A model generated the notes under the pieces. It did not search any database and was not told the origin of the DNA. It was given only the letters and a program-made list of their open reading frames with translations. Source: Fictibacillus marinisediminis (GTDB lineage: Bacteria; Bacillota; Bacilli; Bacillales; Fictibacillaceae). Taken from it: a stretch of DNA of 64,000 nucleotides. Shown here one piece after another: positions 1 through 64,000 of the stretch. The DNA lies in the NCBI RefSeq assembly GCF_023149135.1, contig NZ_JAIWJX010000002.1, positions 496,001 through 560,000 on the forward strand. Reading direction: 5' to 3'. Within the stretch, counting starts at the first letter, position 1. The number at the start of each line of letters is the position of its first letter. The position numbers and the translations under genes are program-made.

Positions 1-491
1 CGGTAGGCGGAATCAGCCGCAATACGGAACGCCAAAAGACGGCTCAATTAACCCGTCCTTATATGAATGAAGGAAAGGCACCCTTAATACGTGCAGTGGA
101 TAAGGAAAAGTACACGAGTCTTCAAGCGATTGACCAGCCGAATGTTACGATTGGCGTAAATCCCGGGGGAACGAATCAAAAGTTTGTGGATGCCAATATT
201 AAGCACGCGAAAGTGATAGTCGTTGAAAATAATTTAGAGATTCCACACATGGTCGCAGAGGGAAAAGTAGACGTCATGATTACGGACAGTACCGAGGCGA
301 TGTACTATGCGAGCAGGGATCAAAGACTTTACGCTGCCCTTACTGATAACACCTTTACGAAAAGCCAAAAAGGATACCTGATCCCTAGAGGCGATTCAGT
401 CTTTGAAAACTGGGTCAACCTCTGGATGGATGAAATGGAGCTCCAAGGTGAGTTTAACCGGTTAAAGGACAAATATATCTACAACAAATAG
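1..491 (+). CDS. Extracellular solute-binding protein (SBP_bac_3, PheC-like), 3' part
   Basis: The reading frame is open from base 3, so the gene starts upstream of the window and only the last ~163 codons are present. The visible part is the C-terminal lobe of a family 3 solute-binding protein. GGISRNTERQK, VGVNPGGTNQKF-like and DVMITDSTEA segments resemble cyclohexadienyl/arogenate dehydratase (PheC) and polar amino-acid-binding proteins. Expected role: an exported protein that binds an amino-acid-like ligand, or a periplasmic-type dehydratase. The N-terminus that would show a signal peptide or lipobox is missing, so localisation and the choice between transporter and enzyme stay open. It ends 15 bp before a strong terminator, so it is the last gene of its transcript. 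Confidence 0.75.
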   Translation, partial: VGGISRNTERQKTAQLTRPYMNEGKAPLIRAVDKEKYTSLQAIDQPNVTIGVNPGGTNQKFVDANIKHAKVIVVENNLEIPHMVAEGKVDVMITDSTEAMYYASRDQRLYAALTDNTFTKSQKGYLIPRGDSVFENWVNLWMDEMELQGEFNRLKDKYIYNK

Positions 492-505
492 CTAAAAAAG
501 AATGT

Positions 506-545
506 AAAAGGAGGCCCAAGGAGACTTTTGGCCTCCTTTTTATGT
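506..545 (+). terminator. Intrinsic terminator after the solute-binding protein
   Basis: An 11-bp perfect stem (AAAAGGAGGCC / GGCCTCCTTTT) with a 13-nt loop is followed by a T-rich run. It lies 15 bp after the stop codon. Confidence 0.85.
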
Positions 546-576
546 GATACAGGCAGAGTTCAGGGAGAATTTTAAG

Positions 577-660
577 AAATACGCGCCAATCTCGGCGAAA
601 TACGATCCGATCTCCGCGAAATACGTGCCAATCTCCACAAAATACGCGCCAATCTCATAA
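577..660. repeat. Array A: four 21-bp imperfect tandem units
   Basis: The heptamer AAATACG recurs at 577, 598, 619 and 640, exactly 21 bp apart. The rest of each unit is similar (CGCCAATCTC core). The array sits between the terminator of the solute-binding protein and that of the convergent wall-protein gene. It has no start codon or ribosome site and looks non-coding. Its unit resembles array E near 62.6 kb. Confidence 0.8.
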
Positions 661-675
661 CAGCCAAATAGGCAC

Positions 676-715
676 AAAAATAATCCTGGGTATCCAAACG
701 GATATCCCAGGATTA
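676..715 (-). terminator. Terminator of the 3D-domain protein gene
   Basis: A 15-bp near-perfect inverted repeat (arms 681-695 and 700-715, one bulged base) is followed on the minus strand by five T residues (676-680 as A on the plus strand). It lies just after the minus-strand stop at 728. Confidence 0.8.
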
Positions 716-727
716 TCATTTAAACGA

Positions 728-1522
728 TTATTTCTCATAAACTGTTACTTTTACGTCTTTACGGCCCCAATTGATTGCATCACCATGGTCTGGAATGAAC
801 ACATCGATCATCTTGCCGTTGATTCCGCCGCCAGTGTCTGCAGCGATAGCTGTGCCGTAGCCTTCAACCACTACTTTTGAACCAAGCGGAATAACATCTG
901 GATCCACTGCAACTACTTTGCCGTCATTGTATTTTTGCAGATCAATGCCCATTCTTGTTTTGCCGGAACAGCCGTCACAATCTGCAGTATAGGCAGAGCT
1001 GTTTACCGTGAAGCTTCGTGTGGAGTAGGAAGGGCTCTTTTGGCGAAGCTTTGAGAATGTCTTAGGTCCTGCGATGCCGTCAGCTGTGATGCCCTGGTCT
1101 TTTTGAAATGAAGCCACAGCCGAAACGGTGCTGTCACCGTAAATGCCATCAACCTTTGAATCGTATGTATTCCATGCTTTCAATAAACGCTGTAATTCAA
1201 TAACGGGTTTTCCCATATCACCGCTGTGTAATACTTTAATTTTACTGATGGTCGCTGATCCTGCGATACCATCAACCTTCAAACGAGACTGCTCTTGAAA
1301 ACGTTCAACTGCGCCTTTCGTGATCGGACCATAGTAGCCAGTCGCCGTATGATATGGAAAAACACCCTTTGTCATCAAGTATTCCTGCAATTGTTTCACG
1401 TCACTGTTGCTTGAGCCTGTAGAAAGCATTTGGCTGCCTAGAGCGGCGCTGCTGTGTCCAGGAAAAAACAAGCCAGTACAGAGGACTGCCATCATCAGCA
1501 ATCCCATTAGTTTTTTCAACAT
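728..1522 (-). CDS. YocH-like cell-wall protein: two peptidoglycan-binding domains plus 3D domain
   Basis: 264 aa, secreted. Residues 1-27 form a signal peptide ending near HSSAA. Two PG_binding_1 repeats follow (about 35-90 and 98-158, each with a VDGI.G segment and AV..FQ helix). The C-terminus (about 170-264) is a 3D domain, the double-psi barrel of Sps/MltA/RpfB-type muralytic proteins. Its acidic residues are in ADTGGG and MIDVFI. The expected role is peptidoglycan turnover at the cell surface. B. subtilis YocH has the same 3D domain but LysM instead of PG_binding_1 modules. The ATG at 1522 has an AAGGGG ribosome site 8-9 bases upstream. It is monocistronic. I looked for a WalR direct repeat upstream and saw only an unconvincing half. 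Confidence 0.85.
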   Translation of the reverse strand: MLKKLMGLLMMAVLCTGLFFPGHSSAALGSQMLSTGSSNSDVKQLQEYLMTKGVFPYHTATGYYGPITKGAVERFQEQSRLKVDGIAGSATISKIKVLHSGDMGKPVIELQRLLKAWNTYDSKVDGIYGDSTVSAVASFQKDQGITADGIAGPKTFSKLRQKSPSYSTRSFTVNSSAYTADCDGCSGKTRMGIDLQKYNDGKVVAVDPDVIPLGSKVVVEGYGTAIAADTGGGINGKMIDVFIPDHGDAINWGRKDVKVTVYEK

Positions 1523-1699
1523 TATGAATTCCCCTTAAAATTTTTGATTCGTGTAAACCCTTTAGTTTTTTCGCTAAGAAATGACAAAATAGGGGGAAAT
1601 TTTGAATAAACGCTTCTATTTTCCTATGAACCTTACAAGAAAAGCCAATCGGCTGTTTGCGGCATTTTCCAGCGGGGTATTACTCGAATAAGAGAGAAT

Positions 1700-1730
1700 A
1701 TAAAGAAAACTGACCCAAAATTGGATCAGT
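1700..1730 (-). terminator. Terminator of the GNAT gene
   Basis: A 9-bp stem (arms ACTGACCCA and TGGATCAGT, one wobble) at 1709-1730 is followed on the minus strand by TTTTCTTT. Confidence 0.65.
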
Positions 1731-1776
1731 GAATTACCAGATAAGATAGATTTTGGATAAGTACTTAAACAGACGT

Positions 1777-2310
1777 TTAAAACAATAATCCCATGACCAC
1801 AGTAGAGTAATAGACTCCGTTAAAATACGTGTCGTTTCGAATCAAACCTTCCACTTCAAAACCGAGTTTTTTGTAAAGAGCGATAGCCCGGTGATTGTCT
1901 TCTCGGGTCACTAAGCTGATTCTCCTGGTGATTCGGTTATGCTTAGCCCATTCAATCAGTTCAGTCATCATTCTTTCTCCAAGACCCATCCCTGTATGGG
2001 TTTGAGAAATAACAATTTCCAGCATACCGTCATGTTTTGTTCTTGCTTTTTGGGACGAGTTAATTGTGGCGATGCTTATGATAGCGTCTCCTATGGTGGC
2101 AAGCAGCATGATGGAGTTTTCTTCTGCAGCCACGTTTTCTATATACGTCTCATATTCGCCGGCATTTCTGGTAAACTCGTTTCCGCCAAAAGAGAGAAAA
2201 TCAGTCTCACCGCCGACCACATTATAAAAATCGATGATGTTCTGCGCATCAGCCGGAACAGCCTCACGAATCAACACTTTATTGCCATCCTTCATTAAAA
2301 AATCTTTCAT
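1777..2310 (-). CDS. GNAT family N-acetyltransferase
   Basis: 177 aa, within the usual GNAT length. The acetyl-CoA-binding signature is visible as QTHTGMGLGERMM (R/Q-x-x-G-x-G/A type) around residue 105. The C-terminal part has the ALYKKLGF motif typical of the RimI/phosphinothricin-acetyltransferase branch. The substrate cannot be told from sequence. Start: ATG at 2310, with GAGGTGTAC just upstream on the minus strand. The gene stands alone, between its own terminator and a short GC palindrome at 2332-2346. Confidence 0.85.
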   Translation of the reverse strand: MKDFLMKDGNKVLIREAVPADAQNIIDFYNVVGGETDFLSFGGNEFTRNAGEYETYIENVAAEENSIMLLATIGDAIISIATINSSQKARTKHDGMLEIVISQTHTGMGLGERMMTELIEWAKHNRITRRISLVTREDNHRAIALYKKLGFEVEGLIRNDTYFNGVYYSTVVMGLLF

Positions 2311-2331
2311 TGTACACCTCCATTATTATTT

Positions 2332-2346
2332 CGGTGCCTGGCACCG
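2332..2346. repeat. 15-bp GC-rich palindrome CGGTGCCTGGCACCG
   Basis: Perfect inverted repeat (7-bp arms, single central T) in the intergenic space between the GNAT gene and xpaC. I recall GGTGCCTGGCACC-type words as repeated extragenic motifs in several Bacillus genomes. It occurs once in this window and has no T-tract, so it is not a terminator. Confidence 0.6.
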
Positions 2347-2522
2347 CGAATGGATCAATCTACGTCTTAAGTCTTAGTCAGTTTACGTTTACGGGGCTAT
2401 AGAGATGTTCAACATAATCATGTAAGGTAGAGATAGAGAAAAGTAAATTTTTTCTAAAAGTGAAACTCAAGCTTGTTCTCTTCGTAGTATTAGAAAAGAC
2501 ATGATGTCAGGAGTCGATTTAC

Positions 2523-3185
2523 ATGAACTGGTTTTTAGCCTTATTCGTCAAGGTGTTCAGTGCGATCAATACAATGGTCATCGTCTGGCTGCTGTCCTTC
2601 TTTGCCTTCGATCAGTCTTTCTTGCTCTCGAGCGGTTTTGCGGCCGGGGGAGCGGTGATCGGCTATACGATGACAGCGATGCTCTGGAATTACCGCATGC
2701 TGAGAAAATATAAGCTGACTCGCAGCGAATTTAAATATATCAAGAAAAATTTAAATGAAGCAAAGCCAAAGATTTACAGGCTGCAGAAATCGTTGTTTTC
2801 CATTCGCGACATTCCAACCTTGAAGCAGAGGATGGAGCTGACGAAAATCACAAGAAAAATATACAGCATGACGAAAAAGGAGCCAAGGCGTTTTTTCCAA
2901 GCAGAACGTTTTTACTTTTCTCATTTGGATTCTGCCGTCGAGCTGACGGAAAAATATGCATTCTTATCAGGACAGCCCAAGAAAAACTGGGAGATTCAGG
3001 ATTCTCTTTCGGAAACAAGAAGGACGTTGAAGGAACTTACCGAATACATTGAAGAGGACCTTTACCATATGATCTCGGATGATGTGGATCAGCTGAAATT
3101 CGAGCTGGATGTGGCCAAGCATTCTATAAAAACCTTGAAAGATTCAAAATTAGAAACGAAAGCAGGAGATTATAATGAGCGATAA
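2523..3185 (+). CDS. xpaC: XpaC family protein (5-bromo-4-chloroindolyl phosphate hydrolysis protein)
   Basis: 220 aa. Two hydrophobic N-terminal helices (about 4-28 and 32-52) anchor the protein in the membrane. The rest is a charged, helical cytoplasmic domain typical of the XpaC family. The biochemical role is poorly defined: the family is named for a phosphatase phenotype, and no catalytic motif is evident. The ATG at 2523 has TCAGGAG 8 bases upstream. The last 11 bp overlap the start of yaaN in another frame, so the two are translationally coupled. The xpaC-yaaN pair is conserved in Bacillus, where YaaN is a TelA-type protein. Confidence 0.85.
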
Positions 3186-4353
3186 TACGTCCCCTCTCTA
3201 TAATCATGATGATAAATTGGATATTATGAATGATTTGCTCTCCGATCCGTTCGGAGGCGATGAAAACGTTCAGGAGCTGAAGACAGAAGAACAAGTAAAG
3301 CAGAAGAGGCTGATTGATGTTCTGCCAGAGGAAAACAAGGCAAAAGCCTACCAGCTGGCCGAACAGATCGATCCGAAGAATCACCAGGCGATGATTACAT
3401 ACGGAACGCCAGCACAGTCAAAATTACTGTCTTTCTCCAACACGATGCTGGATCAGGTGAAAAAGCAGGATGTCGGACAGGTCGGAGAAATCATACATGA
3501 CTTGATGAAAAAGCTCAGCCATGTAAATCCTGATGAGCTGCAGTCGAACAAGCCGTCCTTGATTGGCCGCATGTTCGGCAAGATTTCCGGTTCTGTTCAA
3601 GAGGTGCTTTCCAAGTATCAAAAGACTGGCTCACAGATTGACCGGATCAGCGTCAAACTCGACAGCAGCAAGAATGTGCTGCTCGCCGACATTGTCATGC
3701 TTGAAAAATTGTATGAGCACAACAAAGAATATTTTCAGGCGTTGAACGTCTATATCGCTGCAGGTGAACTGAAGCTTGAGGAATTAAACGGAAAAATCAT
3801 TCCGGCGCTCCGTAAAGAGGCCGAAGCAACGAACGATCAGATGAAGTATCAGGAAGTCAACGATATGGTGCAGTTTGCCGACCGGCTGGACAAGCGCCTT
3901 CACGATTTAAAATTGAGCCGGGAAATCACCATTCAAAGCGCACCGCAGATCCGTTTGATTCAAAACACGAATCAGGCGCTCGTAGAAAAGATCCAGTCCT
4001 CCATCATGACTGCCATTCCGCTTTGGAAAAACCAAGTGGCGATCGCACTTACCTTGCTTCGCCAACGAAGTGCGGTAGAGGCACAGAAGCAGGTCTCCAA
4101 AACGACAAATGAGCTTTTATTGAAAAACGCCGAGATGCTTAAAGCAAATACAATTGAAACGGCGAAGGAAAATGAGCGAGGATTGATTGATATTGAAACG
4201 CTGAAGAAGACGCAGGAAAACTTGCTGACTACCCTGGAGGAGACTTTGCGCATCCAGGAGGAAGGCCGCCATAAACGCCGTTTGGCCGAGAACGAACTCG
4301 CTCAGATGGAAACAGGGTTGAGGCAGAAACTGCTTGAGATTAAGGGGCAATAA
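3175..4353 (+). CDS. yaaN: Toxic anion resistance protein, TelA family (YaaN)
   Basis: 392 aa, soluble, predicted to be almost entirely helical with coiled-coil stretches. The central part (about 200-330, with [19 protein letters not shown] and [12 protein letters not shown]) is the TelA/KlaA family core linked to tellurite and other toxic anion or stress resistance. The mechanism is unknown. Start: ATG at 3175 with AGCAGGAG upstream, inside the xpaC reading frame. A terminator follows within 10 bp, so xpaC-yaaN is a closed two-gene operon. Confidence 0.87.
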
Positions 4354-4359
4354 CGGATT

Positions 4360-4397
4360 AAAAGGCTGTACCACACGAGGTGGTGCGGTCTTTTTTA
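4360..4397 (+). terminator. Terminator of xpaC-yaaN
   Basis: A hairpin around GCTGTACCAC / GTGGTGCGGTC (ACCAC/GTGGT core) is followed by six T residues, ten bases after the yaaN stop. Confidence 0.7.
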
Positions 4398-4731
4398 ATG
4401 TTCATTCATCTTTGGGGAATCCCCTTTTTATCCATGGAATATAACAGGTATAGGATAGATACTAACGAGTGGAACACCTAATCTCTTTTTTGATTCCAAA
4501 AGCAATGTCTTTTTTAAAGGCTGTTTTCGTAGCCTTTGCTTCCTGGGAACTGACGCCGTTGTTTCAAGAGAAGCCATGGTATCCATTGTCGATCCGGATT
4601 CCAGCACAACTATCACGACAAGCCAGGCAAAAGCCCACAAAGGTGTGGTCTTTTGCAATTCACTCTTCAGTTTTTCCACACTTTTCTATAAAATAAAAAG
4701 AAAGAATATTCTGTTAAGTGAGGAGGGTAAT
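4398..4731. other. Intergenic stretch upstream of the demethylase operon
   Basis: 334 bp without a gene I can defend. The minus strand holds a GTG-initiated 83-codon frame with one hydrophobic segment (TPLWAFAWLVVIVVL), but no ribosome site and no recognisable family. It may be a decayed gene. A promoter for the downstream operon must lie here, but I could not single one out. Confidence 0.5.
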
Positions 4732-5685
4732 ATGCTGAAGCGTGAACTGAATTCTTTTCCTTATCCGTTTAAGGGCGATCAATACCGTTATTCCAACAAC
4801 TCGGTCTCTATGACTCGGCCATCCGGTATAGAAATTACTCCACAGTATACAGAAGAGGTCCAACTAAAGCGGGACCTGCTAACCCATCATCCTGAACGCT
4901 GCTTTCAATCCCTTCCTCACACGTTAAAGAGCCAGTGGGAGATCGTAGACCTGGTAACTGAAAACCTCGTAACCTATTACCCCGATCAGTTTGCGCTTCA
5001 AAAAAACGGGGATCACTGGACGTTTGTAAATAAGATCCTTGGAGAGACCTCTCGTTTTACCTATGGCGATGAAACGACGATGCCGTGTGAGCCTTTAGAC
5101 TTTATCGGCAGGCATGTACAGGAAGATCTCATTTTCATGAAGGAGAGGGATGGGGATCTGTATTTGGATGCGGGGCAGCTCTGCTTTCCAGCCAACTGGT
5201 CGCTGGCGTTTAACCTTGGAATGGAATTTAAAGAGATCCATCGCCCGATTCCAGGGTTTAAAGAGGAAGGGCTGGACGGCCGCATTTTGCGTTTTTTAAA
5301 GAGGCTGGAGGCTGGAGCCCCTTGGGAACGGCTGAATTGGTCTTTAATGGCGGGGAACAAGCTCGATACGTCATTGGAAACGTTTCATGAATGGGGGAAA
5401 GAAAGAAAGAATGTAACAGAAGAAAATGCAGGCGAGCTCGTTCATTTGCGAGTGGAAGTCCAGAAGCTTTTTCGATTGCCGCAAAGCAACGGAATTTTGT
5501 TCACGATTCATACACATGTATTGGCCATGGAAGACTTTACTGTCAACAAAGTCTGGCTTCGGCAATTTTATCGAATTATAAAAGAACTCCCGGAACATAT
5601 TGCGGATTATAAAGGAATCTCCCTCTATAAAAAGCAGCTTCTGGCCTATCTGGAAGAGAAGCTAAAAAGCAGGAAACCTTCATGA
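4732..5685 (+). CDS. Haem-dependent oxidative N-demethylase subunit (DUF3445)
   Basis: 317 aa. Resembles the catalytic subunit of haem-dependent dimethylamine monooxygenase (DUF3445, PAS-fold haem protein), which oxidises a secondary amine N-methyl group to release formaldehyde. Family signposts: CFPANWSLAFNLG followed by IHRPIPGF (about 160-185), and the conserved HLRVEVQKLFRLPQSNGI segment running into FTIHTH (about 245-270). The frame is open further upstream, but ATG 4732 has a clean GAGGAGG ribosome site and matches the expected N-terminus. The stop overlaps the next start (ATGA), so this is the first gene of a coupled operon with DmmA and a reductase. The true substrate in this host is inferred. 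Confidence 0.82.
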   Translation: MLKRELNSFPYPFKGDQYRYSNNSVSMTRPSGIEITPQYTEEVQLKRDLLTHHPERCFQSLPHTLKSQWEIVDLVTENLVTYYPDQFALQKNGDHWTFVNKILGETSRFTYGDETTMPCEPLDFIGRHVQEDLIFMKERDGDLYLDAGQLCFPANWSLAFNLGMEFKEIHRPIPGFKEEGLDGRILRFLKRLEAGAPWERLNWSLMAGNKLDTSLETFHEWGKERKNVTEENAGELVHLRVEVQKLFRLPQSNGILFTIHTHVLAMEDFTVNKVWLRQFYRIIKELPEHIADYKGISLYKKQLLAYLEEKLKSRKPS

Positions 5686-6143
5686 GATTTGTGCCAGGTA
5701 AGCGAAAATACCTTGTTTCCGGAGATACATATGGAATCAGATTGCTGCAGCCAATCACCCAAAAAATCATGGAACAAAAAAAACCTTTTGAACGAATGGA
5801 GCTCACAGATGAGGTGAAGGTCCGAAGCTGGCTGAGCCAACAGAAAATGGGATGCTACCTTTATGTTTCGGCAGCATGGCCAGAGATTGAGAGACTTAAA
5901 AACATCACCGAAGAAATCGGCTTCCTCTCTGAGGAAGAGGTGCAATTCATCGGACACGGTGAGCGGGTCATTCAGGTGTTCTGCTGCCGCTGCCACGGAC
6001 TGACTGAGCTGAAGGTGACCCATTCTGAGACACTTCAGGATGGGATAGAGATCACATGCTGCCAATGCGCCTTACTTCTTTCAGTAAGTGATCATTATTC
6101 ATCATTAAGAAATGCGTATTTAGGCTATGTAGCCAAACTTTAA
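5682..6143 (+). CDS. Dimethylamine monooxygenase subunit DmmA-like protein
   Basis: 153 aa. Matches the DmmA-type small subunit found beside DUF3445 oxygenases. The C-terminal half carries two CxxC pairs (CCRCHG near 108 and CCQC near 132), a probable metal-binding or rubredoxin-like zinc ribbon. Its job is probably electron transfer or structural support between reductase and haem subunit. Translation is coupled to the upstream gene by a 4-bp ATGA overlap, and the reductase follows 16 bp later. Confidence 0.75.
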   Translation: MRFVPGKRKYLVSGDTYGIRLLQPITQKIMEQKKPFERMELTDEVKVRSWLSQQKMGCYLYVSAAWPEIERLKNITEEIGFLSEEEVQFIGHGERVIQVFCCRCHGLTELKVTHSETLQDGIEITCCQCALLLSVSDHYSSLRNAYLGYVAKL

Positions 6144-6159
6144 TTGGAGATGAACGGTG

Positions 6160-7125
6160 ATGCTGCAAGAAAACATGCTTCCTGTTACGGTAACAGCTAT
6201 CCATAAAGAAACTCTCAAAGTGAAGCGTTTTGAGCTGGCTTCGCTTGACGGCCGGCCGCTTCCGCCATATAGCGGAGGTTCGCATATCGGTATTTTTATA
6301 GAAACAGAGAAAGGAGCAATACATCGCCACTATTCTTTAACCGGACATACACGCAAAAAAGGACATTATGAGATTGCTGTGGCGCTTAACGAGGATTCAA
6401 AAGGCGGCTCCACTTTTATGCACCATGGAGTAATAGAAGGAGACAGTCTGCACATCAGTTACCCGAAAAATCATTTTCCTTTGAGCTTTAAAGCAAAGCG
6501 TCATGTGTTTTATGCTGCAGGGATTGGAATTACTCCCTTTTTAAGCATGATGGAAGAATTGAGAGGGAAAAATGTTCCCTTCATATTGCACTATACCGCC
6601 AGGACCAAAGGCACCTGCCCGTTTTATTCTTTCCTGAAAAAAACTTATCCTGAACAGTGCCGCTTCTATTTTTCCCGTGAACCGTTGGTAGAAAGGCTGA
6701 CTACAGATACTCTCGCTCAACATCCAATCGGTACGCATGTGTACTTTTGCGGACCGGGTTCTTTTATTACTGAATTCACTGATGCAGCAGCAAAATTAGG
6801 CTATCCATCTTCCAGTGTTCATGTGGAACGGTTTACCCCACCAAAACCAAGCGTTCGAAACGCTTTTCAAGTAAGACTGAAAAATGGATCCACCGTGCAG
6901 GTAGCTGAAGATCAGACCTTGCTCGAAGCTCTTCTTGACCATGGAATCGATACTCCGTATTCTTGCCGGTCAGGACGCTGTGGTACGTGTGAGATCAAAG
7001 TTAAAAAGGGGGAGGTTGATCATTGCGACTCTTTTCTGACAGAAGAGGAGAAGGGTACGAATGATACAATCTTAGTATGTGTATCGAGGGCAAAATCACG
7101 TGAGCTGGTGTTAGAGATCGAGTAG
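6160..7125 (+). CDS. PDR/VanB-type oxidoreductase: flavin reductase with C-terminal 2Fe-2S ferredoxin
   Basis: 321 aa. Order: flavin-binding barrel (RHYSLTG, about 50-56), NAD(P)H-binding domain (AAGIGITPFLSM near 115), and a plant-type ferredoxin at 235-321 with CRSGRCGTC plus a distal Cys in LVCVSRA (C-x4-C-x2-C-xn-C). This is the phthalate dioxygenase reductase architecture. Here it would pass electrons from NAD(P)H to the DUF3445 haem subunit (DmmB role). TTGGAGA sits 9 bases before ATG 6160; an in-frame GTG at 6157 is an alternative start. Third gene of the operon. Confidence 0.85.
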   Translation: MLQENMLPVTVTAIHKETLKVKRFELASLDGRPLPPYSGGSHIGIFIETEKGAIHRHYSLTGHTRKKGHYEIAVALNEDSKGGSTFMHHGVIEGDSLHISYPKNHFPLSFKAKRHVFYAAGIGITPFLSMMEELRGKNVPFILHYTARTKGTCPFYSFLKKTYPEQCRFYFSREPLVERLTTDTLAQHPIGTHVYFCGPGSFITEFTDAAAKLGYPSSSVHVERFTPPKPSVRNAFQVRLKNGSTVQVAEDQTLLEALLDHGIDTPYSCRSGRCGTCEIKVKKGEVDHCDSFLTEEEKGTNDTILVCVSRAKSRELVLEIE

Positions 7126-7145
7126 CAAAAAGGAGGGGAATTCGA

Positions 7146-7328
7146 GTGGCTGTTTTCGGAATCAGTTTAGGCGTGATCGTCATGAAATTCCTTGATTATT
7201 GGCTCTATAAAGATGAAGCGAAACGGTACGATTGGTTTAAAAAGTTGACGAACGCTCAAAAACTGCTTGTTGCTCTGGCTTTTATTATGATTCTCCTTTT
7301 CCTTAACTTACTATTTGAGAAACTATAG
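7146..7328 (+). CDS. Small membrane protein at the end of the demethylase operon
   Basis: 60 aa, GTG start with a perfect AAAGGAGGGG ribosome site 7 bases upstream, 20 bp after the reductase. It has a hydrophobic N-terminus (about 1-17), a charged middle (DEAKRYDWFKK) and a clear C-terminal transmembrane helix (about 38-56). I do not recognise the family. The spacing and strong ribosome site argue for a real operon member, possibly a membrane partner of the enzyme or of amine uptake (inference). Confidence 0.6.
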   Translation: MAVFGISLGVIVMKFLDYWLYKDEAKRYDWFKKLTNAQKLLVALAFIMILLFLNLLFEKL

Positions 7329-7347
7329 AAGTAATCTAGACAATTAA

Positions 7348-7388
7348 TAAGCCTGTATCCTAATAATGGATCCAGGTTTATTTTATTT
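7348..7388 (+). terminator. Terminator of the demethylase operon
   Basis: Imperfect 13-bp stem (TAAGCCTGTATCC / GGATCCAGGTTTA, one mismatch and one wobble) followed by TTTTATTT. Confidence 0.65.
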
Positions 7389-7495
7389 ACTTTAGTTTTA
7401 CAGCCTTTTAAAATGCTTGTAATCGACATAATCCTATCTCGTCACAATTTTGTAAGTTGAATATAACACTTTTTGTAATCAATAAGTATCCAATA

Positions 7496-7509
7496 TGTAA
7501 GCGCTTTAA
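7496..7509 (+). promoter_or_regulatory. Candidate cre (CcpA) site upstream of the PTS operon
   Basis: TGTAAGCGCTTTAA matches the Bacillus cre consensus TGWAANCGNTNWCA at 13 of 14 positions and lies 30 bp before the activator start. Carbon catabolite repression of the sugar operon is the expected effect. Confidence 0.6.
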
Positions 7510-7538
7510 AATATGATTGAAACAGGAGGGATGATGAC

Positions 7539-9593
7539 GTGCAACTGGAAGAACGGCCGGCCTTATTGTTAAACCAGCTTTCTGCACTAAATAAACCAAC
7601 AATGTCACAGCTCATGGATCAGACAAATTTGACCAAGCGGCAGATAACGTATGATCTTGAAAAAATTAATGAATGGCTGAAGGATCGGAGTCTTCCTTCT
7701 ATTGCTTATAAACGAAGAACATGGATTGAGGTTCCGGATCGGGTAATTGATTATGCGGGCACAAAGTTAACGGGAGAGTCTTTTATATTTACGGAAGAAG
7801 AAAGGCTTTATTCCATTTTCCTATTCTTATTTATCAGAAAAGAGTATATCTCGTCAGCCCACCTTATGTCTCTCCTAAAGGTAAGTAAAAACACAGTGAT
7901 AGCTGATGTGAAAAAGGCCAATGAAATGATTAGTCCGTTTCTTGTTAAAATACATTACACAAGGGAACGGGGATACCACTTAAAAGGAACCGAGCTTGAT
8001 AAAAGGGTTCTATTAATGAATCATTTAACAAAACTTTTTCAGAAGCCGTCAGGGAAAAAAATAATTGATTATCTTGTGAAAAAAGCAGGTTATGAACTTA
8101 GAGCTGATTATATGATCACTCTTCTTCAGTCCCTTGAAAGGGATTCTAATCTCCAATTTGTGGAAGAACGGCTGCACCAGTTTGCTCATTTTCTTCAGTT
8201 CTATTATATCCGGCTTCTGGAAAAAAAGGTTGTCCGTCTTCATCCTGATGAAATTGAGATTCTGAAACAAGACCATTTAATAGAAACAGCTAAACAAATG
8301 ATTCACCTTTTAGAGCTGGATACCGTTGAATCAGAAATTGCCTACCTTGTCATTCAGCTATTGGGCCTTTCGTTGGGGAATGCATCGGTTATCCAGGATG
8401 ATTACGATCTGCTGCTGCGAATATGTGAAAGGCTTGTAACAGAATTTGAATCCAAGGCCTGTATTTCATTTGAAGAAAAGAATACAGTCGTGGAAACACT
8501 GTATCAGCACCTTAAACCAGCTTATTACCGGATGAAGTACCGAATACCCATTCATAATCCTTTGCTTGAACAGATCCGGGAAGAACATAAGGAGCTTTAC
8601 ACCATTGTAAAAGAACTGCTTGAACCCGTGGAAGTCCTTCTTAATATTTCAGTACCGGAAGAAGAAGTAGGGTTTATTACCATCCATTTTGGAGCTTTGC
8701 TTGAAAAACCAAAGCAAATTGCGGCTAGAAAAAAGAGAGCGTTGGTGGTTTGTCCAAGCGGAATCAGTTCTTCGCTGATGGTAAAGCATCAGCTCGAATC
8801 CCTGTTTTCAGAGATTACGATTGACCGTACTATGTCATTGCAAGAGTTTAAGCATTGCCAGCTCTCCAATTTTGATCTTATTTTCTCGACCGTACAGCTT
8901 CACACAAAGAAACGTTATTTTCTGGTGAAACCGATAATGACACCTGTTGAAAAAAGTACGCTTCTCAACGAGGTTTATCAGTTTTTATTTGGAACACAAT
9001 ACGAACCTGTCACAACAAAGGAAATACTCAAGATCATGGAAGGTTACGTTAATTTCATTGATAAGGACGGGTTGAAGCAGGCTTTAAGCCAATTCATGTT
9101 TCAAAAAAGGACCAACGTAAACAGGAGGAACAGACCAGTGCTAAGTGATTTGATTACAAGTGAAACCATTCAATTTGCTGAACAGCTTCCAGACTGGGAG
9201 GAAGCGATAAAAGAAGCAGCTCAGCCGCTGCTCTCGAAAGGGGCGATTGAGTCTTCATACATCGATGCCATGATAGAGAATGTATACACAATGGGGCCAT
9301 ATGTCATTTTGGGTCAGGAAATTGCAATACCCCATGCACGTCCGGAAATGGGAGTCAATCAGGTGGGTATGAGTTTTTTGAAGCTGGAGCATCCGGTTTA
9401 CTTTTTAAACGATGACAAGCATCCAGTGTCCTTATTATTTTGTATAGCTGCGATCGATAATACGACCCATCTGCAGGCTCTATCACAGCTTACTAAGCTT
9501 TTGAGCAATAAAGACAATGTCAAACGATTGAAAACGATGAAGAGTGTTGAAGAAATCATGGAATTAATACAAGAGTATTCCAAAGCAGTTTAG
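7539..9593 (+). CDS. PRD-containing transcriptional activator with EIIB- and EIIA-like domains (MtlR/UlaR-type)
   Basis: 684 aa, full length for the BglG/MtlR activator class. Order: N-terminal HTH domains (about 10-75 and 85-135), PRD1 (about 175-285), PRD2 (about 290-395, with HLKPAYYRMKYRI and EVGFITIHFG histidines), a GatB-like EIIB domain from about 400 with a Cys at residue 405 in CPSGISSS, and an EIIA type-2 domain (about 535-680) with His 599 in AIPHARPEMG. Such proteins sense PTS phosphorylation and switch on the adjacent sugar operon. The EIIA domain may also serve as the missing EIIA of the transporter. Start: GTG 7539 with AGGAGGG; nearby ATGs are out of frame. The EIIB gene follows 20 bp later. 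Confidence 0.88.
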   Translation: MQLEERPALLLNQLSALNKPTMSQLMDQTNLTKRQITYDLEKINEWLKDRSLPSIAYKRRTWIEVPDRVIDYAGTKLTGESFIFTEEERLYSIFLFLFIRKEYISSAHLMSLLKVSKNTVIADVKKANEMISPFLVKIHYTRERGYHLKGTELDKRVLLMNHLTKLFQKPSGKKIIDYLVKKAGYELRADYMITLLQSLERDSNLQFVEERLHQFAHFLQFYYIRLLEKKVVRLHPDEIEILKQDHLIETAKQMIHLLELDTVESEIAYLVIQLLGLSLGNASVIQDDYDLLLRICERLVTEFESKACISFEEKNTVVETLYQHLKPAYYRMKYRIPIHNPLLEQIREEHKELYTIVKELLEPVEVLLNISVPEEEVGFITIHFGALLEKPKQIAARKKRALVVCPSGISSSLMVKHQLESLFSEITIDRTMSLQEFKHCQLSNFDLIFSTVQLHTKKRYFLVKPIMTPVEKSTLLNEVYQFLFGTQYEPVTTKEILKIMEGYVNFIDKDGLKQALSQFMFQKRTNVNRRNRPVLSDLITSETIQFAEQLPDWEEAIKEAAQPLLSKGAIESSYIDAMIENVYTMGPYVILGQEIAIPHARPEMGVNQVGMSFLKLEHPVYFLNDDKHPVSLLFCIAAIDNTTHLQALSQLTKLLSNKDNVKRLKTMKSVEEIMELIQEYSKAV

Positions 9594-9613
9594 TTGAAGG
9601 GGAGGCAGATGTA

Positions 9614-9895
9614 ATGAGAATTTTAGCCATTTGCGGTTCAGGTTTAGGAAGCAGCTTTATTCTGGAAATGAACGTTCAGGAAATCATTAAAGAGCTCGGT
9701 GTGACAGGCGTGGAGGTAAGCCATTCTGATTTAAGTTCGGCCACCCCTGATATGGCAGATCTATTTATAGCTGCCAGGGATATCGCGGAAAGTGCCACCC
9801 ACTTAGGAGAGGTTGTAGTTATTGACAGCATTATTGATATGGATGGAATCCGGGAGAAATTAAGAGAAGAGTTTACCAAAAAAGGAATGCTCTAG
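9614..9895 (+). CDS. PTS ascorbate-type (SgaB/UlaB) subunit IIB
   Basis: 93 aa, normal EIIB length. The phosphorylated cysteine is Cys 7 in ICGSGLGSSF, the P-loop-like motif of lactose/ascorbate/galactitol EIIB proteins. It relays phosphate from EIIA to the sugar during import through the EIIC encoded next, 21 bp downstream. A GGGGAGG ribosome site precedes ATG 9614. Confidence 0.9.
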   Translation: MRILAICGSGLGSSFILEMNVQEIIKELGVTGVEVSHSDLSSATPDMADLFIAARDIAESATHLGEVVVIDSIIDMDGIREKLREEFTKKGML

Positions 9896-9916
9896 AGCAT
9901 AAAGGGGGAACTGGAA

Positions 9917-11287
9917 ATGGGTGAAAGATTTCTTAAATTGATGATGGACATTCTGAGTCAGCCTGCTGTTCTTGTTGCGTTAATTTCTTTTATAGGTCTG
10001 CTTCTTCAGAAAAAACCAGCGAGTGAAGTTGTAAAAGGAACAACAAAGTCTTTCCTTGGCTTTCTTGTTATTGCTGCAGGGGCCAATATCCTGGTTGGGG
10101 CACTGGATCCATTCGGAAAAATGTTTCAGGAAGCCTTTCATGTAAATGGGGTTGTTCCCAATAATGAAGCCATTGTAGCGATGGCACTGACAAAGTACGG
10201 ATCGGCAACGGCCTTAATCATGTTTTTTGGGATGATTGCCAACATACTGGTGGCTAGATTTACTCGATTAAAGTATATCTTTCTGACAGGACATCACACG
10301 TTATACATGGCTTGCATGATTGCTATCATCTTAGTTGTTTCAGGATTAAAAGGAATAGGTCTGATTATTGTAGGTTCCATTGCCCTTGGTTTAACGATGG
10401 CAGTATTTCCGGCTATGACCCAGCCATTTATGCGGAAAATAGTAGGGAACGATAATGTAGGCTTTGGACACTTCTCGTCTCTTGGCTATATTCTTTCAGG
10501 ATTGGTAGGGAAAGTAGTTGGAAAGGGATCTCGTTCTACTGAAAAAATCAACTTCCCTAAAGGCCTTGCTTTTCTTCGTGACAGTTCGGTTACTATTGCC
10601 CTAACGATGACGATTCTTTACTTGGTGATTGCGCTGTTTGCTGGCCCTTCATATGTTGAAAAAGAATTAAGTAATGGAACACATTACCTTGTCTTTGCTG
10701 TAATCCAGGCGGTAACCTTTGCTGCTGGGGTATTCGTCATCCTTTCGGGTGTTCGACTTGTACTGGCTGAAATTGTACCGGCATTTAAAGGGATTTCTAC
10801 TAAACTGGTACCCAATTCCAAACCTGCGCTTGATTGTCCAATTGTATTTCCTTATGCACCTAATGCGGTATTGATTGGTTTCTTCTGCAGCTTTTTGGGT
10901 GGAATTGTTGGCATGGCGATATTGGGCTGGGCTGGTGCGGTAATCATATTGCCAGGAGTGGTACCTCATTTCTTCACAGGAGCTACAGCAGGTGTATTCG
11001 GTAATGCAACCGGCGGTATACGCGGGGCAACAATTGGCTCGTTTGCTAACGGCCTGCTCATTACATTCTTGCCTGTTTTTCTGCTTCCAGTACTGGGGGA
11101 TCTCGGTTTTGCCAATACCACCTTCTCAGACAGCGATTTTGGCGGAACAGGAATCATACTAGGAAACGTGGCCGATTCATTCGGTGCAACGGGTGTTACG
11201 ATCCTTGTGGCAGCTGTGTTAGTTATTGCCGTTCTCTTCGGTTTACGAAAAAAACCACAAAGTGAAAAGGAAGAGATTTCAGCTTGA
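9917..11287 (+). CDS. PTS ascorbate-type (UlaA/SgaT) subunit IIC
   Basis: 456 aa, polytopic with about 11-12 membrane helices, the size of UlaA. EIIC of the ascorbate superfamily forms the membrane channel that moves the sugar while EIIB phosphorylates it. Glycine-rich loops such as GATAGVFGNATGG and GGTGIILGNVADS are typical of UlaA. The substrate is not necessarily ascorbate: no UlaG lactonase or UlaD/E/F gene is present, and the following genes are transketolase halves. A GGGGGAA ribosome site precedes the start. Confidence 0.88.
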   Translation: MGERFLKLMMDILSQPAVLVALISFIGLLLQKKPASEVVKGTTKSFLGFLVIAAGANILVGALDPFGKMFQEAFHVNGVVPNNEAIVAMALTKYGSATALIMFFGMIANILVARFTRLKYIFLTGHHTLYMACMIAIILVVSGLKGIGLIIVGSIALGLTMAVFPAMTQPFMRKIVGNDNVGFGHFSSLGYILSGLVGKVVGKGSRSTEKINFPKGLAFLRDSSVTIALTMTILYLVIALFAGPSYVEKELSNGTHYLVFAVIQAVTFAAGVFVILSGVRLVLAEIVPAFKGISTKLVPNSKPALDCPIVFPYAPNAVLIGFFCSFLGGIVGMAILGWAGAVIILPGVVPHFFTGATAGVFGNATGGIRGATIGSFANGLLITFLPVFLLPVLGDLGFANTTFSDSDFGGTGIILGNVADSFGATGVTILVAAVLVIAVLFGLRKKPQSEKEEISA

Positions 11288-11314
11288 TGCTAGTACCAAT
11301 ATAGGAGGTTTTCT

Positions 11315-12166
11315 ATGAGTCATGCAATTTCCGAAATTGAACAGCTTAGGGATGAAATTCGTTTAAAAACGTTAAAGGAACTCTATCATTTGGGCTTTGG
11401 CCATTATGGAGGAAGTTTGTCGATTGTTGAAACTCTGGCTGTGTTGTATGGTGGCGTCATGAAGATTGACCCTGCCAACCCCAGGTGGGAGGACCGGGAT
11501 TATTTTATCCTATCTAAAGGCCACGGTGGTCCAGCTTATTATGCGGCATTAGCATTAAAGGGATTTTTCCCGGAAGAGGTGCTATACACTCTTAATCAGA
11601 ACGGGACATCATTGCCTTCTCATCCTGACCGAAACCTTACACCGGGAGTGGATATGACAACAGGTTCTCTTGGCCAGGGGATTTCTGCAGCGGTTGGAGT
11701 GGCGCTTTCTCATAAGCTGTCAGGGAATTCTAATCGCACGTATTGCATTGTAGGTGACGGTGAATTAAATGAGGGGCAGTGCTGGGAGGCATTTCAGTTT
11801 GCTGCGCATCACAAATTGAACCACCTTTCTGTTTTTGTAGATGATAATAAAAAGCAGCTCGACGGATTAACAAAGGATATTATAGATCCAATCGATTTTG
11901 CTGAAAAGTTCAAGGCCTTTGGATTCTATACCCTTAAAGTAGACGGAAGCTCCATTCAGGAAATTTATGATGCTATTAAGCTTGGAAAGACACAAAATGA
12001 AAAACCGGTTGCCATTATATTAGATACGATAAAAGGTCAGGGTGTCCCATATCTTGAAACAAAGGCAGCCAATCACCACATCCGTCCGAATGCTGAGGAT
12101 GAAGCGGCCATACTTGAAGCTATAGCAGAACTTGAGAGAAGGATGGAAAGGACGGTAACAGGATGA
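11315..12166 (+). CDS. Transketolase, N-terminal (TPP-binding) subunit
   Basis: 283 aa, the length of split transketolase N-subunits. The thiamine-diphosphate motif is clear: GDGELNEGQCWEAFQF from about 150, ending in the DDNKKQ segment. SKGHGGPAYYAALA and GSLGQGISAAVG are transketolase active-site loops. Acts with the next gene product as one cytoplasmic enzyme, transferring two-carbon units between ketose and aldose phosphates. Its position 27 bp after the EIIC gene implies that the imported sugar enters the pentose-phosphate pool. The end overlaps the next start by 4 bp. Confidence 0.9.
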   Translation: MSHAISEIEQLRDEIRLKTLKELYHLGFGHYGGSLSIVETLAVLYGGVMKIDPANPRWEDRDYFILSKGHGGPAYYAALALKGFFPEEVLYTLNQNGTSLPSHPDRNLTPGVDMTTGSLGQGISAAVGVALSHKLSGNSNRTYCIVGDGELNEGQCWEAFQFAAHHKLNHLSVFVDDNKKQLDGLTKDIIDPIDFAEKFKAFGFYTLKVDGSSIQEIYDAIKLGKTQNEKPVAIILDTIKGQGVPYLETKAANHHIRPNAEDEAAILEAIAELERRMERTVTG

Positions 12167-13125
12167 TTGAATCAGCAGCTGCATCCTATGAAGTGGAAAA
12201 TGTTGAAATGAGGCAGGCATATGCCAGCACTCTGCTTGAACTGGCAAAACAAAATCCAAACATCATTGCACTGGAAGCTGACCTCATGAGTTCCATTTCT
12301 ACCAATAAAATTCAAGAGCAAATACCAAATCAGCTTATTAATTGTGGCATCATGGAAGCAAATATGATGGGGATAGCTGCCGGGCTGGCGTTGACTGGGA
12401 AAATTCCTTTTCTTCATACATTTGCTCAGTTTGCTACCCGCCGTGCTTTTGATCAGTTGTTTGTATCAGGGGGATATGCCAGGTTAAATTTAAAAATTTT
12501 AGGTTCGGATTCAGGAGTAACCGCGGAACATAATGGTGGAACACATATGGCTTTCGAAGATCTTGGTCTTCTTCGTCTCATCCCGAATGCAGTTGTATAC
12601 GAAGCAAGTGACTCCACCATGCTGTCCTATTTACTCCGTAAAGTTTCCGGTGAATATGGTGTGCACTATATACGGACAATGCGGAAAGCAGCCGTGAGAA
12701 TTTACAATTTTGGTGAGACATTTGAAGAGGGAAAAGGGAAGCTTCTTCGTGAAGGAGGAGATGCCACTATCATCGCTAGTGGAATTATGGTGGCTGAGGC
12801 TTTAAAGGCTGCTGATATCCTCCATGATAATGGAGTCCAGGCAACGGTTATCGATATGTATTCAATTAAGCCGATTGATAAAGAGTTAATTATAAAGTAT
12901 GCAAAGAAAACAGGTGCAATCGTAACAGCAGAAAACCATAATGTAATAGGAGGACTGGGGAGTGCCGTTGCTGAAGTATTAAGCGAGCATTGTCCTGTGC
13001 CTTTGAGAAGGATTGGCGTCAAGGAACAGTTTGGCCAGGTAGGTAAAACGGAATATTTGAAGGAAGTATACAACCTGACGGCAAAGAATATTGTAGAATC
13101 TGTAAGAGAGTTGAAATCACAGTGA
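12163..13125 (+). CDS. Transketolase, C-terminal subunit
   Basis: 320 aa. Pyrimidine-binding domain (about 15-170; FLHTFAQFATRRAFDQ and GGTHMAFEDLG are typical) followed by the transketolase C-terminal domain (about 190-310; TVIDMYSIKPID and ENHNVIGGLGSAV). Completes the split transketolase with the upstream gene, to which it is coupled by ATGA. It ends the operon; a perfect terminator hairpin overlaps its stop codon. Confidence 0.9.
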   Translation: MIESAAASYEVENVEMRQAYASTLLELAKQNPNIIALEADLMSSISTNKIQEQIPNQLINCGIMEANMMGIAAGLALTGKIPFLHTFAQFATRRAFDQLFVSGGYARLNLKILGSDSGVTAEHNGGTHMAFEDLGLLRLIPNAVVYEASDSTMLSYLLRKVSGEYGVHYIRTMRKAAVRIYNFGETFEEGKGKLLREGGDATIIASGIMVAEALKAADILHDNGVQATVIDMYSIKPIDKELIIKYAKKTGAIVTAENHNVIGGLGSAVAEVLSEHCPVPLRRIGVKEQFGQVGKTEYLKEVYNLTAKNIVESVRELKSQ

Positions 13126-13156
13126 AAGCAAACCGAACAGGTTTGCTTTTTTTCTG
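13125..13156 (+). terminator. Terminator of the PTS/transketolase operon
   Basis: Perfect 10-bp stem AAAGCAAACC / GGTTTGCTTT, 5-nt loop, followed by a run of T. Confidence 0.85.
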
Positions 13157-13412
13157 TTGGTTCATGTTGTTGTTTTGGTAGGGTGTGATGGAACTGCCGT
13201 CTTATCATCGCCAGCTATCACCCCTTATTTTTGGAGAAAAAGACTTTAGGGCCTCTTTTAAGCATCAGTATGGGATGCCCAATAGGGTTGAAAATCGATT
13301 TAAGGAATTCTTACCATGTATAATTAATAAAAAGAGTTAATATATCCCATTCAAACAAAAGGTATTTATGGAATAATATGACTTGTGTTTATTGCCAAAG
13401 GAGGAGAATTCC

Positions 13413-14015
13413 ATGAAATTCGTTAAGTCAATTTTGGTTTCAGCTTTATTATTTTCAATGTTTCTTGCTTATGGACCCAGTTCGGCAGAAGCTGCAAAAG
13501 TGAAAGGTTTTGATTACAAGCCTGGCGATGTACTAATCACCAAATCGTATAGTTCATACAAACTGGTAGGCCATGCTGGAATTGTGCTGCCTGACGGAAA
13601 GAATGTACTTTTTACAAGTACCAGCAACAACAAAAAGCCTTACGTTTGGAGTATCAGCAAATGGCTGGATCACTATGATACAACCAAGGTAGTCCGGCAT
13701 AAGAGTACTGCTGTAGCAGGAAAAGCAGCGAAGAACGCTTATGATAATTACTGGAAAACAGGTGCCAAGTATAAAAACAGTACATACAAGGTTTCTACTG
13801 ATCCTACAAATAGAAAATATCTTTATTGTTCTGAAATAGTTTGGCAGGCTTACTACTATGGAGCAGGTGTTGATTACCAAATGAAAATGTGGAATCAAGG
13901 GACTTCAAGGTACATTTATGTTAGGCCATCCATAGTAAAACCGTATTTTTATGTGGACACAGAATTACAAAAGCACAATGGATTTTCTACGGTGAAAAAA
14001 ATCAACTGGAATTAA
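13413..14015 (+). CDS. Secreted permuted papain-like (YiiX/YaeF, C92-type) protein
   Basis: 200 aa. Signal peptide at 1-27 (cut near AEAA). The mature part begins with KPGDVLIT, then VGHAGIV (candidate catalytic His) and later YCSEIVWQAYY (candidate catalytic Cys, about residue 145). This His-before-Cys order and the GD..I/GHAGI patterns fit the permuted NlpC/P60 (peptidase C92) group, which act as amidases or lipid/peptidoglycan hydrolases. It is exported, so the cell wall is the likely site of action. Start: ATG 13413, with AAAGGAGGAG 7 bases upstream. The frame extends further 5' but without a ribosome site. Monocistronic. Confidence 0.75.
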   Translation: MKFVKSILVSALLFSMFLAYGPSSAEAAKVKGFDYKPGDVLITKSYSSYKLVGHAGIVLPDGKNVLFTSTSNNKKPYVWSISKWLDHYDTTKVVRHKSTAVAGKAAKNAYDNYWKTGAKYKNSTYKVSTDPTNRKYLYCSEIVWQAYYYGAGVDYQMKMWNQGTSRYIYVRPSIVKPYFYVDTELQKHNGFSTVKKINWN

Positions 14016-14016
14016 G

Positions 14017-14059
14017 AAAATAAGAAAAAGCAGACAACAAGTCTGCTTTTTCTTATTTT
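14017..14059. terminator. Bidirectional terminator between convergent genes
   Basis: Perfect 19-bp arms (14017-14035 and 14041-14059) around a 5-nt AACAA loop, A-rich on one side and T-rich on the other, so it works on both strands. The minus-strand gene stops within it. Confidence 0.9.
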
Positions 14060-16209
14060 TATTTGCTGATGGTATTATAAGCAGGAATATCCAAAATAAG
14101 TTTATAGGATGAAAGCAGTTTGTAAAGATTGTACATCTGGGTCGTCTGTTTGGAGGCCCACCCGATATCGCTTGCATATTGATGAGTGGCTTTGCCTGTT
14201 AGTGACGCAGCTAACGGATTCCATCTCATTTTATAGAGCGTATCCTGTCCAGCCTGGATATAGCCATTGGATATAAATTGTGCTCCGCCAATAATGGCAG
14301 CATCGGGGGTAAACCATCCCTTATCATAAGCGTATTTTGCCCCCATGTTAATAGGATCGCTGTCAACCGCTCCAATTCCATACATATTGTAAACCATCTG
14401 GCCATTATAGAGGATTCCGTTTGCCAGCTTGGATGTACCGTTGCCAGTTTCAAGAAGTGCATGGGAGATCAGGTAGATTTCATTTACTCCATATGCTTTA
14501 CCTGCCTCAATGAACGCATCTGCCTTTCCTGCAAGAATACCTTTGCCTGCAAGGATCCGATCATTGACTTCACTGTTAAGAACACTTGCACTTTGAGAGA
14601 GCTTTAAAAATTGTAAGGACTTTACCGTATCGCCCTTAAAATTGTTAACGTCCAAATAATATTTTACGTCATCAGGGCTCGCATTGACCCACTTGTTATT
14701 GTAGATCACTTGATACCAGTTGTAGCCGTCAGCGCCTTTCACGGTGTTAACGATCTGAAGGATGTCCCCGTTGCTGACATTGCCTACTGCCCAGTACTGG
14801 TCTCCGGCACCGCCTCTGACGCGCCAGCCGGTTCCATCAACAATTCCGGATGTACTGCTTGTCAGATCAAGTGCATCTTCGCGGATAAACGTATTGTACT
14901 TTTTATCGGTCAGAGGGTTTACCTTCATCTGAATGGCTACCATCTCATCCAATGTCTTTCCGTAGGCAGTATTTGTGATACCAGGTGTTGCTTCTACCTG
15001 ATCCACCAGGTAAGAGGAGCTGACATAGCCGGTTTTTCCGCTTGCGGATACTTTGGCCCAGCCTTTGGTCTCTGAATGAACGGTAACTGGCGTGTTGTGT
15101 TTAAGAACGGCCATTACGGAATAGGTAGTGGCCGGGCCTGAACGCATGTTAAGGCTGGAGCCGACCTTCACAAACTTAATGATCGTCTTTGCTGGCTCAG
15201 CCGGTTTGCTGACTACCGGTTTTGTAGCAGAAAGGTAGCTTGTATTGACATATCCATCTTTGTTATTGGCCTTGATCTTGGCCCATCCTTTTGATTCGGA
15301 ATAGACGGTAACTTCCAGGCCATTTACTAGTTTGGTGATGATGGCTGCATTTGCAGAAGGGCTTTTCCTAAGATTAAGTGTATCGGATGTTACCTTTACA
15401 TATTTGGTTGTCGTCTTAGGGGCAGCAGGCTTGGGTGCACTAACCACCGGCTTTTTGGCAGAAAGGTACACGGAGCTGACATACCCGTTTTTGCCATTGG
15501 CTTTGATTTTGGCCCACCCTTTCGACTCGGTATATACCGTAACAGCCAAACCATTCTTTAGTTTCGTTACGGCCGTTGAACTGGCGGAGGCACTTTTTCT
15601 CAGCGTGAGAGTGTCTCCTGATTTCACCATAACATATTTCGTAACGGTTTTCGGTTTAGGTGCTGCAGTGGTGGCTGCTGGTTTGGAGGTGGACAAATAA
15701 GCCGAGCTGACGTAGCCGATTTTTCCGCTTGCTGCAATTTTAGACCAGCCTTTTGATTGGGAATAAAATGTAACCTTTGTTCCTTTTGCTAATTTGACGA
15801 TGACCGTTGCACTGGATGAAGCGCTTTTGCGCATATTCAACGTGCCCTGGGTCACTTTTACATACTTAATGGCAGTTGTAGGTTTAGCGGCACTTATCGT
15901 GGTTTTGGTGGTTGAAGGCTTGGAAACCAGATATTTTGAACTGACATAGCCATACTTCCCGTTGTATTTGAGCCTAGCCCATCCTTTGCTTTCAGAATAG
16001 ACGATTACTTTGTTGCCTTTTACGAGCTTGCCAATGACGGCTGACTTTGTCGTTGCGCTTTTACGCAAGTTCAGGCTTGAGCTTGCACTGACATTCACAT
16101 ACTTTGTTTTTAACTCCTGAGCGGACACGGGATTGGCATGTATACCCTGGTATAAAGCGGCTGTGGTTAGTACGGCAAAACAAAACCCCGGAATTGCTAG
16201 CTTTTTCAT
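14059..16209 (-). CDS. Secreted N-acetylglucosaminidase (autolysin) with five SH3 domains
   Basis: 716 aa, secreted (signal peptide 1-29). Five bacterial SH3 repeats of about 65 residues lie at roughly 35-97, 113-178, 190-255, 266-330 and 340-405, each with LNLRKS or LNMRS and SKGWAKI/GYVSS motifs. A further SH3-like stretch follows (about 445-515). The C-terminal 140 residues are a glucosaminidase domain of the LytD/LytG type; ALLETGNGTS carries the expected catalytic Glu. It should cut glycan strands between GlcNAc and MurNAc in vegetative cells. The ATG has an AGGAGATTG ribosome site. A sigma-D-type promoter lies about 65 bp upstream, as expected for motility-linked autolysins. Confidence 0.88.
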   Translation of the reverse strand: MKKLAIPGFCFAVLTTAALYQGIHANPVSAQELKTKYVNVSASSSLNLRKSATTKSAVIGKLVKGNKVIVYSESKGWARLKYNGKYGYVSSKYLVSKPSTTKTTISAAKPTTAIKYVKVTQGTLNMRKSASSSATVIVKLAKGTKVTFYSQSKGWSKIAASGKIGYVSSAYLSTSKPAATTAAPKPKTVTKYVMVKSGDTLTLRKSASASSTAVTKLKNGLAVTVYTESKGWAKIKANGKNGYVSSVYLSAKKPVVSAPKPAAPKTTTKYVKVTSDTLNLRKSPSANAAIITKLVNGLEVTVYSESKGWAKIKANNKDGYVNTSYLSATKPVVSKPAEPAKTIIKFVKVGSSLNMRSGPATTYSVMAVLKHNTPVTVHSETKGWAKVSASGKTGYVSSSYLVDQVEATPGITNTAYGKTLDEMVAIQMKVNPLTDKKYNTFIREDALDLTSSTSGIVDGTGWRVRGGAGDQYWAVGNVSNGDILQIVNTVKGADGYNWYQVIYNNKWVNASPDDVKYYLDVNNFKGDTVKSLQFLKLSQSASVLNSEVNDRILAGKGILAGKADAFIEAGKAYGVNEIYLISHALLETGNGTSKLANGILYNGQMVYNMYGIGAVDSDPINMGAKYAYDKGWFTPDAAIIGGAQFISNGYIQAGQDTLYKMRWNPLAASLTGKATHQYASDIGWASKQTTQMYNLYKLLSSYKLILDIPAYNTISK

Positions 16210-16273
16210 CTCAATCTCCTCTGCACATCATTCTAAAATCAAAACGTTTCACAATTGTTTGATTCATAGATGT

Positions 16274-16301
16274 GTATCGGCAAATGGTCTAAATTGTTTT
16301 A
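16274..16301 (-). promoter_or_regulatory. Sigma-D promoter of the glucosaminidase gene
   Basis: On the minus strand TAAA, 16 bp, then GCCGATAC (plus-strand 16298-16301 and 16274-16281). The Bacillus sigma-D consensus is TAAA-N(14-16)-GCCGATAT, so 11 of 12 specified bases match with allowed spacing. Transcription would start near 16267, leaving a ~58-nt leader. Confidence 0.75.
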
Positions 16302-16466
16302 TTACATTTAGTTAACAATTCGATAAAATAGTTCTATTTTAGTAGTTAAATAACAAGGGATTCTAATAGTTCTGGGGAAATAGTACCTAACAGGAAATAG
16401 GGGCTCTTACAACTTTTGTGATGGCATTGCTCGATTCTACTCTAAAAATAATGGGAGGAAGAATGA

Positions 16467-18026
16467 ATGTATCCGACGATTGGAAGGTTATTTGAGCAGA
16501 CGGTAAGAAAGTATCCAGGTAAAGAGGCGCTGGTCGATCTGTCCCGGAGCCAAAGATGGACGTACGGAGAATGGGATCAGTATGTCAACCGCACGGCACA
16601 GGCGTTTCTGGCAGCCGGGGTAAGGAAGGGGGATGTTGTTTCTGTTTTTATGTACAACACGAGTGAACTTGCGACGGTTTACTTCGCTTGTGCAAAAATA
16701 GGCGCGGTCATCAATCCCATCAACTTTCGGTTAAAGTCAGGTGAAGTCTCGTACATACTCAACGATTCCAAGCCTGTCCTTTTTATTTATGAAAAAGATC
16801 TGGAGCAGCAGGTGAAGGTTCTGTTTGATGAGTTTCCGCTCGTCTCCTTCTGGTCGGTCAGCGAGAAGGTTCCGGATCAGGCAGTCCGTTTTCACGATCG
16901 GGTTCAAGAAGCTCCAGCCCAGGCGCCGAATGTTGAGTTGGATGAAAACGACTTGTACGCCATCATGTATACGAGCGGAACGACCGGACAGCCGAAGGGC
17001 GTGATGCACCGCCACAGAGACATGATCGAGCAAAGTTTGACCTGCATGCAGGCGCTGCAGCTGAGGCCATCTGACAGAGGGCTGACGGCTGCTCCGATGT
17101 TCCACTGTGCTGAACTGCACTGTGCTTTTTTGCCGCGTGTTCATAATGGATGTACGACGGTAATCATGCACCATTTTGATGCAAAAAAAGTTCTTCAAAC
17201 GATTCAGGACGAGAAAATTTCCGTCATGTTTGCCGCGCCTACCATGTGGAACATGATGCTGCAGGAAGATCTGTCGCAATACGAGACCTCTTCCATGAGA
17301 TTTGGGCTTTATGGCGGGGCATCGATGGCACCGGTTCTCGTGCGGGCACTTGGTGATAAGCTGGGCATTAAGCTTGTACAAGCGTATGGCATGACAGAGA
17401 TGGGACCTGCTATTGCCTTTTTGTTTGAAGACGAACAGGAGGCTAAAGCAGGTTCGGCGGGTAAAGCCTGCTTTAACCATGAAATTCGTGTCGTGCGTCC
17501 GGGAACTCAAGGGCCGTCTGATCCGGAAGACATTCTTCCGCCGGGAGAGGCTGGAGAGATCATCGTCAGGGGGCCGAGTATGATGAAAGGGTACTACAAC
17601 CGGGAAGAGGCGACAGATCAAGCTGTACATAAAGGCTGGTACCATAGCGGGGATATCGGCTATATGGATGAGGAAGGATACCTTTTCGTTTCTGACCGGA
17701 TGGACGATATGATCATCTGTGGTGGAGAAAACATCTACCCGCGTGAAGTGGAAGACCTTTTATACGAGCATGAATGGGTTCTTGATGTCGCTGTGCTGGG
17801 AGAGCCGGATGAAAAGTGGGGAGAGCGGGTGACGGCCATCATCGTGAAAAAAGCAGGAGAGCTGACCGAAGATGCGCTTGATGAATTCTGCAGAAACAGC
17901 CATAAGCTGGCAGACTATAAGCGGCCGAGAAAATTCATTTTTGTCGATGAAATGCCAAGAAACGCGAGCGGCAAGATCCAAAAATTCCTGCTGCGTGAAA
18001 AATATACAAATACACCGATAAAATAA
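16467..18026 (+). CDS. Long-chain-fatty-acid--CoA ligase (AMP-binding family)
   Basis: 519 aa, the normal size for class I acyl-CoA synthetases. Landmarks: P-loop YTSGTTGQPKGV (about 168), YGMTEMGPA (about 310), the GWYHSGDIGYMDEEG hinge region (about 390), and the catalytic lysine near the C-terminus in PRNASGKIQK. It activates a carboxylic acid to acyl-AMP and then acyl-CoA in the cytoplasm. Chain length is not readable; a medium- or long-chain fatty acid is most likely. ATGGGAGGAAG precedes the start. Monocistronic, convergent with the CBS gene. Confidence 0.87.
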   Translation: MYPTIGRLFEQTVRKYPGKEALVDLSRSQRWTYGEWDQYVNRTAQAFLAAGVRKGDVVSVFMYNTSELATVYFACAKIGAVINPINFRLKSGEVSYILNDSKPVLFIYEKDLEQQVKVLFDEFPLVSFWSVSEKVPDQAVRFHDRVQEAPAQAPNVELDENDLYAIMYTSGTTGQPKGVMHRHRDMIEQSLTCMQALQLRPSDRGLTAAPMFHCAELHCAFLPRVHNGCTTVIMHHFDAKKVLQTIQDEKISVMFAAPTMWNMMLQEDLSQYETSSMRFGLYGGASMAPVLVRALGDKLGIKLVQAYGMTEMGPAIAFLFEDEQEAKAGSAGKACFNHEIRVVRPGTQGPSDPEDILPPGEAGEIIVRGPSMMKGYYNREEATDQAVHKGWYHSGDIGYMDEEGYLFVSDRMDDMIICGGENIYPREVEDLLYEHEWVLDVAVLGEPDEKWGERVTAIIVKKAGELTEDALDEFCRNSHKLADYKRPRKFIFVDEMPRNASGKIQKFLLREKYTNTPIK

Positions 18027-18053
18027 AAAAAGCAGCCGATATGGCCGCTTTTT
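18025..18053. terminator. Terminator between the acyl-CoA ligase and CBS genes
   Basis: Bulged stem (AAAAAGC-A-GCC / GGC-C-GCTTTTT) with A-tract and T-tract on either side, usable in both directions. Confidence 0.7.
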
Positions 18054-18066
18054 ACACGATATTTTC

Positions 18067-18531
18067 TTAAAGCTGCTGAAGGAGGGCCTGCTGAATTCTT
18101 CGGATGACGTCTCCACGGCTGATGACACCGACTACACGGTTTTCCTTGTCGACAACCGGCAGCTTTTTAAAGTGATGCTTAGCCAGCAGATGCAGGGCTT
18201 TTTCCATTTCATCCTGCGGGGAAACCGTGATGAGTCCTGTCCGTTTGGCGATTTTCAATACCGATACTTCTCCCAATTCCTTGAGGTAGCTTTCAAGCTC
18301 TTGCTTTTCTTCATAAATGACGAAGGAGAAAAAGTCATAGATTTGACGTTCGCGCGGTTTGATGGATCGTAAAATATCACCATCCGATACCATGCCAAGC
18401 AGCTTTCCGTGTTCGTCGACGATTGGCACTCCGCCAATTCTTTCTTTAACAAGCAAACTCATGACGTCTTGAAGGGTATCACCAGGTTTGGCTGTCATTA
18501 CATTTGAGATCATGAACTCATGTACCTTCAT
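18067..18531 (-). CDS. CBS-pair domain protein
   Basis: 154 aa: two CBS motifs in tandem (about 5-60, VMTAKPGDTLQDVMSLL; and 90-150, GLITVSPQDEMEKALHLL) and nothing else. Free-standing CBS pairs bind adenosine nucleotides such as AMP, ATP or SAM and regulate partner proteins. The partner is unknown. Start taken as ATG 18531 because AAGAGGTG sits 7 bases upstream; a GTG at 18540 lies inside that ribosome site and is less likely. A 13-bp terminator hairpin separates it from the efflux operon upstream. Confidence 0.85.
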   Translation of the reverse strand: MKVHEFMISNVMTAKPGDTLQDVMSLLVKERIGGVPIVDEHGKLLGMVSDGDILRSIKPRERQIYDFFSFVIYEEKQELESYLKELGEVSVLKIAKRTGLITVSPQDEMEKALHLLAKHHFKKLPVVDKENRVVGVISRGDVIRRIQQALLQQL

Positions 18532-18573
18532 AAAAAGCACCTCTTATCGTATAGAGTAAAAAACGGGGTAGAG

Positions 18574-18606
18574 AAAAGCCATAGAAGTCATCATTCTATG
18601 GCTTTT
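18574..18606 (-). terminator. Terminator of the efflux operon
   Basis: Perfect 13-bp arms (18574-18586 and 18594-18606, AAAAGCCATAGAA and its complement), 7-nt loop, four Ts on the minus strand. Confidence 0.7.
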
Positions 18607-18613
18607 ACTCATG

Positions 18614-19012
18614 TTAGTTTTCACGTTTTTTGTTCATTGATTTTAAAGCGTTGCGGTAATCGTTATCTTTCATCGAATGCTTTTCCGGTTTTTCAGCAGG
18701 TGCTTCAGGCTTTGCTGAACTTAACCGGTGCAGTGCATTTCTATACTCCATGTCACCCATGGCATTTGGGGCTTTCTCGGGAATTCTTTCTTGTTCTGCT
18801 GGCGATGGTGGAGCCATATTCTCGTGATTTTCCTGGGCAGCGGCAGCTGTTTCTTCTTGTACAGGCTCCTGTATCGGTTCTTCCGCAACCGGAGACTGCA
18901 TGTTTTCATCCGCTGTATTCGCCTTGCCTTTAGCGGCAAAAGCCCTCGTATTAATAACAATTAAGACTGCAATTAAAATCACGGCGACTACAATAAGTAA
19001 TATGCCGATCAT
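18614..19012 (-). CDS. Membrane-anchored hypothetical protein (YhcC-like position)
   Basis: 132 aa. One N-terminal transmembrane helix (1-22), then a low-complexity Glu/Ala/Pro/Gln linker (about 35-80). The C-terminal part has two copies of a YRNAL motif (residues 90-94 and 119-123), each preceded by a Met and acidic residue. No enzyme motif. It is the last gene of the efflux operon, 11 bp after the flavodoxin-like gene, as yhcC is in B. subtilis (positional inference). It may be a cell-envelope adaptor. An AGGTGATGG ribosome site is present. Confidence 0.65.
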   Translation of the reverse strand: MIGILLIVVAVILIAVLIVINTRAFAAKGKANTADENMQSPVAEEPIQEPVQEETAAAAQENHENMAPPSPAEQERIPEKAPNAMGDMEYRNALHRLSSAKPEAPAEKPEKHSMKDNDYRNALKSMNKKREN

Positions 19013-19023
19013 TTTTCCATCAC

Positions 19024-19551
19024 CTACCGTTCTGTAAATTGCTGTGCAACAAGAGCTACACGCTCTCCCAATGCGCGTCCAAGAGCCTGGTCGTCCTCGG
19101 TAATGAGTTCATTCCCTTCAATTGGACAAGTTATTCCCACTCCGTAGTAAGATCCATACAGGGCGTTTTCCGGGACATTACCTGGAAGTCCTGCGATGAT
19201 CATACCTTGGTGAAGCATTGGAGTAATAAGGTTAAGAAGAGTCGCTTCTAAACCGCCGTGAGTTGTAGCTGTTGTACAGAACACAGCCCCCACTTTGTTG
19301 ATTAGTTTTCCTTCTGCCCATAGATAGCCAAGCTTGTCGATCCAGCTTTTTAGCCCTGAGCTGATGGTGCCGAAATGCCCTGGGCATCCCCAGATGATCG
19401 CATCCATCTTAGGAAGGGAGTAAACATCTGCTTCATCTACATGCTGCAGGTAGACATTTGCGCCGTTCACTTGCTGTGCTCCAGCTGCGATGGATTCGGC
19501 AAGTGCCTTTGTATGGCCGCCTTCACTATCGTAGACAATACATATATTCAT
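19024..19551 (-). CDS. yhcB: Flavodoxin-like NAD(P)H-dependent oxidoreductase (WrbA-like)
   Basis: 175 aa. N-terminal FMN phosphate-binding loop [12 protein letters not shown] (about 7-18) and [19 protein letters not shown] (about 54-72) are WrbA/flavodoxin-fold signatures. ATTHGG near 95 is the third FMN contact loop. WrbA-type proteins reduce quinones with two electrons and protect from redox-cycling compounds, which fits co-transcription with a drug efflux pump. The gene lies between the MFS pump and the YhcC-like gene, the order of B. subtilis yhcA-yhcB-yhcC. An AGGAATG ribosome site precedes the start. Confidence 0.8.
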
Positions 19552-19585
19552 GAAACATTCCTCCAGATTTTAATAGAGTAGGGTG

Positions 19586-21208
19586 TTAGGATACATTCTT
19601 TGGCGCTGGCAACAGCAGTACTTCCTCTTTCTGAGGTACTGGTGCAGCCGCTTCTCTAACCTTGTCTTTTCGGACATCACGGAGAAATAAGCTCAGTACG
19701 AGACCAATGGCGGAAATAACGGTTGCTATGATGAATGCATCGTTAATGCCGTTGATGCTGGACTGCTGGCTCGCTTTACCGAAAAGGATTTGAATGGCTT
19801 GCTGCTGGGCCTGTGATACAGGAAGATGAAGACTGACCGCTACCTTTTGAACAAAGTCATGGAATGAAGTCATAAAGAATGGATCGGCCGTACTCATGGC
19901 TCCTTCCATCTCATTCATATGGAACGTTGTTCGGTTCGTAAAGATGGTCGTGATCAAGCTGATACCGATCGAGCCTGATACTTGGCGAAGCGTGTTGGAC
20001 ATGGACGTACCATGGCTGCTCAAGTGCTTCGGCAGCTGGTTAAGGCCGGCTGTCATGATCGGCATCATCAAGAAGGACATCCCAAACATACGGAACATAT
20101 AGAGAACCACGATGAATGTGTAAGGGGTATCCATTGTCAGTCTTGTAAAGAAATACGTCGTTATCGTTGTGAGCGCCATACCGAAAATGGCAAGTGGACG
20201 CGGCCCCAATTTATCAAACAGTGTACCTGAAACAGGTGACATAACCAGCATGATCAAAGCACCTGGCAGCAACAGCAGTCCGGAATCAAGCGGTGAATAT
20301 CCCCGGATCGTCTGCAGATAGATCGGAAGCAGGAACATCCCGGAAAACAGACTGATCGTCAAAACGACGTTAATAACGCTTGCTAATGAAAAGATTCCAT
20401 AGTTGAAAATCCGCATGTCGAGCAGCGGCTTTTCAATACGAAGCTGTCTGATGGTAAAAATCATGAGCAGGACAGCCCCTGCAATCATGGTTGAAAGAAC
20501 AACCGTATCATCCCAGCCGTCATTTCCTGCTTCACTGAATCCATATAGAAGCAGCGACATACCGGCAAGAGACGTAAAGACGGAAAGGCCATCAACCTTA
20601 ACCTTTTTCGGCGGCTGAATGTCTTTCAGGCTGAAAAAGGCAAAGATTAATACGATGACGCCCAGCGGTACCATTCCGGTAAAGAGAAGATGCCAGTCAT
20701 AGTTTTGTACGACAAAGCCAGAAAGCGTAGGACCGACCGCCGGAGCAAACATCATGGCGAGACCAAAGATCCCCATCCCCTTACCCCGGATTTCCGGAGG
20801 GAATATAAAGATGATGATGGTCATGACAAGAGGTGCTAATACACCGCCGCCAACGGCCTGGATCAAACGCCCGACTAGCATGACAGGAAATCCCGTTGAA
20901 AGCCCGCAGATCAATGAACCTAGCGTAAAGCAGAACATGGCAAACAAAAAGAGGCGGCGGACCGCGAACCGTTCAATCAGAAAAGGCGATAGCGGAATGA
21001 GCGCACCATTGACCAGCATGTAGCCTGTCAATAACCACTGAGCTGTATTGGCAGAAACGCCGAATTCTGTGATCAAGTGGGGAATAGCCACGTTCAGCAG
21101 TGTCTGGTTCAGGATGGCAAGGAATAACCCGATCATGAGTATGACTAATAAAGGAATGTATCTTTTGATATCGTGTGAGCCTTGAGGCTGTTGAAATTCG
21201 CTTGACAT
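19586..21208 (-). CDS. yhcA: MFS multidrug efflux transporter, DHA2/EmrB type (14 TMS)
   Basis: 540 aa with 14 predicted transmembrane helices. Motif C-type GPTLSGFVVQ (about 155), LLTGYMLVNGALIPLSPFL (about 60), and motif A-like ERFAVRRLFL identify the drug:H+ antiporter-2 branch (EmrB/QacA). It would expel toxic compounds together with the membrane-fusion protein encoded just upstream (43 bp gap). An AGGAGGAAG ribosome site precedes the ATG. Confidence 0.88.
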   Translation of the reverse strand: MSSEFQQPQGSHDIKRYIPLLVILMIGLFLAILNQTLLNVAIPHLITEFGVSANTAQWLLTGYMLVNGALIPLSPFLIERFAVRRLFLFAMFCFTLGSLICGLSTGFPVMLVGRLIQAVGGGVLAPLVMTIIIFIFPPEIRGKGMGIFGLAMMFAPAVGPTLSGFVVQNYDWHLLFTGMVPLGVIVLIFAFFSLKDIQPPKKVKVDGLSVFTSLAGMSLLLYGFSEAGNDGWDDTVVLSTMIAGAVLLMIFTIRQLRIEKPLLDMRIFNYGIFSLASVINVVLTISLFSGMFLLPIYLQTIRGYSPLDSGLLLLPGALIMLVMSPVSGTLFDKLGPRPLAIFGMALTTITTYFFTRLTMDTPYTFIVVLYMFRMFGMSFLMMPIMTAGLNQLPKHLSSHGTSMSNTLRQVSGSIGISLITTIFTNRTTFHMNEMEGAMSTADPFFMTSFHDFVQKVAVSLHLPVSQAQQQAIQILFGKASQQSSINGINDAFIIATVISAIGLVLSLFLRDVRKDKVREAAAPVPQKEEVLLLPAPKNVS

Positions 21209-21251
21209 TTATTCTTCCTCCTTTCTTAGGAAGTGCAGTTCTAATGATGGA

Positions 21252-21890
21252 TTAGTTTTTAGAAATTTTTACTTCTGCGTTCATACCTGGCAATACTTTA
21301 TCAGATGAGTTCGTGATTGAAATTTTAACAGGTACAGTTTGCGTTACTTTTGTGTAGTTGCCGTCATCGTTGGATTTAGGCATTAAAGAGAATAAAGAGT
21401 TAGTAGCAAAACCAATTTTTTCTACGTTTCCATCAAGAGTGGTTTCATCGTCACCATCTACAGTAACGTCAACTTGGTCACCCTCTTCGATATCTTTCAA
21501 TTCATCTTCTTTAATGTTGGCGATCACGTATAGTTCATCCATGTTGACTTCACTTGCTAGTGTTTGGCCAGCTTGCACCATTTGGTCATTGTTGGCTTGT
21601 TTTTTAATGATGGTTCCATCGGCAGGAGTTGTGATGGACATGGATTTTTCAGCACCGGAAATTTTTCCGATTTTATCATCCTTTGTTACCTTCTTGCCTT
21701 CTTCCAAGTTCCAATCTGAAAGTTTCCCATCCGTTGGAGCAGTGATGTTGTGAAGCTCACCTGTTACCTTTGCATTGTCCGTCGAAACGTAGTTGTTGTT
21801 TTGGAAATAGTAATACGCTCCTCCTGCAATTAAAACGATTACTACGAGAAATGCGATGATGTTGGTCATGAGTAGACGACCTCTAGACAT
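21252..21890 (-). CDS. yhbJ: Membrane-fusion (HlyD/EmrA-like) efflux adaptor
   Basis: 212 aa, shorter than Gram-negative EmrA because no long coiled coil is needed. One N-terminal transmembrane helix (about 9-29), then a biotinyl-lipoyl half-motif (ITAPTDGKLSDW, about 49), a second half (ITTPADGTIIKK, about 84) and a beta-barrel ending LPGMNAEVKI. It forms the extracytoplasmic part of the pump with the following MFS gene. First gene of the minus-strand efflux operon; divergent to two MarR genes. Confidence 0.83.
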   Translation of the reverse strand: MSRGRLLMTNIIAFLVVIVLIAGGAYYYFQNNNYVSTDNAKVTGELHNITAPTDGKLSDWNLEEGKKVTKDDKIGKISGAEKSMSITTPADGTIIKKQANNDQMVQAGQTLASEVNMDELYVIANIKEDELKDIEEGDQVDVTVDGDDETTLDGNVEKIGFATNSLFSLMPKSNDDGNYTKVTQTVPVKISITNSSDKVLPGMNAEVKISKN

Positions 21891-21919
21891 TTAGTTGCCC
21901 TCCTTAATTATTAATATTA

Positions 21920-22006
21920 TTAACTGTAGGTCACAGCTAACTGTTAATGATTGATACCTTTGTGAAAGATTTACTTTTTAGAAAAGATACTTTATGATAA
22001 AGGTAT
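21920..22006. promoter_or_regulatory. Operator-like repeats in the yhbJ / marR divergent region
   Basis: Between the divergent genes, TAACTGT occurs twice (21921-21949 region, with an ACAG-CTAA-CTGT inverted repeat), and a 20-bp near-palindrome ATACTTTAT-G-ATAAAGGTAT spans 21987-22006. These are plausible MarR binding sites, but no promoter hexamers were assigned with confidence. Confidence 0.4.
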
Positions 22007-22124
22007 TGTATAAATAAACACTTTACCACAAAAAGGTTGAAAGGCACAATAAAAATGAATTTTAAATTTTATTGGGTTAATGATACTATCATGATGCAAT
22101 GCAATAACCCAAAGGGGATCAGTC

Positions 22125-22574
22125 ATGGACCGACAATTACAAGCTCAGATCGAGCAGCTGGACCACATTAAGGATACGTTCTTTCAATTGCGAAGAGCGT
22201 TTATTGAAAATCAAATCAAGGAATTTCCATATAGTTTAACGGCTACCAAGTATGCGGTACTAAAGATGCTGTTTCAGAAACGCAGATGCATGGTTGTGGA
22301 TATTTCGAACACGATGGGAATGACTTCCGGAGCCACAACGACACTCTTAAACCAGCTGGAGGAAGAACAGCTGATCTCTCGTACGCGGGATGAGAAGGAT
22401 CGGAGAGTGGTCTGGATCGTATTATCGGAAACGGGTGAATCGCTGATTTCTGCTATTGTAGAAAAGCGAAATCACTTCTGGGCAGAGATGCTTGCAACAC
22501 TGTCAAAGGAAGAGCAAGATGAATACATTCGTTTGTTAAAAAAAATAGAAGCTGGAATTAAAGCCAAAGTTTGA
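22125..22574 (+). CDS. MarR family transcriptional regulator 1
   Basis: 149 aa winged-helix regulator. The recognition region reads VVDISNTMGMTSGATTTLLNQLEEEQLISR (about 60-90 in the protein), and DEKDRRVVWIVLSETG is the MarR wing. Divergent from the EmrAB-type pump, so it probably represses that operon and senses a pump substrate. In B. subtilis the equivalent regulator (yhbI) heads the operon on the same strand, so the arrangement differs here. Followed 55 bp later by a second MarR gene. Confidence 0.82.
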   Translation: MDRQLQAQIEQLDHIKDTFFQLRRAFIENQIKEFPYSLTATKYAVLKMLFQKRRCMVVDISNTMGMTSGATTTLLNQLEEEQLISRTRDEKDRRVVWIVLSETGESLISAIVEKRNHFWAEMLATLSKEEQDEYIRLLKKIEAGIKAKV

Positions 22575-22629
22575 TGTGTGCCAATCTATTGCATCATCAT
22601 TTCCTGCGCTGCAAGCAAGGAGAATCGTT

Positions 22630-23049
22630 ATGAAAAATAGAGAAACCCTCGTTAAGGATCTCGTGACAAACTATAGAAACCAAACAAAGAAAATCCGGGC
22701 ATGTTTTCATCCTTTGCTAAAGGATTTTATTCCGCTGAACGAATATGCGGCACTAAAGGTTCTTCGCTGCCAAGGTGACCAGATGGTATCGGAAATCGCT
22801 GATCAGCTGCAAGTGACGAACAGCCATATTTCTGTAACGAGCGATAAGTTGATCAATCGCGGTCTGGTCACCCGTAAGCATAGTGAACAGGACCGCAGAA
22901 TCGTTTATTTATCGATCACGCCAAAAGGAGAGCAGCTGGCGGATAAAATGGATGATGTGCTGCAGGATTTCTATGAAGAAACATTCAGTGAACTTTCAGA
23001 AGAAGAAATAGAAATGTTTATCAAGTTATTGAATAAAATAAAAATGTGA
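22630..23049 (+). CDS. MarR family transcriptional regulator 2
   Basis: 139 aa. HTH core VSEIADQLQVTNSHISVTSD and wing SEQDRRIVYLSITPKG are MarR-type. The start is ATG 22630 because GCAAGGAGAATC lies just upstream; an earlier in-frame start has no ribosome site. Two MarR genes in tandem next to a pump suggest paired or heteromeric regulation (inference). They are clearly diverged from each other. Confidence 0.8.
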   Translation: MKNRETLVKDLVTNYRNQTKKIRACFHPLLKDFIPLNEYAALKVLRCQGDQMVSEIADQLQVTNSHISVTSDKLINRGLVTRKHSEQDRRIVYLSITPKGEQLADKMDDVLQDFYEETFSELSEEEIEMFIKLLNKIKM

Positions 23050-23090
23050 AGAAACACTTGGGAAAAAACCCCTATAAATAGGAAAAGCAA

Positions 23091-23118
23091 TTGTAAATTT
23101 CCTAAAATGCATTAGTAT
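23091..23118 (+). promoter_or_regulatory. Probable sigma-A promoter of pssA
   Basis: TTGTAA (23091-23096), 16-bp spacer, TAGTAT (23113-23118), 35 bp before the pssA start. Confidence 0.45.
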
Positions 23119-23153
23119 TAAAGTGTATAGTTTACATACAAAGGACGTGCTCA

Positions 23154-23861
23154 ATGAAAAAGCATATACCCAATCTGCTTACACTTGGAAATTTATATTG
23201 CGGCTTTTTTTCCATCGGCTATATTATAGATGGCGACAGCAAGAACGCCACGATCCTGATCTTTATTGCAATCATGCTTGATGCGGTTGACGGCAGGGTG
23301 GCAAGAATTCTTGGCGTAACCAATGAAATGGGGAAGGAACTGGATTCCCTTGCCGATGTCGTTTCTTTCGGTGTCGCACCTGCCTTTTTGGCCGCTCACA
23401 CTTTCTTTGCAGACTTTCATTATATATACGGTGTGGCGATGTCCGGCATTTTCCCTGTGTTCGGTGCCTACCGTTTGGCCCGTTTCAACGTGACCGCTCA
23501 GGAAGAGTCGATGAAACACTTTACAGGGATCCCAATCACACTGGCTGGAGCGATCGTTACCTTTCTCGTGCTGTTTGTAAAAGTAATTCCGTTGGGGGTC
23601 TTCATCATCGCCTTTTACGGGCTGGCCGTTCTCATGGTCAGCACGATTAAAATACCAAGCTTCAAAAACATCAAACTGCCTAAAAACGGTGTGATCGTCA
23701 CTCTGTTTTTGTTCTATATGTTCTACCTCTTAGCAAAAGCAAGGTTTGAAAAAGTGCCGGTGTTCTTCTATGTTGCACTGGCCATCTATATCCTGTTCAT
23801 CATCATCCGGTTCATCCGTGTCAAAGAACCAAAGCTTCCAAGGTGGAAGCGGGGGAGATGA
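23154..23861 (+). CDS. pssA: CDP-diacylglycerol--serine O-phosphatidyltransferase
   Basis: 235 aa integral membrane enzyme. It carries the CDP-alcohol phosphotransferase motif DG-x2-AR-x8-G-x3-D-x3-D, read as DGRVARILGVTNEMGKELDS then LAD (about 45-70). About six to seven membrane helices follow. It makes phosphatidylserine from CDP-diacylglycerol and serine, the first step to phosphatidylethanolamine. NLLTLGNLYCGF at the N-terminus is typical of Bacillus PssA. Start ATG 23154 with AAAGGACG upstream. Monocistronic here, without the usual psd neighbour, and closed by a terminator. Confidence 0.92.
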   Translation: MKKHIPNLLTLGNLYCGFFSIGYIIDGDSKNATILIFIAIMLDAVDGRVARILGVTNEMGKELDSLADVVSFGVAPAFLAAHTFFADFHYIYGVAMSGIFPVFGAYRLARFNVTAQEESMKHFTGIPITLAGAIVTFLVLFVKVIPLGVFIIAFYGLAVLMVSTIKIPSFKNIKLPKNGVIVTLFLFYMFYLLAKARFEKVPVFFYVALAIYILFIIIRFIRVKEPKLPRWKRGR

Positions 23862-23868
23862 TGTTGAG

Positions 23869-23905
23869 AGCGCCCATCCTTTATGGTGAAGGATGGGTGT
23901 TTTTT
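23869..23905 (+). terminator. Terminator of pssA
   Basis: GCCCATCCTT / AAGGATGGGT stem followed by TTTTTT immediately after the pssA stop. Confidence 0.85.
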
Positions 23906-23965
23906 GTTGGCTGGAATCGAATGTGTAGCGAAATGAATGTGTCAAAACATGTCGATTTGCGTCGC

Positions 23966-24032
23966 GTATAAACGGTTCGAGAATAAGTTGGTCTGTTTCG
24001 AGAATAAATCAGTCCATTTCAAGAATAAAGAA
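23966..24032 (+). repeat. Array B: ~21-bp degenerate units
   Basis: GAATAA recurs at 23981, 24002 and 24023 (21 bp apart), each preceded by a TTCGA/TTCAA word. A shorter 15-bp first unit begins GTATAAACGG. It aligns along its whole length with array C at 34.8 kb, including the short first unit. Non-coding, between the pssA terminator and the tetR promoter. Confidence 0.75.
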
Positions 24033-24079
24033 GACAAACCATGAGGTCAAAAACACTTAATTTTGTCGAAAACTTGTTG

Positions 24080-24129
24080 TTGACCGCATTGGTCAATGAG
24101 AATATACTGTGATTGACCGAACTGGTCAA
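24080..24129 (+). promoter_or_regulatory. TetR-controlled promoter with two matching operators
   Basis: A sigma-A promoter, TTGACC (24080-24085), 17 bp, TATACT (24103-24108), is flanked by two inverted repeats: TTGACC-GCATT-GGTCAA (24080-24096) and TTGACC-GAACT-GGTCAA (24113-24129). The first contains the -35 box; the second covers the predicted start site near 24115. Centres are 33 bp apart, about three helical turns. This is a classic self-repressing TetR arrangement. Confidence 0.85.
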
Positions 24130-24155
24130 CAACAGAGCTTAAACGTAATCAAAAC

Positions 24156-24794
24156 ATGAAAGAAGTGCTGCCTGTGTTTTCGAAATTTTACAATCTGGAA
24201 GATGAGAAACAAATTAAAATTTTAAATGCTGCCATCAAGGTTTACGTGCAAAAGGGCTATGACCATGCATCGACCAATGAAATTGTGAAGGAGGCCGGCA
24301 TATCAAAAGGACTGCTGTTTCACTATTTCCAAAATAAAAAGACCTTGTATCTTTTCTTATTTGATCACTGTATCGAGGTGGTCATGGAAGACTTTTATAA
24401 AAAGGTAGTCATGGAGGAAACGGATTTTTTTAAAAGGCTTCACGACATGACGCTTATTAAGATGGAGCTGCTTCATACCTATCCTGACATCTTCCGTTTC
24501 TTTGAGAAAGCGATGCTTGAAGAGTCAGACCAAATTCGAAGCGACTTTCAAAGCAGGATTAAAACCTTTACGGCCAGCAGTTCCACTTGGCTTTTTGATG
24601 GAATTGACACCTCGAAGTTCCGTGATGACCTGGATCTCTCAAAGGTCATAAAAAGTATGCTGTGGGCATTTGAAGGGCTCAGTGAAGAAATACGGGCCAA
24701 AGCGAAACTCCAAGATCTTGAGGTTGATTATGACGAGGTGTTTGCTGAAGCAGCTGCTTACATTGAAATGTTTAAGAAAGCTTTTTATAAATGA
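24156..24794 (+). CDS. TetR/AcrR family regulator of the ABC exporter operon
   Basis: 212 aa. HTH at about 20-65 (ASTNEIVKEAGISKGLLFHYFQNKK, the canonical TetR recognition helix); the rest is the helical ligand-binding domain. It most likely represses its own promoter through the twin TTGACC-N5-GGTCAA sites and so controls the ABC exporter genes that follow 16 bp later. The ligand is unknown. Start is uncertain: ATG 24156 has no clear ribosome site. An in-frame GTG at 24174, 8 bases after GAAAGAAG, would give an N-terminus like family members (start at FSKF). Confidence 0.85.
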   Translation: MKEVLPVFSKFYNLEDEKQIKILNAAIKVYVQKGYDHASTNEIVKEAGISKGLLFHYFQNKKTLYLFLFDHCIEVVMEDFYKKVVMEETDFFKRLHDMTLIKMELLHTYPDIFRFFEKAMLEESDQIRSDFQSRIKTFTASSSTWLFDGIDTSKFRDDLDLSKVIKSMLWAFEGLSEEIRAKAKLQDLEVDYDEVFAEAAAYIEMFKKAFYK

Positions 24795-24810
24795 ACAGGA
24801 GGCTGCAGCC

Positions 24811-25704
24811 ATGAATGTGATTGAGATCAAAAATTTAACGAAAAGATATGGCAATGCCAGGGGAATCGAGGACATCAGCTTTCATGTGGAAGAAGGGGAA
24901 ATCTTTGGCTTCATCGGTCCGAACGGTGCCGGTAAATCCACAACGCTCCGCACGCTGCTGTCCATCATTTATCCAACGAGTGGAAGCGCTGCGATTTTCG
25001 GAAAAGACGTCATTAAGTACGGGCCAGAGATCAAAAAGCAGATCGGGTATCTGCCTTCAGAGGTGTTCTACTACGACAAAATGAAAGTGAAGGACCTGCT
25101 GAACTATTCCGCAAGCTTTTATAAAAAAGACTGCAAGAAACGGATTCATGAACTCGCAGAAATCATGGATTTGGATCTTAATAAACGAATCGATGACTTG
25201 TCCTACGGAAACCGGAAAAAGGTTGGGATTGTTCAAGGCTTACTTCATGAACCGAAGCTGATCATTCTGGACGAACCGACCGGGGGACTGGATCCATTAA
25301 TGCAGCAAAAGTTCTTTGATCTCTTGAAAGAGGAGAACAAAAAGGGAGCGACCATTCTGTTTTCCTCGCACATCCTGAGCGAAGTGCAGAAGATGTGTGA
25401 CCGGGTTGCCATCATTAAAGAAGGAAAGCTCATTACGGTTGAGAAGATCAGTACCCTTCAAGAAAACAACCATAAGAAGATTAGAATTGAGACAAAACAC
25501 CCGGTGGATGCTGGATGGTTTGCAGTGGATGGTGTGACGAACATGCAAAGTGAGGACAATAAGATCAGCTTCTTATACAGTGGCAACATTAACTTGATCA
25601 TGAAAAAGCTTGCGGAAATTGAACTTTCGAACGTTTGGGTGGATGAGCCAGACCTTGAGGAAATCTTTCTTCATTATTATGAGAAGGAGGATGGTTCCAA
25701 GTGA
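24811..25704 (+). CDS. ABC transporter ATP-binding protein (ABC-2 exporter)
   Basis: 297 aa. Walker A GPNGAGKSTT (about 36-45), Q-loop IGYLPSE, signature LSYGNRKKVG in place of LSGGQ, Walker B LIILDEPTGGLD, and switch His in FSSHILSE. The SYGNRKK signature is usual in this BcrA-like exporter subgroup. ATG 24811 has AACAGGAGG upstream; the open frame further 5' overlaps tetR and is not used. It powers export by the two permeases that follow; the substrate (antibiotic, lipid or peptide) is unknown. Its stop overlaps the next start. Confidence 0.9.
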   Translation: MNVIEIKNLTKRYGNARGIEDISFHVEEGEIFGFIGPNGAGKSTTLRTLLSIIYPTSGSAAIFGKDVIKYGPEIKKQIGYLPSEVFYYDKMKVKDLLNYSASFYKKDCKKRIHELAEIMDLDLNKRIDDLSYGNRKKVGIVQGLLHEPKLIILDEPTGGLDPLMQQKFFDLLKEENKKGATILFSSHILSEVQKMCDRVAIIKEGKLITVEKISTLQENNHKKIRIETKHPVDAGWFAVDGVTNMQSEDNKISFLYSGNINLIMKKLAEIELSNVWVDEPDLEEIFLHYYEKEDGSK

Positions 25705-26498
25705 ATATCTTCTTGCATGAGCTTAAGGTGACCCGTAAGTCCATGCTGATCTGGGCATTTGCTCTAGCGGCAGTCACGGTACTGTTTTTCTCGATCTACC
25801 CATCGGTTGAAAAAGATGGAGATCAGTTTATTAAGGTCCTTCAAAATTATCCGGAAGGTGTGTTGAAGGCATTAGGCGTTCAGATCAACACGATCACGTC
25901 ACTCCTTGGATTTTACTCGTATTTCTTTTTATATGTGATGCTGTGCGGTGCCATTCAGGCGATGAATCTTGGAACCGGGATTTTATCCAAGGAAGTCAGC
26001 GGGAAGACAGCAGAGTTTATTCTCGCGAAGCCAGTGACGAGAGCACAGATCATCACCGCTAAGCTGCTGGCTGTACTTTATACGTTAATTTTCACCAATG
26101 TCATTTTTATTGCCGTTTCATACGGTATGGCGGTTGCAGTAGCAACAGCAGATTTTAACGAAGAAGCTTTCTTCTTCATGTCAGCGGCAAACTTTTTTGT
26201 ACAGCTCGTGTTTGCGTCGCTTGGTTTTCTTGTATCAGCAGCTTTTTCAAGGATCAGATCGGTACTGCCGCTCTCGTTAGGTACGGTCTTTGCTTTTTTT
26301 ATCCTCAGCATGTTCGGCTCTGTCATAGGGGATAAAGCGATTCGCTATATTACACCGTTTAAATATTTTGATCTGTCATATATTATGAAGCATTCCTCTT
26401 ATGAGCCGGTTTATATCAGTATTGAAGCTGCCGTCGTCATGGTGGCGATCGCGGCCAGTTATGTGCTGTTTACGAAAAAAGACATCCATGCGGCCTAG
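25701..26498 (+). CDS. ABC-2 type permease 1
   Basis: 265 aa, six predicted transmembrane helices in the ABC-2 pattern, with a large first external region. GTG start inside the end of the ATPase gene (GTGA overlap), with GAAGGAGG upstream. Residues SGKTAEFILAKPVTRAQI form the coupling region that contacts the ATPase in this family. It probably forms a heterodimer with permease 2. Confidence 0.83.
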   Translation: MNIFLHELKVTRKSMLIWAFALAAVTVLFFSIYPSVEKDGDQFIKVLQNYPEGVLKALGVQINTITSLLGFYSYFFLYVMLCGAIQAMNLGTGILSKEVSGKTAEFILAKPVTRAQIITAKLLAVLYTLIFTNVIFIAVSYGMAVAVATADFNEEAFFFMSAANFFVQLVFASLGFLVSAAFSRIRSVLPLSLGTVFAFFILSMFGSVIGDKAIRYITPFKYFDLSYIMKHSSYEPVYISIEAAVVMVAIAASYVLFTKKDIHAA

Positions 26499-26523
26499 CA
26501 GGATAAGGAAGAGGTGATAAACG

Positions 26524-27318
26524 ATGAACATCTTTTGGAGAGAGTTGAAATACAGCCGTAAGTCCATGATTTGGTGGTGCGTCGGCATTCTCTTTATGGT
26601 GGTTTCAGGAATGAGCAAGTATGGGGCCATGAAAAGTTCCGGTCAGTCTGTGAACGAGATTTTTGCTGCGATGCCTAAATCGCTTCAGGCCATATTTGGG
26701 TTAAGCTCACTGGATTTATCAACCGCCATGGGATTTTACGGCATGCTGTTTTCGTATCTTGTCTTGATGGCAACTATCCATTCCGTCATGCTCGGCGCCA
26801 ATATGATCGCAAAAGAAGAGCGTGACAAGACGTCAGAGTTTCTGATGGTCAAGCCAGTATCCCGAACAAAAATCATTACATCAAAGCTTGCAGCATCCAT
26901 TGTACTGCTTGTGATCTTCAATCTCGTAACCTATGCTTTTTCGGTTGCAATGGTGATGCACTATTACTCCGCAGCAGATACAAGTGAGATTGGGAAATTG
27001 ATGGCTGGATTGTTTTTGCTGCAGCTCTTATTCCTGGCGATCGGAATGGCCATCGCGGCTGTGACCAAGAGTCCGAAGAGGGCAGCGTCCCTCGCGACCG
27101 GCATCCTTCTCGTCACGTATATTCTGTCCATCGTCATCGAACTGAATGACAGGCTTGATGCTCTCAAGTACATTACGCCGTTTAAATACTTTGAGGCGAA
27201 GAACCTGATAGAGAATAGCGGATTTGATGGTGTGTTTGTCGCGTTGTCAGTTGTGATTATTGCGGCGGGGATTTTCCTCACTTACGTATCGTACCAGAAG
27301 AGGGATTTGAAAATTTAA
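26524..27318 (+). CDS. ABC-2 type permease 2
   Basis: 264 aa, six predicted transmembrane helices. It is clearly a diverged relative of the preceding permease: same length, RDKTSEFLMVKPVSRTKI at the matching position, and TPFKYFEAKNLI versus TPFKYFDLSYIM near the C-terminus. The two most likely arose by duplication and work as a heterodimer. GGAAGAGGTG ribosome site, 25 bp after permease 1. A terminator closes the four-gene TetR-ABC operon. Confidence 0.83.
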   Translation: MNIFWRELKYSRKSMIWWCVGILFMVVSGMSKYGAMKSSGQSVNEIFAAMPKSLQAIFGLSSLDLSTAMGFYGMLFSYLVLMATIHSVMLGANMIAKEERDKTSEFLMVKPVSRTKIITSKLAASIVLLVIFNLVTYAFSVAMVMHYYSAADTSEIGKLMAGLFLLQLLFLAIGMAIAAVTKSPKRAASLATGILLVTYILSIVIELNDRLDALKYITPFKYFEAKNLIENSGFDGVFVALSVVIIAAGIFLTYVSYQKRDLKI

Positions 27319-27329
27319 AAGCAGTTTAG

Positions 27330-27358
27330 AGGTTCCTGAAAATGGGGCCTCTTTTTTT
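27330..27358 (+). terminator. Terminator of the TetR-ABC exporter operon
   Basis: AGAGGTTCC / GGGGCCTCT stem (two wobbles) followed by eight T residues. Confidence 0.75.
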
Positions 27359-27444
27359 TGGTGGTAAAAAATCTTTTATTCTAGCAAACGCTTGTCCATT
27401 CCAATCAACTCTAGCAATCTCGTAACCTTTGTTGCTCTTGGGAG

Positions 27445-27624
27445 TGGTTGATTTCCGTTTCAGGTTGCTCGCTTTCCGCGGGGCGAAGCTTAAGCCTTAC
27501 CGGCGCCAGCGCCTGTGGGTCTTACCTGTCCCACTGCTCCCGCAGGACAAGGAAGGCTTCGGCAGCGTTATATCGCACGAAGAAAATGTGAAATTCATTT
27601 TCGAGGAGTCTCGCACCTTTCACC
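27445..27624 (+). repeat. GC-rich dispersed repeat, copy 1 (long variant)
   Basis: Contains CGCTTTCCGCGGGGCG, CTTACCTGTCCCACTGCTCC, CCCGCAGGA and GGAGTCTCGCACCTTTC in order, mirrored by copy 2 on the opposite strand at 30.9-31.0 kb. Copy 1 has about 57 extra bases (roughly 27547-27603) between CCCGCAGGA and GGAGTCTCGC. It is locally much richer in GC than its surroundings and has no credible gene. An isolated CCAATCAACT word near 27400 may be the end of a further, decayed copy. Confidence 0.7.
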
Positions 27625-27625
27625 T

Positions 27626-27668
27626 TGTGATAATAATCACAGATATCAACCCTTTTAAGCGATAGTAT
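27626..27668 (+). promoter_or_regulatory. Fnr/Crp-type box and -10 element upstream of hcp
   Basis: TGTGA-TAATAA-TCACA (27626-27641) is a perfect match to the Bacillus Fnr consensus TGTGA-N6-TCACA. A -10 hexamer TAGTAT lies at 27663-27668. With transcription starting near 27675, the box is centred at -41.5, the class II activator position. No good -35 hexamer is present, as expected for an activated promoter. Oxygen- or NO-dependent expression of hcp is inferred. Confidence 0.75.
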
Positions 27669-27778
27669 TAATTTGTAATCTCGAAGTTTCCCCTAAGCAA
27701 TCAAAACGTATAAAAACTGTTTAGATTAATACCAAATTATAAAAAACAAAAACAGATTTTTAAAAAGGGATGAAAAAA

Positions 27779-29065
27779 ATGTTTTGTTATCAATGTGAGC
27801 AAACTCCAACTGGCGGCTGTAAAACCATAGGTGTATGTGGGAAAGATGAAAATATTGCCAGTTTACAAGATACTATCATATTTGGCTTAAAAGGAATTGC
27901 TGCTTACCGGACGCACGCAAATCAATTAGGGTACACGGATCCCTTCGTTGATGCGACCACTCATGAAGCGTTATATATGACGCTTACAAACTCGAACTTT
28001 AATGTACAGGAACATATTGATATGGCAATGAAAGTTGGGAAAGCGGCTGTTCGTGTAATGGAGTTGTTGGACAAAGCACATACAGATCGTTTAGGAATTC
28101 CTGAACCGATTAAAATATCGCAAAATAAGATAGAAGGAAATGCCATTGTAGTAACTGGTCATAATTTATTTGCATTGGAACACCTTTTAAAGCAAACAGA
28201 AGGAAAAGGGATAAATATTTATACTCACTCTGAAATGCTGCCGGCACACGGTTATCCAAAACTTAAAAAGTATCCGCACTTAAAAGGAAATATCGGTAAA
28301 GCCTGGTATGATCAACGCCGCTTGTTTGAAAAGTTTCCGGGTGCCATTTTAGCAACGACCAACTGTGTGATGCCGATTAAAGGAACGTATGCCGACAGAA
28401 TGTTCTCCTATGAAGTGGCCGGCTTAGAACATGTTCAAAAAATTGAAAATGATGATTTTACTCCATTAATTCAGCGAGCATTGGAGCTTCCTGAGGTGAA
28501 TATTGAATCTGACGAAACATTACTTACAGGGTTCCACCATCAAACTGTCATTGGTATAGCTCCTGAAATCATCCAAGCGGTAAAGGATAAAAAGATTAAA
28601 CGTTTCTTTGTCATTGCCGGTTGTGACGCACCTGGAAAGGGTGGAGAGTACTATCGAAAACTAGCCACATCCCTGCCACCGGAAACGGTCATTTTAACCA
28701 CTTCATGTGGCAAATTCCGTTTCAATGATGTAGATTACGGAGACGTACCCGGAACGAATATTCCACGCTATATCGACCTTGGCCAATGCAATAACTCCGT
28801 TTCAACTGTAAAAATTGCACTAGTTCTGGCCGATGCATTCGATTGTGAAGTAAACGAACTCCCTGTTAGCATCGTTCTTTCTTGGTTTGAACAAAAAGCG
28901 GTTGCCATTCTACTCGGATTGTTCAGTCTTGGCATCCAAGACATCCGTATCGGACCCAAACCTCCTGAGTTTATCTCACAGGGTGTAATGCAAGTATTAC
29001 AAGACACCTTTAATCTAAAGCTCATTGGGGATGTCGAGGAAGATATGAATGCCATGCTTTCTTAA
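27779..29065 (+). CDS. hcp: Hydroxylamine reductase / hybrid-cluster protein
   Basis: 428 aa from ATG 27779. The N-terminal cluster-binding cysteines are in MFCYQCEQTPTGGCKTIGVC (C-x2-C-x6-C-x5-C). Hybrid-cluster ligands appear later: GHNLFALEH, TTNCVMP, AGCDAPGKGG, TTSCGKFRF and GQCNNS. The length fits the short Hcp class that lacks part of the N-terminal helical domain. Hcp proteins act in NO/hydroxylamine detoxification under low oxygen. ATG 27770 is also in frame, but AAAAGGG is better spaced for 27779 and Hcp proteins usually begin MFC. No partner reductase (Hcr) gene is adjacent. A candidate Fnr box stands upstream. Confidence 0.92.
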   Translation: MFCYQCEQTPTGGCKTIGVCGKDENIASLQDTIIFGLKGIAAYRTHANQLGYTDPFVDATTHEALYMTLTNSNFNVQEHIDMAMKVGKAAVRVMELLDKAHTDRLGIPEPIKISQNKIEGNAIVVTGHNLFALEHLLKQTEGKGINIYTHSEMLPAHGYPKLKKYPHLKGNIGKAWYDQRRLFEKFPGAILATTNCVMPIKGTYADRMFSYEVAGLEHVQKIENDDFTPLIQRALELPEVNIESDETLLTGFHHQTVIGIAPEIIQAVKDKKIKRFFVIAGCDAPGKGGEYYRKLATSLPPETVILTTSCGKFRFNDVDYGDVPGTNIPRYIDLGQCNNSVSTVKIALVLADAFDCEVNELPVSIVLSWFEQKAVAILLGLFSLGIQDIRIGPKPPEFISQGVMQVLQDTFNLKLIGDVEEDMNAMLS

Positions 29066-29137
29066 TGTCAGCGTATAGGAATCCTAAACATTTGTTTAGA
29101 AGGAGTCAGGCTCCAAGAAATCACAATTTAACAAACC

Positions 29138-29166
29138 TAAGCCCGAGGAGATCCCTCGGGCTTATT
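29138..29166 (+). terminator. Terminator after hcp
   Basis: TAAGCCCGAGG / CCTCGGGCTTA, perfect 11-bp stem with 5-nt loop; only a short T-rich tail. Confidence 0.75.
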
Positions 29167-29239
29167 ATCTGCCGTTGGCTCCAGCCCTTCCTGTCACTTT
29201 TGGTTCTTACGGCTGTTTTGGAGATTACCCATGTGGCGT

Positions 29240-29533
29240 TTATTTTACTGGATACTTTACCGCATTCTTCTCCATCTTGTTACGTACAATCTCGTTTACA
29301 TCCACATCAAGCCTGTCCGCCAGCTGAAGGGAGTAGATGATTACGTCAGCCAATTCATCTTTAATGTCTTCCAGGTTCCCATCGACCGCTTCCTGGCTTT
29401 CTTTCCACTGGAAGTTTTCCAGCAGTTCAGCGGCTTCAAGCGTTATGGAAAGGGCAAGGTCTTTTGGATTATGATGAGGGCCCCAATTTCGTTCGTCCCG
29501 GAATTTTCGGATTTCATCTATTAAATGCTGCAT
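29240..29533 (-). CDS. MazG-like nucleotide pyrophosphohydrolase
   Basis: 97 aa, single-domain all-alpha NTP pyrophosphatase. The metal-binding pattern ExxE ... ExxD is seen as LEAAELLE (about 33-40) and DELADVII (about 58-65). ERNWGPHHNPKDLALS is the RS21-C6/dCTPase-like N-terminal signature. It probably hydrolyses non-canonical or excess dNTPs (house-cleaning). Alone on the minus strand between hcp and the methyltransferase. GGAGCCAAC stands upstream of the ATG. Confidence 0.85.
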   Translation of the reverse strand: MQHLIDEIRKFRDERNWGPHHNPKDLALSITLEAAELLENFQWKESQEAVDGNLEDIKDELADVIIYSLQLADRLDVDVNEIVRNKMEKNAVKYPVK

Positions 29534-29650
29534 GATATCGTTGGCTCCTTTATAGGTATTAATGATTTCTTTTACGATAAGTATTATAATGACAGAACGT
29601 GAAGAAGAATTATAATGATTTGATAAAATTTGATAGATGAATTGGGTGGA

Positions 29651-30844
29651 ATGATGAGTATAGCTCGTGTAAAAATAAAATCTTCCGATAAGAGCATCAA
29701 AGGCGGATCGCCCCTGATCGTAAGCGATGCCGTCTCTTACGTGGACAAAGGTCTGGCAGAAGGGACAATCATTGAGATTATTGATGAAAGCGGCAAATTT
29801 ATCGGCAATGGCTATTATGGCAAGCAGAATAAAGGACTGGGATGGATTTTAACCCGCAAGCCGCAGGAAAACATCGACCAGGATTTTTTCGAAAAGAAAA
29901 TAAAGGCGGCCATCGAAAGCCGGCAGAGGTTGTTTGATAATCCGCTGACCACAGCATTCAGGGTGTTTAACGGTGAAGGCGACGGCATCGGCGGTGTCAC
30001 GATGGATTATTTTGACGGCTATTACGTCATCAACTGGTACAGCGAGGGTATTTATCAATTTAAAGAATTTGTTCTGCAGTCGCTTAGAAATCTGACTGAT
30101 TTTAAAGGGATCTATGAGAAGAAGCGGTTTGCTGAAAAAGGAACGTACATTGAGGACGATGATTTCATCGAAGGAGAACGGGCTCAGTTTCCGCTCATCG
30201 TTCAGGAAAACGGCATTCATTTTGCTACATACTTAAATGAAAGTGCGATGGTGGGTGTTTTCCTGGATCAACGAGAAGTCCGGAAAGCCATCCGGGACAA
30301 GTATTCAGAAGGCAAAAGGGTATTGAACACCTTTTCGTATACCGGTGCTTTTTCTGTGGCAGCCGCATTAGGCGGAGCCGTGAAAACGACCAGCGTGGAT
30401 CTGGCCAACCGAAGCCGAAGCAAGACGCAGGAACAGTTCAGCATCAACGGAATCGATTACGAGTCACAAGACATCATCGTCGAGGACGTATTTAACTATT
30501 TCAAATATGCGGTTAGAAAAAAGCTGCTGTTTGATCTGGTGATCCTTGATCCGCCGAGCTTTGCGCGATCCAAGAAACATACGTTCAGCGCAGGAAAGGA
30601 TTATCCGGCTCTGCTGGAACAGGCCATTGCCATCACCGAAAGGAATGGTGTGATCGTCGCTTCGTCCAATTGCAGCACCTTTGGAATGAGCAAGTTCAAA
30701 GGCTTTATTGATAAAGCGTTCCGCCAGACCGGCGGCAAGTATAAAATCCTTGAAGAACACAGTCTGCCTGAAGACTTTAAGACGATTAAAGAGTTTAAAG
30801 AAGGAGATTATCTTAAAGTCGTTATTCTAAAAAAACTGGCATAA
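29651..30844 (+). CDS. Class I SAM-dependent rRNA methyltransferase, RlmI-like (PUA + methyltransferase)
   Basis: About 397 aa. N-terminal PUA-like RNA-binding domain (about 1-75), a linker, then a Rossmann methyltransferase (about 190-390) with FSYTGAFSVAAALGGAV (SAM-binding loop), DLANRSRSK, and the catalytic segment LVILDPPSFARSKK (DPPxF). This is the RlmI/YwbD family, which makes m5C in 23S rRNA; SSNCSTF follows the motif. Start uncertain: ATG 29651 and 29654 and TTG 29642 or 29630 are all in frame, with GGGTGGA at 29644-29650 favouring 29654. A TATAAT box at 29585-29590 is a likely promoter element. Confidence 0.87.
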   Translation: MMSIARVKIKSSDKSIKGGSPLIVSDAVSYVDKGLAEGTIIEIIDESGKFIGNGYYGKQNKGLGWILTRKPQENIDQDFFEKKIKAAIESRQRLFDNPLTTAFRVFNGEGDGIGGVTMDYFDGYYVINWYSEGIYQFKEFVLQSLRNLTDFKGIYEKKRFAEKGTYIEDDDFIEGERAQFPLIVQENGIHFATYLNESAMVGVFLDQREVRKAIRDKYSEGKRVLNTFSYTGAFSVAAALGGAVKTTSVDLANRSRSKTQEQFSINGIDYESQDIIVEDVFNYFKYAVRKKLLFDLVILDPPSFARSKKHTFSAGKDYPALLEQAIAITERNGVIVASSNCSTFGMSKFKGFIDKAFRQTGGKYKILEEHSLPEDFKTIKEFKEGDYLKVVILKKLA

Positions 30845-30847
30845 TAT

Positions 30848-30900
30848 AAAAGGGGCTGTCCTGAAAGTCAAAAATTGACCTTCAGGCAGCTCCTTTTTCG
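30848..30900 (+). terminator. Terminator of the methyltransferase gene
   Basis: Long stem: AAAAGGGGCTG-T-CCTGAA pairs with TTCAGG-C-AGCTCCTTTT, followed by T residues. Confidence 0.8.
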
Positions 30901-30921
30901 CGCAAAAAATCTTCAATGAAA

Positions 30922-31042
30922 AGTTGATTATAGTGGAAGGTGCGAGACTCCTGCGGGACTAGCGTGACAGGTGAGACTCCCGCAGGCGCTTGCGCCAAGA
31001 GGCTCACCGCACGCCCCGCGGAAAGCGAGCGGACTGAAACGG
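30922..31042 (-). repeat. GC-rich dispersed repeat, copy 2 (short variant, inverted)
   Basis: On the minus strand it reads CCGTTTCAG, CGCTTTCCGCGGGGCG, GCGCCTGCGGGAGTCTCACC, TGTC, CCCGCAGGAGTCTCGCACC and ends in ATAATCAACTT, in the same order as copy 1 but without the ~57-base insert. It includes self-complementary pieces (CCCGCAGG...). Lies between a terminator and the 3' end of the convergent lipoprotein gene. Confidence 0.72.
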
Positions 31043-31069
31043 AACCCTTTTTTAGATTACGGTGTTTTT

Positions 31070-32368
31070 TCAGGGTAAACGGAACAGCCAAAGTTCTGTT
31101 TTACTATTCGGATCTTCAATTCCAAAGTCGTTGTCATTAATGACAGCCATTTTTTTGCCCTTAACTAATGAAATACCCTCAGCTTTTTCATAAGGATAAT
31201 CGTAATTTAAAAGATTCAATACTTCCTCCTTAGCAACCGTTTTAATTCCCGCAGCTTTTAAATCTTTTGCGTTCATTTGTTCGAGCGTTTTTCCTTTATG
31301 TTTGTCCTTGCCTAAGATGTTTGTTGCACCTTGAAAATTTATTTTATATATTTTCTTCAATTTCGCTTTTTTTCCTATTTCTGAATCTCTTTCGTCGACA
31401 AGCAGATTATGTTCATTAATAGCATAAAGATCAGAGACTCCAATATCCTTTTGATCAAATCCCAACCTTTGTCCATTAGCAGTAATGTATACATATTCTG
31501 CTATTGCCTTTGAATTTTTTAAATTTATTTTTAGAATCCGAACTAATCTCGAATTTTCACCAGGGTTTGACAGTGCACTTTGTGTCATCGTGAAAAGATA
31601 ACGTCCATCTGGAGTAATCGTCACGCTTTCGAATCCTTTATTTTCCATGCGTTTTGTTAGAACAGCAGGCAAACTCGCCTTCACAGGAATCAGAGGTGCG
31701 TTTTTAAATTTAGATTCCATCCCAGACGGTATTAACCGTTTTACAAGGGTACCATCTTTTTTCATCTGGACCAGACTTGGCCGGTATTCATCACTTAACC
31801 AAAACGTTTTATCTGTAGGATTGTAAGCAAGCCCTTCAGTATCTAAACCATAGGGATCATATGACAAAACACTTTTTCCTTTCGCATCATATGGTGCTTC
31901 ATCAGATTTTTTGAAATTAGGCAAACCTGTAATAAAGGAGTTTCCCGTAACTGGATCTGATCCTTTTGCTAACTTTAATTTAATTTGTTCTAATATTTTC
32001 ATTTTTCCTTTAGAAATTTCAATTTTATACACTGCAGGAGTATACATTGGTATTGGAAAGGTTCTCCGTTCTTCACTATTTACGGTCAATTTTCCATTGG
32101 GGCCCCGATCGGACGAAGAATAAAAAATGTTATCAGGATCACCTGGCAAATGCAGGAGAGAAGATCCCATAGCCGCATGGATACCTTTAGATAACTTTGG
32201 CGGATTTTCTAAAGGATATTTTCCAATAAGTTTAACAGAAGGGGTCGAAGTACTCTTCTTTCCTTTATTCCCCTCTTGCTGCTTATTGGTGGATGGTCTG
32301 GAGCATGCGAATATTGCTATGCATATGATCGAGATTACAACAACTTTTAGAAACATAAATTTTTTCAT
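31070..32368 (-). CDS. Lipoprotein with phytase-like esterase domain (PF13449 type)
   Basis: 432 aa from ATG 32368. A lipoprotein signal peptide ends in AIFAC|SRPS (Cys at about 21), then a Ser/Thr/Lys/Gln linker. The body has beta-propeller-like blades with SSSDRGPNG, GLDTEGLAYNP, FWLSDEYRPSL and GFESVTITPDGRY. These match the esterase-like phytase domain family. Enzymatic activity is not established for most members. Expected on the outer face of the membrane. AAAAAGGTGTCC is the ribosome site; the longer upstream frame is not used. It ends 28 bp from a dispersed repeat, with no clear terminator of its own. Confidence 0.78.
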   Translation of the reverse strand: MKKFMFLKVVVISIICIAIFACSRPSTNKQQEGNKGKKSTSTPSVKLIGKYPLENPPKLSKGIHAAMGSSLLHLPGDPDNIFYSSSDRGPNGKLTVNSEERRTFPIPMYTPAVYKIEISKGKMKILEQIKLKLAKGSDPVTGNSFITGLPNFKKSDEAPYDAKGKSVLSYDPYGLDTEGLAYNPTDKTFWLSDEYRPSLVQMKKDGTLVKRLIPSGMESKFKNAPLIPVKASLPAVLTKRMENKGFESVTITPDGRYLFTMTQSALSNPGENSRLVRILKINLKNSKAIAEYVYITANGQRLGFDQKDIGVSDLYAINEHNLLVDERDSEIGKKAKLKKIYKINFQGATNILGKDKHKGKTLEQMNAKDLKAAGIKTVAKEEVLNLLNYDYPYEKAEGISLVKGKKMAVINDNDFGIEDPNSKTELWLFRLP

Positions 32369-32472
32369 CCTGGACACCTTTTTCTTTTGTATAATTTTCT
32401 TTCTTATAATGGGCAATTAAAACTGTATTATAAGTAAAATTGATTTGATAAATTTTTTTCAATTGAGATTGA

Positions 32473-32656
32473 CTTCGGATTATGCAGTATCACCGGGGTC
32501 TGATAAAATCCATTTTGTACGGAAAAGCGCAAATCGCCAAGACGTTTAATGCAACTGTTATTTCTATAGCTGAAGCACCGTCAGGATATAAGGACTTTGA
32601 CAAAGGGGCAGCAAAAAAGTTTGTCATTGATCCTCATGGCGTGGTAATAAACTGAC
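32473..32656 (+). pseudogene. C-terminal remnant of a glutathione-independent formaldehyde dehydrogenase
   Basis: A frame of about 60 codons ending in a stop at 32656 encodes YHRGLIKSILYGKAQIAK, VISIAEAPSGYKDFDKGA and KKFVIDPHG. This is the C-terminus of the zinc-dependent, glutathione-independent formaldehyde dehydrogenase family (about 380-400 aa). The catalytic and NAD-binding domains are gone; a stop precedes it at 32470-32472 and there is no ribosome site. It is therefore a fragment left by deletion. A sigma-A promoter for the next gene lies 20 bp downstream. Confidence 0.7.
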
Positions 32657-32675
32657 ATAATTTTTATATGGACAC

Positions 32676-32704
32676 TTGACTGACCCATTTAATTCCATTA
32701 CTAT
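32676..32704 (+). promoter_or_regulatory. Sigma-A promoter of the OFA transporter
   Basis: TTGACT (32676-32681), 17-bp spacer, TACTAT (32699-32704). Predicted start near 32711, giving a ~230-nt leader. Confidence 0.65.
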
Positions 32705-32710
32705 TAAGAT

Positions 32711-32930
32711 TGAAAAATTTGAATATTCCCCTAACGTTAAGTTAGGGAATCATTTGGCAAGGAACAGCGAACCTGTCTCCTGTTAAAAGGATTCTTCTGT
32801 AAGCGCTTCAAAAAACCGGATAGGTTATACCACAGCGAACCTGTGATTTGCTGCCGCCGCAATCTTTTTTCTTATAGTTACTATGTAACTGTGAGGTGAG
32901 TTTGTGGCGGTTTTTTATTTACATAAAAGA
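32711..32930 (+). promoter_or_regulatory. Structured, attenuator-like mRNA leader of the OFA transporter
   Basis: Elements in order: hairpin ATTCCCCTAAC/GTTAGGGAAT (32724-32749); ACAGCGAACCTGT (32764-32776); a cre-like TGTAAGCGCTTCAA (32798-32811); GGATAGGTT (32818-32826); a second ACAGCGAACCTGT (32832-32844); then CCGCCGCAA pairing with TTGTGGCGG (about 32853-32911, inner hairpin AGTTAC/GTAACT) followed by TTTTTT. The last is a terminator ending just before the ribosome site. GGATAGGTT can pair with either AACCTGT copy, which would give two exclusive folds. No known riboswitch class was recognised. Confidence 0.55.
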
Positions 32931-32940
32931 GGAGAGGGTT

Positions 32941-34215
32941 ATGATGAGCAAGGTCAAAAATCGATGGTTGATCGCACTGTCGGGAGTGGGAATTCATATT
33001 TCCATCGGCTCGGTTTATGCGTGGAGCAATTTTACGACTCCATTAAGTGAGAAGTTTAAGTGGACGGCAAGTGAGGTGCAGCTGACGTTCAGTCTGGCAA
33101 TCTTGATTTTGGGGCTGTCTGCGGCCTTTTTGGGCCATTTTGTTGAAAAGCACGGGCCAAGAAAGGCAGGTATACTGGCTGCTGTCTTTTTCGGAGTCGG
33201 TGTGGCTGGCTCGGGCCTCGCCGTACAGCTGGGATCATTGCCGCTATTGTATGTTTTTTATGGAGCACTTGGCGGAATCGGCCTGGGAGTCGGTTACATT
33301 GCACCTGTCTCCACTTTAGTAAAATGGTTTCCTGACCGCAGGGGGCTGGCAACCGGGCTTGCCATCATGGGGTTTGGCTTCGCGGCTGCAATCAGTTCTC
33401 CGATCATGGACAGTCTGATTAAATCGGTTGGGATCGCCAACACGTTTTATATTCTCGGAATCTCTTATTTTATCGTGATGCTGGCCTCGTCTCTTTACCT
33501 GGAAAAACCGAAGGAAGGCTGGGTGCCAGAAGGCTATCAGGAGAAGGTGGACAGCGGAAAAGCAACTGTCGCACAGGACTTGTCACAGCTGACGGCCAAT
33601 GAGGCCATTAAAACAAAACGCTTCTACTATCTCTGGCTCATGCTGTTCATTAACGTGACCTGCGGCATCGCCATTCTGTCAGCTGCTAAACCGCTCGCTC
33701 AGGAAAGTATAGGGATGACCACCGCAGAAGCGGCAGCACTGGTTGGAATTTTAGGCTTATTTAACGGATTCGGCCGAATTGGCTGGGCATCTGTTTCTGA
33801 TTATATCGGCAGGACCAATACATACACCACGTTCTTCGTGCTGCAGATCGTCCTGTTCTTTTTTCTTCCGAACGTTACGACCACGATCATCTTTGAAATT
33901 ATGCTCGCCATCGTCTATACCTGCTATGGCGGAGGCTTTGCTTCCATTCCGGCGTATATCGGTGATTTATTTGGAACGAAACAGCTCGGAGCCATCCATG
34001 GCTACATTTTAACCGCTTGGGCAGCAGCAGGATTGGCAGGCCCGCTGTTTGCCGCCTGGGTGAAGGATACGACAGGCAGTTATGCAGAAAGCCTTACCTT
34101 CTTCGCTGCTCTGTTTATTGTGGCTCTTATCGTTTCTTTCCTTGCAAGGCTGGATATTCGCAGGCTTAAAAGGGAGAAGGGAACGGACGAACAGTTGCGC
34201 GTTGAGCATTTCTGA
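32941..34215 (+). CDS. OFA (oxalate/formate antiporter) family MFS transporter
   Basis: 424 aa, 12 predicted transmembrane helices. N-terminus ISIGSVYAWSNFTTPLS, then GLGVGYIAPVSTLVKWFPDRRGLATG (motif after helix 4) and LFNGFGRIGWASVSDYIGR (motif A repeat in the second half) are typical of OFA carriers. Likely substrates are formate, oxalate or a related small monocarboxylate. The formate-type oxidoreductase and fdhD downstream favour formate (inference). AGAGGAGAGGG precedes ATG 32941; ATG 32944 is equally possible. Expression probably depends on the structured leader and a cre site. Confidence 0.82.
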   Translation: MMSKVKNRWLIALSGVGIHISIGSVYAWSNFTTPLSEKFKWTASEVQLTFSLAILILGLSAAFLGHFVEKHGPRKAGILAAVFFGVGVAGSGLAVQLGSLPLLYVFYGALGGIGLGVGYIAPVSTLVKWFPDRRGLATGLAIMGFGFAAAISSPIMDSLIKSVGIANTFYILGISYFIVMLASSLYLEKPKEGWVPEGYQEKVDSGKATVAQDLSQLTANEAIKTKRFYYLWLMLFINVTCGIAILSAAKPLAQESIGMTTAEAAALVGILGLFNGFGRIGWASVSDYIGRTNTYTTFFVLQIVLFFFLPNVTTTIIFEIMLAIVYTCYGGGFASIPAYIGDLFGTKQLGAIHGYILTAWAAAGLAGPLFAAWVKDTTGSYAESLTFFAALFIVALIVSFLARLDIRRLKREKGTDEQLRVEHF

Positions 34216-34259
34216 TTTATAATTTTATAAGCAAAATGCAAAAATAAAGGTTGTCGTTT

Positions 34260-34619
34260 ATGAATAATTATGAAGCAGAATTCAGTAACCTGGTAAGAGC
34301 TTTTCGTAAGCGCCATATGGGGAAAGGTCCCCGGCAGATCAAAACGACCTTTTGTAAAAACTGGGCCATTTGTGAAATGGAAGGCAATCTATCACCGGTC
34401 GAGAAGTTTATTTCAGGCTCTAATGAGGGCAAGCAGATGCTTCGTTCGGCCCGTACCGAGATGGTGAAGGACATGTACAAAAAGAACCATCCGGTGGAAA
34501 TGGAAGAATTGCTGGGCGCAACGTTTCTGGAGCTTTTCGTAGATATTGATATCGAAAAAGACTTCGGGATGTCCATCTTTGTTTTTGATGAAAATATTCA
34601 AGAGAAATTTAAAAAATAA
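34260..34619 (+). CDS. DUF2294 domain protein (YrhF-like)
   Basis: 119 aa, the whole length is a DUF2294 domain (GKGPRQIKTTF, KDMYKK, LGATFLELFVDIDIEKDFG). The function is unknown, but in Bacillus such genes accompany formate dehydrogenase genes (for example yrhF near yrhE). Its place between the OFA transporter and the FdhF-type gene repeats that association. ATG 34260 has AAAGG 9 bases upstream; a TTG at 34251 is less likely. Followed by a bulged terminator. Confidence 0.78.
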   Translation: MNNYEAEFSNLVRAFRKRHMGKGPRQIKTTFCKNWAICEMEGNLSPVEKFISGSNEGKQMLRSARTEMVKDMYKKNHPVEMEELLGATFLELFVDIDIEKDFGMSIFVFDENIQEKFKK

Positions 34620-34662
34620 GAACCATCTGTGTTGGCACTTGGCAGCGTTCCTGTTAAAGACT

Positions 34663-34713
34663 ACCACCGCGGTTCCCGGTTTCGCGTAATCGGGTCCCCG
34701 GTGGTTTTTGTTT
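34663..34713 (+). terminator. Terminator after the DUF2294 gene
   Basis: ACCACCG / CGGTGGT outer stem with an inner GC-rich pairing (CCCG/CGGG), then GTTTTTGTTTTTTT. Confidence 0.75.
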
Positions 34714-34794
34714 TTTTCAGGGTTGTGAGGGTATTTCGATCATGCAGATGATTGAGGGGAAATGAATGCGTCTAATCTTGTCGATGAGTGTCGA

Positions 34795-34859
34795 GTACGA
34801 ACTGTTCGACAATAAAATTGGCCATTTCGATAATAAATTGGTTTTTTTTAAGAAATAAC
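34795..34859 (+). repeat. Array C: ~21-bp degenerate units
   Basis: AATAA-type unit starts at 34810, 34831 and about 34852 (21 bp apart), with TTCGA words before each of the first two. The first, shorter unit begins GTACGAACTG. It aligns with array B over about 65 bp, including the 15-bp first unit, so the two are copies of one element. Non-coding. Confidence 0.72.
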
Positions 34860-34918
34860 GCTGGAAAACCATAAAAATCAACTTAAAATCCTATAAAGAG
34901 GAAAAGGAGTATATCAGT

Positions 34919-37276
34919 ATGGGAAAAACAAAGCATCAAGGACCGATTAAACTCCCTAAGAGCCCTGCTCCCAAACATTGGGTCAGCCCGGTTCCTTTCG
35001 GGCTGGGAAAAATTAAACCGGGACATATCCGCGATACGATGAAGGTAGCATGGGAAAACCGCGATAATCTTTCTTATGCCGGACGCATTTTGACGCAGGG
35101 TGTGTGTGACGGCTGTGCGCTTGGCGTTTCAGGGCTGTACGACCAAACCCTCGCCGGACCGCATGTTTGTACAACAAGGCTGAACGTTCTCCGCTTAAAC
35201 ACGATGCCAGCTATGAAAGAGGAGCTTGTCCATGCTGACATTGATGAGCTGCGCAAATACTCAAGCGCCGAACTGAGAAAGCTCGGCCGAATTCCTTATC
35301 CGCTCATCCGCCGAAGAGGTGAGCGGAAATTTTCCCGTATTACATGGGATAATGCCATGGATTTAATTGCGGACAAGATGAAGAAACTGGATCCGAAGCA
35401 GGTGTCGTTCTTCCTCACCTCAAGGGGAATCACAAACGAATCGTATTATGTAGCGGCAAAGGTTGCTCGCTATTTAGGCGTGAATAACATTGATAACGCT
35501 TCCCGCATCTGCCACTCCCCTTCCAAAACGGCGCTGAAGCGTTCTGTCGGAATCGGGGCTTCCAGCTGCAATTACCAAGACTGGATCGGCTCGGATGTTA
35601 TCGTCTTTTGGGGCTCGGTCGCGGCGAACAACCAGCCCGTCTCTACAAAATACATGTATGCAGCAAAGCGCAAAGGAACGAAGATCATCTGCATCAATCC
35701 GTACCGTGAACCGTCGATGGAGAAATACTGGATTCCGTCGATTGGAGAGTCGGCTTTGTTCGGCACAAAGCTTGCTGATGATTTTTATCAGGTAAACATT
35801 GGCGGAGATATCGCCTTCATGCACGGTATCATGAAGCATTGGTTTGAGATGGAGGAGAAAGAACACGGTTCTGCCATCGACCATCGGTTTGTAAAAGAAC
35901 ATGTGAATGGCTACGAGGAATTAAAGGCAAAGGTTCAGGAGCAAAGCTGGGAAGCCATTGAGGAATCATCAGGCGTCAGCAAGGATCGTATTTATGAACT
36001 CGCAGAGCTTCTCGCCAAAAGCAAATCCGGTGTTTTCGTCTGGTCACTTGGCTTAACGATGCATACATTCGCTTCTGACAACATCTCGCAGGTTGCTAAT
36101 CTTGCGCTGTTAAGAGGATTTCTGGGGCGTAAACATTGCGGACTCATGCCGATCCGAGGACACTCCAGTGTTCAAGGTTCTGGGGAGATGGGAGCTGATC
36201 CATTCGTTCTTCCCGGCGGTGATTTTGAACCAAAAAATATCGAGCGTATCCAAAAGCTGTGGGGCTTTGACATTCCGAAATGGCAAGGAGACGTTCTAGG
36301 TGTTTCTCTTGAGAATATCCTTCTGCCTGAAGATCATGACCGGAAAATTAAAATGTATTACCTGTCAGGCGGCAATTTCCTTGAAACGATGCCGGATCCC
36401 GATTTTGTAGAGCGGGCTCTGTCATCGCTTGAACTTCGTGTGCATCAGGATATCATCTTTAACACGTCTACAATGGTGGATGCAGAAGAAGCGGTCATCG
36501 TACTTCCTGCAAAAACACGCTACGAGCAGGAGGATGGAGGCACATCGACCTCAACAGAACGCATGGTGTATTTTTCGCCTGAAATTCAAGGAAACAGCCA
36601 GCAGGTGGAGGAAGCCCGTACGGAGTGGAAAATCTATATCGATCTCGCCAAGCGTGTAAAACCTGAGAATGCCCATTTGGTAAATTTTAAGAATGGCCAG
36701 GAGATCCGCAGCGAGATTGCCATCGCCAATCCGAATTATGAAGGCATACAGCATTTAGAAGAACGCGGCGATGTTTTCCAATGGGGAGGGGCATGGCTCT
36801 GCGAAGACGGCATCTGCCCGACACCGGATGGCAGAGGGAATTTAATCCCGGTTGATATTCCAGACCTGCAGAAGGGTAAAGGTACGTATTATGTGACGAC
36901 GAGAAGAGGGAAGCAGTTCAACTCGATGGTCTATAACGAGTCCGATCCGTTTAACGGCGCAGAGCGTTATGATGTGCTGATGAACGGGGAGGATGCGAAG
37001 GAACTATCCATTGAAGAGGGAGAAACCATCGTCGTTTACAACCAGCACGGTGTTTTCCAGGGCCGGGCGAAATTTATCGACATTGCCAAAGGAAACCTTG
37101 AAGTGCATTTCCCAGAAGGAAACTTCCTTTTGCCCAAAGGCGTTTACGAGGAATACTCCAAGATCCCGAGCTATAATGTAGCGGTTAAAGTGGAAAAAGC
37201 GGATCGGTTCAACGCCCGCAAGGATATAAAGTATCTGGAGAAGCAGATTCCTGATCTGGAAACAGAGATCAGCTAA
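34919..37276 (+). CDS. FdhF/YdeP family molybdopterin oxidoreductase
   Basis: 785 aa. N-terminal QGVCDGCALG and HVCTTRLN supply cysteines for a possible FeS site; the molybdopterin domain follows (about 95-500) and a C-terminal dinucleotide-binding domain (about 630-760, with FNSMVYNESDPF). NASRICHSPSK has a Cys where formate dehydrogenases place the Mo/W-ligating Cys or Sec, so no selenocysteine is used. The family is annotated as formate dehydrogenase alpha-like, but YdeP-type members lack proven formate activity. GAGGAAAAGGAG precedes the start. fdhD follows 12 bp later, which supports a Mo enzyme that needs sulfuration. No separate FeS or membrane subunit gene is nearby. Confidence 0.85.
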   Translation: MGKTKHQGPIKLPKSPAPKHWVSPVPFGLGKIKPGHIRDTMKVAWENRDNLSYAGRILTQGVCDGCALGVSGLYDQTLAGPHVCTTRLNVLRLNTMPAMKEELVHADIDELRKYSSAELRKLGRIPYPLIRRRGERKFSRITWDNAMDLIADKMKKLDPKQVSFFLTSRGITNESYYVAAKVARYLGVNNIDNASRICHSPSKTALKRSVGIGASSCNYQDWIGSDVIVFWGSVAANNQPVSTKYMYAAKRKGTKIICINPYREPSMEKYWIPSIGESALFGTKLADDFYQVNIGGDIAFMHGIMKHWFEMEEKEHGSAIDHRFVKEHVNGYEELKAKVQEQSWEAIEESSGVSKDRIYELAELLAKSKSGVFVWSLGLTMHTFASDNISQVANLALLRGFLGRKHCGLMPIRGHSSVQGSGEMGADPFVLPGGDFEPKNIERIQKLWGFDIPKWQGDVLGVSLENILLPEDHDRKIKMYYLSGGNFLETMPDPDFVERALSSLELRVHQDIIFNTSTMVDAEEAVIVLPAKTRYEQEDGGTSTSTERMVYFSPEIQGNSQQVEEARTEWKIYIDLAKRVKPENAHLVNFKNGQEIRSEIAIANPNYEGIQHLEERGDVFQWGGAWLCEDGICPTPDGRGNLIPVDIPDLQKGKGTYYVTTRRGKQFNSMVYNESDPFNGAERYDVLMNGEDAKELSIEEGETIVVYNQHGVFQGRAKFIDIAKGNLEVHFPEGNFLLPKGVYEEYSKIPSYNVAVKVEKADRFNARKDIKYLEKQIPDLETEIS

Positions 37277-37288
37277 AAAGGAGCAGTT

Positions 37289-38077
37289 ATGAAAGACAAC
37301 GTCATGAAAAGTATCAGCATTGTTAAATATGATGGCGATTCATTTCAGGAAATACAGGATCATGTCGCGACGGAATATGCCTTAACTATCATTGTCAACG
37401 ATGATGAGTTCGCCACCATGGTCTGCACCCCCACCTACATGGAGGATTTGGTCACAGGCTTCCTGGCTTCAGAAGGAGTGATCCGCCTGCCGCGTGAAAT
37501 CGAATCGCTATCGATTGATGAAGACCGGGGCTTTGCGTATGTACAGCTTCTGGATAAGAAGCCTGTCACGAATCAGCTTCAATCCAAACGGTTTATCGGT
37601 TCCTGCTGCGGAAAAAGCAGACAGTTCTATTTTCAGAGCGATGTAAAAAACGCCAAAACGATCATGTCCAAAGCAACCATCCAGGCGGAGCAATGCATCT
37701 CGCTCATGAAGGCCATGCAGGACAGCTCGGATGACTTTCACTCTACTGGCGGCCTGCACAATGCTGCACTTTGCACAAATGATGAGTTATTAATTTCGCG
37801 TTCTGATATCGGGCGCCATAATGCACTTGATAAAATATACGGACATTGTTTGAAGAACAGCATCGCACTGGGGGATAAAGTGATTGCCTTCAGCGGAAGG
37901 ATTTCATCGGAAGTGCTGCTGAAGGTGTCCAAGATTGGCGCGGGGATCATTTTATCCAAGTCAGCTCCAACCACGCTGGCGCTTGAACTCGCGAATGACC
38001 TAGGCATTACTGCAGTTGGATTCATCCGCGGCAGCCGGTTGAACGTGTACACGCACCCCGAGAGGATTATTTTGTAA
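37289..38077 (+). CDS. fdhD: Formate dehydrogenase accessory sulfurtransferase FdhD
   Basis: 262 aa. The sulfur-carrying cysteines are in FIGSCCGKSR (about 107-116). STGGLHNAAL, SDIGRHNALDKI and GRISSEVLLK are FdhD signatures that bind the Mo cofactor. It moves sulfur from a cysteine desulfurase to the molybdopterin of the formate-dehydrogenase-type enzyme encoded just upstream. AAAGGAGC ribosome site. A perfect terminator follows, so fdhF-like plus fdhD form a two-gene operon. Confidence 0.92.
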   Translation: MKDNVMKSISIVKYDGDSFQEIQDHVATEYALTIIVNDDEFATMVCTPTYMEDLVTGFLASEGVIRLPREIESLSIDEDRGFAYVQLLDKKPVTNQLQSKRFIGSCCGKSRQFYFQSDVKNAKTIMSKATIQAEQCISLMKAMQDSSDDFHSTGGLHNAALCTNDELLISRSDIGRHNALDKIYGHCLKNSIALGDKVIAFSGRISSEVLLKVSKIGAGIILSKSAPTTLALELANDLGITAVGFIRGSRLNVYTHPERIIL

Positions 38078-38083
38078 TGCAGG

Positions 38084-38114
38084 AAGCCGATTCTTTTATA
38101 GAATCGGCTTTTTT
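38084..38114 (+). terminator. Terminator after fdhD
   Basis: AAGCCGATTC / GAATCGGCTT, perfect 10-bp stem, 7-nt loop, followed by TTTT. Confidence 0.88.
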
Positions 38115-38160
38115 GCTAAAGGGGAGAGTAAACATCAAAGTCTGCCCTCATGGGGTATGG

Positions 38161-38230
38161 GGCCGTTTTATGTTCAAAAAATCAATTTTATGTTCAAAAA
38201 CCCCAGATTTATTTTCAAATTGTCGAATTG
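38161..38230 (-). repeat. Array D: ~21-bp degenerate units, reverse orientation
   Basis: Read on the minus strand, GAA(A/C)ATAAA words recur at intervals of 21 and 20 bp, each preceded by TTTTT. The layout and AATAAA/TTGA words resemble arrays B and C in the opposite orientation. It follows the fdhD terminator and precedes the iolS-like gene. Non-coding. Confidence 0.55.
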
Positions 38231-38344
38231 GGACGGAATTCAACCCGAGAAACGCACTCAAAAGCACCCCCAATCCAAATTTTTTCTTTTGGACAAGCGT
38301 TTTGCTACGATAGAACCAACAAAGAATAAGGAGTTGAGCAGCAC

Positions 38345-39277
38345 ATGGCGAAACAAACAAGACTCGGAAAAACAGATCTATGCGTAAACCCGATTGGACT
38401 TGGTACAAATGCGGTAGGGGGACATAATCTGTATCCGAATCTGGATGAGGATGCTGGAAAAGAATTGGTGCGACGGGCGTTGGATATCGGCATTAACTTT
38501 TTGGATACAGCTTTTATTTATGGACCTGAGCGCTCAGAGGAACTGATCGGACAGGTGTTAAAGGAAACGGGAAGCCGCGATAAAGCGGTACTGGCCACAA
38601 AAGGAGCTCATAAATTTGTCGGAAAGGAAGCCGTTTTCGATAACTCGCCTGCATTCTTAAAAGAAGCGGTAGAAGGAAGCTTGAAGCGCCTGCAGACCGA
38701 CTATATCGATTTGTTTTATATACATTTTCCGGATGAAGACACTCCGAAGGACGAAGCGGTGGGAGCCTTAAAAGAGCTGAAGGATCAAGGGAAGATCAAG
38801 GCGATTGGTGTTTCTAACTTTTCCATCGAACAATTGAAGCAAGCCAACGTTGACGGCTATGTGGATGTTTTTCAGGGAGAGTATAACCTGTTGCAGCGTG
38901 ACGCTGAAAATGAACTGCTTCCTTATACAGCGGATAAAGGTATTTCGTTCGTTCCTTATTTCCCGCTTGCCTCCGGATTGTTGGCTGGCAAGTATGACAA
39001 GGATACAAAGTTTGATGATCTTCGTGCGAAAATGCCTCACTTCCAAGGTGAAAATTTTGCCCGGAATTTAGAGAAGGTCGACCAAATCCGTAAAATAGCG
39101 GATGCAAAGAATGCGGAGGTTGCTCATGTCGTCCTGGCATGGTATTTAACGCAGCCTTCAATCGACACCATCATTCCGGGAGCCAAACGTGCCGATCAAG
39201 TAAGCAACAACTTAAAAACGCTCGATGTACAGCTTTCGGAAGAGGAAATTCAAGAGATCGGAAGGGTTTTCTCATAA
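38345..39277 (+). CDS. iolS: Aldo/keto reductase, IolS-like
   Basis: 310 aa TIM-barrel oxidoreductase using NADPH. It opens with [20 protein letters not shown] and [16 protein letters not shown], which closely matches B. subtilis IolS from memory. The catalytic tetrad Asp/Tyr/Lys/His is seen in [16 protein letters not shown] and [21 protein letters not shown] near the C-terminus binds the cofactor phosphate. The substrate is unknown: even in B. subtilis IolS is not essential for inositol use, and no iol genes are near. ATAAGGAGTTGAGC lies upstream of the ATG. Confidence 0.85.
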
Positions 39278-39372
39278 TAACAGCCCTTGAAGAAAAAACG
39301 CAATGGGTGGATAATAGGGGAGATATGGTGCTGTAAGGCTTGTGAAAATGGCAGCACGGAAAAGGTGAACCC

Positions 39373-39603
39373 ATGTATCTCTCGCTAAAAGAAACGGCAG
39401 AATTTCTTGATCTGCCGGAATCCTATATTGAAAGTTTGATTCAGCAACAAAAGATTCGTGCCTTTTATGACGGCAGCGAGTATCTGATTAATAAAGAGCA
39501 GTTTAACTCCCACCTCGAACAGATGGAAAAATACAAGAAGCTGTTGGAAGAGTATATGAACGAGCCGATCCCTGAAGACTGGGATGCGAAAGACGAAGAC
39601 TGA
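39373..39603 (+). CDS. Small helix-turn-helix (excisionase/MerR-like) protein
   Basis: 76 aa. Residues 1-50 match the HTH_17 excisionase-type winged helix (LSLKETAEFLDLPESYIESLI, followed by FYDGSEYLINKEQF). The acidic C-terminus (EPIPEDWDAKDED) is unusual and may modulate binding. There is no phage or integrase context, so it is probably a host regulator rather than an excisionase. AAAAGGTG ribosome site 7 bases before ATG. A 40-bp perfect terminator palindrome follows. Confidence 0.7.
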   Translation: MYLSLKETAEFLDLPESYIESLIQQQKIRAFYDGSEYLINKEQFNSHLEQMEKYKKLLEEYMNEPIPEDWDAKDED

Positions 39604-39605
39604 TT

Positions 39606-39650
39606 AAAAACCTTGAACGCATCCATGGATGCGTTCAAGGTTTTTTGTTT
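39606..39650 (+). terminator. Terminator after the HTH gene
   Basis: Perfect 40-bp palindrome (39606-39645; arms begin AAAAACCTTGAACGCATCC) followed by T residues. Confidence 0.9.
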
Positions 39651-39660
39651 TAAAATAGTG

Positions 39661-39685
39661 CAAAGTTCCTAGAAAAAACCGATAT
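39661..39685 (+). promoter_or_regulatory. Sigma-D-like promoter of the chemoreceptor gene
   Basis: CAAAGTTC (39661-39668) and ACCGATAT (39678-39685) resemble the sigma-D boxes TAAAGTTT and GCCGATAT. The spacer after CAAA is 13 bp, two short of the usual minimum. The -10-like box is nearly perfect and chemoreceptors are normally sigma-D genes. Confidence 0.45.
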
Positions 39686-39736
39686 AACTAGTAATAAATG
39701 TAAACCAGTTCAATATGAATGAGAGGAACTAAGATC

Positions 39737-40990
39737 ATGAGTTTGATGCACTATATTTTTCGTACTTTGATTATTGTTCTGCCTGCAACCTGCCTGGCCG
39801 GGGCTGCTGTCAGCTACGGAAACGGTCTTCAGGGACAGGCTTTCTTTTACACTACCCTGTTCACATTCTTAATGGGACTGGCTGTAGGGATTCTATCCGC
39901 ATGTTTGAATCATAAGCGGTTTCTTGCACCAATGAATCCGATCAACAACTACCTTCATGACTTGGCAAAGGGCAGTATGGGAAGCCGATTGAAGGAGGAG
40001 GAACTGGGTCAGCTGAAGTCCATTGCAGCGAGCATTAATCATACGGTGGATTCCTGGGCACATGTGTTAACAGTCATTCAGAAGGCATCTAAATCGATCA
40101 ATGAGTACTCCAATCATCTATCACATGGTGTCAGGCAAACAACGGGGGCAGCTGAACAGATCTCCGGAACGATGGAAGAGGCGGCCAAGGGTGCAGAGCA
40201 TCAGGTGTACAGCGTTTCAGAAGCAGCCAGCCTCATCCGGCAGATGACAGAGAGCCTTCAACATGTTGACCAAAGTGCGCAGCGTGTTTCCAGCAGCATT
40301 CATGACACACTTGATAAAGCGAATATGGGAACTCAGTCCATCGGATCGGCAGAACAGCAGATGAACTCAATCTTCACGAATGTAAGTGACTTGTCCAACA
40401 CGGTAAAAGGGCTCGGAGACCGCTCCAGTGAGATCGGAAATATCGTTGAAGTGATCAAAGGAATTGCTGAACAGACGAACCTGCTGGCATTAAATGCGGC
40501 TATTGAAGCGGCTAGGGCAGGAGAACACGGAAAAGGCTTCGCCGTCGTGGCAAGCGAAGTAAGAAAGCTTGCCGAACAGTCCGGAGAAGCAACTCAGCAG
40601 ATCAGTGACATCATTTTTTATATTCAAAATGAGACCGCTCAGGTGGTACAGACGATGGATCTTGTCAATGCAGAGGTCAGCGAAGGAATCGGTGTTATGA
40701 ATGACGCAGGATCCTCCTTCAAACAGATTCAGAACTCCATTCAGTCTGTAACTGAACATATCAGCCAAGTATCAGGTGCAGTACACGGAGTTTCTGCCGG
40801 AAATGAACAGGCGGTTACGTCAATGGACACGATTTCAGCCATTGCTGCTGAAACAGCCAAGTCTTCTCAGCAAGTGCTGGCTGCTACACAAGAACAGTTA
40901 GCTTCGATTGAAGAGATGTCAGCCTATACGGCTTCACTCGATGAACTTGCAAAAGAAATGGAAGAACTCACTCATACTTTTATTATGTAA
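39737..40990 (+). CDS. Methyl-accepting chemotaxis protein without an extracellular sensor domain
   Basis: 417 aa from ATG 39737 (GAGAGGAAC upstream; the ATG at 39719 overlaps that site). Two transmembrane helices (about 5-24 and 34-55) are joined by only about ten residues, so there is no extracellular sensing domain. A HAMP-like or linker helix follows, then the signalling coiled coil. Its hairpin tip reads [30 protein letters not shown] with an EVRKLAEQS helix. It should couple to CheA/CheW in chemoreceptor arrays. Signal input may come from the membrane, the cytoplasmic side or a partner protein (inference). Confidence 0.88.
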
Positions 40991-40992
40991 TG

Positions 40993-41023
40993 AAAAAAGA
41001 AGCAGAGAGTCTGCTTCTTTTTT
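40993..41023. terminator. Bidirectional terminator after the chemoreceptor gene
   Basis: AAAAAAGAAGCAGA / TCTGCTTCTTTTTT, perfect 14-bp stem with a 3-nt loop. Also serves the convergent minus-strand gene ending at 41028. Confidence 0.88.
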
Positions 41024-41027
41024 TATA

Positions 41028-41402
41028 TTAGCTGATGATCGCGGATGTCCCTACTAATGATTGCGGAGTTCTTCCGAGTGCCAGAAGGCTGATCTTGGCA
41101 TAGCCGGCATTGGGGCAGCTGGAGATGGTTTTTCGCAGTGCCTCGATGTCTGTATCTGATAAAAGTTTTTCAATCTCACTTTTATAGAGGCGGATGACGG
41201 ACCCTTGAACAAACTCAGGGGAATAGCGTCTGCAATCTTCATTCATAATAAGACAGCCCATGTATTGATATTTAAACTGAAGTGCACGAGTCAGATTGAT
41301 GATGTGCACCCATTTTTCATAAAGAGAAGGGTACTTGCGTTCAAGGTTTTCTAAGGACTCTTTCGCTTCTTTCAATTCGCTGTGGCTGCATAACGTAATC
41401 AT
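41028..41402 (-). CDS. Hypothetical protein coupled to the acyl-CoA thioesterase
   Basis: 124 aa from ATG 41402, chosen because GGAAGGAGC stands upstream and the start overlaps the thioesterase stop (ATGA). It is soluble, mainly helical, with MGCLIMNEDCRRYS and SSCPNAGYAKISLLALG segments. There is no signal peptide or membrane helix and I do not recognise the family. Tight coupling to the YkhA-like gene suggests a shared role in acyl-CoA or regulatory metabolism (inference only). Confidence 0.65.
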   Translation of the reverse strand: MITLCSHSELKEAKESLENLERKYPSLYEKWVHIINLTRALQFKYQYMGCLIMNEDCRRYSPEFVQGSVIRLYKSEIEKLLSDTDIEALRKTISSCPNAGYAKISLLALGRTPQSLVGTSAIIS

Positions 41403-41932
41403 ACTAATGCTCCTTCCTGCTGCCAAGGTTTTCTTAGTGTAATAACCTCAGCCAACTCCTTGCTTCGTGCTCTGCGGATCTTGCGCATTTCTGCACGGTC
41501 TTTCGCAGTATCAAAAAGGAATTTTTCTTCTTCGGTTTCAGGGATGACCGCCGGTACTTCAACCGGACGTTTGTCTTCACCTAAAGCAACAAAGGTCAAA
41601 AAGGCTGTAGCTGCGATTCTTCGTTCCCCAGTGATAATATCTTCAGCGATAACTTTACAGAAAATCTCCATGGAGCTTTTTCCTGTATAGGATACGAAAG
41701 ACTCAATGCATACTGAATCGGTCTGGTGAATCGGATGCAAGAAATCAATCGAATCGGTTGATGCTGTTACACATGTTTTTACACGTGCATGGCGTCGTGC
41801 CGATAATGAGGCGGCACTGTCGAGTTTTTTCATCAAAACTCCGCCAAACAATGTGTTGTAATTATTCAAATCACAGGATAAAACCTGATCTGTATTTATA
41901 ATGCGGCTTTCGCTCGTTTTTTTAGCTTCCAA
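41399..41932 (-). CDS. ykhA: Hotdog-fold acyl-CoA thioesterase, YkhA-like
   Basis: 177 aa. Single hotdog domain of the bacterial BFIT/YciA group: NTLFGGVLMKKLDSAASLSA (about 26-45) holds the central helix, and STDSIDFLHPIHQTD and GERRIAATAFLTFVAL are conserved strands. It hydrolyses acyl-CoA, usually short to medium chain. TTG start with AAAGGGAGA 6 bases upstream. A perfect 29-bp inverted repeat at 42057-42085, about 125 bp upstream, may be an operator. The next gene on this strand overlaps its stop. Confidence 0.82.
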   Translation of the reverse strand: MEAKKTSESRIINTDQVLSCDLNNYNTLFGGVLMKKLDSAASLSARRHARVKTCVTASTDSIDFLHPIHQTDSVCIESFVSYTGKSSMEIFCKVIAEDIITGERRIAATAFLTFVALGEDKRPVEVPAVIPETEEEKFLFDTAKDRAEMRKIRRARSKELAEVITLRKPWQQEGALV

Positions 41933-42056
41933 AAGAATCTCCCTTTCTCGTTGTTACACCCTTTTTATATCGGGACGTTTTATCGTTTTTGCGTTTCCCT
42001 CTTACAGGACCAAGTGTACGCCTCCAAGAAAAGGAAGTAAAATTGTTATTTTTCAT

Positions 42057-42085
42057 CATTTACATAGACGAAATCTATGTAAATG
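42057..42085. promoter_or_regulatory. 29-bp perfect inverted repeat upstream of ykhA
   Basis: Arms CATTTACATAGA and TCTATGTAAATG (12 bp, perfect) around a 5-nt CGAAA centre. It lies between the LysR terminator and the ykhA start and has no T-tract. It could be a protein-binding operator or a hairpin in the ykhA leader. Confidence 0.55.
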
Positions 42086-42123
42086 CTTTCAGATATACAG
42101 AAAAGGCATAGATGATTAAATGC

Positions 42124-42151
42124 AAAAGGCGGCTCTCCTTAGAGAACCGCC
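42124..42151 (-). terminator. Terminator of the LysR gene
   Basis: GGCGGTTCTC / GAGAGCCGCC stem (one wobble) followed by TTTT on the minus strand. Confidence 0.8.
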
Positions 42152-42158
42152 CCATTAT

Positions 42159-43043
42159 TTACTCTTCTGATAATTGTTCTTTTGCGTAGCTGAGCCACTC
42201 TTTCGCAGCAAAAGATAAATACTGATCTTTGTTCCAAATCAGGGCGAGATGCCAGCTGATGGAAGGATTGACGACTTTAATCGCACGAACTTCATCCGTC
42301 AGATGCCGGCAGATGCTCTCGGGCAGCAGGGAGACCCCTAATTTACACACGACCATCTCCTCGATAAAGGACCATTGTGAGCTTTCTGACGTAATGTGCG
42401 GACTGAATCCAGCCTGATTGCAGGAGGAGATGATGCGGTCATGGAGGACGAAATCTTTGTTAAAAAGGATAAATGATTCCTCTCTTAGCTCAGCTAAATT
42501 TATTTCGTCCCGGACAGCAAGCGGATGGTCAGGATGGATGATGAGCCGCAAGTCCTCTTCCATAAAAGCAAAATGCTGAAACATATCGTTGTTTGTCGGA
42601 AGCACGACAACCCCGATATCCAGTTGAAGGCTTGCCACTTCTTCTTCGATTTTTTTTGATCCGTCTTCCATAAGCTCGAAGGTAATGTGGGGATATCTGT
42701 CATGAAAACTGCCGATCAATTTTGGAAAAAGGCGGGGATCAAAAATCGGAGGAAGCCCAATCCGAATATGCCCTTTTTTTAATCCGAGCAGGTTGTCCAG
42801 CTCCATCTCCAGATTGTTGAATGCTTTATCGACCAGCTTGGCCTGGTCAAATATGGTCTGGCCGGCATCCGTAAGTGTCAGTCCCTTTCGTGAGCGGTCA
42901 AAAAGGACAACCCCAAGCTCATCCTCCAGATTCTTGATCATTTTGCTGATGGTTGGCTGGGTGATGAAAAGGGCATCAGCCGCCCGTGTAAAGCTGTTAT
43001 ATTTTGCCACTTCAATAAAATACTGTAATTGTTTAATATCCAC
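42159..43043 (-). CDS. LysR family transcriptional regulator (CidR/YwbI-like)
   Basis: 294 aa from GTG 43043, with AGCAGGTG upstream. The longer open frame has no ribosome site, and LysR proteins begin MDIKQLQYF. HTH at about 16-36 (FTRAADALFITQPTISKMIKNLE). The C-terminal periplasmic-binding-like sensor domain runs from about 90 to 290. The N-terminus resembles regulators of cidAB-type genes, but no cid/lrg genes are near. The divergent plus-strand gene at 43171 is a possible target. Confidence 0.83.
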   Translation of the reverse strand: MDIKQLQYFIEVAKYNSFTRAADALFITQPTISKMIKNLEDELGVVLFDRSRKGLTLTDAGQTIFDQAKLVDKAFNNLEMELDNLLGLKKGHIRIGLPPIFDPRLFPKLIGSFHDRYPHITFELMEDGSKKIEEEVASLQLDIGVVVLPTNNDMFQHFAFMEEDLRLIIHPDHPLAVRDEINLAELREESFILFNKDFVLHDRIISSCNQAGFSPHITSESSQWSFIEEMVVCKLGVSLLPESICRHLTDEVRAIKVVNPSISWHLALIWNKDQYLSFAAKEWLSYAKEQLSEE

Positions 43044-43170
43044 GAATGCACCTGCTTGCCGCATGAACGGCGTTATTTTTCTGTAGTTTATCACGATTGC
43101 AGAATAAAAACCAAAATAGGGCGAATATGCATATACTGTTTTATTGAGAGTGGGAAGGCTGGGATGGCAG

Positions 43171-43878
43171 ATGTACAGACAGCGGCAGGTTGTGGATGTG
43201 AAAAGGGGAAATGTGGCGGGCGACGGTTCCATTGATACGGTGTATCTTACTGCTGAAAAAACAGCGGATAGTCCATACTGGGTGAACATTGCGGCCGTCG
43301 TTCAGGACGGAGGGACCAACCAGTATGTGCAACTCCCTCTTAAAGAAAACTCAGGGTACAATCCTACCCTTTTTCTCGGGGATTTTACAGGAGATAAGGT
43401 AGAAGACATCATGGTCGTTATGGATACGGGAGGCAGCGGCGGCATGATCAATGCCTATGTATTTGCCTACAGAGGAGGGCAGTTCGGGCCGCTTTTTGAC
43501 TCTGGTGTATTCAGTGACCAATTGAAGTACAGGGTTTTTTATCTGGACCAATATAAAGCACAGGTGAACAGCTACAGCCTGAAGCAAAAATTTATCATCG
43601 ATTTGAGTACGAAGGACAAGGAATACTTGTCTGAGATTTACTACCCGAATGGAAAATTAAAGGCTCCCATACAAGGATTTGTCTCACCTTTAAGCGGTCT
43701 TTACCCGGTGGACTTTGACCGAAATGGCGTGTATGAACTGCTGGCTTACCAAAACATCGCCGGCCGATATAACGCTGACCGCCTTGGCTATGTCCAGACT
43801 ACCCTGAAGTGGAATGGCAGTGAGTTTGGTGCGGAGATGCAGAACGTTGCGATCTTTGGCGGGGATATCCGAGGATAA
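43171..43878 (+). CDS. VCBS/FG-GAP-like hypothetical protein
   Basis: About 235 aa. It has repeated strand-loop units with calcium-loop-like acidic motifs: GDFTGDKVEDIMVVMDTGG (about 70-90) and DFDRNGVYELLAY (about 185-197), plus GNVAGDGSIDTVYL near the N-terminus. These resemble VCBS or integrin-alpha FG-GAP repeats found in surface proteins. No signal peptide is visible, so location is unclear; a cytoplasmic or spore-coat place is possible. The start is uncertain: ATG 43171 was chosen, with GTG 43150 and TTG 43144 in frame upstream. Divergent from the LysR gene. Confidence 0.6.
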   Translation: MYRQRQVVDVKRGNVAGDGSIDTVYLTAEKTADSPYWVNIAAVVQDGGTNQYVQLPLKENSGYNPTLFLGDFTGDKVEDIMVVMDTGGSGGMINAYVFAYRGGQFGPLFDSGVFSDQLKYRVFYLDQYKAQVNSYSLKQKFIIDLSTKDKEYLSEIYYPNGKLKAPIQGFVSPLSGLYPVDFDRNGVYELLAYQNIAGRYNADRLGYVQTTLKWNGSEFGAEMQNVAIFGGDIRG

Positions 43879-43890
43879 GCCTGGTGGATT

Positions 43891-43918
43891 AACCTCTCGT
43901 TGTGGAGAGGTTTTTTAT
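43891..43918 (+). terminator. Terminator of the VCBS-like gene
   Basis: AACCTCTC / GAGAGGTT stem, 6-nt loop, followed by TTTT. Confidence 0.82.
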
Positions 43919-43994
43919 ATGATAAAAAAACCATTGACTTTCTCCCTTTTGCAGATTAAAGTAATAACTATATTTTCTAAAAATTAAATATTCA

Positions 43995-44110
43995 TTCTCT
44001 TATCAAGAGTGGCAGAGGGACTGGCCCTATGACGCCCAGCAACCGTTCCGTAATGGAATTGGTGCTAATTCCAGCAAAACAGCATGTCTGTTTTGAGAGA
44101 TAAGAGAGGA
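43995..44110 (+). promoter_or_regulatory. SAM-I (S-box) riboswitch
   Basis: The S-box core is well preserved: CTTATCAAGAGTGGCAGAGG, GACTGGCCC-TATGA-CGCCC, AGCAACC, GGTGCTAATTCCAGCAAAA, and GAGAGATAAGAG closing helix P1 with TCTCTTATC near 43996. Binding of S-adenosylmethionine stabilises P1 and lets the downstream terminator form, switching transcription off when SAM is plentiful. It stands in front of the ribose-type ABC importer genes. A TTGACT -35-like box is at 43934, but no clearly spaced -10 was found. Confidence 0.93.
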
Positions 44111-44134
44111 CGAATCCGTTATACATATGCGATG

Positions 44135-44166
44135 AAACCTCTCTTTTTCCAGAGAGGTTTTTTTAC
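44135..44166 (+). terminator. Riboswitch-controlled terminator
   Basis: AAACCTCTCT / AGAGAGGTTT stem followed by seven Ts, 25 nt after P1 of the S-box. GAGAG(A)/GAGGA sequences in the 3' strand of P1 can pair with CCTCTC to form the antiterminator when SAM is absent. Confidence 0.85.
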
Positions 44167-44237
44167 GTGGTGGGGCTTATTTCGCTGGTCCCGTGCCCCC
44201 TTGAGAAGAGAGATATACAAAAAAGGGAGTTGGGGAA

Positions 44238-45353
44238 ATGAAACGATTCATCAATTGCGCGGCAATCTCCGCGGTCGCTTTATCACTTTTATTAACAGGC
44301 TGTTCATCCGGAAGCAATACCGCTTCATCAGCTGGCAAACATGAAAAGGTCTCGTTCGATAACGTGCCAAAGCGGTTTGCCAAAGGGCAGGGAGCCCGAA
44401 TCAAGGTTATCCGTAAAATCGGCGGTGATGATCATACAGCTCAATTTTTAGCAGGTGCTAAAGCGGAAGGGGAGGCACTTGGTTTTACCGTTGATACCTA
44501 CACAGCAAACGGTGATACCGCCAAGTTCCATGATGCGATTGCCCAGGCGGCTGATGAGAATTACGACGGTTTTATCATCTCTCACGGTGATGATGCGGCT
44601 ACCATAAACGATATTAAGAAACTGCGGGAAAAAGGAAAGAACGTGGTGACGTTTGATTCCAATCCGGACCTCGCGAAAGTAGGCGGTGTCACACTTACGT
44701 CTCAGGACGATGAAGCCCTTGCCAAGCTGGCTCTCGATCAGCTCGTTAAAGAGAACAAAGGAAAAGCCAACATCGTTTATCTTTGGGTAGACGGGTTCCC
44801 GCCGATGGTGCGACGCAACGCCGTCTTTAAAGAAACATTGAAGAATAACCCGGGAATCAAGGAAGTAGAGCGCTTTGGCGTTGCTTCTGCAGATACGTCG
44901 GTCCAGACGCAAAATGCGGTGACGGCCATGCTGAACAAACATAAAAGAGGCGAGATTGATGCCATTTTTGCCACATGGGATGCCTTTGCGATCGGGGCTG
45001 CACGTGCGATTAAAGAAGCGGGACGCAATGAAATCAAAATTTACGGTATCGACGTCTCCAATGCAGACCTTCAAGAAATCCAGAAAAAGAACAGCTCTTG
45101 GAAATACACAGCAGCTGTGGATCCTAAGCTCATCGGGGCAGTGGATATGAGAATTCTTGCTAAAAAGCTTGCGGGTGAAAAAACACCTCAAAAATATGAT
45201 TTGAAAGCTTCACTTGTTTCACAAAAGGATCTGCAAAAATCAAACGAGGGTGTGAACATGGTCAACCTGTCCAAGGAAATTAAAGGCTGGGGCCAGTCTG
45301 ATGCATTTGAGGAAGATTGGATGAAGACACTTAAGGATCACTACCAAAAATAA
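44238..45353 (+). CDS. Ribose-type ABC transporter substrate-binding lipoprotein (SAM-riboswitch regulated)
   Basis: 371 aa. Lipoprotein signal with LLLTGC lipobox (Cys about 22), then a Peripla_BP_4 domain of the ribose/AI-2-binding type (about 50-340): DGFIISHGDDAAT, VVTFDSNPD and YGIDVSNADLQEI are hinge and ligand-pocket strands. It captures a ribose-like compound outside the cell. Because an S-box precedes it, the ligand probably relates to sulphur or methyl recycling, for example methylthioribose. That proposal exists in comparative S-box studies as I recall them, but here it is inference. GGGAGTTGGGG ribosome site. Followed by a highly structured 300-bp spacer before the ATPase gene. 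Confidence 0.88.
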   Translation: MKRFINCAAISAVALSLLLTGCSSGSNTASSAGKHEKVSFDNVPKRFAKGQGARIKVIRKIGGDDHTAQFLAGAKAEGEALGFTVDTYTANGDTAKFHDAIAQAADENYDGFIISHGDDAATINDIKKLREKGKNVVTFDSNPDLAKVGGVTLTSQDDEALAKLALDQLVKENKGKANIVYLWVDGFPPMVRRNAVFKETLKNNPGIKEVERFGVASADTSVQTQNAVTAMLNKHKRGEIDAIFATWDAFAIGAARAIKEAGRNEIKIYGIDVSNADLQEIQKKNSSWKYTAAVDPKLIGAVDMRILAKKLAGEKTPQKYDLKASLVSQKDLQKSNEGVNMVNLSKEIKGWGQSDAFEEDWMKTLKDHYQK

Positions 45354-45370
45354 CTGAAACTCTCAGGAAA

Positions 45371-45497
45371 AGAATGGGACTTGAATAGCCTAATAAATTG
45401 AACCGCACAAGAAAAAGCGAGCTCTTTTTCTTGAGTTCAATTTTCGGCTATTCAATTTTACAATTGCTGGCTCATACTACACCAGCAGTCCCATTTC
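45371..45497 (+). other. Long intercistronic RNA hairpin between binding-protein and ATPase genes
   Basis: Nested stems: AATGGGAC (45373-45380) with GTCCCATT (45488-45495); TTGAATAGCC (45381-45390) with GGCTATTCAA (45446-45455); AAATTGAAC (45395-45403) with GTTCAATTT (45435-45443); CAAGAAAAAG (45408-45417) with CTTTTTCTTG (45424-45433). The last three form a nearly continuous ~29-bp stem-loop. There is no T-run, so it is not an ordinary terminator. It probably stabilises or processes the upstream mRNA, or is an independent structured element. Confidence 0.7.
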
Positions 45498-45602
45498 ATA
45501 AATGTAAAGTAAAAGATTTGAGGGTCTCTTGCACACATCAGTATGTGATGTATGTAAGAAAGCTAATCAAAATGAAATTTTATTTATGCAAAATGAAAAC
45601 GC

Positions 45603-45632
45603 ACACTCTCTTTTTAAAGTTAAGAGAGTGTT
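45603..45632 (+). other. Second hairpin just before the ATPase gene
   Basis: ACACTCTCTT / AAGAGAGTGT, perfect 10-bp arms with a 9-nt loop, ending about ten bases before the GGGAAGGGGAG ribosome region of the next gene. It could block ribosome access or act as a weak terminator. Confidence 0.6.
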
Positions 45633-45657
45633 TGCTTTGAGGGAAGGGGAGAAGCAG

Positions 45658-47157
45658 ATGGCTCTGTTGGAGATGAAGGATATAAGTATTGAGTTTCCGG
45701 GTGTAAAAGCGTTGAATCGTGTAAGCTTTGCCAGTGAAACCGGCCGGGTTCATGCGCTGATCGGAGCGAACGGGGCTGGGAAGTCGACCCTCATGAAGAT
45801 TCTGTCGGGAGCCTACAATCATTACACGGGCGAGATTCATTTGGACGGAAAAAAAGCGGCCATCACTTTGCCGAGAGATGCCCTGGACGAAGGAATTCAA
45901 ATCGTCCATCAAGAGGTTGACATCGCACTGATCCCGTATTTAACCGTTGGTGAAAATATTCTGCTGCATGATCTGATCAACGAGATGGGTAAAAAGCAGC
46001 TTGTAAGATGGAAACAGCTGCATAAGAAGGCATCGCAAATTTTAGAAGAGATGAACATTAACGTTTCTTCCAAAAAGCTGGTCAGTGAGCTTACTCTTGC
46101 TCAAAAGCAGATGGTTCTCATCGCCCGAGCGGTTTCAGCACAGTGCCGTTTTCTAATATTGGATGAACCGACTGCGCCGTTAAGCCACTCAGAAACTAAC
46201 GAACTGTTCCGGATTGTCAGAAACCTGAAGTCTAAAAATGTAGGCATCATATTCATTTCTCACCGGCTGCCGGAAATCTTTGAAATCTGTGATGATATTA
46301 CGGTGATGAGGAACGGTGAGTTAGTCATAAAAGAATCAATTTCGGAAACTTCAATCAACCGGGTCATCGAGCAGATGCTCGGCAAGGCGTTGGATGAGCA
46401 GTTTCCTGCCTTGAACGGAAAAGTGGGAGAAACTGTTCTTGAGGTAAAAGGACTTTCTGACGCCGAGAAGATCAAGGGTTTGAACTTAACGGTCCGTGCG
46501 GGTGAAATTATCGGAATCGCGGGACTTGTAGGAGCAGGAAAAACAGAGCTGTGCAAAACCCTGTTCGGCTGTACAAAGATTACAGCAGGAGCTGTTCTTC
46601 TCAAGGGGAAGAAACTGAAGCTGAAAAGTCCGCATCAGGCGGTAAAGCAGGGCCTGGCTCTCGTTCCGGAAGAACGGAGAAAAGAGGGGATTCTGGTCGC
46701 GGAATCGGTTGCTGCTAATCTAACAGCGGCCAATCTTGGACAGTTCACCAAGGTACTAAGTTTTCTGGATCGCCGGGCGGAAAAGCAAAAGGCTGTTGAA
46801 ATCATTCAAACCTTAGGCATTAAGACGCCATCTGAGAAAACGAAGGTTCAAAATCTGTCCGGGGGCAATCAGCAAAAGATCGCGATCGGCAAATGGCTTA
46901 TCGCAGATGCCGATGTTTATATTTTTGATGAGCCGACGAAGGGTGTAGATGTAGGTGCTAAGAAGGACATTTTTGAATTGATCTCTGCGCTGGCAAAACG
47001 GGGCAAAGCCATCCTTTATGCGTCCTCAGAGTTTACAGAGATTCTGGGTATCACGAACCGTCTTTACGTGCTGTATGACGGACGCAGTGTGAAAGAGCTC
47101 AAAACCTCAGCCGCGACGGAAGAAGAGCTATTATTCTATTCAACAGGAGGAAGGTAG
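45658..47157 (+). CDS. Ribose-type ABC importer ATP-binding protein (two ATPase domains)
   Basis: 499 aa, the RbsA/MglA tandem architecture. Domain 1: Walker A GANGAGKSTL (about 37), SELTLAQKQM in the signature position, Walker B FLILDEPTAPL, switch FISHRLPE. Domain 2: degenerate Walker A GLVGAGKTEL (about 294), LSGGNQQK signature, Walker B VYIFDEPTKGVD. Start ATG 45658 has a strong GGGAAGGGGAG site; the longer open frame runs through the hairpins and is not used. It energises uptake with the permease, whose start codon follows its stop directly. Confidence 0.9.
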   Translation: MALLEMKDISIEFPGVKALNRVSFASETGRVHALIGANGAGKSTLMKILSGAYNHYTGEIHLDGKKAAITLPRDALDEGIQIVHQEVDIALIPYLTVGENILLHDLINEMGKKQLVRWKQLHKKASQILEEMNINVSSKKLVSELTLAQKQMVLIARAVSAQCRFLILDEPTAPLSHSETNELFRIVRNLKSKNVGIIFISHRLPEIFEICDDITVMRNGELVIKESISETSINRVIEQMLGKALDEQFPALNGKVGETVLEVKGLSDAEKIKGLNLTVRAGEIIGIAGLVGAGKTELCKTLFGCTKITAGAVLLKGKKLKLKSPHQAVKQGLALVPEERRKEGILVAESVAANLTAANLGQFTKVLSFLDRRAEKQKAVEIIQTLGIKTPSEKTKVQNLSGGNQQKIAIGKWLIADADVYIFDEPTKGVDVGAKKDIFELISALAKRGKAILYASSEFTEILGITNRLYVLYDGRSVKELKTSAATEEELLFYSTGGR

Positions 47158-48162
47158 ATGGAGCTTTCAAAACCAATACCGGCCCAAGTTTCACCAAAAA
47201 AGAAATTTGAGCTGTTCGACTTTTTTTATAAATATGGAACGATCTTAACCATTATGGTCTTAATTGGTGTGTTCACTGCGGCCAATCCATCCTTTGTGCA
47301 GGGACACAATCTGATGAACATCTTACGGTCGATCTCCATCGTTACTATCATTGCGATCGGCATTACGATATCGCTGTCTGTCAACGGATTTGACCTTTCT
47401 GTCGGATCTGTGGCCTCTCTTTCGAATGCCATTGCGATCTCAATGTTTGTCTGGTTCTCCCAGAACACGGTGGTAGCGATTCTTTCCGCCCTCGCTGCCG
47501 CTCTGATTGTCGGCATCATTAACTCCGTGATGATTGTTAAAGTGAAAATACCGGATATGCTCCTGACGCTTGCCACCATGTTTATCATCCAGGGGATTGC
47601 ACTCACGTACACGAAAGGGGCGACCATATCGCAAAACATGGTCATGCCTGATGGAACGTTTGCGACGGGCAAGATCAGTGCAGCGTTCGAGAAAATAGGC
47701 CAAGTCCCTTGGATCATCGTGATCATGGCAGCGGCTGTTCTACTTGTCCATGTTCTTCTCAACTACACAAAGCATGGGAGGTACATGTATGTCATCGGCG
47801 GGAATGAAGAAGCGGCAAGACTTTCAGGCATTCCGGTAAACAAATATAAGGTAGCGGCCTATCTGCTGTCCGCTCTTTTTGCTTCGATTGGCGGTATTGT
47901 GCTGGCATCAAGAGTGATGACTGCTGAAATTAATGCAGGCACTCCGTATTTAATGGATGCTGTGGCTGCGGCTTTTATTGGTTTTTCGGTATTTGGTGCA
48001 GGCAAACCCAATGCTTTTGGAACCCTGATCGGCGCTGTATTGATCGGAATTCTGCAGAACGGCCTCGTCATGATGTCTGTTCCTTACTATTCCATGGACA
48101 TTGTTAAAGGGGCAGTCCTTGCATTTGCGCTGGCCTTAACGTATTACAAACAAAAAAAATAA
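47158..48162 (+). CDS. Ribose-type ABC importer permease
   Basis: 334 aa, RbsC-like (BPD_transp_2), about ten predicted transmembrane helices. ISLSVNGFDLSVGSVASLS (about 72-90) and the EEAARLSGIPVNKYKVAAY coupling helix (about 215-235) are family hallmarks. It forms the membrane channel for the binding protein and ATPase encoded upstream. The ATG follows the ATPase stop without a gap, and AGGAGG lies inside that gene. No terminator is evident after it. Confidence 0.9.
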   Translation: MELSKPIPAQVSPKKKFELFDFFYKYGTILTIMVLIGVFTAANPSFVQGHNLMNILRSISIVTIIAIGITISLSVNGFDLSVGSVASLSNAIAISMFVWFSQNTVVAILSALAAALIVGIINSVMIVKVKIPDMLLTLATMFIIQGIALTYTKGATISQNMVMPDGTFATGKISAAFEKIGQVPWIIVIMAAAVLLVHVLLNYTKHGRYMYVIGGNEEAARLSGIPVNKYKVAAYLLSALFASIGGIVLASRVMTAEINAGTPYLMDAVAAAFIGFSVFGAGKPNAFGTLIGAVLIGILQNGLVMMSVPYYSMDIVKGAVLAFALALTYYKQKK

Positions 48163-48257
48163 GAACCCATTAAAAAAAAATGACTGTCTGTCCTTTCTCA
48201 ACATACGTTATGATAGGGAGTTTTTTTCTCCACTATGTATAGATAGAGGATAGTCAC

Positions 48258-49613
48258 ATGAAAAAACTCAATCTTAAAGGGCTGACGGGCGAAGTCGTTA
48301 CCCGATTTAGCCCTTCATACGAAGAAGCACGGCAGGAATGGAACCGGGCTGTTCAAAAATTCCCTCTTGTCATTTTGTACTGCACTAACACAGGGGACGT
48401 CAGCAATGCGATCATCTGGGCAAGAAAACATGAAGTGCAGATCAGGATTCGTTCGGGAGGGCACCATTATGAAGGCTACTCGATTGGAAATGGTGTTATT
48501 GTTGTTGATCTAAGCAGGATGGATGGCATTATGCTTAACGCTAAAGAACAGCTTAAAGTTCAAGGCGGAGTGAAGAACGGACAGCTATATGCATTCGTTG
48601 GTTCTTTAGGCTATCCTTTTCCGGGAGGAACGTGTCCGGTTGGGGTCAGCGGTTATACGCTTGGCGGCGGATGGGGATTTTCCAGCCGGTATTTAGGACT
48701 TGGGTGTGACAGCCTGATCGAACTCGAAATTGTGGATTATACAGGAAGAATACTGACGGCAAATCAATTCGTCAATGGAGATTTGTTCTGGGCTTGCCGG
48801 GGTGCCGGAGGAGGAAACTTTGGTATCGTTGTTTCCATGACATTTGCCCTTCCTGAAAAAGTAGATAAAATTTCTTTCGTCGAAATCTATGCGCCAAAAG
48901 CGGATGCAAAAATGCAGGAAACCTTTCTGAACGCCTGGCAATATTGGCTGGAGGATTTGGACGAGAGAATGACCGTTAATGCAAGCCTTTTTAACTCTTT
49001 GGAGGAAGGGATGGCGATCTACGGACGCGGCTTTTTCTATGGTTCGCCTGAGGAAGCCGCTGAGGTGATGGAACCGCTGCTGAACAATGGGGAGATCCAG
49101 CTGTTCGTTACACAATTGTCATTTTTAGAGGCGGTAAGAGCGGTAGAAGCGACCTATCCAGAGTATGAGCGTTTTAAATCTACGGGAAGATTTGTGTACA
49201 GGAAATACAGTGAAAAAGAGATCCGAAATATTGTCGGGCTGATCAGCAAGCGGGCTGAGGGGTCAATTTACGCAGCTATTACGGTATATGCTTTAGGAGG
49301 AAAGGCCAGCCAGATCAATCCTTTTGAAACGGCATTCTTTTATCGGCAGGCTGATTATATTATGGGAATTCAAACGGTCTGGACCGTTCCGGGATTTGCC
49401 GAAGAGAACACACAGTGGCTGAAGAAAAGATTTCCGTATGTAAAATCCCTGACAAAAGGGTCTTTTGTCAACTTCCCATACAGCCATTTGAGGCATTATG
49501 AAAAAGAGTATTTCGGATGGAATGCACCGCGATTAAAAAAAGTAAATAAAAAATATGATCCCTATAATGTCTTCACCTTTCCTCAGGGAATCAACGGATC
49601 ACCCCGGCCATAA
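48258..49613 (+). CDS. FAD-linked oxidase, berberine-bridge-enzyme type (YgaK/CotQ-like)
   Basis: 451 aa. FAD-binding PCMH domain (about 35-205): His in RSGGHHYEG and Cys in GGTCPVGVSG are the two residues that bind FAD bicovalently in this family. GYTLGGGWGFSSR is also typical. The BBE C-terminal domain ends KKYDPYNVFTFPQGI. Such enzymes oxidise sugars, alcohols or secondary metabolites with oxygen; one B. subtilis member is a spore-coat protein. No signal peptide. The ATG has AGAGGATAG upstream. It is 95 bp after the SAM-controlled transporter and could be read from it, though the substrate link is unproven. Confidence 0.87.
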   Translation: MKKLNLKGLTGEVVTRFSPSYEEARQEWNRAVQKFPLVILYCTNTGDVSNAIIWARKHEVQIRIRSGGHHYEGYSIGNGVIVVDLSRMDGIMLNAKEQLKVQGGVKNGQLYAFVGSLGYPFPGGTCPVGVSGYTLGGGWGFSSRYLGLGCDSLIELEIVDYTGRILTANQFVNGDLFWACRGAGGGNFGIVVSMTFALPEKVDKISFVEIYAPKADAKMQETFLNAWQYWLEDLDERMTVNASLFNSLEEGMAIYGRGFFYGSPEEAAEVMEPLLNNGEIQLFVTQLSFLEAVRAVEATYPEYERFKSTGRFVYRKYSEKEIRNIVGLISKRAEGSIYAAITVYALGGKASQINPFETAFFYRQADYIMGIQTVWTVPGFAEENTQWLKKRFPYVKSLTKGSFVNFPYSHLRHYEKEYFGWNAPRLKKVNKKYDPYNVFTFPQGINGSPRP

Positions 49614-49715
49614 TCCGGCAGTAAAGTGCTGGATTTTTTGTGTTCTTTAATAAAGGGTAAAGACGAGGAACATCGAATTAGTTTATATTGGAAATTAGAG
49701 ATAGGAGCGATAAAA

Positions 49716-50198
49716 ATGGTGGAAGAATACTATCAAAATTGGCTCAAACACCGGACTGTACTGCACGATCTGCTGGATCAGATAGGGCCGGAGCATGTGT
49801 TTTTTAAACCGTGGAAAGATGGCTTTTCAATGGGAGAGCTGGCAGTTCATATCGCAGGTTCCACAGATATGTTTTTGGAAACGATTAAAAACGGGCAGTT
49901 TGTATCGCCTGCCACACCGCGCGAGTTTCAAACGATGGATGAGGTGCGGGAGATCGTTCAGGAGTTCACTCAAAAATCAAAAAGGGATTTTTCTGTTCTG
50001 GAAAGTTCTCATTTGAGCAAGGAAATTGATATTTTCGGGTATGAGGCGCCAGGGAAGTATTGGATTGAAAGTTTAATTGATCATGAGATTCACCATAAAG
50101 GACAGCTGTTTGTGTATGCTCGTATGACAGGCGCAGAGAAGGTTCCTTTTTTCAAGCAGCTCCCTTCAAGAGCAGTAAATGATGCTGCAGCCGATTGA
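49716..50198 (+). CDS. DinB family metal-binding protein
   Basis: 160 aa from ATG 49716 (AGATAGGAGCG upstream). Four-helix bundle of the DinB/YfiT type; the three metal-binding histidines are in ELAVHIAGS (about 48) and DHEIHHKGQL (about 125-129). Members include bacillithiol- or mycothiol-dependent transferases, so a thiol-transfer role is possible. It lies 102 bp after the FAD oxidase and just before the TetR promoter. Confidence 0.83.
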   Translation: MVEEYYQNWLKHRTVLHDLLDQIGPEHVFFKPWKDGFSMGELAVHIAGSTDMFLETIKNGQFVSPATPREFQTMDEVREIVQEFTQKSKRDFSVLESSHLSKEIDIFGYEAPGKYWIESLIDHEIHHKGQLFVYARMTGAEKVPFFKQLPSRAVNDAAAD

Positions 50199-50241
50199 CA
50201 GGGGCTGCAAGTTATACGTACAATACGAGTACGTACTCGTA
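50195..50241 (+). promoter_or_regulatory. tetR promoter with 18-bp palindromic operator O1
   Basis: TTGACA (50195-50200), 18-bp spacer, TACAAT (50219-50224). The perfect palindrome TACGAGTACGTACTCGTA (50224-50241) begins at the last base of the -10 box and covers the predicted start site near 50231, so a bound repressor would block transcription. The -35 box overlaps the end of the DinB gene. Confidence 0.82.
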
Positions 50242-50259
50242 CACATATGAAAGAATGGA

Positions 50260-50868
50260 ATGATGAATGTGCTTTTTGTAACAGAAATGCCGACAGAAGC
50301 CAGAGACAAAATGCTGTATGCCGCGCTCCAGCTCTATACGGTTAAGGGATATAAGGAAACGTCAGTCCTTGAGATCGTTGAGCTGGCGAGGGTGTCAAAA
50401 ACAACATTCTATCAATCGTTTGGCAGCAAAGAGGAGCTGCTTGCCGCGCTTTGTACACAGCTGGCTGAAGAGATCATTGCAGATGTGGATGCTGCTGTTC
50501 AAAGGGAAGAGAAAATAAGCGAAAAAGCCTACGCAGGCATCCGCCGTTATATTGAAATATGCGAAATGAAGTCTAGCGCTGCCAAACTATTATTAATTGA
50601 TTCAGTGGGTGTAAGCCTTACGGTAGAGAATGTTCGCCGGGAAGCTTATCGCCGATTTGCCAGCCTGCTCTATAATACGGTTCAGGGGACCATGCCAGCA
50701 TCCGTTCCTGATCAGGAAGTATTGGTCGTCTCACAGGCCATGGTCGGTGCGGTCAATGAGGTCGTCATCCAAACCCTGTTTGAATCAGACATTGAGCTGG
50801 ATTTGGACCGGCTGGCCCGCTTGCTTAACCGGATTGTTGTCGGAGCTTATGTCAATCTATCGTTATAA
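50260..50868 (+). CDS. TetR family regulator of the SDR/DUF4442/SCP2 operon
   Basis: 202 aa. HTH at about 25-65 (TSVLEIVELARVSKTTFYQSFGSKEEL); the remainder is an all-helical ligand domain. It sits directly after operator O1, and a matching operator O2 precedes the next gene. It therefore most likely represses both itself and the lipid operon and is released by a hydrophobic or acyl-type ligand (inference from neighbours). ATG 50260 follows a weak GAATGGA site. Confidence 0.85.
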   Translation: MMNVLFVTEMPTEARDKMLYAALQLYTVKGYKETSVLEIVELARVSKTTFYQSFGSKEELLAALCTQLAEEIIADVDAAVQREEKISEKAYAGIRRYIEICEMKSSAAKLLLIDSVGVSLTVENVRREAYRRFASLLYNTVQGTMPASVPDQEVLVVSQAMVGAVNEVVIQTLFESDIELDLDRLARLLNRIVVGAYVNLSL

Positions 50869-50901
50869 AATCAGCTGTTTGCTGGTTTTATAGGGAAGTA
50901 G

Positions 50902-50919
50902 TACCAGTACGTATTCGTA
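50902..50919 (+). promoter_or_regulatory. Operator O2 in front of the SDR gene
   Basis: TACCAGTACGTATTCGTA matches O1 at 16 of 18 positions, 28 bp before the SDR start. The shared half-site words AGTACGTA and TCGTA make a common repressor very likely. Confidence 0.8.
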
Positions 50920-50946
50920 TTTACTGCTAAAGGAGGCGAATGGTTC

Positions 50947-52008
50947 ATGAAAGGATGTTTATTGACAGGTTATCCTGGTTTTCTTGCCTCAAAGCTACTG
51001 AAAGAAATGCAGCGGCGAAATGAAGATACGCAATTCGCGCTTATTGTCCACCCCAGCCAGCTGGATAAAGCAGAGCGCCTGGCAGCTAACAAGCAAAATG
51101 TGCGTCTTTTTGCAGGAGATATTACGAAGGAAGGACTTGATTTGGATGCTGAACAAACAGAATGGCTGAGGGAACAAATGACACATGTCTTTCATCTGGC
51201 TGCGGTTTATGATCTTGCCGTACCAAAAAAGATTGCAGAAGACGTCAACATAACGGGCACTCGCAATGTGAACACCTTCGCTCAATCACTTCCACTCTTA
51301 GAGCGCTACATCTACTTCAGCACAGCCTATGTTTCAGGAAAAAGGGTTGGCGTTATTAAAGAAGATGAGCTTGATCAAGGACAGGCCTTTAAGAACCATT
51401 ACGAATCTACAAAGTTTGAAGCAGAAAAGCTCGTGGCAGAGCTTAAAAATGTACCTTACACCATTATTCGGCCTGGGGTAGTGGTGGGACATTCCGTGAC
51501 CGGGGAGACGGTTAAGTTTGATGGCCCATATTTTATTATGCGCTTTTTAGACCGTCTTCGATATATACCCATTCCTTATTTGGGCAAGTCGGAGGCCCTG
51601 TTCAACGTTGTGCCTGCTGACTATATCGTTGATGCCACATTGTGTCTGGCGCAATCAGAAGACGCCGTAAATCGGGCGTTCCACCTCACAGATCCTTCAC
51701 CTTATGAAAGCCGGGAGCTTTACCGCATGGTTTGCAAAGAGCTGCTCGGCAAAACACCTTCGTGGACCATTTCACCAGCGCTTGTTGAATTTGCTCTTTC
51801 TATTTCCATATTCCGGCGCTTTTTTAAAGTAGAAAAGGAAGCGCTTGAGTATTTCCGATGTACCTCACAATATGATGCTTCAGGAGCCAAGGGCGTGCTC
51901 GCAAAAGGCGGCGTTCAATGTCCTGATTTTAAAGATTATGTGTCCAGCATGGTGAAATATTATAAAACGCACAGAAGAGATCCCGATAAATTAATTCAAG
52001 TGAAGTAG
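50947..52008 (+). CDS. SDR oxidoreductase, NAD-binding 4 / fatty-acyl-reductase-like
   Basis: 353 aa extended SDR. Glycine motif TGYPGFLASKLL (TGxxGxxx, about 7-18), catalytic YESTKFEAE (YxxxK, about 148-152), and FHLAAVYDL after the third strand. The male-sterility/NAD_binding_4 class includes fatty acyl-CoA and carboxylic acid reductases. The C-terminal part (about 270-350) is basic and may touch the membrane. First gene of the operon under O2, with AAAGGAGGCG before the ATG. The substrate is probably a lipid or acyl thioester, judging from the DUF4442 and SCP2 genes that follow. Confidence 0.8.
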   Translation: MKGCLLTGYPGFLASKLLKEMQRRNEDTQFALIVHPSQLDKAERLAANKQNVRLFAGDITKEGLDLDAEQTEWLREQMTHVFHLAAVYDLAVPKKIAEDVNITGTRNVNTFAQSLPLLERYIYFSTAYVSGKRVGVIKEDELDQGQAFKNHYESTKFEAEKLVAELKNVPYTIIRPGVVVGHSVTGETVKFDGPYFIMRFLDRLRYIPIPYLGKSEALFNVVPADYIVDATLCLAQSEDAVNRAFHLTDPSPYESRELYRMVCKELLGKTPSWTISPALVEFALSISIFRRFFKVEKEALEYFRCTSQYDASGAKGVLAKGGVQCPDFKDYVSSMVKYYKTHRRDPDKLIQVK

Positions 52009-52059
52009 GAGGACAGTAAAATTTCGAAAACACTCATAGCGAAGAAAGGGGTGTTCAAG

Positions 52060-52572
52060 ATGAAAGAATCCTGGAAGACGAGGATTGTCCGCTGCGGCTT
52101 TAACTTGTTTCCTGCCTTTAGAGGGACGGGAGCAAGAGTCATCTATATTGCTGGAGACTATTCGGAGATCCGCATCAAGCTGCCGCTTAACTGGCGTACC
52201 CGAAATTATGTCGGCACGATCTTTGGCGGCAGCATGTATGGTGCGGTGGATCCCATCTATATGTACATGTTCTTAAAAATGCTCGGCAATGATTATATCG
52301 TATGGGATAAAGCCGCCTCCATCCGGTTTAAAAAGCCGGGAAAAAGCACATTGTACGCTACGTTTAAGATAACGAATGAAGAGCTGGATGAAGTTAAGAG
52401 AGCGCTTGAGGGAAAACGGAGTCTTGACCGGGTGTATGACGTGGAGCTTGTTGATGAGAGCGGCACGGTCCATGCCGTAGTGGAGAAAACCATTTATATC
52501 CGAAAAAAAGACAGGGAAAGCAATCTGTCATCAGGGAACGTTGTCTCATTGCCAAAATCAGAATCCAAATAA
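52060..52572 (+). CDS. DUF4442 hotdog-fold protein
   Basis: 170 aa from ATG 52060 (GAAAGGGGTG upstream; the GTG at 52051 lies in that site). DUF4442 proteins have a thioesterase-like hotdog fold: FNLFPAFRGTGARVIYIA, RNYVGTIFGGSMYGAVDP and VWDKAASIRFKKPG are characteristic. It is probably an acyl-CoA or acyl-carrier thioesterase or binding protein. It is the second gene of the TetR-controlled lipid operon, 51 bp after the SDR gene and 12 bp before the SCP2 gene. Confidence 0.8.
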   Translation: MKESWKTRIVRCGFNLFPAFRGTGARVIYIAGDYSEIRIKLPLNWRTRNYVGTIFGGSMYGAVDPIYMYMFLKMLGNDYIVWDKAASIRFKKPGKSTLYATFKITNEELDEVKRALEGKRSLDRVYDVELVDESGTVHAVVEKTIYIRKKDRESNLSSGNVVSLPKSESK

Positions 52573-52584
52573 GGAGGAAGAGAA

Positions 52585-52947
52585 ATGCCAAAAGCGATCG
52601 AAGAATTGACTGTACAGGAAACGGTAAAAAAAATTGAACAGGTACTGAATAAAAATCCGGGACCGATTCAAGGAGTTCATGCTGCGTATCAATATGACAT
52701 CACAGACGAGGAATACTCGTTTCAGCTTCACTTGAATGACGGAAGTGCAAAAGTAGTGGAAAATTTTGAAGAGCGGGCAGATTGTGTCATCCTCATCTCT
52801 TATCCCAACTTCAAGAAAATGCTTTTAGGCAAACTGAACGGTACCGCCGCCTTCATGATGGGGAAATTGAAAGTCAAAGGCGATGCCGGCAAGGCATTGA
52901 AGGTGGAAGCCCTATTGCGTGAATACAATATGGCCGATCATTTTTAA
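52585..52947 (+). CDS. SCP2 sterol-binding domain protein
   Basis: 120 aa. A single SCP2 domain (EEYSFQLHLNDGSAK, ADCVILISYPNFKKMLLGKL, FMMGKLKVKGDAGKAL) forming a hydrophobic pocket for lipids, fatty acyls or sterol-like molecules. It is probably a soluble lipid carrier for the enzymes encoded upstream. AAGGAGGAAG ribosome site. Last gene of the operon; a strong terminator follows. Confidence 0.87.
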   Translation: MPKAIEELTVQETVKKIEQVLNKNPGPIQGVHAAYQYDITDEEYSFQLHLNDGSAKVVENFEERADCVILISYPNFKKMLLGKLNGTAAFMMGKLKVKGDAGKALKVEALLREYNMADHF

Positions 52948-52966
52948 ATGATGTGTATAAGAAGAA

Positions 52967-53000
52967 GCAAAAACTCAGCCTGTTACGGCTGAGTTTTTGC
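52967..53000. terminator. Bidirectional terminator between SCP2 and epimerase genes
   Basis: GCAAAAACTCAGCC / GGCTGAGTTTTTGC, perfect 14-bp stem with 6-nt loop. Confidence 0.88.
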
Positions 53001-54002
53001 ATGATGAAGCCTCATGATCTCGTCTTCAGCTTCGTAGTCCAATCCGTGAGTTTCTGGAGGGTTTTTTAATTCCCAATCAATCGTACGTTTCAAGCCATCT
53101 TCCAATGAAACCGTTTCTGTAAATCCTAATTCGCTCCGTATTTTATCAGAAGTGAAGATGACATCTTGTTCAGCATTAATTCCCCAGGAGTAGGTTTCGG
53201 TAAGTTTGCTGTCTGGCAAAACAACAATTTTTCCTTTCCATTGGAGAGAGGTGGCCAGCTTCTTTACCCATTCCTTCATGGTGAATGCTTCGTTCTCACC
53301 GAGATTGTAGATCTTGCCTTTTGCCTGATCATTTAATACAGCCTGCACAATACCCTCCGCCATATTTTCTACATAGCCACGGGTCCAGCGCCAGCCGGCA
53401 AGGCTTTCTGAAAGCAGAATGTAAGGCCGTTGATCACTCATTGGCTTTAAAAAAGAATACCACCGATGCTGTTTATCGTTCGGTCCATATACCGCAGGGA
53501 GCCTAATGATTGTACCCTCAATCCCGGGGGCATTCATCACCACACGCTCCACCAAAATTTTATCGTAGTTGCGCCTTTCCTCTGTTTTTGCAAACTCTCT
53601 ATGTGGATACAGATTGTGGCGTAAAACACCATTTTCATCAATGGGTACCGGTTCAATCGCACCCTTTTCGGTCCCGTTAACAAGTCCGAAGGCACGATAC
53701 ACATCCTGTGAGCTGGCCACAATCACCCGATTGACAATGCTATCAAGAGTTTGGACTAATGTTTTCGCCTGTCGTTCAGTGAGACAAATCATATCCAATA
53801 CTGCGTCAGGTTTCAGTTCTTGAATTTTTGAACGAAAAGAAGAGAGATCATTTCTGTCGCCAAGCATTTCATGCACCCCGGCAGGCAATTCTGTTCTAGT
53901 TTGCCCTCTGTGAAAAACCGTGACCTCGTGTCCAAGGTTAAACAATCGTTTAATGACCTCTGGACCCATAAAGCTTGTGCCGCCTATCACCAATACACGC
54001 AT
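52983..54002 (-). CDS. NAD-dependent epimerase/dehydratase family protein
   Basis: 339 aa. N-terminal VLVIGGTSFMGPEVI is the Rossmann GGxxxxG motif. SSQDVYRAF, NYDKILVER (in the place of YxxxK) and the IIRLPAVYGPND segment are those of extended SDRs in the isoflavone-reductase/RNA-binding-like epimerase subgroup. The product may act on nucleotide sugars or be a redox sensor; the substrate is unknown. ATG 54002 is preferred over 54008 because AAAGGAGCG is 8 bases away. Monocistronic. Confidence 0.82.
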   Translation of the reverse strand: MRVLVIGGTSFMGPEVIKRLFNLGHEVTVFHRGQTRTELPAGVHEMLGDRNDLSSFRSKIQELKPDAVLDMICLTERQAKTLVQTLDSIVNRVIVASSQDVYRAFGLVNGTEKGAIEPVPIDENGVLRHNLYPHREFAKTEERRNYDKILVERVVMNAPGIEGTIIRLPAVYGPNDKQHRWYSFLKPMSDQRPYILLSESLAGWRWTRGYVENMAEGIVQAVLNDQAKGKIYNLGENEAFTMKEWVKKLATSLQWKGKIVVLPDSKLTETYSWGINAEQDVIFTSDKIRSELGFTETVSLEDGLKRTIDWELKNPPETHGLDYEAEDEIMRLHHAKTQP

Positions 54003-54157
54003 CCTCATCGCTCCTTTTTACATAAAAATTTAATTGTACGTAAAGTCATTTTATTACGAAAATTCAGAAAATGTCAATCTTTATGTGGTAGTGTAAGCTT
54101 GTGGTACGATGAAAGAAGAGTAACGTGTATCCAGACAAGGGAGGAGAAATTCAACAG

Positions 54158-54706
54158 GTGAGTGCTGCAAAATCAACTTCCAGACTGGGAAGCTGGCTGA
54201 TCTTTGTTGTTATTCTTGGGCTTTTATTCTACTTGTACATTGATCGTGAGAAAGCCAAGAGAGAGGTTCCGCTGCCGGCCAAACTTCATCCGGCCGTGGA
54301 AGAAAATAAAGAGAAACTGATTCAAAGAGCGAAAGAGAAAGGGATTTCCATCGTCATCACGGATGGTTTCCGTTCCATAAAAAAACAGGATGAGCTGTAC
54401 GAAAAAGGCCGTACGAAAGAAGGCGATATCGTCACTACTGTTAAAGGCGGAGAATCCTACCATAATTACGGACTGGCGATTGATTTTGCGCTTCAGACCA
54501 AGGAGGGGGATGTCGTGTGGGACACAGAGCGCGACAGCAACCGTAATAACAAACCTGATTGGATGGAGGTCGTCTCCATTGCCAAAACGTTAGGCTTTAC
54601 ATGGGGCGGTGACTGGGAGTTCAAAGATTATCCCCATCTGCAAATGGATTTCGGTCTAAGCATGAGAGATTTGAAAAATGGTGAACGGCCGCCAAAACAA
54701 GGATAG
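54158..54706 (+). CDS. cwlK: Peptidoglycan L-alanyl-D-glutamate endopeptidase, CwlK-like (M15C)
   Basis: 182 aa. A membrane anchor near the N-terminus (about 10-30), then an M15 peptidase domain. Zinc and catalytic residues: SYHNYGLAIDF (SxHxxGxAxD, about 108) and DYPHLQM (about 168), with WGGDWE before it. The family cleaves the L-Ala-D-Glu bond of wall peptides. GTG 54158 is preceded by AAGGGAGGAG. The C-terminal NGERPPKQG tail has no extra wall-binding module. The SRPBCC gene follows 15 bp later. Confidence 0.85.
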   Translation: MSAAKSTSRLGSWLIFVVILGLLFYLYIDREKAKREVPLPAKLHPAVEENKEKLIQRAKEKGISIVITDGFRSIKKQDELYEKGRTKEGDIVTTVKGGESYHNYGLAIDFALQTKEGDVVWDTERDSNRNNKPDWMEVVSIAKTLGFTWGGDWEFKDYPHLQMDFGLSMRDLKNGERPPKQG

Positions 54707-54721
54707 AGAAAGGGAAGCAGA

Positions 54722-55153
54722 ATGAAAGAATTATTGACTGAATACCTTCTGCCTTACCCGATGGAAGCAGTATGGAAGGTTATAGCTGACACAGGAACAC
54801 ATTCGTTCTGGAATCCGCAGATTGTTTCTATCAAAGGTGAGTGCAGGAAAGGAAACAGATTATCTGTTCGAGTAAAATCACCGATCGGCAAGGGCATCCC
54901 TTTTCGTTTTCAAGCGAAGGTACTGGATTTTGAACCGAACAGAAAGCTGGCATGGACGGGCGGAGTACCAGGCATCTTGACCGGCTATCATTACTGGGAG
55001 CTGACTGATTTCGGAGACAGGACCAAAGTGGTTCAAGGGGAGCGGTTTAATGGTTTATTTACCGCTTTTTTGTCAACAAAGAGAATGAAAGCGATGCGTC
55101 CAGCCTATGAATCAGCCAACAGCGGGCTCGAAAGCTATCTGAAAGGGCGCTGA
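54722..55153 (+). CDS. SRPBCC (START-like) family protein
   Basis: 143 aa, one helix-grip domain that binds hydrophobic ligands: N-terminal YLLPYPMEAVWKVIADTGTH, then W.P.I..I.GE and LAWTGGVPGILTGYHYWEL typical of the polyketide cyclase/SRPBCC superfamily. No catalytic residues can be assigned. AAAGGGAAG ribosome site. Probably co-transcribed with the cwlK-like gene, but no functional link is evident. Confidence 0.8.
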   Translation: MKELLTEYLLPYPMEAVWKVIADTGTHSFWNPQIVSIKGECRKGNRLSVRVKSPIGKGIPFRFQAKVLDFEPNRKLAWTGGVPGILTGYHYWELTDFGDRTKVVQGERFNGLFTAFLSTKRMKAMRPAYESANSGLESYLKGR

Positions 55154-55261
55154 GCGCGGGCTTTCTGGCAGCTGATGGGTAAATTCTGGCGTCAAACTTT
55201 TCAGCCAATCCACTGTTTTATGGTATAGTTTTAAGCAAATGAATGTCAGAGGGAAGTTACC

Positions 55262-56518
55262 ATGGAAAAAAAGGAAAAGAAATCAAAATACTTTGCGAAA
55301 ATTTCATTGGGAGTAATGGGAGCAGGGTTTCTCGGAACCATTCCATTTCAAGATTCTTTTGTTGGAGAATTGCTTCAAGGGGGATTTGAGGCAGGACTCG
55401 TAGGGGGGCTGGCCGATTGGTTTGCGGTCACCGCGCTCTTTCGCCATCCTCTTGGCATACCGATTCCTCACACGGCTCTACTTCCAAAAAACCGTGACAG
55501 GATGATGAAAGCCATCGTATCCATGCTTGAAAATGATTGGCTGACAAAAGAAAGTATCCAGGGGAAAATTCAGCAAATCAAAATTACAGAGAAGCTAATA
55601 AAAATTGCTGAGAAAGAATTGGATTCAGATACCTTTCATAAGGGAGTCGGAACATTTCTTCAGCAGGCGATACGCCATATAAATCCGGAAAATATCGCTC
55701 CATATATTGAAAAAGAGCTGAAGAACTATCTGCGCTCCCTGGATGCTGCAGGCTTTCTTCAGACCATGATTAATAAGGCTCTAGACAGAAATCTGCATGA
55801 TCAAGCCTTCGATTATATTTTGGTTGAGACACAAAAGTGGATGGCAAAGGAAGATACAAAAAGAAAAATCGGCAAAATGGCGAAACAACTGCTGGACAAT
55901 ACAGAGGCCGATGGCTTTATTAAAATGGCCCTTCAATCGTTTAGCAATTTTATTAATGAAGAAAAGCTGGGGAATATCCTTCAGCCATTTTTTCTTAAAA
56001 GAATTATTCTGCTGCAAGACGGAGATAATCCATACCGGCAGTTAATCCTCAATCGAATCCGCAAAGAGTTAGAAAGTGTACAAGACCGAGAAAATTTGGC
56101 GGCTGAACTTAATGAGTGGAAAGATAACCTGGTCAATACATGGAGTCCTGCGGATCAAATTACAAACATTCTGGGACAGGTTCAAAATAAATTGCTGCTG
56201 CTGACTCAAGATGAAGCGTTTATCGATCGGTATGTGATTTCATTTATTAGAGACCTCGTCGATCGAACGAAAAATGATCCGGAAAAAATCGACAGCATTG
56301 AAAGATGGCTGCAAAACCAAATTTCCACTTTGATTGAAAGCAACCATTCCAAAATAGGCAATCTTGTGAAAGAGAATCTAGATAAGCTGGATAATGAAAC
56401 ATTGATCGATATGATGGAAAACAATGTAGGCAAAGAATTACAGTGGATCAGGGTGAACGGAGCGATTTGCGGGTTTTTAATAGGACTTATCTTAACGACA
56501 TTTAAGGCACTCGTCTAA
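55262..56518 (+). CDS. DUF445 family membrane protein
   Basis: 418 aa. N-terminal hydrophobic segment and GGLADWFAVTALFRHPLGIPIPHTALLP motif (about 48-76) define DUF445. A long helical domain follows, and a second transmembrane helix closes the C-terminus (about 398-416). The role is unknown; related Bacillus proteins (YheB type) are spore- or envelope-associated. GAGGGAAG ribosome site. Monocistronic, with a terminator shared with yhfK. Confidence 0.83.
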   Translation: MEKKEKKSKYFAKISLGVMGAGFLGTIPFQDSFVGELLQGGFEAGLVGGLADWFAVTALFRHPLGIPIPHTALLPKNRDRMMKAIVSMLENDWLTKESIQGKIQQIKITEKLIKIAEKELDSDTFHKGVGTFLQQAIRHINPENIAPYIEKELKNYLRSLDAAGFLQTMINKALDRNLHDQAFDYILVETQKWMAKEDTKRKIGKMAKQLLDNTEADGFIKMALQSFSNFINEEKLGNILQPFFLKRIILLQDGDNPYRQLILNRIRKELESVQDRENLAAELNEWKDNLVNTWSPADQITNILGQVQNKLLLLTQDEAFIDRYVISFIRDLVDRTKNDPEKIDSIERWLQNQISTLIESNHSKIGNLVKENLDKLDNETLIDMMENNVGKELQWIRVNGAICGFLIGLILTTFKALV

Positions 56519-56525
56519 AAATAAA

Positions 56526-56570
56526 GAAGGCTGGCTTCAAAAGATCACAACTTTTGGGCCAGCCTTTTTA
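56526..56570. terminator. Bidirectional terminator between DUF445 and yhfK
   Basis: AAGGCTGGC-TT-CAAAAG pairs with CTTTTG-GG-CCAGCCTT, then T residues; A-rich on the other side. Confidence 0.82.
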
Positions 56571-57215
56571 TTATAGGTTCTTCAAAGCGTCTGGAATCGA
56601 GTGATCTCCTGAAATCAAATCAAACGAGCGTTTAAATGTATGTTCTTCGGTTAGAGCAGCCAACACAGTTTGCGCGACATCTTCACGTGGGATGGAGGCT
56701 CTTCCGAGGTTTTTGCTTGCTTCGACCTTTCCTGTGCCAGGCTCGTTCAATAGTCCGCCTGGCCGTACGATCGTGTAGTTCAAGCTGCTGCTTTCAAGAA
56801 TTTTATCTGCATAGTGTTTGGCCGCGTAATAGGGCCGAAGCTTTTCGTTCCAGTTTTCCCGGTTGTGCGCCTGTAAAGCACTGACTATCACAAAACGGTC
56901 GACGCCGGCCTGTTCAGCAGCTTCTACCATTTTAGCCGCTCCGTCCAAATCAACGAGCAGGGTTTTGTCAGAGCCGGTGCTGCCTCCGGATCCGGCCGAG
57001 AAAATAATCGCATCGCTTTCCTTAACGGCTTCTGCCAATTCAGAAACACTGCCCTCCAGGTTCGCCACTACGGTTTGAGCTCCTAGCTTCTCCAGTTCAT
57101 TCGCTTGTTCCGGGTTTCGAATCATCGCCCGGACGGAATGCTCCGAACTGCTTCCCAAGAGCTCAACCAGTTTACGTCCAATTTGTCCATTTGCTCCTAC
57201 TAAAAAGACTTTCAT
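56571..57215 (-). CDS. yhfK: NAD(P)-binding SDR-like protein, YhfK type
   Basis: 214 aa, the same length as B. subtilis YhfK, which it closely resembles from memory. VFLVGANGQIGRKLVELL at the N-terminus binds NADP. SALQAHNRENWNEKLRPYY and KHYADKILESSSLNYTIVRP match the NAD(P)H-binding (NmrA/SDR5-like) family. The physiological substrate is unknown. GGAGAGTG precedes the ATG. Monocistronic. Confidence 0.87.
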   Translation of the reverse strand: MKVFLVGANGQIGRKLVELLGSSSEHSVRAMIRNPEQANELEKLGAQTVVANLEGSVSELAEAVKESDAIIFSAGSGGSTGSDKTLLVDLDGAAKMVEAAEQAGVDRFVIVSALQAHNRENWNEKLRPYYAAKHYADKILESSSLNYTIVRPGGLLNEPGTGKVEASKNLGRASIPREDVAQTVLAALTEEHTFKRSFDLISGDHSIPDALKNL

Positions 57216-57308
57216 CTCGACACTCTCCTTTTTCTATAGGATTGACAACTCACCTCAAAGTATTTCAAACGGCGGTTAATCGTACAAATTTCCTGCTCAC
57301 ATGGTGAA

Positions 57309-57563
57309 ATGAATAAGGTGAAATATGGATTGTATTACAAATTTATAGGGCCTGGATATTTGGTTGCGTTGGACTGGAGCAACAAGAGAGTATGCCGATA
57401 CTCATTATTGCAGGATTATAATGAATCTTTCGGGGTGGAATTATACAAGTTGGAAAAAATAGTAAATAAAAAAGAGAGGATGTCCTCTCTTTTTTACTGC
57501 CAGCAATCTATCATTCAACTGCTAAAACCTTCCCATACTTCCTTAACAGCAGCAAAAACATAA
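57309..57563 (+). CDS. Doubtful small ORF of unknown function
   Basis: 84 codons. The first ~55 residues look protein-like (YYKFIGPGYLVALDW, RYSLLQDYNES), but the frame then runs through a terminator hairpin at 57468-57495 and into the 3' end of the convergent gene. GGTGAA gives only a weak ribosome site. It may be a decayed gene that lost its stop codon, or not a gene at all. Confidence 0.25.
   Translation: MNKVKYGLYYKFIGPGYLVALDWSNKRVCRYSLLQDYNESFGVELYKLEKIVNKKERMSSLFYCQQSIIQLLKPSHTSLTAAKT
57468..57495. terminator. Terminator of the uncharacterised membrane pair
   Basis: AAAAAAGAGAGGA / TCCTCTCTTTTTT, perfect 13-bp stem with 2-nt centre; works for the minus-strand genes ending at 57511. 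Confidence 0.82.
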
Positions 57564-58077
57564 CCTCCACTAGAAGGGAAAGCAGCAAGAACGCAACAGT
57601 GTAAGCCGTCACCAAATCCCCAACTATATTCATGGTGAAAGGTAGAGTTATGTTAAAAATAAGCATGACAGCCATATAGGAAATAAAACGGTATCTGGCC
57701 GTAGCATAGAGCTGTTGATCTCCTTTTTTCATCGCGATATCCAGCAGGATCTGAAACACATAGAAAACGAGAATCAGCTTTATAATTCCAATGACTTGTG
57801 TATAGATCGGCCAAAGGCTCAAATCAAATATGTGTCCGGAAGTACTGCCGTTGACGGAATTTTGCTGGATAAAGACGGTAGGGATAGATATAAACACCAG
57901 GCCTAATGCCAAATACTTTGCTTTTAATATGGCCGGGCTTTTTAGTTTCAGTAAACTAAGACCGGAGAAGACCATATAGTAGCCGATCGGGTCTGGAAGG
58001 ATATCGATCGCTATAATATGAATTTCAATCAAGATCAATAGAAATCCCCAGAACAGCTTGTGAAAACTTTCTCTCAT
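57511..58077 (-). CDS. Uncharacterised polytopic membrane protein
   Basis: 188 aa from ATG 58077 (GGGCGGGTGAA upstream, start immediately after the stop of the preceding gene). Four to five hydrophobic helices (LFWGFLLILIEIHIIAID, IGYYMVFSGLSLL, VIGIIKLILVFYVFQILLD, FISYMAVMLIFNITLPF, VAFLLLSLLVEVMFLLLL). I do not recognise the family. Translationally coupled to the upstream single-pass protein, suggesting a two-component membrane complex. Confidence 0.7.
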   Translation of the reverse strand: MRESFHKLFWGFLLILIEIHIIAIDILPDPIGYYMVFSGLSLLKLKSPAILKAKYLALGLVFISIPTVFIQQNSVNGSTSGHIFDLSLWPIYTQVIGIIKLILVFYVFQILLDIAMKKGDQQLYATARYRFISYMAVMLIFNITLPFTMNIVGDLVTAYTVAFLLLSLLVEVMFLLLLRKYGKVLAVE

Positions 58078-58078
58078 T

Positions 58079-58984
58079 TCACCCGCCCCCGTTCTTGGAA
58101 ATGATGCGATCGACATCGTTCTGGCTGAGGACCGGCTGAAAGTTCACCAATGCTGTGGAAACAAAGGGCTTTCCTTTACTTGTTCCGTGAAGCTTTACAG
58201 AAAAATCGCAGTACGCAAGAGTACTAGCTTTAAACCTTGTGGCTAGTTCAATCCAATCCTTCTGTTTTAGTTTTATGCTAAAGTTCTTATGCGGATTTAA
58301 AGTCTGGTAGCTGCTATGACTCTTTTTCTCATAATCCGTCCAGCCGGAAGGGTCATCGTTTTCGCCTTCCTTACTCAAAGCTTCCTGATCGGTATTTGCT
58401 TTCACTGAAACCATTCTTTCCGTTTCTTTTTCAAAAGGCAGACTGACACTTGTCAGCGTAATTGGTTTCAATACCTGAAATAGTCCTGTATCCCCAGAAT
58501 TGCTTCCGCTTGCAATCTGCTCCTCCAGAATTTTATCATCCTTATATTGTTTATGGATCGTCACATGCCCGATATCGGCCGTAAAGGTCTGGCCATTGCT
58601 CATAACAACCTTCATTATATTAAAAGAAAAAGCTCCTTTATTCTTCATCTGTGAAAGCATATCCTTTAGTGAGACGGTAAACACTTTTAAATCCTGATGA
58701 GTGTATTCCTGTTCAACGGAAGGATTATTTTCACCCGCCATAAAATCATCTTGGGAGTAGGGTAACACAACAGCGTCCTTAATACGGACACTTTGTATAT
58801 CTTGCTTGTCTTCACGATTTGCCAAGTAATAAAATTTTAAATATTGATCTCCGTCATCTGCTGCCTCGTAAAAGTGCTTTAAAAAGATCGGATGCTCAAT
58901 CTGCTTTGACTGATAATAGAGGGAGTTGCCGATCCAACTTAACACAGCCAGAATAATGCCTGCCCAAAACCACTTTTCTCTCAC
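58079..58984 (-). CDS. Uncharacterised membrane-anchored protein
   Basis: 301 aa, GTG start with AAGGGGGAAC 9 bases upstream. One N-terminal hydrophobic helix (about 5-22), then an extracytoplasmic domain of mixed strands (FTADIGHVTIHKQY, FQVLKPITLTSVSLPFEKE, LHGTSKGKPFVSTALVNF). No catalytic motif seen and no family recognised. The stop is adjacent to the next start, so it is coupled to the polytopic protein. The two may form a sensor or envelope complex (inference). Confidence 0.7.
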   Translation of the reverse strand: MREKWFWAGIILAVLSWIGNSLYYQSKQIEHPIFLKHFYEAADDGDQYLKFYYLANREDKQDIQSVRIKDAVVLPYSQDDFMAGENNPSVEQEYTHQDLKVFTVSLKDMLSQMKNKGAFSFNIMKVVMSNGQTFTADIGHVTIHKQYKDDKILEEQIASGSNSGDTGLFQVLKPITLTSVSLPFEKETERMVSVKANTDQEALSKEGENDDPSGWTDYEKKSHSSYQTLNPHKNFSIKLKQKDWIELATRFKASTLAYCDFSVKLHGTSKGKPFVSTALVNFQPVLSQNDVDRIISKNGGG

Positions 58985-59022
58985 ATACGTTCCCCCTTAA
59001 ACAATATCCTTATTTTACCATA

Positions 59023-59196
59023 TTATGAAACTAACGAGTAATCCTTTTCGTTAAAAATCCCTTTTACACCCACACATCTGGTCAACAAAAGGGGCGATCC
59101 TTCACTCTGACCGGAAGCTGTCTGTTCAGCTGCTTCTGATGACGAGCCATTTATCAGCTCTGCATAAAAAGGAATGCCATTTAAAAGCTGTGCCAT
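59023..59196 (-). CDS. Candidate small protein (57 aa) upstream of the membrane pair
   Basis: ATG at 59196 with AAGAGG six bases upstream on the minus strand, stop at 59023. The predicted 57-residue protein starts MAQLLNGIPFYAELINGSSS and has a polar Ser/Glu/Gln middle and a single Cys. No membrane helix. It would fill the otherwise empty 58985-59297 interval and lies 38 bp before the membrane pair on the same strand. Real coding status is unproven. Confidence 0.35.
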   Translation of the reverse strand: MAQLLNGIPFYAELINGSSSEAAEQTASGQSEGSPLLLTRCVGVKGIFNEKDYSLVS

Positions 59197-59249
59197 CCTC
59201 AGCCTCTTAAAGGTGAGCTGTCTTTAGGGGGCTTTGTTATGAGCCTGCG

Positions 59250-59282
59250 TTGTACCGCATAGACTATGATGTAACGGTACAA
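59250..59282. promoter_or_regulatory. Inverted repeat before the SIMPL gene
   Basis: TTGTACCG (59250-59257) and CGGTACAA (59275-59282), perfect 8-bp arms 17 bp apart, ending just before the GGGGAGGGG ribosome site. Candidate operator, or a hairpin controlling translation. Confidence 0.45.
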
Positions 59283-59297
59283 TGGGGAGGGGCTTAG

Positions 59298-59960
59298 ATG
59301 TATTACAACCGGCCGGAATTTACAGCTGACCACATGAGGAACATCATCAAGGTAACCGGTGAGGGTTCCGTATTTGCCGTACCCGATCAAGCCAAGCTTT
59401 CCTTAGGCGTAATCACGGAAAATAAAGATGTGAACACTGCGCAAAAGCAGAACAATGAGATCATGGCGAACGTCATTCATGGATTGTTAACGATGGGGAT
59501 CAAGAACAAAGACATCCAGACCTCACTCTATCGCATTGAACCGCAATATGTTTATGAGAACGGACAGCAGAATCTTAAAGGCTATCAGGTAAACCATCAG
59601 CTTCAGGTGACGGTGGATGATGTGGGCAGGACGGGAGTCGTGATTGATACAGCGGTCAGCCAGGGAGCAAATTCCGTATCATCGATTCAGTTCACTGTGT
59701 CTTCTCCAGATGCTTTTTATAACCGAGCTCTGTCGCTTGCAGTAAACAGTGCACAGCAAAAAGCGATGGCTATATCCCGTGATCTTGGTGTCACGCTCAA
59801 TCGGGTTCCGGCAAAAGTAACAGAGCTGTCAAAGGGCATCCATCCAGGGCCTGTTCCGTTTCAGGGAGCGATGCTGTCACAGGGAAGTTCCGTGCCGATC
59901 CAGACTGGAGAGAATGAGATTACGGCCCGTATTGAGGCAGAATTTTTTTATACTCCATAA
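59298..59960 (+). CDS. SIMPL domain protein (DUF541)
   Basis: 220 aa. The SIMPL/DUF541 domain spans about 15-218: IIKVTGEGSVFAVPDQAKLSLGV at the start, GYQVNHQLQVTVDD in the middle and a NEITARIEAEF strand at the end. No signal peptide is visible, unlike many Gram-negative members. Family members form periplasmic or envelope oligomers; the role in Bacillus is unclear. GGGGAGGGG ribosome site. The ABC exporter genes follow about 100 bp later. Confidence 0.82.
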   Translation: MYYNRPEFTADHMRNIIKVTGEGSVFAVPDQAKLSLGVITENKDVNTAQKQNNEIMANVIHGLLTMGIKNKDIQTSLYRIEPQYVYENGQQNLKGYQVNHQLQVTVDDVGRTGVVIDTAVSQGANSVSSIQFTVSSPDAFYNRALSLAVNSAQQKAMAISRDLGVTLNRVPAKVTELSKGIHPGPVPFQGAMLSQGSSVPIQTGENEITARIEAEFFYTP

Positions 59961-60057
59961 AAAAACATAAATTTCAAAAGAAATGAGTTAGAATCTTATT
60001 AAAGGGATCTAGCTCTTTTTTTATGAATGAAAGTTTTTTATAGGATGGAGGATGGCA

Positions 60058-60987
60058 ATGAGTTCACAGGAGCCCATTATTAAAGTAGAGCATCTCGTGA
60101 AACGCTATGGTGATTTTATCGCCGTAAAGGGAGTTGACTTTGAAGTACATAAAGGTGAAGTATTCGGGCTGCTCGGTCCGAACGGCGCCGGAAAAACGAC
60201 AACGCTGGAAATGCTTGTCGGCCTGAGAAAACCGGATGAAGGAACAGCCTGGATCGGTGAATTTGATATTAAGAAGCACCTGGAACACGTCAAGGAAGTG
60301 ATTGGAGTACAGCTTCAATCTACGACGCTGTTTGAACTGCTGACCGTTGAAGAGATTTTGAAAATGTATGCCAGCTTCTATCCCAAGCATATATCCATCC
60401 CGGATCTGATCGAAGACATGATTTTAACCGATAAGCGTAAAAGCCGGATCAAAAGCTTATCAGGCGGCCAAAAGCAAAGGCTGGCGATTGCGCTGGCACT
60501 CGTGCACGATCCTTGGATCATTTTCCTGGATGAACCGACAACAGGACTTGATCCGCAGGCTCGGCGTACCTTGTGGGATATTATTCTGAATTTGAAGGAA
60601 AGAGGAAAGACGGTCATGCTGACAACGCACTATATGGATGAAGCTCATGTGCTCTGTGACCGGATTGCCATTATGGATCAGGGACAGCTGATCGCACTGG
60701 ATACACCTGAGAATCTGGTGAAAAATCTTCAGTCGGACAGCGCCGTTGAGTTCCGTTTAACAGAAGATGCACCCATCCTGGATTTAAAAGAAATTGAAGG
60801 GGTCAAGCAGACAGGCAGCCATAAGGATGTTCAAGTGCTTTATACCGATAATCTACAGCAGACGCTGACCAGCCTGATTCAGACCGCATCTGAAAAAGAT
60901 CTGAAACTGACCGATCTGCAGACACGCACCGCCACTTTGGAGGATGTGTTCATCCATATGACAGGAAGGAGCTTGAGAGAAGGATGA
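60058..60987 (+). CDS. ABC transporter ATP-binding protein (drug/ABC-2 exporter type)
   Basis: 309 aa from ATG 60058, with GGATGGAGG 6 bases upstream; ATG 60052 touches that site and is less likely. Walker A GPNGAGKTTT (about 40), signature LSGGQKQRLA, Walker B WIIFLDEPTTGLD, switch TTHYMDEA. The C-terminal extension ends TATLEDVFIHMTGR, as in DrrA/LnrL-type exporters. Its stop overlaps the permease start (ATGA). Confidence 0.9.
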   Translation: MSSQEPIIKVEHLVKRYGDFIAVKGVDFEVHKGEVFGLLGPNGAGKTTTLEMLVGLRKPDEGTAWIGEFDIKKHLEHVKEVIGVQLQSTTLFELLTVEEILKMYASFYPKHISIPDLIEDMILTDKRKSRIKSLSGGQKQRLAIALALVHDPWIIFLDEPTTGLDPQARRTLWDIILNLKERGKTVMLTTHYMDEAHVLCDRIAIMDQGQLIALDTPENLVKNLQSDSAVEFRLTEDAPILDLKEIEGVKQTGSHKDVQVLYTDNLQQTLTSLIQTASEKDLKLTDLQTRTATLEDVFIHMTGRSLREG

Positions 60988-62084
60988 AAGCATACTGGCA
61001 ATTAACGTTAGCTCAATTACGCATTTTCCTGCGCAACCGCCAGGTCTTGTTCTGGACGCTTGCGTTTCCGATCTTCCTCATGGTCATGCTCGGCTCTTTT
61101 CTCGGCAATGGAAACGGCGTGTCGGTCACGATCGGATATGTGGATCAGGATCAATCTGTCCAATCTAAACAGCTTGCAAGTCTTTTGAAGAAAAACGAAG
61201 CGATATCACTCGAAAAATCATCGAGTAAAAAAGAGGCGCTCTCCAAGCTGAAAAAAGGAGACGTCCAGCTTGTACTGCAGGTCCCGAAAGGCTATGAAAC
61301 AAGGATGAAGAGTGCGGCTCAGGGTGAAAAGCCATTCAGGCTTCCTGTTTTTTATAATGAAACGAACATGGCTGTCTCGCAGGTTGGACAGCAGCTCGTG
61401 AATAATGCAGTCGATGCCATCAGTAAACAGAAGGCGGATTATAAGCCATCGGTGGTCATCAACCCAAAAGGTGTAGAGACGCTGAATCTCCGCTATATCG
61501 ACTTTCTTGTCCCGGGGATCGTGGCGATGATGATCATGAGCAACAACATGAACGGGGTAGCAGGACAGATCGCATCATGGCGCGAACGCGGAATCTTGCG
61601 AAGGATGCAGGGAACGACATTGAAAGCCCACACCTTTATCGCGGCACAGATTACCGCCCGGCTGATGCTGAATGGGTTACAAGCGCTCATCGTTCTTGGC
61701 GTCGCCCGGCTCGTATTTGATGTAGAAATCCGGGGATCGTGGCTGACCCTCGTCAGCTTTGTCATCTTGGGTACACTCGCGTTCATGGCGATTGGCTTTA
61801 TCATTGCAGGGATTGCCAAAACACCGGAAAGTGCAGGACCGATCGCAGGCTTCCTATCTTTTCCGATGCTGTTTTTGGGCGGAGTGTTCTTTCCAATTAA
61901 AAATATGCCGGAATTTCTTCAGCCGATCGTGCATATCCTTCCCATAGCTCACTTAACAACTGCGATGAGGGAGACGATGAATGTTGGCGCTTCGTTTATG
62001 AGCCTGGGAACAGAGGCCCTGATTCTTGGCTGCTGGCTGATTGGTGCCTTTATAGTAGCGAGCCTCACGTTTAAGTGGGAATAA
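60984..62084 (+). CDS. ABC-2 type permease (drug exporter type)
   Basis: 366 aa. One N-terminal transmembrane helix (about 22-42), a large external domain (about 45-170), then five helices toward the C-terminus; PGIVAMMIMSNNMNGVAGQIASWRERG precedes the coupling loop. This is the ABC2_membrane_3 layout of YhgE/LnrM-type exporters. It works with the ATPase to which it is coupled. The substrate, such as a lipid or antibiotic, is unknown. Confidence 0.87.
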   Translation: MKAYWQLTLAQLRIFLRNRQVLFWTLAFPIFLMVMLGSFLGNGNGVSVTIGYVDQDQSVQSKQLASLLKKNEAISLEKSSSKKEALSKLKKGDVQLVLQVPKGYETRMKSAAQGEKPFRLPVFYNETNMAVSQVGQQLVNNAVDAISKQKADYKPSVVINPKGVETLNLRYIDFLVPGIVAMMIMSNNMNGVAGQIASWRERGILRRMQGTTLKAHTFIAAQITARLMLNGLQALIVLGVARLVFDVEIRGSWLTLVSFVILGTLAFMAIGFIIAGIAKTPESAGPIAGFLSFPMLFLGGVFFPIKNMPEFLQPIVHILPIAHLTTAMRETMNVGASFMSLGTEALILGCWLIGAFIVASLTFKWE

Positions 62085-62111
62085 GAAGTTCGAAAATTAG
62101 GAGGAAAAAAC

Positions 62112-62546
62112 ATGGAAAATCAAAACTATCAAAACCATACACGGATGCATCCGTTGTTTCATTATGTCCTGTCCCTTTTCGTGCTGGGAACACTCGTAAC
62201 AGCACTGGTTTACTTTGTCCGTTCGCTGAGTAATGGAGAGAATGTACTCCTTGCCTGTGTGGTGCTTTTAGCGGCAGGGTCACTGGTTATTCTATTTTTA
62301 CTCGTAAGAAGTTATCCGCTGAAGGCGCAAGACCGGGCCATCCGTGCCGAAGAGAATCTGCGGCACTTTGTACTAACCGGCAAGCTCATGGATTCCAGGC
62401 TGACAACCGGACAGATTGTCGCTTTACGCTTTGCCAGTGATCAAGAACTGCCAGCGTTGAGCCAAAGAGCAGCTGAAGAAAGTTTGCGTTCTAAAGAAAT
62501 TAAGCAGGCGATCAATGAATGGCGCGGGGATTACTATCGGGTATAG
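62112..62546 (+). CDS. DUF6526 family membrane protein
   Basis: 144 aa. Two adjacent transmembrane helices (about 15-38 and 46-68), then a cytoplasmic helical domain (RAIRAEENLRHFVLTGKLMD, QIVALRFASDQELPALSQRA). The family is uncharacterised. AGGAGG upstream, 27 bp after the permease stop; it ends the operon at a terminator. It may assist or tune the exporter (inference). Confidence 0.75.
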   Translation: MENQNYQNHTRMHPLFHYVLSLFVLGTLVTALVYFVRSLSNGENVLLACVVLLAAGSLVILFLLVRSYPLKAQDRAIRAEENLRHFVLTGKLMDSRLTTGQIVALRFASDQELPALSQRAAEESLRSKEIKQAINEWRGDYYRV

Positions 62547-62549
62547 GAA

Positions 62550-62577
62550 AAAACAGCCGTTTTGGCTGTTTTTTTCT
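62550..62577 (+). terminator. Terminator of the ABC/DUF6526 operon
   Basis: AAAAACAGCC / GGCTGTTTTT stem with short loop and T-run. Confidence 0.85.
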
Positions 62578-62599
62578 ATGGGTATGGCTCTGTAAATAG

Positions 62600-62700
62600 A
62601 TTTACCCGCTGAAATGAAACATTTACCCGCCAAAACAGACGATTTACCTGCTAAAATCCAAAAATACCCTCCGAAACAAAAGAAATACCCGCCAAAACGA
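62600..62700. repeat. Array E: five ~21-bp degenerate units
   Basis: ATTTACC/AAATACC words start at 62600, 62621, 62642, 62662 and 62683 (steps 21, 21, 20, 21), each followed by a CGCC/TGCT word and an A-rich tail. The unit AAATACCCGCCAAAAC resembles AAATACGCGCCAATCTC of array A. Non-coding, between two convergent terminators. Confidence 0.78.
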
Positions 62701-62729
62701 TATTATGGAAACTAGCACACTATCATAAG

Positions 62730-62772
62730 CAAAAAAAAGAAAGGAAAGGCACGCTGCCTTCCTTTCTTTTTA
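62730..62772 (-). terminator. Terminator of the citrate-type transporter gene
   Basis: AAAAGAAAGGAA / TTCCTTTCTTTT outer stem with an inner GGC/GCC pair, A-tract giving a T-run on the minus strand. Confidence 0.82.
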
Positions 62773-62775
62773 AAC

Positions 62776-64000
62776 TCAAAACGGAATGATCGTTAAGACG
62801 AGAGCTACGAGAATCATTACCGCGGTTGCACCACAGGCCCATTTCAGGAAGCCTCGCTGCAAGTCTCCGAAGTCTTCGCCTACCATGCCGACTAATAGAT
62901 AAGTAGAAGGGACCAATGGACTTAATAGATGGACCGGCAATCCTAAAAGGGAAGCGCGTCCGATCATGGCTGGATCAATGCCGTATCCAGCAGCTGCTTT
63001 GGCAAGCAAAGGCAGGACGCCGTAATAAAAGGCATCATTGGACATGAAAAAGGTAAACGGTGCAGAGATGATGGCTGTAATGAGCGCAAAGTGTGAACCC
63101 AATGCATCAGGGACATGTGTGATCATCGTGTTGGCCATAGCATCGACCATTTTTGTACCTGAAAGAATTCCTGTGAAAATACCTGCGGCAAAAACCATCG
63201 TGACGACAGATAAGGCATTATCAGCATAGTTGGCAATTCTTTCTTTCTGGTCACGCAGTTTTGGATAATTCATCGTAATGGCAATAGCAAAGCCAATCAT
63301 AAATAAAACAGTTGTTGGCAAAAGTTCTTTGATCAATGCAACAAGAAGCAGGATTGTTAGCAGATAGTTCACTACGATGAGCTTTGGACGCTTTAAACCG
63401 ACAGCATCAGCATCAACAGCAGCGGCCTGCATCGCCATTGTTTTATAATCAATCTCAAGAACACCTACACGGCTGCGTTCTTTTTTTCCGAGAATAAAGG
63501 CCATGAACAGGACGAACACTACGCCGCCGATCATGGATGGAATAACAGGCGTAAAGATATCAGACATCTCGAGGTGCAGCGCTGTCATCGCTCTGGCAGT
63601 AGGACCGCCCCATGGAAGGAGGTTCATCACACCGGACGCAGATACGGCAATACCGGCCAAAACAAGAGGCCTCATGCCAATTCTTTTGTACAATGGAAGC
63701 ATTGCTGAGATGGTGATCATGTAGGTCGTCGTGCCGTCACCATCTAACGAAATTAACAAAGCCAGTACTGCTGTTCCGATGGCGATCTTTACAGGATCTC
63801 CTTTTACAACTTTCAGAATGCTTGAGATAATGGGATCAAACACACCGGCATCAATCATAATGCCGAAGAAGAGAATGGCGAACAGGATCATGATTCCTGT
63901 AGGCGCTACACTTTTTATGCCCTCAAGCGCCATCGGTCCGATATCTTTGCCGAATCCGCCAATCAAGGCGAAAGCTACAGGGACAACCATCAAGGCGATC
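62776..64000 (-). CDS. CitMHS family citrate/divalent-metal transporter, 5' end cut by the window
   Basis: At least 408 codons; the frame stays open to the window edge, and the N-terminal ~20-25 residues expected for CitM/CitH (about 430 aa) are missing. About 11 hydrophobic helices. SLDGDGTTTYMITISAMLPLY (about 82-102 of the visible part) and MNLLPWGGPTARA are CitMHS signatures; MSNDAFYYGVLPLL and GLPVHLLSPLVPSTYLLVG lie in the C-terminal half. It imports citrate complexed with Mg2+ or Ca2+ using protons. The TTG/ATG codons near 63990 are internal, not the start. Confidence 0.87.
   Translation of the reverse strand, partial: IALMVVPVAFALIGGFGKDIGPMALEGIKSVAPTGIMILFAILFFGIMIDAGVFDPIISSILKVVKGDPVKIAIGTAVLALLISLDGDGTTTYMITISAMLPLYKRIGMRPLVLAGIAVSASGVMNLLPWGGPTARAMTALHLEMSDIFTPVIPSMIGGVVFVLFMAFILGKKERSRVGVLEIDYKTMAMQAAAVDADAVGLKRPKLIVVNYLLTILLLVALIKELLPTTVLFMIGFAIAITMNYPKLRDQKERIANYADNALSVVTMVFAAGIFTGILSGTKMVDAMANTMITHVPDALGSHFALITAIISAPFTFFMSNDAFYYGVLPLLAKAAAGYGIDPAMIGRASLLGLPVHLLSPLVPSTYLLVGMVGEDFGDLQRGFLKWACGATAVMILVALVLTIIPF

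What the first reader, a model, noticed from the sequence alone, without database searches (positions are those of the whole stretch)
43995..48162. SAM riboswitch controlling a complete ribose-type ABC importer
Seen: a well-conserved S-box followed by its terminator, then binding lipoprotein, dual ATPase and RbsC-type permease. Known: S-box RNAs regulate methionine/SAM genes, and RbsABC-like systems carry ribose-like compounds. Inference: the importer takes up a sulphur- or methyl-cycle ribose derivative (5-methylthioribose, methylthioadenosine or a related nucleoside) rather than ribose. No mtnK/mtnA salvage gene is in the window, so the ligand is open.
Basis: partly seen in the sequence, partly recalled or inferred. 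Interest (0 to 1): 0.8.

Follow-up and report, generated by a model that had tools for sequence, protein, structure and literature searches.

The report
SAM-switched methylthioribose importer operon
A Fictibacillus-like bacterium carries an RNA switch for S-adenosylmethionine in front of genes that very probably pull in 5-methylthioribose, a sulphur-containing sugar scrap that its own enzymes can turn back into methionine; this arrangement was predicted before in related bacteria, so it is a good but fairly ordinary example.

Summary
A full S-box (RF00162, 95.1 bits) at 43997-44106 is followed by a terminator (44134-44164) whose 5' arm can instead pair with the 3' P1 strand, then a binding lipoprotein, a dual ATPase (start 45658) and a permease. 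The likeliest ligand is 5-methylthioribose (MTR). The nearest solved chains to the binding protein are 5ULB and 4RY8; 4RY8 is titled a 5-methylthioribose transporter binding protein. The same genome has one mtnK and one mtnA over cut-off behind an S-box, mtnWXBD behind another, and a separate true RbsB. Some relatives lie in one operon with mtnKA or the whole salvage pathway. Of 150 genomes of the order, all 47 with this binding protein also have mtnK (77 of 150 have it). The system was already predicted (mtrACB; S-box in Bacillus cereus): a new member of a known kind. Two side results are fresher. In 15 of 15 Paenibacillaceae loci a conserved promoter palindrome stands where the S-box would be. 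In three genomes the importer and mtnKA-like genes adjoin a microcompartment locus with a class II aldolase, suggesting 5-deoxyribose or MTR breakdown there; the window's genome lacks that aldolase.

The parts
43891..43916 (+). terminator-like hairpin behind the upstream gene
   Evidence: pattern scan, 8-pair stem with T tail; such sites in the region: 8 against 5.1 (sd 2.5) in shuffles, so weak
43934..43962 (+). candidate promoter TTGACT-17-TAAAGT ahead of the S-box
   Evidence: 9 of 12 consensus match; promoter-like sites in the region do not exceed shuffles (4 against mean 6.4), so weak
43997..44106 (+). SAM riboswitch aptamer (S-box); P1 arms 43997-44004 and 44099-44106
   Evidence: RF00162 95.1 bits, E 1.4e-21; fourth best of 21 S-boxes in the genome
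44102..44109 (+). antiterminator strand AAGAGAGG, overlaps the 3' P1 arm, can pair with 44138-44145
   Evidence: RNAfold of the transcript truncated at 44152
44134..44164 (+). intrinsic terminator, 11-pair stem and U tract
   Evidence: -14.4 kcal/mol; forms together with P1 in the full leader
44238..45353 (+). mtrB-like: solute-binding lipoprotein (371 aa)
   Evidence: PF13407 125.6 bits; 47-48% identity to 5ULB and 31-32% to 4RY8, ranks 1 and 2 by fold
45373..45495 (+). structured insert with nested inverted repeats between mtrB and mtrA, also in L046, absent from L030 and L031; function unknown
   Evidence: repeat scan, fold -49.6 kcal/mol for 45371-45510, one genomic match at E <= 0.001, spacers compared
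45596..45638 (+). stem-loop just upstream of mtrA, kept in four other Fictibacillus loci; possible mRNA stability or dosage element
   Evidence: inverted repeat 82% complementary; hairpin folds in L030, L031, L032, L063; split by an insert in L046
45658..47157 (+). mtrA-like: fused dual ABC ATPase (499 aa)
   Evidence: two PF00005 stretches; start placed by eye
47158..48162 (+). mtrC-like: RbsC-type permease (334 aa)
   Evidence: PF02653 137.7 bits

Best explanation
This is an mtrBAC operon: an ABC importer for 5-methylthioribose (MTR) under a transcription-terminating SAM riboswitch. When SAM is plentiful, SAM holds P1 closed, the terminator forms and the operon is off. When SAM (methionine) runs low, the antiterminator forms and the importer is made. 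Extracellular MTR is captured by the lipoprotein, pumped in, phosphorylated by MtnK, isomerised by MtnA and returned to methionine by MtnWXBD and a transaminase; mtnKA and mtnWXBD stand behind S-boxes of their own in this genome. Shown by computation: aptamer, terminator/antiterminator geometry, gene families, salvage genes, partial conservation of S-box and context. Inferred: SAM response, MTR specificity, direction of transport.
For: S-box and expression platform. S-box upstream in 20 of 36 relative loci. Nearest solved chains 5ULB and 4RY8, the latter titled '5-methylthioribose transporter solute binding protein'. mtnK (533 bits, cut-off 275) and mtnA (450.6, cut-off 279) once each over cut-off, mtnN present. 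S-boxes in front of mtnKA and mtnWXBD in the same genome. Relatives: one S-box then mtnW-X-B-D-mtrB-A-C-mtnK-mtnA (L097, L098); mtnWXBD and mtrBAC-mtnKA divergent, each with an S-box (L100, L101). A more distant type of the importer (36-44% identity): of 7 such loci fetched, 5 read S-box-mtnKA-mtrBAC, one S-box-mtnWXBD-mtrBAC (L092), one S-box-mtrBAC (L093). 47 of 47 mtrB genomes have mtnK over cut-off against 77 of 150 overall. A separate RbsB scores 376.7 bits (cut-off 337); the window's protein 47.4. The genome's only class II aldolase match lies in the mtnWXBD operon.
Against: No binding or transport assay; 4RY8 is only about 32% identical. 16 of 36 relative loci lack an S-box at gathering threshold in the fetched DNA (15 Paenibacillaceae and L040), and so do 3 of the 8 first-type loci with mtnKA attached (L095, L099, L102). 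In three genomes the same importer type adjoins a class II aldolase microcompartment locus, which suits 5-deoxyribose as well. The importer is 1.07 Mb from mtnKA here. The co-occurrence test ignores kinship among genomes.
Confidence: 0.85

Rival explanations
1. The importer takes 5-deoxyribose (the scrap of radical-SAM enzymes), alone or together with MTR; the SAM switch would then tie 5-deoxypentose scavenging to SAM status.
For: In G016, G102 and G135 the same importer type sits beside mtnKA-like genes, a DrdA-like aldolase and a microcompartment locus. The mtnK/mtnA beside this importer type are only 39-44% and 54-57% identical to the window genome's, so they could be DrdK/DrdI-like paralogues. 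Published DrdK accepts 5-deoxyribose and MTR about equally (PMC6079011, passages).
Against: The window's genome has no such aldolase: one PF00596 match only, in the mtnWXBD operon, and no match to the L096 aldolase at E <= 1e-50. 4 of the 22 genomes with this importer type have that aldolase. The same importer with the same mtnKA type also occurs inside complete methionine-salvage clusters (L097, L098, L100, L101). 4RY8's title names MTR.
Confidence: 0.1
2. An ordinary ribose importer that happens to be under an S-box.
For: Family resemblance to RbsABC.
Against: Far below the curated cut-offs (RbsB 47.3 against 337, RbsA 500.8 against 745, RbsC 204.7 against 398). A separate RbsB over cut-off exists in the genome. 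Context in relatives is methionine salvage.
Confidence: 0.03
3. An importer of methylthioadenosine, S-ribosylhomocysteine, AI-2 or a nucleoside.
For: All are linked to SAM chemistry; mtnN exists in the cell to cleave nucleosides.
Against: Fold and sequence neighbours shown are sugar-type binding proteins with the MTR protein near the top. LsrA and LsrC models score 381.5 against 586 and 104.4 against 388.
Confidence: 0.02

Closest known systems
mtrACB, the probable MTR ABC transporter first noted in Bacillus cereus (S-box) and in Enterobacteria (MetJ sites), PMC3228920; also the annotation '5-methylthioribose ABC transporter' in PMC9502454
   Same: binding protein, dual ATPase, permease; S-box in a Gram-positive; presence with mtnK
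   Different: here the operon stands alone, mtrB first, far from mtnKA; the B. cereus protein itself was not compared
4RY8, Tlet_1677 of Thermotoga lettingae, 5-methylthioribose transporter binding protein
   Different: 31-32% identity; distant organism; ligand contacts could not be inspected here
MtrA (formerly YfnA), MTR influx in Bacillus subtilis (PMC5743806, passage)
   Same: same proposed substrate
   Different: that YfnA is a secondary permease unrelated to ABC importers is recalled; if so, an unrelated solution to the same task
DrdKIA 5-deoxyribose disposal / DHAP shunt (PMC6079011)
   Same: kinase and isomerase paralogous to MtnKA; sugar transporter genes in some clusters
   Different: needs an aldolase for which the window's genome gave no match

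Membership tests
SAM-I riboswitch (S-box, RF00162) | covariance-model score above gathering threshold over the full model | tested here: met
   95.1 bits against 44.4, positions 1-108 of 108
SAM-I riboswitch (S-box, RF00162) | expression platform in which P1 competes with an antiterminator | tested here: met
   alternative folds of full and truncated leader
SAM-I riboswitch (S-box, RF00162) | SAM-dependent termination | not testable with these tools
   needs in vitro transcription
mtrBAC MTR ABC importer | Peripla_BP_4 lipoprotein + dual ATPase + BPD_transp_2 permease side by side on one strand | tested here: met
mtrBAC MTR ABC importer | binding protein closer to the structure titled as MTR-binding than to ribose binders | tested here: met
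mtrBAC MTR ABC importer | co-occurrence with mtnK/mtnA in the genome | tested here: met
   both present behind an S-box, though unlinked; 47 of 47 genomes; 8 of 22 close homologues within 10 kb of mtnK
mtrBAC MTR ABC importer | binds and transports MTR | not testable with these tools
   no assay
RbsABC ribose importer | NCBIfam equivalog cut-offs for RbsB, RbsA, RbsC | tested here: not met
   47.3/337, 500.8/745, 204.7/398
DHAP shunt / 5-deoxyribose disposal | DrdA-type class II aldolase in the genome | tested here: not met
   one PF00596 match, in the mtnWXBD operon; no match to the L096 aldolase
LsrACDB (AI-2) | Lsr equivalog cut-offs | tested here: not met
   LsrA 381.5/586, LsrC 104.4/388, LsrD 103.1/500

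The most novel reading that the evidence does not exclude
The window's importer belongs to a family of 5-substituted-ribose importers with two fates. In many genomes of the order it goes with methionine salvage under SAM riboswitches. In some (G016, G102, G135; split by about 50 kb in G029; G028 has no importer match) mtnKA-like genes go with a conserved microcompartment locus (DrdA-like aldolase, aldehyde dehydrogenase, four or five BMC-domain shell proteins, PduL, EutN, a pyridine-nucleotide oxidoreductase, CoA-transferase-like genes): a metabolosome that would cleave 5-deoxyribulose or 5-methylthioribulose 1-phosphate and trap the aldehyde. In one of them (L096) the importer of that locus is itself behind a SAM riboswitch. 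The window's protein may then import both sugars.
Probability: 0.4. Interest if true: 0.6.

Novelty: new member of a known kind. Interest (0 to 1): 0.3.

Why it matters
It narrows an open ligand question with converging evidence and shows a recurring under-annotation: where sources name these proteins among the 120 hits listed, the name is a generic sugar-transport or binding-protein one. It would be a second MTR uptake route in Bacillus relatives beside the B. subtilis MtrA (YfnA). The wider family offers a natural test of how one importer is rewired between a SAM riboswitch, a promoter operator and a microcompartment locus.

Tried and rejected
Ribose, AI-2 and nucleoside readings were rejected on curated cut-offs and context. 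The idea that the operon serves a DHAP shunt in this genome was rejected because no second class II aldolase was found.

The Paenibacillaceae palindrome was tried as a CymR-type site: the one B. subtilis CymR site that I found in print (PMC11487621, passage) does not resemble it; PMC2869319 gave no site in the passages shown. In three genomes the pattern with up to 2 mismatches gave 6 matches against 8 for the reversed control; one site per genome with 0-1 mismatch, the one before mtrB. Two 2-mismatch hits precede genes that I read by eye as ROK-type regulators. The factor stays unknown. mtnK in those three genomes has neither an S-box nor the palindrome core in the fetched 4.2 kb.

The insert 45373-45495 was tried as a repeated element: one copy in the genome.

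In one search the row meant as the genome's own RbsB was another protein in L066 and was dropped; the pocket comparison rests only. The 2004 source study of the transporter is not held. Names of genes behind S-boxes other than mtnK, mtnA and the class II aldolase were read by eye, whose output was cut; mtnW, X, B, D labels in relatives rest on similarity to those.

Full report
WHAT IS THERE. At gathering threshold Rfam finds a single RNA in the 64 kb window, a SAM-I riboswitch at 43997-44106, 95.1 bits against 44.4. Folding of the complete leader gives P1 plus an 11-pair terminator at 44134-44161 with a U tract; folding of the transcript cut at 44152 gives instead AAGAGAGG (44102-44109) paired with CCTCTCTT (44138-44145), so P1 and antiterminator compete for one strand. 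In the same script, which prints only the lowest-energy hairpin before a T run, that hairpin was the terminator in 16 of 20 relative leaders and the antiterminator helix in 4 (L030, L032, L033, L036), as in the window. The three proteins are a lipoprotein of Peripla_BP_4, a double ABC_tran ATPase and a BPD_transp_2 permease; the ATPase is taken to start at 45658.

WHOSE GENOME. The binding protein is 98% identical to one in Fictibacillus sp. FJAT-27399 and 92-94% to four other Fictibacillus genomes. The genome has 21 S-boxes over the cut-off; this one ranks fourth by score.

SALVAGE GENES. mtnK (533 bits) and mtnA (450.6 bits) lie at C2:1605862-1608059 behind the S-box at 1608165-1608318; mtnW, X, B and D follow the S-box at 1610556-1610664 (W, X, B and D named by reading). 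mtnN scores 331.4 bits. The only class II aldolase match in the genome lies in that second operon, C2:1612677-1613231. A true RbsB lies elsewhere, 376.7 bits against a cut-off of 337; the window's protein scores 47.4.

RELATIVES. A scan of named genomes gave 36 loci. 20 of 36 have an S-box upstream on the same strand; the other 16 are 15 Paenibacillaceae loci and L040 (family placement of Thermobacillus recalled). 5 of 36 have mtnK, four of them also mtnA, directly behind mtrC in the fetched DNA. In 150 genomes drawn from the same order, 47 carry the binding protein at E <= 1e-60 and all 47 carry mtnK over its cut-off, against 77 of 150 overall; Fisher p 9.7e-19, uncorrected for kinship. The 48 hits fall into 22 at 61-100% identity (first type; 8 within 10 kb of mtnK, each with mtnK downstream on the same strand) and 26 at 36-44% (second type; 17 within 10 kb). 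Of ten loci that I chose from these, seven are second type: five read S-box-mtnK-mtnA-mtrB-mtrA-mtrC, one S-box-mtnWXBD-mtrBAC, one S-box-mtrBAC. Of the three first-type loci, one (L094) has an S-box and two (L085, L086) have none. Wider stretches of all eight linked first-type loci show salvage clusters behind one S-box (L097, L098), divergent S-box pairs (L100, L101), mtrBAC-mtnKA without S-box (L095), and three microcompartment contexts (L096 with S-box; L099 and L102 without): 5 of 8 with an S-box.

HOW IT WORKS. Low SAM opens the operon; the importer captures MTR and salvage returns it to methionine. E. coli, lacking the pathway, excretes MTR (PMC3228920, passage), so external MTR can exist. 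Inferred: SAM response, substrate, and that the stem-loop before mtrA may tune the ratio of binding protein to pump.

KNOWN OR NEW. PMC3228920 calls mtrACB a probable MTR transporter first identified in B. cereus, with an S-box there and met-boxes in gammaproteobacteria, not functionally characterised (passages). PMC9502454 uses the annotation '5-methylthioribose ABC transporter' for B. cereus strains (passages). B. subtilis uses MtrA, formerly YfnA (PMC5743806, passage). Searches for the phrase 'methylthioribose transporter' and for '4RY8' found 0 papers in the held library. So: a new member of a known kind that I found no functional test of.

SIDE RESULT 1, REGULATORY SWAP. In 15 of 15 Paenibacillaceae loci the region before mtrB has TTGAC, 13 bases, then TCC(T/G)ATAG(G/A)(A/T)T(T/A)(A/G)CT, a perfect or near palindrome overlapping a likely -10 region (pattern written after viewing the alignment), and no S-box in the fetched 5 kb. 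Three of these genomes were checked and have mtnK. The binding factor is unknown; in those three genomes the motif did not recur more than its reversed control.

SIDE RESULT 2, MICROCOMPARTMENT. In L096 the genes beside mtrBAC-mtnKA are, by Pfam, a class II aldolase, an aldehyde dehydrogenase, four BMC-domain proteins, PTAC (PduL), EutN_CcmL, a pyridine nucleotide-disulphide oxidoreductase and a divergent DeoR regulator (ten proteins scanned); a fifth BMC protein is 88% identical to one of these. Most of the set recurs in L099 (fetched stretch ends after PduL), L102, L104 (no DeoR seen, no importer) and L105 (four BMC proteins found; importer and mtnKA about 50 kb away in L095). CoA-transferase-like genes at the end of the locus were named by eye. 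8 of 150 genomes have the aldolase at E <= 1e-50; 5 of those 8 show the microcompartment genes in the stretches I fetched, 3 (G026, G041, G076, the last cut by a contig end) do not. No S-box was found at L099, L102, L104 or L105. Chemistry fits: DrdKIA turns 5-deoxyribose into DHAP and acetaldehyde and also acts on MTR (PMC6079011, passages); that acetaldehyde is a usual load of such compartments is recalled. The main text of the microcompartment catalogue PMC8217296 has 0 hits for the terms methylthioribose and deoxyribose, though class II aldolases are noted in its PVM, GRM5 and ACI types (passages). A search for microcompartment with methylthioribose or 5-deoxyribose listed 7 papers; only one, on Acetobacterium woodii, holds the microcompartment term, with a methylthioribose kinase gene called unrelated to it. 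This is a lead, not a demonstrated new compartment type.

Noticed in passing
L096:373-14460; L099:5310-17803; L102:1886-15089; L104:7337-16097; L105:5792-13185: Conserved microcompartment locus with a class II (DrdA-like) aldolase, beside mtnKA-like genes in L096, L099, L102 and L104 and with mtrBAC adjacent in L096, L099 and L102: a candidate 5-deoxyribose or methylthioribose metabolosome; S-box before mtrB in L096 only.
   Followed up: partly
upstream of mtrB in L047, L049-L061, L064: 15 of 15 Paenibacillaceae loci have a strongly conserved palindrome inside the mtrB promoter and no S-box; regulator unknown.
   Followed up: partly
window 45373-45495: A strongly folding, single-copy insert with nested inverted repeats between mtrB and mtrA, shared with L046 but absent in L030 and L031.
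   Followed up: partly
L046:6377-6613: A second insert of about 230 bases splits the stem-loop before mtrA, flanked by a repeated TAAAGTTA and with inverted ends: looks like a small non-autonomous transposon.
   Followed up: no
L044:4197-4498: Two S-boxes in tandem upstream of mtrB (93.2 and 95.1 bits).
   Followed up: no
G000:C2:965561-965879 and 985122-985432: Two further tandem S-box pairs in the window's genome, before genes that read by eye as homoserine dehydrogenase and a MetNIQ-type importer.
   Followed up: no
G044, G082, G112 (L092:10232-11308 for G044): The match to three second-type binding protein genes contains one stop codon; in L092 the reading frame ends a little early, so the C end may be shorter there.
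   Followed up: no
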